Shown in pieces: positions 1 through 26,026 of a stretch of 26,026 nt of DNA (position 1 is its first letter; every line of letters starts with the position of its first letter). Both the position numbers and the translations under genes were made by a program. A model generated the notes under the pieces. It did not search any database. It was not told the DNA's origin and was given only the letters and a program-made list of their open reading frames with translations. The DNA comes from a virus: positions 1 to 26,026 of the IMG/VR virus record IMGVR_UViG_3300028008_000096. The stretch is one strand, 5' to 3'.

Positions 1-2
1 CA

Positions 3-683
3 TTGGCTATTGAACCTGTATTCGTTCCATCAAAATTCATATATGGTTGTACTACAGTTGATGTAACTTATAATCCTAAGCTTACAAGTAAATCAGAAGG
101 TGACTTAGATGTATTGATAAGAGATGCTATTAAATTATATAGTGATACTTATTTAGATGACTTTAATACTTTTGCAAGGATTTCTAAAATAGCTACATCT
201 ATTGACGCTTTAGAAACAGCAATCATTGGTACATCAATTAGTATTATGCCTTACATTGAATATTCACCAGCATTAGGTATTGCTCTTAATCCATCGTTTA
301 AATTTGAAGCAGCTCTTGTTAAGCCATATCCTTTTGATACTGCTGACGGATTTAATGATTATAAACCAGCAATTAAGAGTGGTGTATATACACTTGACGG
401 TACTGATGTATATTTACAAGACGATGGCCGTGGAAATATCCAAGTCATTGCTAATGATATTGCAAATCCTAAAGTTATCAAACCAATTGTTGGAAGCGTA
501 AATTATACAACTGGTGAAGTTAACTTAGTTGGGTTTATTGCTAACGGCTTTGTCGGATCAGGTATTAAAATTCAGGCCAATACAATATCAAATGATATTA
601 AAGCACCAGCAGGAAGAATATTTGGAATTAAAAATTCTGATGTAACAATTAAACTTACAGGTTCACAAACAAATGCCCGTTAG
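3..683 (+). CDS. gp6: Baseplate wedge protein gp6-like, C-terminal part (5' end outside window)
   Basis: This is the last 226 codons of a gene that almost certainly began before the window. The frame is open to the left edge, and the first visible TTG has no ribosome binding site in view. T4 gp6 is about 660 aa, so this would be its C-terminal third. Two stretches support the call: I-R-D-A-I-K-L-Y...L-D-D-F-N-T-F-A-R-I-S-K...I-D-A-L (visible residues 39-70), and the G-S-V-N-Y-T-T-G-E-V hairpin (164-173). Both resemble gp6 C-termini of T4-like phages from memory. In T4, gp6 dimers join baseplate wedges into the ring around the hub. The stop at 681-683 lies 11 bp inside the next gene, so the two are probably translationally coupled. 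The gp8 gene downstream agrees with the T4 order 6-7-8. No alignment was run. Confidence 0.72.
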   Translation: MAIEPVFVPSKFIYGCTTVDVTYNPKLTSKSEGDLDVLIRDAIKLYSDTYLDDFNTFARISKIATSIDALETAIIGTSISIMPYIEYSPALGIALNPSFKFEAALVKPYPFDTADGFNDYKPAIKSGVYTLDGTDVYLQDDGRGNIQVIANDIANPKVIKPIVGSVNYTTGEVNLVGFIANGFVGSGIKIQANTISNDIKAPAGRIFGIKNSDVTIKLTGSQTNAR

Positions 684-2928
684 CAATACAAAAGAAGTAG
701 AAAAACAAATATCCTTTAAAATTGCTCAGCAATTTCCTGCGATTTATAGAGAAAATAACGATGAGTTGGTTTCGCTTGTTACCGATTATTATAAATTTTT
801 AGAGACAACACCTAACCAATCAATATATAATGCAAGAAGGATGTTTGAATACCGCGATATTACTACAACATTATCGAGTATGATTTTATTCTTTCAGAAA
901 AAGTTTTTAGCGGACCTACCTTTACTAAACGATACAAGTGTACGATTAGTTGTTAAAAACATATTGGATTTATATAGACGTAAAGGTTCAGCGTCCAGTG
1001 TTATTTTATTCTTTAGAATGTTTTACCAAGAAGATGTTGAAATATTTAATCCTTCTAAATACATTTTAAAACCATCTACCTCTAAATGGCAGACTGGTAA
1101 TTATCTACAGATGATACCAAACAACGGGTTGTTTTACGATTCAACCAGTGAAAATTATTACGAATATTTTGATTTATTAAGCAAAACAATTATTGGATCT
1201 GTATCAAAGGCAACGGCTGCAGTTGATAAAATTAACTTTATTCTTTTAAATAATACTCTTACGCCAATCTTATATTTGTCTGATGTAAAGGGTACGTTTA
1301 AAAGGTATGACGATATTGTAGCCCGCGTGGATGGTAAAGATATATCCTTCGGCGTATTAAATGGCTCAGCTTCTGACATTGTTGTCGACCTTGACTTTGG
1401 TGGTACCATAGGTAATGTAGTTGGCGATGAAGTTTATATTAAAAGTGATTATGGTGTTGGAGGTGTAGCCCTCGTTACTGATACGGAAGACCAGTTTACA
1501 GGTATAGTCGATTATAAAGTAACTGATGGCGGATTTGGATATACGATAGCTAATACAAGACTCGAAGTTTCAAACCAAGTTATTATTTTAAATAACGCAG
1601 ACTTATCATTTGTTCCAATGGAAAGAATAACTGATAGTGGTGGTAATACGGGAACAGTCATTGGCCAAAATTCTTCAGCCGTTGGTATTAAGATGGATGT
1701 TGGCAATACTTTAAATATAATACGAGATATTACAACACTAGACAGAACACCAAACGTTACAATCACTGGAATATTTACTATATCTGATAAGAATGAAAGT
1801 TCACCTGGTGCTTTATATCCGGATACAAATGATGTAACAGACGTTAAGGTTGAGTCTCTTTCTAATATCGAAAATATTTCTTTAATTACTGACCCTATTT
1901 TGCCATTCCTCGCTGTCACTTTAAATGCGGCAAACTATAACGCTGCACCTGCTACACAACCTATGTCAGGTTTAGTAGACCCCGTAACATTAAGTACTGT
2001 TATTGAAGACGCATTTACGTTGACGCCATTAGAAATTGGAACAATAAATGATTTTGAAAATATTGATCCAGGCATAGATTACTTAAACGATGTGTTTACA
2101 TTAGTTAGAGATGAAGTAATGATTGCGTTTGATAGATACGAACAACGATTAATTATAAATCCATTCAGTGCTGCGTTTTCAGTAGGCGATGATATTACTC
2201 AGCCATCAACAGGTGTAGCTGGTATTATAACGGCTATTAATGTAGACAGAGGATTTATTCAAGTTCGTCCATATGCATACTACGGATTTGTAACTGCTGA
2301 CATTATGCATGAAGGTACATCATATACAGTTATAGCAACTGAAAGAGATTATTCATCTGAATTACTTGGAGCAAACGCCGATGTACGATCGCGTACTCAA
2401 TTTGCCACAGGTAGAATATCTGAAGTAAAAGTTACAAACTCTGGCTTTGGTTATTTAAACGAAGAAATAGTATTCCTTACAAACAAAGCTGGTACAGTAT
2501 TAGCTAAGGGTCAATTATTTGCAGACACTCAAGGTATTACCGCAGGGTTTTGGGGAAGTGAAACATCACATGTAAATGGTTATAAAACTGATAATACATA
2601 TTATGATAGCCAAAATAGAATACATGACTCTGATTTTTATCAGGAATATTCGTATCAAATTAAATCAACTGTTGACTTTGATTCATATAAGGATACACTT
2701 AAACAGAATGTGCACCTAGCAGGTACTAGAATATTTGGTGCATTTGCATATAAAAAGAAACAAGTAGTTGGAGTTACTGCCAAGTTTGGTAGAACAATTA
2801 AGAATGATCCATTAATTGGCGGAGATCCAATTGTTGGACCAGATCAGTTACCATCTATTCCACGATACAGTTCAGACAGAACAACGATTACAGTAGACAC
2901 TATCAACTTAAAGGTTGACACAGTTTAA
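673..2928 (+). CDS. Virion structural protein, probable baseplate wedge (gp7-position) protein
   Basis: A 751-aa protein whose start overlaps the gp6-like stop by 11 bp. Residues 1-140 look helical and contain D-L-Y-R-R-K-G-S (99-106), then F-F-R-M-F-Y-Q-E-D-V-E-I (113-124) and N-P-S-K-Y-I-L-K-P (126-134). This 'FYRxKGT ... FFRxxFxEdVEIyyP' signature is common in structural proteins of marine T4-like phages. The middle is beta-rich, with repeated G-F-G-Y turns. Near residues 650-692 is the second family signature: D-F-Y-Q-E-Y-S-Y-Q-I-K-S, then an H-L-A-G-T-R-I-F-G-A-F segment. T4 has gp7 (about 1030 aa) between gp6 and gp8, so a wedge role equivalent to gp7 is inferred from position, not from recognisable gp7 sequence. 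The gene ends in a promoter-bearing gap. Confidence 0.7.
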   Translation: MPVSNTKEVEKQISFKIAQQFPAIYRENNDELVSLVTDYYKFLETTPNQSIYNARRMFEYRDITTTLSSMILFFQKKFLADLPLLNDTSVRLVVKNILDLYRRKGSASSVILFFRMFYQEDVEIFNPSKYILKPSTSKWQTGNYLQMIPNNGLFYDSTSENYYEYFDLLSKTIIGSVSKATAAVDKINFILLNNTLTPILYLSDVKGTFKRYDDIVARVDGKDISFGVLNGSASDIVVDLDFGGTIGNVVGDEVYIKSDYGVGGVALVTDTEDQFTGIVDYKVTDGGFGYTIANTRLEVSNQVIILNNADLSFVPMERITDSGGNTGTVIGQNSSAVGIKMDVGNTLNIIRDITTLDRTPNVTITGIFTISDKNESSPGALYPDTNDVTDVKVESLSNIENISLITDPILPFLAVTLNAANYNAAPATQPMSGLVDPVTLSTVIEDAFTLTPLEIGTINDFENIDPGIDYLNDVFTLVRDEVMIAFDRYEQRLIINPFSAAFSVGDDITQPSTGVAGIITAINVDRGFIQVRPYAYYGFVTADIMHEGTSYTVIATERDYSSELLGANADVRSRTQFATGRISEVKVTNSGFGYLNEEIVFLTNKAGTVLAKGQLFADTQGITAGFWGSETSHVNGYKTDNTYYDSQNRIHDSDFYQEYSYQIKSTVDFDSYKDTLKQNVHLAGTRIFGAFAYKKKQVVGVTAKFGRTIKNDPLIGGDPIVGPDQLPSIPRYSSDRTTITVDTINLKVDTV

Positions 2929-2934
2929 TAAATA
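2927..2934 (+). promoter_or_regulatory. T4-type late promoter box (AATAAATA)
   Basis: AATAAATA matches the NATAAATA form of the T4 late -10 element reported for cyanophages. It straddles the stop codon of the 751-aa gene, in one of only three intergenic gaps over 13 bp. Transcription would start near 2940, giving a leader of about 20 nt that contains AGGAG (2949-2953), 7 nt before the ATG at 2961. The first base differs from the strict T4 TATAAATA. Confidence 0.55.
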
Positions 2935-2960
2935 GATAGAAAAGACTTAGGAGCAAAATA

Positions 2961-3938
2961 ATGGTAAAGCAAACGATTGGCGTTGGATTGGTTGGTAACG
3001 ATGGTCTCGGCGATCCATTACGTAACGCATTTGTTAAAGTTAACGAAAACTTTACTGAATTATACAACGACGCATTTGATGGTGCATTTACATCATTAAC
3101 TGGTAGACCAACGAGTTTATTATTCTACGTGAATGATGGAGCAAATAACCAAGTTCTTACAACTGACGGTAATGGTAATATAACATTCCAAAGTGGATAT
3201 GGAAACACTAATGTTGATACTCATTTAAATATAGGCTCTGCGGCAGCGGATCAAGTATTAGCTTGGTCAGGAACTGATTACGAATGGGTTCCTCAAGCTA
3301 GTGGTTCAGGCGGCGGTGGCGGTTTATCAAATAATGAAGTGATTAGCGTTATAACTGGTTCTGATTTAGATATGGCCGGTAATAAAGTATTATTTGGTAA
3401 CGTATATCAAGCAGAAGGCGATTTACCCGCAGCCGCTAGTTATCACGGTATGTTTGCTCACGTACATGGAACAGGTAAAGCATATTATGCTCATAATGGT
3501 GCTTGGGTTCGATTAGCAGACTTTTCTGAAGTTGGTTCAGGTGGCGGCGGTGGTTTACCAAGTCGTTCATCTCCTTCGGCTGCTACGGCATCAATCGCTG
3601 ATGGAGTATCAACAGACATTGATATTACTGGGTTTAAAGGATACGCATTATATTCAATCACAACATCGCATCCTGCTTGGGTAACACTTTATGCAACTAA
3701 CGCAGCAAGAACAGCAGATAATTCTAGGCTTGAAACAGAAGATCCTTCACCAGATGCCGGTATTATTTCTGAGGTAATTACATCAACTGGTAATTTAAAA
3801 GTGTTAATAGCGCCAGGAGCAATTGGTTATAATTTAGAATCAACACCAACCGCGAATATACCGGTAAAGGTAAGAAGCAAAAACGGTAGTGCTGCTGCGA
3901 TTACAGTAGCTATAGAAATACTTCAGTTAGAGGCATAA
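2961..3938 (+). CDS. Small tail fibre-like virion protein with Gly linkers
   Basis: A 325-aa protein. The start is supported by AGGAG at 2949-2953. The N-terminus has V-G-N-D-G-L-G-D-P-L-R-N-A-F followed by K-V-N-E-N-F-T-E-L-Y (about residues 11-34), a motif frequent at the N-terminus of marine myovirus fibre proteins. Two glycine linkers, G-S-G-G-G-G-G, separate three parts. The middle part contains G-M-F-A-H-V-H-G-T-G-K-A-Y-Y and H-N-G-A-W-V-R-L. The last 125 or so residues form a compact beta-rich domain ending I-L-Q-L-E-A, which I recall as a recurring C-terminal domain in cyanophage-type fibres. A role as a short fibre or baseplate decoration is inferred. The stop is 1 bp before the protease start, so the two genes are coupled. 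Confidence 0.6.
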   Translation: MVKQTIGVGLVGNDGLGDPLRNAFVKVNENFTELYNDAFDGAFTSLTGRPTSLLFYVNDGANNQVLTTDGNGNITFQSGYGNTNVDTHLNIGSAAADQVLAWSGTDYEWVPQASGSGGGGGLSNNEVISVITGSDLDMAGNKVLFGNVYQAEGDLPAAASYHGMFAHVHGTGKAYYAHNGAWVRLADFSEVGSGGGGGLPSRSSPSAATASIADGVSTDIDITGFKGYALYSITTSHPAWVTLYATNAARTADNSRLETEDPSPDAGIISEVITSTGNLKVLIAPGAIGYNLESTPTANIPVKVRSKNGSAAAITVAIEILQLEA

Positions 3939-3939
3939 C

Positions 3940-6528
3940 ATGCAAAAAGAATGGATTGTTACACTTCATAATAAAGAGGATTTAGATTCTTTTTACGAAG
4001 ACATGGAAACTGAAGGTGGAGCATTATACATTCCGGGACGAGAAATACCTGTTGTTCATAGAAGAAGCATAAGCCGTAATACTCATTATATGTTAACTAA
4101 TGAAGAAGCAAACCAATTAAAAAACGATCCTAGAGTTTGGGATTGTGATTTAGTAGAATTAATTGATTTGACTACCAAACCTCAAGGATGGTCAGTCACT
4201 AATCAAAAGTTTTCAAAAGATTGGTTTACAGACACGACAGATTTTAACTGGGGTTTGCTTAGACACTCTGAAGCTGCCAACAGATCCAATTGGGGCGACA
4301 ATGGAGTTTCAAATGTAAACTCGGATCTTACCGTAACTGCATCAGGTAAAAACGTTGACGTTGTTATTATTGATGGTCACATTGATCCTGGGCATCCAGA
4401 GTTTGCAAAAGTTGGAACTGAGACAGATTATTCAGATGGTGCACTTGTAAGTGACTCATCTAACGGAGCAGTATTTGATAGATCAATCACAGTTCGTGGA
4501 GTTAAATGTGTTATTGCTGGCGCAGTAGGTGGACAAACTACAGTACCAGACGATTGGGCATATAAAACTGCAAAATTTATTACATTACTTATTAATCCAC
4601 AAGATCCTTTAATTAATTTAGAACACCAAGCCAATTTAATTAAAACATTAAAAGGTGATTCAGGAACTACACATGCAGGCTTACCTACGGCACAAAGAGT
4701 TGCTTGGGGTGGTGGTTCTTCATATACACCAAACTTTTTAACAGACTCAGGTGCGGCACAATATTCAGGTTATCAAAACTTTTTAGATACCCATGTCTTA
4801 GATGATATGGTATGGTATAGAAATACATCAGGACCAAACCCACCGACAAGTGATAGAGATATTGAAGAGTTAGCAGAACATTTGTTCCATACAATTCATA
4901 ACTTTGGTATTCCAGGCGCAGTTCCCGGAAGTGCTACAGAAGTTCCTATGCAATCTTTAGGACCGATCCTTCAAAATAATCCTAGTTTTTCTTGGACAAC
5001 TACAGAATTACACCTTGCAATGAAAGAAGCAATTGATGCATCTTTATATGATCCAACTGGTTATTCAACAGATTGGGCTACAGATGCTGAAGCAGCTACG
5101 GTTGCATATAAAGAATATACTTATTTAGTTAATTGGTCAATGTGGGATATGAGTCAATTCTGGGATGGAGGAAGTCTTTCACCAGAATGGGACGACACTT
5201 TAAAAACACCGGCAGGTATGTTGGCAAATAACCCATTGGGTCATGCCTTGTTTAAAAAATACTTTGAACCAGTTTTAAGTAAACCTGATTTTGCTAAGAT
5301 GCAAGATATGCTTCAGGATAATGATGCAGGCGAACATTATTATGAAGAGTCTGCAAACGGCGCTTCCAGAATTAATCAATTTAATTGGTTTTCCTTAACA
5401 AACGCTGTTACCGGTGGTTCAAATGGAACTTATACATATGATCGTTCAGGTTCATATACGAATGTTGCAGATGAAGCAGATAACAATCATGGTTGCCACT
5501 GCGCAGGAACGGTTGCTGGTAATACTCAAGGCTGGGCAAGAGGCGCAAACATCTATAACATTAGCCCTTATGGTTCAAATCCAAATAGCTTATCAAGTAC
5601 AAGGATGTGGGATTACATTAGGGAATGGCATAATACAAAAGCAGTTAACGCTGTAACAGGTAGACGAAATCCTACTATTACAAATAATAGTTATGGTAGT
5701 TCTATACCTGTTGGTTCAGCCGCAGATAATTTTGGTAACATTACAAGTATTACATACAGAGGTACAGAGTTTAGTCCAGGACGTGATTTAACTACCGCTG
5801 AATTAAGAGCTCGTGGTTGTTATGCACCATCTTTACAAATGGATATTCCATATTATTTTACTTCACGTCAAGCTGACCAACAAGATGCTATTGACGATGG
5901 AATTATTATTGTATGTTCAGCAGGTAATGATAGTTGGAAAACTGTTAACGAGTCCGACCAAGATTGGAATAATACATATCAAGTTCAATATTATGGATTT
6001 GACCAAACTTATTGGTTAAACCGTGGTACAGGTTCGGCTGCAGGATTTAATGCAAATATTAACGTTGGCGCTACATCAAATAATGTTAATGAAGTTAAAG
6101 CAACGTTTAGTAACTGCGGTAACCAAGTTGATATTTACGCAGCTGGTGAAGCAATTCAAAGTAGTTTGCACTCAGGTGGTACTAATGATGCTAGAAATAG
6201 TTCATACCAATTAGGTAAGTATCAAGGAACAAGTATGTCTGGCCCTCAGGTGGCAGGAGTTGTTGCATTGCTTGCAGAGTCTTGGCCAAGGATAACTCAG
6301 GAAGAGGCAGAGGATTGGTTACTTAATAACGCAACTATGAATGCCATGTATGACTCTGGTACAGACGATGCGTATGATAGAAATAGTTTACAAGGCGCGG
6401 CAAACAAATATTTAAGATGGATTAATCAGCGACCAATAGATGGAAATACACTTCCAAAACAAAATTTTAAAACAAGACCTGCATCTGGGAAAGTTTACCC
6501 AAGACCTAATATACGTAGAAGAGGTTAG
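3940..6528 (+). CDS. Subtilisin-like serine protease (S8) with large insertion, virion-associated
   Basis: An 862-aa subtilase. Residues 1-75 resemble an I9-type inhibitory propeptide: E-W-I-V-T-L near the start, then N-T-H-Y-M-L-T-N-E-E-A and N-D-P-R-V. The catalytic set is intact: Asp145 in V-V-I-I-D-G-H-I-D (codon 4372), His517 in N-N-H-G-C-H-C-A-G-T-V-A-G (5488), oxyanion Asn663 in S-A-G-N-D (5926), and Ser765 in G-T-S-M-S-G-P (6232). The Asp-to-His spacing is 372 residues against about 32 in subtilisin BPN', because of an insertion of about 300 residues (roughly 160-475) with no recognised domain. There is no signal peptide or membrane segment. The tail after residue 825 is basic and ends R-R-R-G. 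AGAGG at 3929-3933, inside the preceding gene, is the ribosome binding site. Its place between wedge genes suggests late expression and virion association. The substrate is unknown: possibly itself, a neighbouring structural protein or a host surface protein. Confidence 0.9.
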   Translation: MQKEWIVTLHNKEDLDSFYEDMETEGGALYIPGREIPVVHRRSISRNTHYMLTNEEANQLKNDPRVWDCDLVELIDLTTKPQGWSVTNQKFSKDWFTDTTDFNWGLLRHSEAANRSNWGDNGVSNVNSDLTVTASGKNVDVVIIDGHIDPGHPEFAKVGTETDYSDGALVSDSSNGAVFDRSITVRGVKCVIAGAVGGQTTVPDDWAYKTAKFITLLINPQDPLINLEHQANLIKTLKGDSGTTHAGLPTAQRVAWGGGSSYTPNFLTDSGAAQYSGYQNFLDTHVLDDMVWYRNTSGPNPPTSDRDIEELAEHLFHTIHNFGIPGAVPGSATEVPMQSLGPILQNNPSFSWTTTELHLAMKEAIDASLYDPTGYSTDWATDAEAATVAYKEYTYLVNWSMWDMSQFWDGGSLSPEWDDTLKTPAGMLANNPLGHALFKKYFEPVLSKPDFAKMQDMLQDNDAGEHYYEESANGASRINQFNWFSLTNAVTGGSNGTYTYDRSGSYTNVADEADNNHGCHCAGTVAGNTQGWARGANIYNISPYGSNPNSLSSTRMWDYIREWHNTKAVNAVTGRRNPTITNNSYGSSIPVGSAADNFGNITSITYRGTEFSPGRDLTTAELRARGCYAPSLQMDIPYYFTSRQADQQDAIDDGIIIVCSAGNDSWKTVNESDQDWNNTYQVQYYGFDQTYWLNRGTGSAAGFNANINVGATSNNVNEVKATFSNCGNQVDIYAAGEAIQSSLHSGGTNDARNSSYQLGKYQGTSMSGPQVAGVVALLAESWPRITQEEAEDWLLNNATMNAMYDSGTDDAYDRNSLQGAANKYLRWINQRPIDGNTLPKQNFKTRPASGKVYPRPNIRRRG

Positions 6529-6537
6529 TAAATTGTT

Positions 6538-6545
6538 TATAAATA
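6538..6545 (+). promoter_or_regulatory. T4-type late promoter (exact TATAAATA)
   Basis: A perfect match to the T4 late consensus, in the 41-bp gap between the protease and gp8. Transcription would start near 6551, which makes the leader about 20 nt. AAAGAGG at 6550-6556 is the best ribosome binding site for the ATG at 6570, though its spacing is long. A second AGGTGA (6563-6568) lies too close to the ATG. Confidence 0.72.
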
Positions 6546-6569
6546 TTACAAAGAGGCAGGCTAGGTGAC

Positions 6570-8207
6570 ATGGCAGAAGTACTTACTACAAAATTAAAAA
6601 ATGATACAACTAGAATGTTTATGACAGACATTCAGAATAACGACTTTTATGTATTCGTTTCTTCTATTACAACTGATACACGCCAAAGCGCGACCAATGC
6701 ACAGTATAGTAAAAATGAGTTTTTAGAAAATACAGTGTTCGGTAAAAAGGTTCTTGGATCTGATACTAAGTTTATGATTAAATACCATCCTTGGCAGAAA
6801 GACGCTACTTACGTTCAATACGATGATAGGATTGATTTAGATGGTGAAAAGTTTTACGCTGTTGTAGGTCCAAACGATAACGATACTGGTGACTATCGAG
6901 TATTTAAATGTTTATATAACAATAATGGCGGCGCTTCATCTGCTCCACCAAACTGGAATGCATTTACAACAGACCAAATATATAGAACAGCTGATAAATA
7001 CGTATGGAAATTTATGTATGCTATTGAATCAAATGAGTTTGAAGCATATAACGCAATCGGTTATATCCCTTTACCTGTTGATTTTGAAATAAATCCAGAC
7101 CCATATGCAAACTCTGCTGCTGTTGTATATGGCTCAGAGTTATCAGACATCTTTATTGAAAACCCAGTTGATAACAATGGTTATCCTTCTTTAGATGGTT
7201 TTATGGCAGCATCACCTTCAAACTCTGGTGATATGTTATTAAGAGCTTCTAATATTAACCAAATTCAAAATTTTTATGCAGGTATGACAATATATGCTAC
7301 CAATCCAGACGGCGTATCCTACCTATATAAAATTGATACATATGAATATGAGCCAAATTCAGGACTTGGAAGAGCAAGAGTTATTGGTGATCCACGCGGT
7401 GACGGTGTTTCAAACATTGCAACATTTTCAATTATCCCAACTGTTGAATTACAGGGAGACGGTAGTGGCTGCATTGCTAAGTCAGAGGTAATTAATGGAC
7501 AAATAACAAATATTATTATCCTTAACCCAGGAAGTGGTTATACTAATTTAACTGCATCAGTTAAAGATCCTGAGTTTGATTTTGCTCCAGAAGATCCTAA
7601 CTCTGTTGATGTTAGAGTAGAATTAAGACCAGTTCTTTCACCATTCGGTGGACACGGTTATAACTTTATTGATGAATTATATTGTAGTCATATTCTTTTA
7701 TATGGATATATTACAGAAACTGATAATAATCAAATTGGTTCAGAAAGCAGTTACTCTAATATTGGTATTGTTAAAAATCCAGAATTTGTGAGTGCTTCAG
7801 CCAATACCGCAAATACACCAGACGTATTTGATAATAGAATTAAAATTGTAACAAACGACATCATATATGCTATTGAAGGTGATGTTGTTACTCAATTAGA
7901 CTCATCAAATAAAATTACATTTACTGGTAAAATACACGAGGTTGACGATACAGCTAACACAGCGTATATCTCAAACTATATGGGTCCATTTACTAACCAA
8001 GCAAATAACGATATATCATTTGACCCAACTGCTGCAATTGTTAATTCTACGGGTCAGAGAATTATAATAAATAGTCCACAAGCCAATAATACGATAGAAT
8101 CAGATTACATCCAAAGAAGTGGGCAAGTATACTTCATGGAAGATTTTGTTCCTCTCGTTCGTACAAGAACCTCACGGGAAGAATACAAATTAGTATTAGA
8201 ATTTTAA
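6570..8207 (+). CDS. gp8: Baseplate wedge subunit gp8-like
   Basis: A 545-aa protein recognised by features shared with T4 gp8: Y-R-V-F-K-C-L-Y (109-116), D-K-Y-V-W-K-F-M-Y-A-I (142-152), and the C-terminus S-G-Q-V-Y-F-M-E-D-F-V-P-L-V...E-E-Y-K-L-V-L-E-F. The last corresponds to the 'SGxMIYMENRPPI...EEINILFTF' end of T4 gp8. T4 gp8 is 334 aa. The extra 210 or so residues lie mainly between about 160 and 515 and include a beta segment with G-D-G-S-G and N-P-G-S-G-Y-T (about 295-325), typical of marine homologues. gp8 dimers sit in the periphery of each wedge, bound to gp7 and gp10 in T4. The gene has its own late promoter and is followed after 13 bp by the DUF4815 gene. Confidence 0.85.
   Translation: MAEVLTTKLKNDTTRMFMTDIQNNDFYVFVSSITTDTRQSATNAQYSKNEFLENTVFGKKVLGSDTKFMIKYHPWQKDATYVQYDDRIDLDGEKFYAVVGPNDNDTGDYRVFKCLYNNNGGASSAPPNWNAFTTDQIYRTADKYVWKFMYAIESNEFEAYNAIGYIPLPVDFEINPDPYANSAAVVYGSELSDIFIENPVDNNGYPSLDGFMAASPSNSGDMLLRASNINQIQNFYAGMTIYATNPDGVSYLYKIDTYEYEPNSGLGRARVIGDPRGDGVSNIATFSIIPTVELQGDGSGCIAKSEVINGQITNIIILNPGSGYTNLTASVKDPEFDFAPEDPNSVDVRVELRPVLSPFGGHGYNFIDELYCSHILLYGYITETDNNQIGSESSYSNIGIVKNPEFVSASANTANTPDVFDNRIKIVTNDIIYAIEGDVVTQLDSSNKITFTGKIHEVDDTANTAYISNYMGPFTNQANNDISFDPTAAIVNSTGQRIIINSPQANNTIESDYIQRSGQVYFMEDFVPLVRTRTSREEYKLVLEF
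8066..8073 (+). promoter_or_regulatory. Possible internal late promoter box (AATAAATA)
   Basis: AATAAATA lies within the 3' end of gp8, about 150 bp before the DUF4815 start. It fits NATAAATA, but it is inside AT-rich coding sequence and could be chance. If active it would give the very long downstream gene its own late transcript. Confidence 0.28.
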
Positions 8208-8220
8208 GGAAACATGATAG

Positions 8221-11200
8221 ATGCCTATTAATAAAAATTTAAATATTGCTCCATATTTTGACGATTTTAATATAGAGAAGCAGTTTTATAAAATTCTGTT
8301 TAAACCTGCTTACGCTGTCCAAGCTCGAGAGCTTACTCAGTTACAAACTATTCTTCAAAATCAAGTTGAGCAATTTGGTGATAATATCTACCAAGAGGGT
8401 AGTATTGTTAAAGGGTGTAACTTTACAAGCCTAGATGGATTAGAATTTGTTAAACTAACAAACTCAATACCAGATCCTGAGGCTTATATTCCTGTTATCC
8501 AAGATGAAGTAATTAGTGGAACTACAAAGTCTATTGAAACTAAATACGAGGTTGAGGGTGATAACACTGGATTGATAGCTTCAATCATATCTGCTGCCCG
8601 AGGTTTTGAAACACGTCCACCAAATCTTAATACATTCTTTATTAATTACTTAAATACAAACTCATCAGATGTTAAAAGCTTTGAGTCTGGTGAACCTTTA
8701 ACTATCAATAAGTATCGTTATGACGGTTCAACTCTTATTGAAACTCAGCTTAACGTGGCAACAGCACAGGTAACTAATTTACCTGACTCAACTGGTAAAT
8801 CATTTGGTATTCAAGCTGCGGCAGGTGTTGTATTCCAAAAAGGTCATTTCTTATTCGCTGCTGACCAAACTCTTATCGTAGCTCCATATACTAATTTACC
8901 TAATGACTTATCAGTTGGTTATGAAGTTACTGAATCAATCATAAGCTCATTACAAGATACAAGTCTATTCGATAATGCGAACGGTTCAGAAAACGAAAAC
9001 GCTCCTGGCGCAGACAGATTTAAAATGGTTCCAGTATTAAGTGCTAAATCAACTGCTGTTGCTGATATTGATGCAGGGTTCTTTACACTAATCAGATACC
9101 AAAATGGATCAGCAGTCACACTTAGAGACGTTGCACAGTTTAATTCTATTAATGAAGAATTAGCCAAACGTACATATGAAACCAATGGTGATTATATCGT
9201 TGATGATTTCAAAGTATTGGTAGAGCGAAGAGGATCAGATTTAACGGCATTAGTTGGAAAAGGCTCAGCTTATATCAAAGGTTATAAAGTTGAAAACAAA
9301 GGTTTCCAAGATACTATAATTTCTGATGTATCAACTTCTACCTTACAAACTAATGAGTCAACATCTCTTAATTATGGATCATATGTTGATGTTACCACTA
9401 TTGCTGGTACTATCGGATTAAATTACGAAACATTAGAATTACAACGCGCAAACGGTACAAAAATTGGTGAGGCATTTGCTAAAAATATTACTCCTACAAG
9501 ACTGTACTTATTTGGTGTTAAACTATTATATCCATCATATTCATTTGCCAATGTTGAAAAAATCGTTGGTACAGCCGGTGAAATTACAATTCCAGCAGGT
9601 TCACAAATCAAAGGTACAAACGATGCACCAATGATATTTGACACAGGCTCAAGAAGCATTAAGGCATTAACTGATTTGGTTATTCCTATTCGTACTCTTG
9701 CAACCAGCGTATCAGTTTCAAGTAATGAAATTGTTATTAACGCGGCTAACGGAAATGAAGACTTCGCGGTTGACCAAACAGATATCGTTGTAGTTGATGC
9801 GTCAAATACTCGCATTAATGTTTTAAGTTACGTAACATCATTAAATAATTCAGTTCTTACAATTAGTTTAGACCCTGCAGACAATTCAGATCCTGTGGCC
9901 GATGTCTACTATAATAAAAGAATATTTAATAATACAGATGTAACAGCATATAATAAATCATTGGTTAATCCATATATTAAATTTACATATGCAACTAATA
10001 AATCTCAATATAGTTTAGGTTTCCCTGATGTATATAGTATTACAAGTATTGAAGACATTAATGGCGATGATTTTACTGATAGCTTTAGATTAAATACAAA
10101 CCAAAAAGATAATTTTTATGATATATCATTTATAGAACTTATCCCAGGTCGACCAGTACCAGCAGCAGGTACATGTACTGTACAACTTAAGGTATTTAAA
10201 ATTAGCGGTTCTCAAACCGGTTCAAATTTCTTTACTGTTGCAAGTTATCCAGTTGATGATACAACAGTTATTTTACCTTCTGAAAAAATACGAACATCAG
10301 ACATGGGTATATTTAAATCAACTACAGGTACAACATATAGGTTGAGAGAATGTATTGATTTTAGACCATATGCTGATCTTGGTGCAGGTGCTAGTTACAC
10401 AGCTTTGACAGCTGGAGCTGCCTCAGTTATTTCTGCTAATGTTGGAGCATCACAACCAACCTTTAGTTCTAATGATTATGTTATACCACAAATTAATGGT
10501 GATGTATCATCTGATGTTGAAACTTGGAACTCTCGTATTGATGCAGTTATTATTGACTCATACGGTAAAGTTACCACCGTTCAAGGTAAGGAAGAAACAT
10601 TCCCTTCACCTCCAAAGGTTGGTTCTGACCAATTCCTAGTTGCTCATATTACAATTCCAGGATATCCGGCATTATCACCAGCAGAAGCGCTTAATCAAAG
10701 TAAATCATATTATGCGGTAACATCAAAACCAGCTGGTACAAAAACATACACCATGAATGATATTTCAGACGTTGAAAAACGAGTAGAAAATTTAGAGTAT
10801 TATGTTAGCTTAAGTCAGCTTGAACAAGAAACTCAAAATATGAATATCGTTGACGAGAATGGTTTAACAAGGTTTAAAAATGGTATCCTAGTAGATCCAT
10901 TTAATGATACTAATATTTCTAATTTGGAAAACCCTAACTTTAATGCGGCAATCAGAGGTGATACAAAAACTCTTACTCCTGCGTTAAGAACATTCCCATT
11001 AGATTTAAAATATAAATCAACTTCATCGGCGTCAATATTCCCAACAACGAATGATGCAGACGTAGCTTCTATTGTAAGAAATGATAATAAATCTGTATTA
11101 GCTCAAACATACGCTACTAACTTTAGAAACTGTGTATCAAACTATTGGTCATATGACGGTGTTGGTCAATTATCACCAGACCACGATATGGCTCACGATG

Positions 11201-13581
11201 TTGAAACTAATCCAATGAGATTAGACATTGATATAGCAACGCCATTTAATAACTTCGTCGACGATTTACAATCATTTATTCCAATGACACGTGACGTAGT
11301 TACAGGTACAAATAGAATACGTAGGAATATTAGAAATAATATTTGGCAAGATATTACATCAACTACAACACAGAATACGTCTCTTAATGTTTCAACATCT
11401 ACACAAAATCAATCGGTTGGTGATTTTGTATCTGATATTCAATTTGAACCATATATGAGAGCAAGAGATATTAAAGTTTATATGTCAGGCTTACGCCCTA
11501 ATACTCGACATTACTTCTTCTTTGATAAAGTCAAGGTCGACAACAATGTACGTCCTGGAACTACCGAGGCAACAAGAGCAAGAGATGTTGAAAAATTTGG
11601 CGCACTTGGAGCACCAATTAGTACTGACGCTAACGGTGTAATAAGAGCCGTGTTTGAATTACCAGCAGGTACATTCTTCGTGGGTGAAAGACAATTAACG
11701 GTAGTTGATGTTGATACATATGGTAACATTGACTCTTCAAAAACATCACGCGGTGATTTATCGTATAATGCATATAACATTAATATTGATAAAGTTAGTT
11801 TAACATCATCAGTAAGAATGCCTGAAACTTCAATTATACGAGCGTCAACTACTCGAACAGTTGTTGGAAGACCATTCGCAATTGACCCTCTCGCTCAAAC
11901 ATTCTTTATTAAAGAAGGAATGGGTAAAGGAGCAACGTCAATATTTGCATCAAAGGTTGACTTATTCTTCAAACGTAAAAGTGATTATAATGGTGTAACT
12001 GTTATGTTACGTGAGGTTATCAATGGGTATCCTTCACCAGTTATTATACCATTTACTAAAACTCATTTAGACTCATCTGATGTTAATGTTTCAGATGACG
12101 CGTCATTAGTTACAGCAATTAACTTTGCAGTTCCAATACGTTTAGATGTTGAAAAAGAATATGCAATCGTTATTCAACCTGATGCAAACGATCCTAATTA
12201 TTTAGCGTTTACATCTAAAGTTGGTGGAACTGATTTGACACCAGGCCAAACAAACGGCCAAGCAGTTGTACAAGACTGGGGTGACGGTGTTCTCTTTACA
12301 TCGACAAATAACAGAGCTTGGAAATCAGTACAAGATGAAGATTTGAAATTTACTTTATATCGTCACCAGTTTAGTGCATCCTCAGGTGAGGTTACTCTAA
12401 CAAATAATAATCACGAGTTCCTTACACTTTCAAATTGGACTGGTCGATTTATTCAAGGCGAAGAAGTTTATCAAAACATAGCATTCTCAGGTTCAACCTC
12501 TGCTTCGATTACAATGGTTAATGGCACAGCAGAAATTAATGGTACATCACTTAGTGACACGTTTGCCGCAGGTGATAAAATATTAATTACCAACTCAGGT
12601 GGATCAACATCAGAAATATTTACGATTGCAAGTGTTGATAGCGCAACTCTTATGACTACAACTAAACCAGTATCATTTGAAGTAGGTGCTGGTACTGCAC
12701 TACCAATTGTTTCAGGTCAAATCTCTTACTATAACGGATTTAACAGATCGGTAATGCACTTACAAGATAGTTCGGCTACATCAGCAAAAACATTCAGCTC
12801 AGGTGGTACCATTACTGGTAAAAGAAGTGGTATTACAGGTACTATCGGATCAGTTGACAACATTAACCTAAGTTATATACAACCATTGATTAACAAATCA
12901 AGTGATAGTGGAACGACTGTTTCATTAAAAGGTACATTTGTTCCAACGGCTAACGTATTAAATACATATGATAAACCTATGAAATTTGGTTCTTCAAATT
13001 ACTTTGCTGAAGACGGGGTTGTGGTTTATTCTAAATCAAACGATCCATCTGATGTAAAACCTTTTGAGTTTAAATTAAATATGACAAACGGTTCTAGTGA
13101 TACAACGTCGCCAATCATTGATTTAGAAACAGCTAACATAATGGCATATCAATGGTTAGTAACTAATAACGCTGATACAACATCAAGGTATATATCTAAA
13201 ACAGTAGAACTTGCTGAAGACTTAGATGCTGAAGATATTAATGTTATCCTAACTGCGAACCGTCCGACTGGTACTGATATTAAAGTTTATATTCGTCCAC
13301 AAAATGTATATGACGCCGCAGCGTTTGATACTATTCCTTGGATTGAATTAGAATTATATAAAGGCATTAACATGTTTACTGCCGCAAACCAAACTGATTA
13401 CAGAGAATATTATTGGAAATTACCTGATGCTAATAAAGACTCTGCTGGTTCTCTTGTTTATACAAGCACTGGCGGAACTCATGTTGGTTACAGAAAATAC
13501 TCAATTAAAATTGAAATGACTTCAAATAGTATTTCCAAGACTTCATCAGTACGAGATATGAGAGCGATAGCCTTAACATGA
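8221..13581 (+). CDS. DUF4815-family virion structural protein
   Basis: A 1786-aa protein. The N-terminus (N-I-A-P-Y-F-D-D-F-N at 8-17, then A-V-Q-A-R-E-L-T-Q-L-Q-T-I-L-Q-N-Q and G-S-I-V-K-G) is the DUF4815 signature of marine T4-like phages. A coiled-coil segment with V-E-K-R-V-E-N-L-E-Y-Y-V sits near residue 850. A second conserved module spans about 1213-1400: D-P-L-A-Q-T-F-F-I, V-D-L-F-F-K-R-K, L-R-E-V-I-N-G-Y-P-S-P, E-Y-A-I-V-I-Q-P and D-L-K-F-T-L-Y-R. The last 150 residues include R-Y-I-S-K, I-K-V-Y-I-R-P and end D-M-R-A-I-A-L-T, also family-typical. AAGGA at 8206-8210 is the ribosome binding site. The molecular role is not established. Its position after gp8, where T4 has gp9/gp10/gp11, suggests a peripheral baseplate protein or fibre-attachment protein. 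Its stop overlaps the next start as ATGA. Confidence 0.85.
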   Translation: MPINKNLNIAPYFDDFNIEKQFYKILFKPAYAVQARELTQLQTILQNQVEQFGDNIYQEGSIVKGCNFTSLDGLEFVKLTNSIPDPEAYIPVIQDEVISGTTKSIETKYEVEGDNTGLIASIISAARGFETRPPNLNTFFINYLNTNSSDVKSFESGEPLTINKYRYDGSTLIETQLNVATAQVTNLPDSTGKSFGIQAAAGVVFQKGHFLFAADQTLIVAPYTNLPNDLSVGYEVTESIISSLQDTSLFDNANGSENENAPGADRFKMVPVLSAKSTAVADIDAGFFTLIRYQNGSAVTLRDVAQFNSINEELAKRTYETNGDYIVDDFKVLVERRGSDLTALVGKGSAYIKGYKVENKGFQDTIISDVSTSTLQTNESTSLNYGSYVDVTTIAGTIGLNYETLELQRANGTKIGEAFAKNITPTRLYLFGVKLLYPSYSFANVEKIVGTAGEITIPAGSQIKGTNDAPMIFDTGSRSIKALTDLVIPIRTLATSVSVSSNEIVINAANGNEDFAVDQTDIVVVDASNTRINVLSYVTSLNNSVLTISLDPADNSDPVADVYYNKRIFNNTDVTAYNKSLVNPYIKFTYATNKSQYSLGFPDVYSITSIEDINGDDFTDSFRLNTNQKDNFYDISFIELIPGRPVPAAGTCTVQLKVFKISGSQTGSNFFTVASYPVDDTTVILPSEKIRTSDMGIFKSTTGTTYRLRECIDFRPYADLGAGASYTALTAGAASVISANVGASQPTFSSNDYVIPQINGDVSSDVETWNSRIDAVIIDSYGKVTTVQGKEETFPSPPKVGSDQFLVAHITIPGYPALSPAEALNQSKSYYAVTSKPAGTKTYTMNDISDVEKRVENLEYYVSLSQLEQETQNMNIVDENGLTRFKNGILVDPFNDTNISNLENPNFNAAIRGDTKTLTPALRTFPLDLKYKSTSSASIFPTTNDADVASIVRNDNKSVLAQTYATNFRNCVSNYWSYDGVGQLSPDHDMAHDVETNPMRLDIDIATPFNNFVDDLQSFIPMTRDVVTGTNRIRRNIRNNIWQDITSTTTQNTSLNVSTSTQNQSVGDFVSDIQFEPYMRARDIKVYMSGLRPNTRHYFFFDKVKVDNNVRPGTTEATRARDVEKFGALGAPISTDANGVIRAVFELPAGTFFVGERQLTVVDVDTYGNIDSSKTSRGDLSYNAYNINIDKVSLTSSVRMPETSIIRASTTRTVVGRPFAIDPLAQTFFIKEGMGKGATSIFASKVDLFFKRKSDYNGVTVMLREVINGYPSPVIIPFTKTHLDSSDVNVSDDASLVTAINFAVPIRLDVEKEYAIVIQPDANDPNYLAFTSKVGGTDLTPGQTNGQAVVQDWGDGVLFTSTNNRAWKSVQDEDLKFTLYRHQFSASSGEVTLTNNNHEFLTLSNWTGRFIQGEEVYQNIAFSGSTSASITMVNGTAEINGTSLSDTFAAGDKILITNSGGSTSEIFTIASVDSATLMTTTKPVSFEVGAGTALPIVSGQISYYNGFNRSVMHLQDSSATSAKTFSSGGTITGKRSGITGTIGSVDNINLSYIQPLINKSSDSGTTVSLKGTFVPTANVLNTYDKPMKFGSSNYFAEDGVVVYSKSNDPSDVKPFEFKLNMTNGSSDTTSPIIDLETANIMAYQWLVTNNADTTSRYISKTVELAEDLDAEDINVILTANRPTGTDIKVYIRPQNVYDAAAFDTIPWIELELYKGINMFTAANQTDYREYYWKLPDANKDSAGSLVYTSTGGTHVGYRKYSIKIEMTSNSISKTSSVRDMRAIALT

Positions 13582-13760
13582 CAAACGTCGTTCGCCACCC
13601 ATCTTCAAAAGCTGTATTAAGTACAGACGCGGCTGCTTTGAATAAATATAAACAAGAAAGAGCTTTACACCGTAAGCTTACCAGATTAGGTAATGAAGTT
13701 CAGGAAATTAAAGAATTATTATCGACCGTATGCGATAGATTAGATCAGATAGAGAAGTAG
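13578..13760 (+). CDS. Small coiled-coil protein, unknown function
   Basis: A 60-aa ORF starting in the ATGA overlap with the DUF4815 stop and ending 6 bp before the S74 fibre gene. That tight packing is the main reason to accept it. Residues about 24-60 are predicted by eye to be one amphipathic helix, with hydrophobic residues at heptad spacing (L-T-R-L-G-N-E-V...I-K-E-L-L...V-C-D-R-L-D-Q-I). The N-terminus is basic. Similarly small coiled-coil ORFs occur beside fibre genes in other T4-like phages. It could be a trimerisation or assembly helper or a small structural protein, but no family is recognised. Confidence 0.62.
   Translation: MTNVVRHPSSKAVLSTDAAALNKYKQERALHRKLTRLGNEVQEIKELLSTVCDRLDQIEK
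13641..13648 (+). promoter_or_regulatory. Possible internal late promoter box (AATAAATA)
   Basis: AATAAATA lies inside the 60-aa gene, about 120 bp before the S74 fibre start. It matches NATAAATA. Being intragenic and AT-rich, it may be fortuitous. Confidence 0.25.
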
Positions 13761-13766
13761 AGTTAA

Positions 13767-14939
13767 ATGGCAAAACCAAATATTCAAAACATTACAACGA
13801 CTCAAACATTTCAGAACTGGTTTGATAAGACCAACGAAATGGTTGATATTATGCGTGAACAAACAGTCACGGCAAGTGTTCTTGGTGATACAACCACCGG
13901 GAACGTAAACATAGCCGGCGACCTTCAAGCCAATACTGTCTTGGCTGATACATTACTCAGAACAGATGCAATTACAGCTTTTACCGCGAGTTCTCCGGTA
14001 TCATTTACATCACCATTAAATGTTACTGGTGCAAACGATCAAGTGGTGGCTACATTTGCTTATGGCGCATCAGGTGGTAGAACTAGATATACTGATAATG
14101 TAATATCCTGGGATATAGGTATTGATAATTCAACCAATGCCAATTTCATTATTGATACTGGTACAGGTACTCCAAAATTATCTTTATCACCTGCAGGTAC
14201 GTTAAGTGTACTTAATTTTAGCGTAGAAGAAAATATGACAATCACCGGTGATTTAACAGTTAATGATGTTACTGGTATTGAAATGACTGCCAACACTGTT
14301 ACTGCTAATGTATTTACTGGTGGAAATTTTGTAGGTAAACTTATTGGTGACGTATATAAAGTAAATGATGGTATAGCAAACAAAGTACTTGAAAGCGGTC
14401 AGTCTGGTATCCCTGCTCAATTTACAGGTAACGTACTCGGTACAGTATCTGATTTATCAAATCATACTACAAATTCTTTAACTGAAGGTACTAATAATTT
14501 ATATTATACTACGGAAAGAGTATTAGGAGAATTGTCTGCAGGAACTGGTGTATCATTTAACGATGAAACAGGCCAAATAAGTATTGGTCAAATTGTTGGT
14601 ACAAGTTCAAACGTAACATTTGGATCAGTATTTTCAACTGGTGAGGTTACAGCCTTTGGTACTGTTTCTGATATAAGACAAAAAGAAAATATTAAACCGA
14701 TTGATAACGCGTTAGATAAAGTTTCACAACTCGGCGGTTATACATTTAATTATAAATCAAAGCCAGAAGAACCAATGACTGGTGTAATGGCACAAGAACT
14801 TATGGAAGTTTTACCTGAAGCTGTTTACGAAACGACAGACCCAGATACTGGCGAGGCCATTTATGCGGTCAGGCATGGTAACGTAATTGGTTTGTTAATT
14901 GAAGCTATCAAGGAATTGAACGAAAAAGTAGGAAAGTAA
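13767..14939 (+). CDS. Tail fibre protein with C-terminal S74 intramolecular chaperone
   Basis: A 390-aa fibre. The N-terminus (F-Q-N-W-F-D-K-T-N-E-M-V) looks like a fibre attachment helix and leads into a beta-rich shaft of T-G-D-L-type repeats. Around residues 233-255 is the common fibre motif S-L-T-E-G-T-N-N-L-Y-Y-T followed by L-S-A-G-T-G-V-S-F. From Ser301 the sequence S-D-I-R-Q-K-E-N-I is the start of the peptidase S74 domain. The domain continues through G-V-M-A-Q-E-L and ends in the helix G-L-L-I-E-A-I-K-E-L. In known S74 proteins the domain trimerises the fibre, then cuts itself off just before this Ser. If that happens here, about 90 residues would be released and a 300-aa mature fibre left. 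The ribosome binding site is weak. The adhesin gene starts 3 bp after the stop. Confidence 0.85.
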   Translation: MAKPNIQNITTTQTFQNWFDKTNEMVDIMREQTVTASVLGDTTTGNVNIAGDLQANTVLADTLLRTDAITAFTASSPVSFTSPLNVTGANDQVVATFAYGASGGRTRYTDNVISWDIGIDNSTNANFIIDTGTGTPKLSLSPAGTLSVLNFSVEENMTITGDLTVNDVTGIEMTANTVTANVFTGGNFVGKLIGDVYKVNDGIANKVLESGQSGIPAQFTGNVLGTVSDLSNHTTNSLTEGTNNLYYTTERVLGELSAGTGVSFNDETGQISIGQIVGTSSNVTFGSVFSTGEVTAFGTVSDIRQKENIKPIDNALDKVSQLGGYTFNYKSKPEEPMTGVMAQELMEVLPEAVYETTDPDTGEAIYAVRHGNVIGLLIEAIKELNEKVGK

Positions 14940-14942
14940 GCT

Positions 14943-16016
14943 ATGACTATTAAGAGCAGCGGACAACTTACGTTCACAGAAATCCACGATGAGTTTAGCA
15001 CTCTTGGTGGTACATATGCAAATAAACCTTATACACTCGATGAATATCGTAACCTACCTCCAGGTATGGATTTACCTTCAAGCGGTGCAATTAAATTCAG
15101 TGACTTTTATGGCAAATCAAGTATAAGATTTGTTGCTGAAGTCGATTGGATTGCTATATCCGATACTCAAATTAATGGAAAATATAATATTAAAGAATGT
15201 AACCTATGGGAAGCATTACAAGCGTTTGGCTTTAATGACCCAGGTGGCTTTTATGATATTTCATTACCAGCAGATTATTGGTTATGGTCAGATAGTACTG
15301 CCAAAGGTGGATTAATTATTCCTAGCAATTTAACTGGTACTATAATCTTTAGAAATAAAGGTAACATTTTAGGTAAGGGTGGTGCAGGTGGAACAGTTGG
15401 CGATGCAACTGCTAACCGAGGAAAAGATGGCGGCCCTGCTGTACAAATTGATAACGACCACGTATTTAATTTCTTCAATGAAACTGGTGCTTATGTCGCT
15501 GCTGGCGGCGGAGGTGGAGCTTCAGGTGGAGGAGGCGCTGGTGCTGGTGCCGGCGGTGGTGCAGGTGGTGGATTAGGCGGAACTGGATATCGCGAAGGTA
15601 GCGGTGGCGGTGGAGCTGGCGGATCTTTGAATGCTGTTGGTGGTAATGGTAGTGGCGGTAGTGACTCTGGCGGTGGTTCAGGTGGTGGCGCTGGTGGCGG
15701 CGGAGGCGGCTGGGACAATGGTTCTGGTAAATTAAATAAGACTGACTCTGGTGCAGGTGGCGGCGGAGGTCGACAATTCCCAGGAACCGGTGGTGCTGGT
15801 GGTGGCGGTAGTAGAGATACTAATGGTAGAAATGGTGGTGCAGCAAATGCAGTTGGTGACGGCGGTGGTTCAGGCCATGGAGCTGGAGGCGGCGGCTGGG
15901 GCGCGCGTGGTGGAAATGGAACCACAATACAGGGTGGTGCAGGTGGACGTGCATTTACTACAGGAAATAGTTTTTTGAATGTGACTAATAATGGAACAAT
16001 CTGGGGAGCTATATAA
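14943..16016 (+). CDS. Glycine-rich receptor-binding adhesin / fibre tip
   Basis: A 357-aa protein with AGGAAAG (14930-14936) before the ATG. Residues 1-60 form a short fibre-type N-terminus ending G-A-I-K-F-S-D-F-Y-G-K-S, a motif that recurs where fibre proteins begin their tip region. Residues 60-185 are mixed and end in I-F-R-N-K-G-N-I-L-G-K-G-G-A-G-G and A-Y-V-A-A. Residues about 186-335 are well over half glycine, in runs of 3 to 6 G broken by single A, S, N, W or R. The protein closes with V-T-N-N-G-T-I-W-G-A-I. This layout matches glycine-rich tip domains of tail fibres and recalls the polyglycine-II sandwich of gp38 adhesins in T2/S16-type phages. It would contact the host receptor. 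The gene is GGT/GGC-rich and so locally higher in GC. The stop overlaps the next ATG by one base (TAATG). Confidence 0.75.
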   Translation: MTIKSSGQLTFTEIHDEFSTLGGTYANKPYTLDEYRNLPPGMDLPSSGAIKFSDFYGKSSIRFVAEVDWIAISDTQINGKYNIKECNLWEALQAFGFNDPGGFYDISLPADYWLWSDSTAKGGLIIPSNLTGTIIFRNKGNILGKGGAGGTVGDATANRGKDGGPAVQIDNDHVFNFFNETGAYVAAGGGGGASGGGGAGAGAGGGAGGGLGGTGYREGSGGGGAGGSLNAVGGNGSGGSDSGGGSGGGAGGGGGGWDNGSGKLNKTDSGAGGGGGRQFPGTGGAGGGGSRDTNGRNGGAANAVGDGGGSGHGAGGGGWGARGGNGTTIQGGAGGRAFTTGNSFLNVTNNGTIWGAI

Positions 16017-16534
16017 TGGATATTAGAAAAATGCTGAACGATCCCGATATGGGTTGGTGTGATGTTGGTCGAGCATATTACGAAAGATATGTCTTTGCAA
16101 ATAATATTCAAGGTTTTAAAGCTATTTGTTCATACGTCAAAAATGATGAATTATTTGATGCTAGAGTAAGAGAGCTATGTACTGAGTTCGAAGATGAATA
16201 TGATATTGGTATGGACCGTAGAAATTCTGTTAAAACTCTTTATATGGTTTATAGGAACCCAAGCATCCTAGAAAGAAACGCAGAATTTAATCCAACAGAT
16301 GTATATAGATTAACAAAAAACGGCAATGTTTTAATTGAAGGAACTTTGTCTCAAATAGAATTATTTAAAGCTGTTAAATATGATGGCAATGAATGGTGGT
16401 TCGCCAAAAGTGCTCAAGGCACCGTATTAAATAACGAACAAGAAGTAAACGATTATCAGTCTAGTATTTTACGCGAAAGAAAATATGTTGATAAAGACGA
16501 TGTAGACGATTTTGTACTCTGGAAAACAGAGTAA
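16016..16534 (+). CDS. Hypothetical protein, coupled to the adhesin gene
   Basis: A 172-aa protein that I do not recognise. The ATG overlaps the adhesin stop as TAATG, and GGGGAG at 16003-16008 gives good spacing. The protein is acidic and looks soluble, with no signal peptide or membrane helix. The N-terminal half appears helical (M-L-N-D-P-D-M-G-W-C-D-V-G near the start, then F-E-D-E-Y-D-I-G). Residues about 100-150 look beta-rich (V-Y-R-L-T-K-N-G-N-V, Y-D-G-N-E-W-W-F-A-K-S). T4-like adhesin genes are often followed by an assembly chaperone, so an adhesin-specific helper is one guess. A small structural protein is another. Neither is supported by a motif. Confidence 0.7.
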   Translation: MDIRKMLNDPDMGWCDVGRAYYERYVFANNIQGFKAICSYVKNDELFDARVRELCTEFEDEYDIGMDRRNSVKTLYMVYRNPSILERNAEFNPTDVYRLTKNGNVLIEGTLSQIELFKAVKYDGNEWWFAKSAQGTVLNNEQEVNDYQSSILRERKYVDKDDVDDFVLWKTE

Positions 16535-16562
16535 ATAAAATAGAATTAGACACGAATAATCA

Positions 16563-16594
16563 TACTATTTTTTTATAAATAAAAAGAAATAGTA
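16563..16594 (+). repeat. AT-only-stem inverted repeat enclosing the late promoter
   Basis: TACTATTTTTTT (16563-16574) pairs with AAAGAAATAGTA (16583-16594) over 12 positions, with one G:T pair. The 8-nt loop is ATAAATAA. No GC-rich stem or following T-run is present, so it is not a standard intrinsic terminator. It could fold in read-through RNA or act in DNA at the promoter. Confidence 0.55.
16574..16581 (+). promoter_or_regulatory. T4-type late promoter (exact TATAAATA)
   Basis: A perfect late consensus in the 82-bp gap, the longest in the window. It sits at the loop of an inverted repeat. Predicted initiation near 16587 gives a leader of about 30 nt carrying AAGAAGGT (16601-16608), 8 nt before the ATG at 16617. 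The giant gene therefore has a dedicated late promoter. Confidence 0.75.
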
Positions 16595-16616
16595 GATACT
16601 AAGAAGGTACTCAATA

Positions 16617-19600
16617 ATGTCATTGATTTCAGAACTCGGTCCGATAACAGGCGCCAATACAAGATCTGAGGATCTTTTCGTTATTGTTAACTTGATCCAA
16701 GGTGATGATGGAACAAAAAACATCACACGTAAGGAACTGGTTCAAGCATTACAATTCGAAATTTTCAACAATATCAAAATTACCGGCGGTTCAATTCAAA
16801 ACGTCGTTATGTCAGTATCAACTCTCAACGATGTTGAAATAAACGACTCTGTTATTAGTAACGGAACAATGACTGGAACTGCTCTTAGCACGGTATCTAT
16901 TGAAGAGTCAACTGCCAATAACATGACAATGACGAATTCAGTAATTACTGATTCTGAGTTTAATGATGGTACTGGTAATAATGTTGTTCTAACAAATTCA
17001 ACTATTGACGATTCAACAATCACTGATAGTTCTGCCAATAACATGGCGATTGATAATTCCGATTTCTCTAATGGAACTGGCAATAATAATATCTTTACCA
17101 ATTCGCAGATTGATGATTCATCTTTTGCAAATGTTGCTATTGAACAAGGTACTGCGAACGGATTAATTCTTACTAATATTACGATTGATGAAATTGTTTT
17201 AGAAGACGCATTAATGTCAAACTCAGTAATCATTACTACTGACTTTAGCAATGGTACGATCCGAGACACTGCAGTATCAAATGTTACTATCGTTGATACA
17301 GACATTTCTAATTCCGATATACGTGATACTGATTTAGACAATGTAACAATTACAAACTCAAGATTTGCTAACGGTTTAATTTGGGATACTACAACAAGTA
17401 ACTCATCTATCATTGACTCAACTGCAAATAATATTGTTATTACTAACTCAGTATTAAATGATAGCACTGCAAATAACGTTCAAATTACTAACTCAGATTT
17501 CTCTGATGGAACTGGTAATAATAACGTATTTACTAATACTACAATCCAAGATGGTACACTTGCTAATAACGTTATTACTGACTCATCATTCCAAGGTACA
17601 CTTGATAATGTAACTGCTCAGAATATGACAATTACAAGTTCATCAACTGAAGGTCTTGGTCAACAAAAATCAGTTATTGAAAATTCAGAATTTAAAGATG
17701 GTGTCGTAGCTAATTCTACAATCGAGGATAGTACTCTTGTAGACTTTGATATGAATATCACTAAAGAGTTTGAGCCAATGCTCGACGAAGATAGTTACTT
17801 TGCATTGAAAAATGTTAAGACTGGTGAAACAGAGAAGATGACTTATCGTCAGTTATATAACGAATTCTCTAAACAAACAGAAAAATCACTTAAGATCCAC
17901 GTTGCTTCTGATGGTGACGACAAATACCCAGGAACTATTTTACAACCAGTTAAAACACTAAAACGTGCTGGGTTACTTGCTTTAGAAAAAGCTGGTGGTT
18001 CATATGATCGTAACGATATTAATAACGCGGTTCACATCTCAGTAGGTCCTGGTACTTACTACGTTGATGAACCAGTTATGTTACCTGATGATACATCAAT
18101 GACTTCAACCAGTGGTCAGTATGCTACACTTATTCAAAAGAAAAAGGGTTGGGAAAGAACAAACGGTATCTTAGTTGGATCTGGTTGTTATGTCCAAGGT
18201 TTCTCTTACATGAACTTCGAAGTTGATAACTTTGACCAACCTGAAGGTGGTTTTGCTATCGCCTACAGACCGGGTGCTCTACTAAGACGTTCTCCATATC
18301 TTCGTGACTCTACACAGCTTTCAAACTTTAATAGACTTGATGTTGAACCTCCGTTAAATCCATTTAACTCAAAAGGTACCATCCTTGATTTAGGTCAGGA
18401 ATTCTATTTAGTTGCAGGTCACTCTGCTCAAACTCAATTTGAAGTTGATGATGAAGTAACATTCTCATCTGGTGCATCAGGTTATATTTCATATATTGCT
18501 GATATTGATGCTAACAGACAAATCTACGTTCGTAACCTTAAGGGTAATGTTGAAGTTGGCGATGTACTATACGCACAACGTGGTGGTACAGGTACTATCG
18601 AGTCAATCGGTATTGATGATTTCCCTAACAGACTAGTTGGTCGTGGCGGTGGTTGTCTATTGGCAGATAGAGCGGTACTAGATACAGACTCACTATACAC
18701 ATACGTATTATGTTTTGGTTTCACACCTCGTACTCAAAACGGTACAGGTTATGTTGCTAAAAACGGTGCTGGTGTTAACGGTATTGGTTCATTATCAATC
18801 TTTACTCGCCAAGCGTTCTTTGCTCTTGATGGTGGCCAAATGACATTGAACAACTCAGGTTCTCAGTTTGGTGACATATCAATGAGAGCAAGAGGTTCAA
18901 CAGTTATTATTAGACCAGCTGAAGGTACTGCTGGAAACTTAATTGCTAACTCTGCGTTTGCCGACGTACTAGAAACAAAATCAGATGAAATAATTGATGA
19001 CATGGTTTACTACTTAACATCACCTACTTCTGATGGTGGTTTAGGTTATCAAGGTTATAATGCTGATAAGTGTTTCAGAGATACAGGAATTATTGTTGAC
19101 AATACTGGTTTCGATGTTGCTACAAAAGGTAACTATTGGGGCCGCTTAAATGGTATTTCATATCGTTCACCAATTTCATACCTTGTTGTTAACGAACAAT
19201 TAACAGAAACTACTGGATCTATTAATCACCTTAAAGACTCTATTGTTAGTACAAATGGTGGTATCTTTGGTAACGCAGGTTCTGAATTAATATCTCGAGT
19301 TAACTCTTCACTTGATGAAACATTAAACATCTTAGAAAATGGTGAAGAAGCAGCGAACCCTATTATATTCTCAGACACTGGTAAGTCAGATCAGACTGCT
19401 GCTAGAGAACTTGTTCAGTCTAACAGAGAATTAATCATCAACGACTTTGTTGATTGGATTGATAATAACGATGATTTCTACGCTTACGATAGTGCTAAGT
19501 GTGAAAGAGACGTTCAGGAATATATCTTACCTGCTGTCAAATTTGACATGATGTTAGATACAAATTATAATACTGAAAACGCTGGATTAGCATATTATGT

Positions 19601-22600
19601 TAACACTGCAAGAACAAGCCTTGAAAACCAAAGAAATGAAACAGTTGCTTCGTTTAAGAGATTACGAAAAACAACTGATGAATTAATTCAAGCTAACTCT
19701 GCTCCTGCGGCATCATCTGCTTACTCTGCATTTAATAACGTTATTGATACGATTGCAGGTTCAGGTGACAAATATACACCAACTAAAGCAACGTACGAAC
19801 CAACAACTGGTATGATGGTTATTACTATCGGTACACACGACTTGACAGTTGGACGTTACGTTAACCTTCAGGAAGAATCATTTACATTCACATGTTCAAG
19901 TGATAACTTTAAAACAAAAATTAGCCATCCACGTAAATCAGAAAAAGCTTACTTGGCTGCGTTACCAATTGTTGCGGTATCAGCAAAAACTATTACAGTT
20001 AACCCAGGATTAACCGCCGCAAACTTCGAACACAGATTTGTTGAAGCGGCTGATAATGCTGTATCAGTAATTGGTTCGCTATTGACATACTCTGATAACA
20101 CTGGTATATCAGTTGATAAGCGTAACGCGCGTAAAATTCTACAAGCAAATAAAGAATACATCCAAGACTACATGATGGAATGGGCAGACAACGAATGGTA
20201 TTTCTATGATAGCAAAAAATGTCACAGAGATACTGAAGAGTATATTTTACCTGCAGTACAACGTGATTTAATTCTTGGTACAAACTATAACGCTATTCAA
20301 ACTGGCGCTGCTTACCGTACTAAATCTGGTGAGGTAAGTGTTACTGAACAGTTAGAGCAAACCGTTGGTTCGATTGATTATTTAAAAGCAAGAGCTGCTA
20401 CGTTTATTGGTGATAACCCAATTGCAGTTGACAGAACAAATGCTTCTTTTGACGAAATGTCGAGATTGCTAAATAACAATGGTAAAAAATATACACCAAC
20501 TAACGCTGTATATGATCCTGCAATAGGTTCAGTTGTTATGACGATTGGTTCTAATGACTTTAACATTGGTGATGAAATTTACATTGAACCAAATAGTTTA
20601 GTATTTACATGTGCATTAGATAATAACACAACTGAGCATTCATATCCTTCTACTCAATTCTTAAACTTTACTCCAACTGACGCTTCATACGATGTTGCTA
20701 CTGGAGAGTTTAGTGCAACTATAGGTACACACACCTTGAAGGTTGGTGATAAGGTTGAATTTAAACCAAGTTCAATTATCTTTACTTGCCAGCTTGACGG
20801 TGATATAACAAACCACCCTGCACCAGAATCACATCACCCATTCTATAAGAAACAAATCACTATTGAAAAAGTTGATGCAACAAAAATCTATATGAATGTA
20901 GGTGGAATTGTTGACGGTGGTGGTGCTCATACATTCGTATCTGCATCAGATAATTGTATCCAAGCTGAAAAAATGCACCCTGCATATAAAAAGCCAGTTA
21001 CAATTTCTGCAAGAACTTCAACAACTATTACTGTTAATGTTGGTGAGTCAAGCGATACATCAGTACATACTTTCGTATCAGCAACTAACAACGCAATACG
21101 TGAAGCGGGAATGTGGACTGGTAAGTTTACTCCTCAAACAGCAACATACAGCCCAGTAACTGGCGAGTTAGAAATTACTATCGGACAACACGATTTACCG
21201 GTTGGTAAATGGATCCAAATCGCACCTGAGTCAATGGTATTCAGTTGTGATGTTGGTGGTGTAACAGGTACAGACCTTTCACCATTAAACGATCACCCTG
21301 CATATAAAGAACCAGTAAGAGTTACTGGAGTAACATCAAATACAATTACTGTTAATGTTGGTAATGCTGGCGGACATGCTAATAACCACACATTCGTATC
21401 GGCAACTGAAGACTCAATCGACTCAAACGCATTATTCTTCTCAGACTCTGCTAGAGTTATAAAAGCCTTTACACCAGAAACTGCTACATACGACCCAGTA
21501 ACTGGTATCATGGTTATTACTATTACTGACCACGGTATGACAACTGGCGACCATATTGAATTACAGCCATTAAGCTTTGCATTCAGTTGTGCTCACAATG
21601 GTGGCGGTACTGATTACTCACCACGTATTGGTGATAAGGCTTATCAATTACCATTAGAAATTACTTCAACAACATCAAATACAATCACAGTAAACTGCGG
21701 AGATGCAGGATCTAACACTGATCCACATACATTTGTAAGTGCTGATGAAGGTGCGGTTGTACAGGTTGGGGCTAAAGAGCAAGGTACATATGCTTCTCGT
21801 ATCCTACAGAAAAATAAAGCTTATCTTCAAAATGAAGTTAAAGAATGGATGGAAAATACTTACTTCGTCTATGACAATGCTAAATGCTCTAGGGATACAG
21901 GTTTAATTTTAGATGCGGTTGCTAGAGATATTTTAACAGACTCAACTGTTAACGCTTACTATGTAGGTAAAGGTTATACAATTGGTACGGTTGGCGCTAA
22001 TGCAGTAATCAACGATCAGTTAACTCAAACTGTTGGTGCTATCACTTGGCTCAAAGGTAAAATCGCAACTGACGTATTAACTGATGCTACAGCAATTACA
22101 AGGTCAAACACTGCATTTGATACTATCATTGATATTATGTCAAATGGTATTGCTTCTGCAGATGATCCAGTATATGGTGACTTAACAATATCACCAGAAC
22201 ATCGTCAAGCAGGTAAAGCGATACATACTAACAAATCGTTTATCCAAAAAGAAATCATCGCGTTTATCACAGCTAACTATCCAAACTTCGTATATAACAC
22301 TGCTGCATGTGAAAGAGATATGGGTATCTTCGTTGACCTGATTGCATGGGATGTACAAAATGGTTCGAATGCATTAAGTGCAACTAACTCGAAACTATAT
22401 TTTGAAAATGCTATCCCAGTATTAGATGATGAAGAAGTTGTTCCAACATCGGAAGCATTCTTCTTTGCATCAGATCTAGTTGGTCAAATTGTTAGAAACG
22501 AAGTTGTTACTCCACTTCAAGGTGTGGTAACTCAAACTATTGTTGAAACAACAACATATACACCAACAACTGCGTCATACGATCCTGCAAATGGTGACTT

Positions 22601-25600
22601 CGTAATGACTATGCCGGGGCACAGTGTTTCTCTTAATGATAGAGTTACATTGGAACCAAATAGCTTTACATTCACATGTACAATGGATGGTGACGATGCA
22701 GCCAAAACATATCCTCGAGCAGGACTTGATCCATACGCATTGAAAACATATTTGGTTAAAGAAGTAACATCAAGCACAGTTACACTAGACGCCGGGGCAT
22801 CAGGTCCTAACAAATACTTTACACCAACATCTGCAAACTATGATGCGGCAACCGGTGAAATGATTGTTAATGTTGGTCAACATGGTTTAAGAGTTGGTAA
22901 CGGTATTGTTTTAGAAAATAACTCATTCACATTTACTTGTGACCAAGACGGTAATGCAACTCAACATACATATCCAAGAGTTGGTGATCCATTAACTGGT
23001 AAATCATTATCAATTACTGCAGTTGGTGAAACTCAACATACTCCAACAAATGCAGTTCATAGCCCATCAAGTGGTGATACAACAATCACAGTAGCTGGAC
23101 ACGGATTTAGTAATGGTGATTATGTAATGATTGCAGATTACGGATTAGTATATACATGCGTACTTGATGGTAACACAGTTGAAAAAGGTTATCCAAGAGA
23201 TACTGATTTCGCATCAAACCGTTGGTTGGAAATCTCAGATGTTACAACTGATACATTCAAATTAAATGTTGGACCATCACCTTATAATGGTGCTCATATA
23301 TTTGTAAGCGCGACGGCTAATTCAATCAGACGTCAAACTGGTACAATGACATTCAATGTTGGTGACGCAGGATCAGCTTCTGGATCAGTACATACATTCG
23401 TAAGTGCAACAGCTAATGCAATGAAACATGAGCCACAAACTGTACATACATTCGTATCGGTTACTGCTGATGCAGTTAATGTAGCAAATATGGCAGAAGC
23501 TTATACACCAACAGGTGTTGTATACGATCATAACTCTGGCGTTATGACAATGACATTGGGTACTCACTCATTTACTGAAAAGGATTATGTAATCTTTGCA
23601 GAGAATGCAATTACATTATCTTGCGCATCAGGACCAACTGAAATTCCAACTAACATATCACACCCTAGACCAACTGATCCAATTTATAACAAACCAGTTA
23701 GAATTGACTCAGTTACTCCAACAACTATTACATTACAAGTTGGTGAAGCTAGAGTTGATAAGGTTCATTCATTCGTAAGCGCATTAACTGACGGTGTACG
23801 AAGGTCTATTAAACCTGCAGTTGCTCAACACGCTGAAAAATTATTCCACGATGTTGGCGCGGTTATCAGAGAAAATGATGGTACAATCCCAGCGATCGTT
23901 GAACCAGCATTTGATACTTTCACTGCAAACTATACATTAGGCGCAGAATTTGAGTCAATCAAAGGTCAAGCTGTTAAGTATCAAACTGAAATCAATGAAT
24001 ATATCGCAGACACATATAATGGCTTAGCATATAGCTTAGAGAAATGCCCAAGAGATACGGGTTACATTGTTGACGCGATTTCAGAAGACTTAGAATATGG
24101 CGGAGACTCTGCTACAATATTCAATGCAAGATATTATTTTGAAGGTGCTATTAACGTATTACCTCAATATCAGAGAGAACCAACAAGATTGGCATTCACT
24201 CACCTTGCAAGTGTAATGGAAAAAGTTGTTAAGAATGAAGTACAAGAACCAATCTTTGGAGCAAGATTTACTCCAACTGGCGCAACATACGATCCTGTTA
24301 CAGGTATCATGGTTGCTACTATCGGTACTCACACATTAACAACAGCCGATCACGTCTGGTTCAAACCAGGAGCAATTACATTCTCTTGTGATAATGGTAG
24401 CGGTCCAGAAAATCATGCAAGCCCTGAGTCACATCATCGCTTCTTTAACAAAGCGTGTCCAATTATTGGTGCTGATGCAACAACGATTACAATGTGGGTA
24501 GGTAATGCTGGAGCATATACTGGTGCTCATACATTCGTATCTGCATTAACTGACGCTATTTCAGAAATTAATGGTAACCTTCTATATCAAAACGTATCAC
24601 TACAAGCTGCTGATACTGCAACAGGAACTATCGCATCTGACCTAGCAATGGTTATAGCGAATATTGTTGACGACAGATTGGTAATCCCAGATTACAGAGG
24701 TTCATTAGATATTAGTCAAAGAACTCCTAAGCCACTGCCTACGGAGAACTTATTAACTAAACCAAAAGCAGATCCTGCTAGAACATTCGCACGTAAATCT
24801 CTACAATGGAACAGAACGTTTATCCAAGAAGAGCTTATTCAATTCGTACGAGATAATAACTATACATTCGATGAAGCAAAATGTGCTAGAGATGCAGGCT
24901 TCATTATCGATGCGGTTAGAAGAGATGTTCAAACAGGTTCAACATACAATGGTAAGTATATCGGTAAATCATATCGTATTGGTACTGTAGGTGCTGATAA
25001 GGTTATTGAGGACCAACTTGCCGAAACAATTGAAGGAATCAGATATGTACAAAAAGACATCGAAGCACAGCTTTCCGGTGTAGCACTTACTAGAGCTCAG
25101 GATTCCTTCAATAACATTATTACATCTATGATTAATGATTACACACCAGATGGTACAAACTATAACTACGGTGATGGTCAAATTTCTGATAACCACGTAT
25201 TTGCTCGTCAAGCGCTTCAACTTAATAGAGAATTTTTAAAAGAAGAAGCAACAGCATGGGTCAACGCAAACTACGGCGGATTATCATATGATGTAAATAA
25301 ATGTAAACGTGACACAGGTATTATGGTTGACGCGGTATCATACGATACACAACACGAGTCAAATACTGCGATGCTTGATGTTGCTAAACTATATTTTGAG
25401 AATGGTCTATCCACATTGAGTTCAGCTCAAAGGGCACCGACCGCTGCATTATATACTCACTTAAGTTCAGTAGCAAGTCAAATTGTTCTGAAACAAACAG
25501 TAGGTAGATCAGCTGGTAATACCGTTACTCAAAATACCTCATTCGGTGTAGTTACTGTTCCAATCGCACAGCATATTACATCATTATGGAAAATAGTTGG

Positions 25601-26026
25601 AGACTTAATTGCTGACGACTCATTAATCAATATGCCTGATGTTTCAGAAATTGCTACAAATACTGTTGGCGCTGAAAACTACTTATACGATCCTGAAGCT
25701 ACATTAATCAAAGGACGTAAAAATAATCTACAAGGTACGATTACTCAATACCTAAGAGATAACTTCGATTACCTTGAGTATGATGAAGCACGATGCAGAA
25801 GAGATACAGGTTATATTGTTGATGCAATTTCTCACGATATTCAATATGGTGGTAACTCTGCAATGCATGGTACTGCTGAACTTTACTTCAAAAATGCGGT
25901 AAATATTCTACCAATTGACCAACGTCAATCAACAAGAGAAGCATTTGAATATCTTGGTAAGGTAGTTCGTTGGGTAACTCGTAACGAAATGGTACCACGT
26001 AAAGAAGGTCGTAAGTTTACACCATC
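16617..26026 (+). CDS. Giant multi-repeat virion/fibre protein (3' end outside window)
   Basis: The frame is open from the ATG at 16617 to the right edge: 3136 full codons with no stop. AAGAAGGT at 16601-16608 and a late promoter support the start. Four parts are visible. Residues 1-58 are a short N-terminus (S-E-D-L-F-V-I-V-N), typical of marine-phage fibre proteins. Residues 59-328 are 54 consecutive pentapeptide repeats. Residues about 424-787 resemble a DUF1565/pectate-lyase-like domain, with V-A-S-D-G-D-D-K-Y-P-G-T...P-V-K-T-L and V-G-P-G-T-Y-Y-V. From about residue 788 two repeat families, A (beta-type) and B (probably helical), alternate to the end. The size and repeats suggest a long fibre or peripheral tail structure reaching the host surface. 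Very large structural proteins with such motifs are known in marine T4-like phages, but their exact function is unclear. Confidence 0.88.
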   Translation, partial: MSLISELGPITGANTRSEDLFVIVNLIQGDDGTKNITRKELVQALQFEIFNNIKITGGSIQNVVMSVSTLNDVEINDSVISNGTMTGTALSTVSIEESTANNMTMTNSVITDSEFNDGTGNNVVLTNSTIDDSTITDSSANNMAIDNSDFSNGTGNNNIFTNSQIDDSSFANVAIEQGTANGLILTNITIDEIVLEDALMSNSVIITTDFSNGTIRDTAVSNVTIVDTDISNSDIRDTDLDNVTITNSRFANGLIWDTTTSNSSIIDSTANNIVITNSVLNDSTANNVQITNSDFSDGTGNNNVFTNTTIQDGTLANNVITDSSFQGTLDNVTAQNMTITSSSTEGLGQQKSVIENSEFKDGVVANSTIEDSTLVDFDMNITKEFEPMLDEDSYFALKNVKTGETEKMTYRQLYNEFSKQTEKSLKIHVASDGDDKYPGTILQPVKTLKRAGLLALEKAGGSYDRNDINNAVHISVGPGTYYVDEPVMLPDDTSMTSTSGQYATLIQKKKGWERTNGILVGSGCYVQGFSYMNFEVDNFDQPEGGFAIAYRPGALLRRSPYLRDSTQLSNFNRLDVEPPLNPFNSKGTILDLGQEFYLVAGHSAQTQFEVDDEVTFSSGASGYISYIADIDANRQIYVRNLKGNVEVGDVLYAQRGGTGTIESIGIDDFPNRLVGRGGGCLLADRAVLDTDSLYTYVLCFGFTPRTQNGTGYVAKNGAGVNGIGSLSIFTRQAFFALDGGQMTLNNSGSQFGDISMRARGSTVIIRPAEGTAGNLIANSAFADVLETKSDEIIDDMVYYLTSPTSDGGLGYQGYNADKCFRDTGIIVDNTGFDVATKGNYWGRLNGISYRSPISYLVVNEQLTETTGSINHLKDSIVSTNGGIFGNAGSELISRVNSSLDETLNILENGEEAANPIIFSDTGKSDQTAARELVQSNRELIINDFVDWIDNNDDFYAYDSAKCERDVQEYILPAVKFDMMLDTNYNTENAGLAYYVNTARTSLENQRNETVASFKRLRKTTDELIQANSAPAASSAYSAFNNVIDTIAGSGDKYTPTKATYEPTTGMMVITIGTHDLTVGRYVNLQEESFTFTCSSDNFKTKISHPRKSEKAYLAALPIVAVSAKTITVNPGLTAANFEHRFVEAADNAVSVIGSLLTYSDNTGISVDKRNARKILQANKEYIQDYMMEWADNEWYFYDSKKCHRDTEEYILPAVQRDLILGTNYNAIQTGAAYRTKSGEVSVTEQLEQTVGSIDYLKARAATFIGDNPIAVDRTNASFDEMSRLLNNNGKKYTPTNAVYDPAIGSVVMTIGSNDFNIGDEIYIEPNSLVFTCALDNNTTEHSYPSTQFLNFTPTDASYDVATGEFSATIGTHTLKVGDKVEFKPSSIIFTCQLDGDITNHPAPESHHPFYKKQITIEKVDATKIYMNVGGIVDGGGAHTFVSASDNCIQAEKMHPAYKKPVTISARTSTTITVNVGESSDTSVHTFVSATNNAIREAGMWTGKFTPQTATYSPVTGELEITIGQHDLPVGKWIQIAPESMVFSCDVGGVTGTDLSPLNDHPAYKEPVRVTGVTSNTITVNVGNAGGHANNHTFVSATEDSIDSNALFFSDSARVIKAFTPETATYDPVTGIMVITITDHGMTTGDHIELQPLSFAFSCAHNGGGTDYSPRIGDKAYQLPLEITSTTSNTITVNCGDAGSNTDPHTFVSADEGAVVQVGAKEQGTYASRILQKNKAYLQNEVKEWMENTYFVYDNAKCSRDTGLILDAVARDILTDSTVNAYYVGKGYTIGTVGANAVINDQLTQTVGAITWLKGKIATDVLTDATAITRSNTAFDTIIDIMSNGIASADDPVYGDLTISPEHRQAGKAIHTNKSFIQKEIIAFITANYPNFVYNTAACERDMGIFVDLIAWDVQNGSNALSATNSKLYFENAIPVLDDEEVVPTSEAFFFASDLVGQIVRNEVVTPLQGVVTQTIVETTTYTPTTASYDPANGDFVMTMPGHSVSLNDRVTLEPNSFTFTCTMDGDDAAKTYPRAGLDPYALKTYLVKEVTSSTVTLDAGASGPNKYFTPTSANYDAATGEMIVNVGQHGLRVGNGIVLENNSFTFTCDQDGNATQHTYPRVGDPLTGKSLSITAVGETQHTPTNAVHSPSSGDTTITVAGHGFSNGDYVMIADYGLVYTCVLDGNTVEKGYPRDTDFASNRWLEISDVTTDTFKLNVGPSPYNGAHIFVSATANSIRRQTGTMTFNVGDAGSASGSVHTFVSATANAMKHEPQTVHTFVSVTADAVNVANMAEAYTPTGVVYDHNSGVMTMTLGTHSFTEKDYVIFAENAITLSCASGPTEIPTNISHPRPTDPIYNKPVRIDSVTPTTITLQVGEARVDKVHSFVSALTDGVRRSIKPAVAQHAEKLFHDVGAVIRENDGTIPAIVEPAFDTFTANYTLGAEFESIKGQAVKYQTEINEYIADTYNGLAYSLEKCPRDTGYIVDAISEDLEYGGDSATIFNARYYFEGAINVLPQYQREPTRLAFTHLASVMEKVVKNEVQEPIFGARFTPTGATYDPVTGIMVATIGTHTLTTADHVWFKPGAITFSCDNGSGPENHASPESHHRFFNKACPIIGADATTITMWVGNAGAYTGAHTFVSALTDAISEINGNLLYQNVSLQAADTATGTIASDLAMVIANIVDDRLVIPDYRGSLDISQRTPKPLPTENLLTKPKADPARTFARKSLQWNRTFIQEELIQFVRDNNYTFDEAKCARDAGFIIDAVRRDVQTGSTYNGKYIGKSYRIGTVGADKVIEDQLAETIEGIRYVQKDIEAQLSGVALTRAQDSFNNIITSMINDYTPDGTNYNYGDGQISDNHVFARQALQLNREFLKEEATAWVNANYGGLSYDVNKCKRDTGIMVDAVSYDTQHESNTAMLDVAKLYFENGLSTLSSAQRAPTAALYTHLSSVASQIVLKQTVGRSAGNTVTQNTSFGVVTVPIAQHITSLWKIVGDLIADDSLINMPDVSEIATNTVGAENYLYDPEATLIKGRKNNLQGTITQYLRDNFDYLEYDEARCRRDTGYIVDAISHDIQYGGNSAMHGTAELYFKNAVNILPIDQRQSTREAFEYLGKVVRWVTRNEMVPRKEGRKFTP
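16791..17600 (+). repeat. 54 tandem pentapeptide repeats in the giant protein (residues 59-328)
   Basis: The translation divides without a break into 54 five-residue units, from S-I-Q-N-V to S-F-Q-G-T. The second position of each unit is I, L, V, F, M or A except for three G (T-G-N-N-V/N) and one T. The fourth and fifth positions are mostly N/D and S/G/T/V. This fits the pentapeptide-repeat family (A-[D/N]-L-x-x), which folds as a four-sided right-handed beta-helix. A 20-residue unit, one predicted coil, recurs at pentads 12-15, 19-22 and 48-51 (e.g. D-F-S-N-G then T-G-N-N-N then I-F-T-N-S). After 17600 the register shifts and decays by about 17750. Confidence 0.82.
17886..18975 (+). other. 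Predicted pectate-lyase-like beta-helix domain of the giant protein
   Basis: Residues about 424-787 open with I-H-V-A-S-D-G-D-D-K-Y-P-G-T, P-V-K-T-L-K-R-A and V-G-P-G-T-Y-Y-V-D-E-P-V-M-L-P. This is the arrangement of DUF1565-type entries into right-handed parallel beta-helices. It continues with L-R-R-S-P-Y-L-R-D-S-T and a G-G-G-C-L-L-A-D turn. Catalytic residues of a lyase cannot be assigned, so it may be purely structural. Confidence 0.55.
18978..26015 (+). repeat. B-type repeats (K-C-x-R-D-x-G core), nine copies
   Basis: Each copy has a probably helical lead (e.g. N-K-S-F-I-Q-K-E), an N-Y/F-Y segment, then K-C-x-R-D-[TV]-x-x-[IY]-[IV]-[DL]-A-V/I-x-x-D. Conserved Cys codons are at 19071, 19500, 20220, 21885, 22308, 24045, 24882, 25302 and 25794. 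Two subtypes follow the core. One has Y-x-I-G-T-V-G-A-[ND]-x-V-I-x-[ND]-Q-L (clear after 21885 and 24882, weaker after 19071). The other has L-Y-F-E-N-A...T-x-x-A-F-x-H-L...V-x-x-x-V-V (after 22308, 24045, 25302, 25794). Copies 2 and 3 carry E-Y-I-L-P-A-V instead. Similar 'KCxRDxGyIvDAv' segments are familiar from other marine T4-like phage structural proteins. Confidence 0.75.
19773..26026 (+). repeat. A-type beta repeats (Y-T-P-T ... F-T-C ... H-T-F-V-S-A), ten copies plus a start
   Basis: A full unit is about 98 residues. It opens [YF]-T-P-T-x-A-x-Y-D-P-x-T-G, continues I-G-x-H-x-L-x-x-G-D, F-[TS]-C-x-x-D, x-H-P-x-Y-x-K-P-V and T-I-T-V-N-V-G, and ends H-T-F-V-S-A. Units start at 19773, 20490 (shortened), 20667, 21126, 21468, 22557 (shortened), 22818 (shortened), 23037, 23502 and 24267. 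An eleventh begins at 26016 and is cut by the window. A half unit lacking the front lies at about 20968-21096. All ten visible F-x-C positions retain Cys. Units cluster in tandem at 20490-21762 and 22557-23799, with B units between. Confidence 0.8.

Follow-up and report, generated by a model that had tools for sequence, protein, structure and literature searches.

Phage tails are known to be mosaics, both in their genes and in the tips of their fibres. Among the described systems close to the locus reported here, which lies in a 26,026-nt stretch of DNA from a marine virus of bacteria (hereafter the window), is a group of subtilases encoded in the baseplate operons of cyanophages (phrog_9158, including the 'subtilisin-like serine protease' of S-H38, S-CREM1 and Sf-FR1). 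These enzymes share the S8 family and the N-terminal part with the subtilase of the window, and those of S-CREM1 and S-H38 also lie between gp10/gp9-like and gp8-like genes, but all three are 39–45% identical to it and lack its insert. The family is thus not new, as had been suspected in the original prediction, subtilases being already annotated in cyanophages. The domain that forms the insert (the guest domain) is found in a second described system, the phrog_708 wedge protein encoded in the gp9–gp8 interval of S-RIM2, S-RIM12 and Syn33, although this carrier is not a protease and exists in forms without the domain in S-H25, S-SM1 and S-SSM5. The gluzincins (M34 PPEP, M9 collagenase, M30 lugdulysin and M1) provide the best structural matches to the model of the guest domain, in which a His helix and a second Glu helix are likewise predicted, whereas the guest domain has EHxxH instead of HExxH and no similarity to them was found in sequence or, for M1 and M30, in profiles.

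Promiscuous Ig-like domains turn up in a variety of virion proteins from one phage to another (Fraser et al., 2006, as cited in PMC10385173). The guest domain is similarly spread, but it differs from them in its size (about 310 residues), its predicted enzyme-like fold, its single copy per virus and its occurrence both within other folded proteins and at protein ends. The baseplate operon of marine T4-like phages has already been described as containing putative host-recognition domains, YHYH among them (PMC7029224). In the open literature we found no description of a marine-phage baseplate subtilase or metalloprotease, and no published description of the guest domain itself. We describe here a folded, enzyme-like domain that has travelled as a single unit into the interior of other folded baseplate proteins. 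Since the edges of its cassette are still readable at 92–96% DNA identity, the mobility of a virion domain becomes directly measurable. The domain also gives a handle on how the additional baseplate proteins found in marine T4-like phages affect the host surface, a question that is testable because the carriers include the cultured cyanophages S-RIM2, S-RIM12 and Syn33. Its EHxxH site, if catalytic, would represent a new kind of metallopeptidase site.

The subtilase and its setting in the baseplate operon

The subtilase gene (3940..6528, + strand, ATG start, 862 residues) belongs to a T4-like baseplate operon: the C-terminus of a gp6-like protein (3–683; Pfam and PHROG searches), a gp7-like wedge protein (673–2928; phrog_17744), a gp9/10-N-like protein (2961–3938; Pfam T4_gp9_10_N, phrog_677), the subtilase and a gp8-like protein (6570–8207; phrog_438). 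The Pfam and PHROG assignments of the two immediate neighbours, gp9/10-N-like and gp8-like, bear out the initial placement of the gene inside a baseplate cassette. The gp8 of the window is closest to that of T4-like phages of Alphaproteobacteria (about 25%), and no near DNA match to the subtilase gene was found among GenBank phages. Further downstream, a giant open frame (16617–26026, more than 3136 residues) runs past the end of the window; it contains a pentapeptide-repeat stretch and matches tail-fibre and virion-structure PHROGs.

The 862-residue protein matches Peptidase_S8 in Pfam (PF00082; E = 1.7e-24, 87 bits against a cut-off of 21.8) and phrog_9158 in the PHROG search (E = 1.4e-103). 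The S8 triad and the oxyanion asparagine are all present in their motifs, exactly where they had been read at first: Asp145 (4372..4374), His517 (5488..5490), Asn663 (5926..5928) and Ser765 in GTSM (6232..6234), all on the + strand, are unchanged in 19 insert-bearing relatives and in a 36-member alignment. The full-length predicted structure (36 sequences; pLDDT 83, pTM 0.80) has a subtilisin fold, as seen from its superposition on the proteinase K-like 8c4z (Z 33.1, rmsd 2.4, 277 aligned). In this model the insert is looped out of the S8 part as a discrete domain.

Residues 1–83 (3940..4188, + strand) are predicted to fold as a compact α/β unit (strand–helix–strand–strand–helix–strand), for which Pfam gave no match to a propeptide family. 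Mature solved subtilases align with the model only from about residue 84 and residues 76–81 appear as a low-confidence linker, so that residues 1 to about 80 resemble a propeptide, which may be cleaved from the enzyme. Inhibitory propeptides of this kind are common in S8 enzymes without being universal. With its active-site residues in place, the protein is probably active as a serine protease, in agreement with the initial reading. The C-terminal tail (residues 836–862; 6445..6525, + strand) is predicted to be disordered and carries a conserved YPRxxIRxRG motif; we would guess that it is a candidate baseplate docking peptide. The motif is kept in the clade of the window and in most insert-free relatives, and is absent from more distant insert-bearing ones.

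The insert and its separate history

The original prediction noted a distance of 372 residues between Asp145 and His517; this is correct, and about 320 extra residues are found there. They correspond to a mobile in-frame cassette (4407..5370, + strand) encoding the guest domain (residues ~157–477). The insert-free allele of contig L081 has 31 bp in place of 4407–5370, whereas its flanks, 2.7 kb to the left and 3.2 kb to the right, match the window at about 98% identity. The insert is also missing from L091, L082, L084 and L085 (98 to 83% DNA identity). Copies of the insert that are 100% identical are present in several other IMG/VR contigs (L005–L008), which rules out an assembly artefact as its origin. 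Among GenBank phages, 125 records match the protein of the window and none covers 80% of its 862 residues; the matches listed cover only one of the two parts, S8 or insert. Judged from these sequence comparisons, the insert is recent and optional in the subtilase. Its composition does not match the Trp/Tyr-rich segment announced at first, with 2.8% tryptophan and 4.4% tyrosine compared with 3.0% and 4.6% in the remaining protein.

The insert is under purifying selection (dN/dS of about 0.17–0.30), and its divergence does not follow that of the subtilase body. Identities to the window for the body and the insert, respectively, are 92 and 70% in L088, 69 and 90% in L074, 56 and 88% in L076, 49 and 88% in L013, and 30 and 74% in L020. 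Silent divergence from the window shows the same pattern (dS of 0.30 for the insert and 1.5 for the body in L013, and of 0.84 and 0.46, respectively, in L072, values above 1 being only rough), and the discordance is therefore not merely the result of a stronger constraint on the insert. In AU tests, the body and insert partitions each reject the tree of the other (p = 6.7e-5 and 4e-45).

Other carriers, the DNA cassette and copy number

In S-RIM2, S-RIM12 and Syn33 the guest domain (44–45% identical) is located inside the phrog_708 YHYH baseplate wedge protein, the gene of which sits between gp9-like and gp8-like genes in S-RIM2. The phrog_708 protein is domain-free in S-H25, S-SM1 and S-SSM5, where the match covers both flanks of the domain and about 18% of the length is absent. 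In the L036 virus (182.7-kb record) the domain occupies residues 388–698 of a gp7-like protein. When the gp7-like protein of the window is aligned with it, residues 9–386 pair with 9–388 and residues 389–691 with 702–1005, leaving a clean gap at the domain; the window therefore holds an empty site in its own gp7-like gene (1831..1836, + strand; residues 386/389). Further carriers are a fibre-like ORF (L037), a tail-fibre ORF (L031) and ORFs of 3000–5600 residues (L038–L045, L059 and L144), and the domain is also found at the C-terminus of a subtilase in L148 and L057. In L148 (3738–7843) two subtilase genes are arranged in tandem, the first with the guest domain at its C-terminus and the second without it. 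Where a phage carrier can be identified, it is mostly a baseplate or tail protein, and empty sites are known for three kinds of carrier (S8, gp7-like and phrog_708). Presence in frame in unrelated virion proteins, together with empty sites in relatives, is what is expected of a promiscuous accessory domain.

At the DNA level, a cassette of about 0.93 kb is 92–96% identical between L036 and L038, L043, L040, L034, L037, L045, L144, L057 and L058, although the genes that carry it differ, and no DNA match between L036 and these nine cassette bearers was reported beyond the cassette. Its left edge falls on the same base in nearly all of the L036 comparisons, and inspection of the edges by eye revealed no terminal repeats. 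The domain is thus mobile, with gain, loss and change of carrier.

All 12 virus records that were searched hold a single copy of the domain, and in GenBank 85 phages each have a single domain location per record. Half of the 12 virus records (six) have no S8 match; one of these is S-RIM2, whose 175-kb genome is complete, while several of the remaining ones are fragments. The domain is a guest and no part of the protease, since it resides in non-protease carriers, in one copy per virus, and is present without any subtilase in S-RIM2. The L036 virus encodes a separate S8 ORF of 570 residues (L036:4843–7920), far from the domain: about 126 kb separate it from the domain-carrying gp7-like gene, which indicates that the subtilase itself changes place in such genomes.

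Fold, putative metal site and possible roles

The insert was initially said to have no recognisable domain. This stands for sequence searches, as no match to it was found in Pfam, PHROG, NCBIfam or PDB sequences, but not for the comparison with relatives and the predicted fold, both of which show a discrete domain. The model of the guest domain (18 sequences) has a pLDDT of 84, and a Foldseek search with this model returned nothing at E < 0.001 in the PDB or in viral models. In the VIA structural comparison, the top 18 rows are all gluzincin zinc metallopeptidases, from M34 (PPEPs, Z 7.6–6.1), M9 (collagenases), M30 (lugdulysin) and M1 (aminopeptidases), whereas non-gluzincin folds have Z values of 3.3 or less. 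The best gluzincin match (Z 7.6, rmsd 4.8, 159 aligned) lies below the safe limit of the tool, Z 8, under which a score may reflect a common arrangement, so that a gluzincin-like fold of the modelled domain is likely and not proven.

Two predicted helices carry the most conserved residues of the domain. The first contains a putative metal site, E310-x-x-E313-H314-x-x-H317-T318-x-H320 (4867..4899, + strand), and the second, E392-Y393...N398 (5113..5133, + strand), a putative third ligand, E392. All of the residues named are conserved in 79–80 of 80 homologues from phages and bacteria, those of the second helix in all 80. However, 79 of the 80 homologues have EHxxH and not the HExxH that defines gluzincins; the domain is not filed among them because this motif fails, although it may still work like one. 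Compared by eye with the M30 motif HEFQHMIH, EHxxH has its first two letters swapped, which is suggestive only, and a profile comparison of the domain with small M1 and M30 alignments gave no signal. From the model and the conserved residues, we infer that the guest domain may bind a metal and act as a catalyst. A 38%-identical domain in the gp7-like protein of L063 (6001–6981) and L067 has lost EHxxH (GSLIR), so that the domain persists in at least one lineage that lacks the putative metal site. In a very weak distant match, a tyrosine is found in place of H314.

We hold with moderate confidence that the locus encodes a displayed, mobile, gluzincin-like domain within an active baseplate subtilase, and that this domain works on the host surface as a metal-dependent hydrolase or as a binder descended from such an enzyme. 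The subtilase, encoded in the baseplate operon, is probably made with an N-terminal propeptide and active as a serine protease, with an independent domain of about 310 residues, tied to no single carrier, looped out of its Asp–His segment. This domain has passed from phage to phage in the form of an in-frame cassette of about 0.93 kb, and many insertion sites in baseplate and tail proteins accept it, with one copy per virus. Displayed at the baseplate, it would most likely be such a hydrolase, or else such a binder, and would act during adsorption on a surface protein or on the matrix of the marine host; the same is probable for the subtilase. A displayed enzyme or binder is the simplest account because most of the phage carriers that could be identified are baseplate or tail proteins, the copy is single, the site is nearly irrelevant and the putative metal residues are kept; the domain would accordingly be expected on the virion, with a target on the host surface. 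The homologous S8 protein of S-SCSM1, a phage with published virion proteomics, is annotated '(virion protein)', which lends support, short of proof, to the presence of such subtilases on virions. Of the roles first proposed, that of a host-surface protease on the baseplate is the most plausible, now for two separate modules. A narrower version of the displayed-hydrolase explanation is put forward tentatively and is doubtful as a whole: an undescribed metallopeptidase family with a swapped zinc motif, with Glu313, His317 and Glu392 as ligands and His314 replacing the base Glu, a 0.93-kb in-frame cassette with fixed edges that hops between unrelated baseplate genes, and selection that keeps just one displayed copy on each virion, in any accepting carrier.

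The loss of HExxH, the retention of the domain without its motif in L063/L067, the putative binding domains, such as YHYH, held by neighbouring carriers and the little difference made by the attachment site would also suit a module that uses a metallopeptidase-like fold to bind the host without catalysis, and whose spread over carriers results from selection on host recognition, as in Ig-like and other accessory domains of phages. This is a real possibility without being the probable one: the E, H, H, H and E residues are almost totally conserved on two facing predicted helices in phages and bacteria, a conserved E/H set on two helices being typical of a metal site and unusual in a fast-evolving receptor binder, and between distant relatives the insert is more similar than the S8 carrier (74 versus 30% in L020). 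The reading drawn from the original prediction makes the insert a zymogen-like or regulatory element of the subtilase, required for fibres to mature structurally, and its position within the Asp–His segment of a protease with a propeptide-like N-terminal part would fit. That explanation is very unlikely in view of the 98%-identical alleles that lack the insert, of the other carriers of the domain (gp7-like, YHYH, fibre-like and giant proteins, and the C-terminus of subtilases), and of S-RIM2, which has the domain and no subtilase. These observations concern the insert and are neutral on whether the subtilase matures fibres. Hardly credible, finally, is an intein or selfish homing element that would splice out or spread by itself, even though presence and absence in frame at several sites and sharp cassette edges would fit it: the insert starts with KVGTETDY and ends with EESANGAS, with one Cys in all, and thus has neither Cys/Ser at its N-end nor His-Asn plus Cys/Ser/Thr at its C-end; Pfam and PHROG searches gave no endonuclease or transposase match; stand-alone, secreted-looking bacterial homologues exist; and the copy number never exceeds one.

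Bacterial homologues of the guest domain (Flavobacteriaceae, Opitutales, Oceanospirillaceae and others) are rare; they have a signal- or lipoprotein-like start and carry the domain at their extreme C-terminus. Other bacterial copies are found in large surface-type proteins, one of them with a dockerin-like stretch. In a search of 983 bacterial genomes from three phyla, the domain was confined to the three seed genomes, apart from two partial matches that were very weak; it appears rare and sporadic among bacteria, and this search speaks against a wide bacterial distribution. Two copies in a 'Rhodobacteraceae' bin (L120 and L121) are borne by subtilases, and these contigs are taken to be phage. 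In a verrucomicrobial surface protein (L131:2–4525), a domain of the guest type is combined in one chain with Ig-like domains and an M60 (enhancin-like) peptidase.
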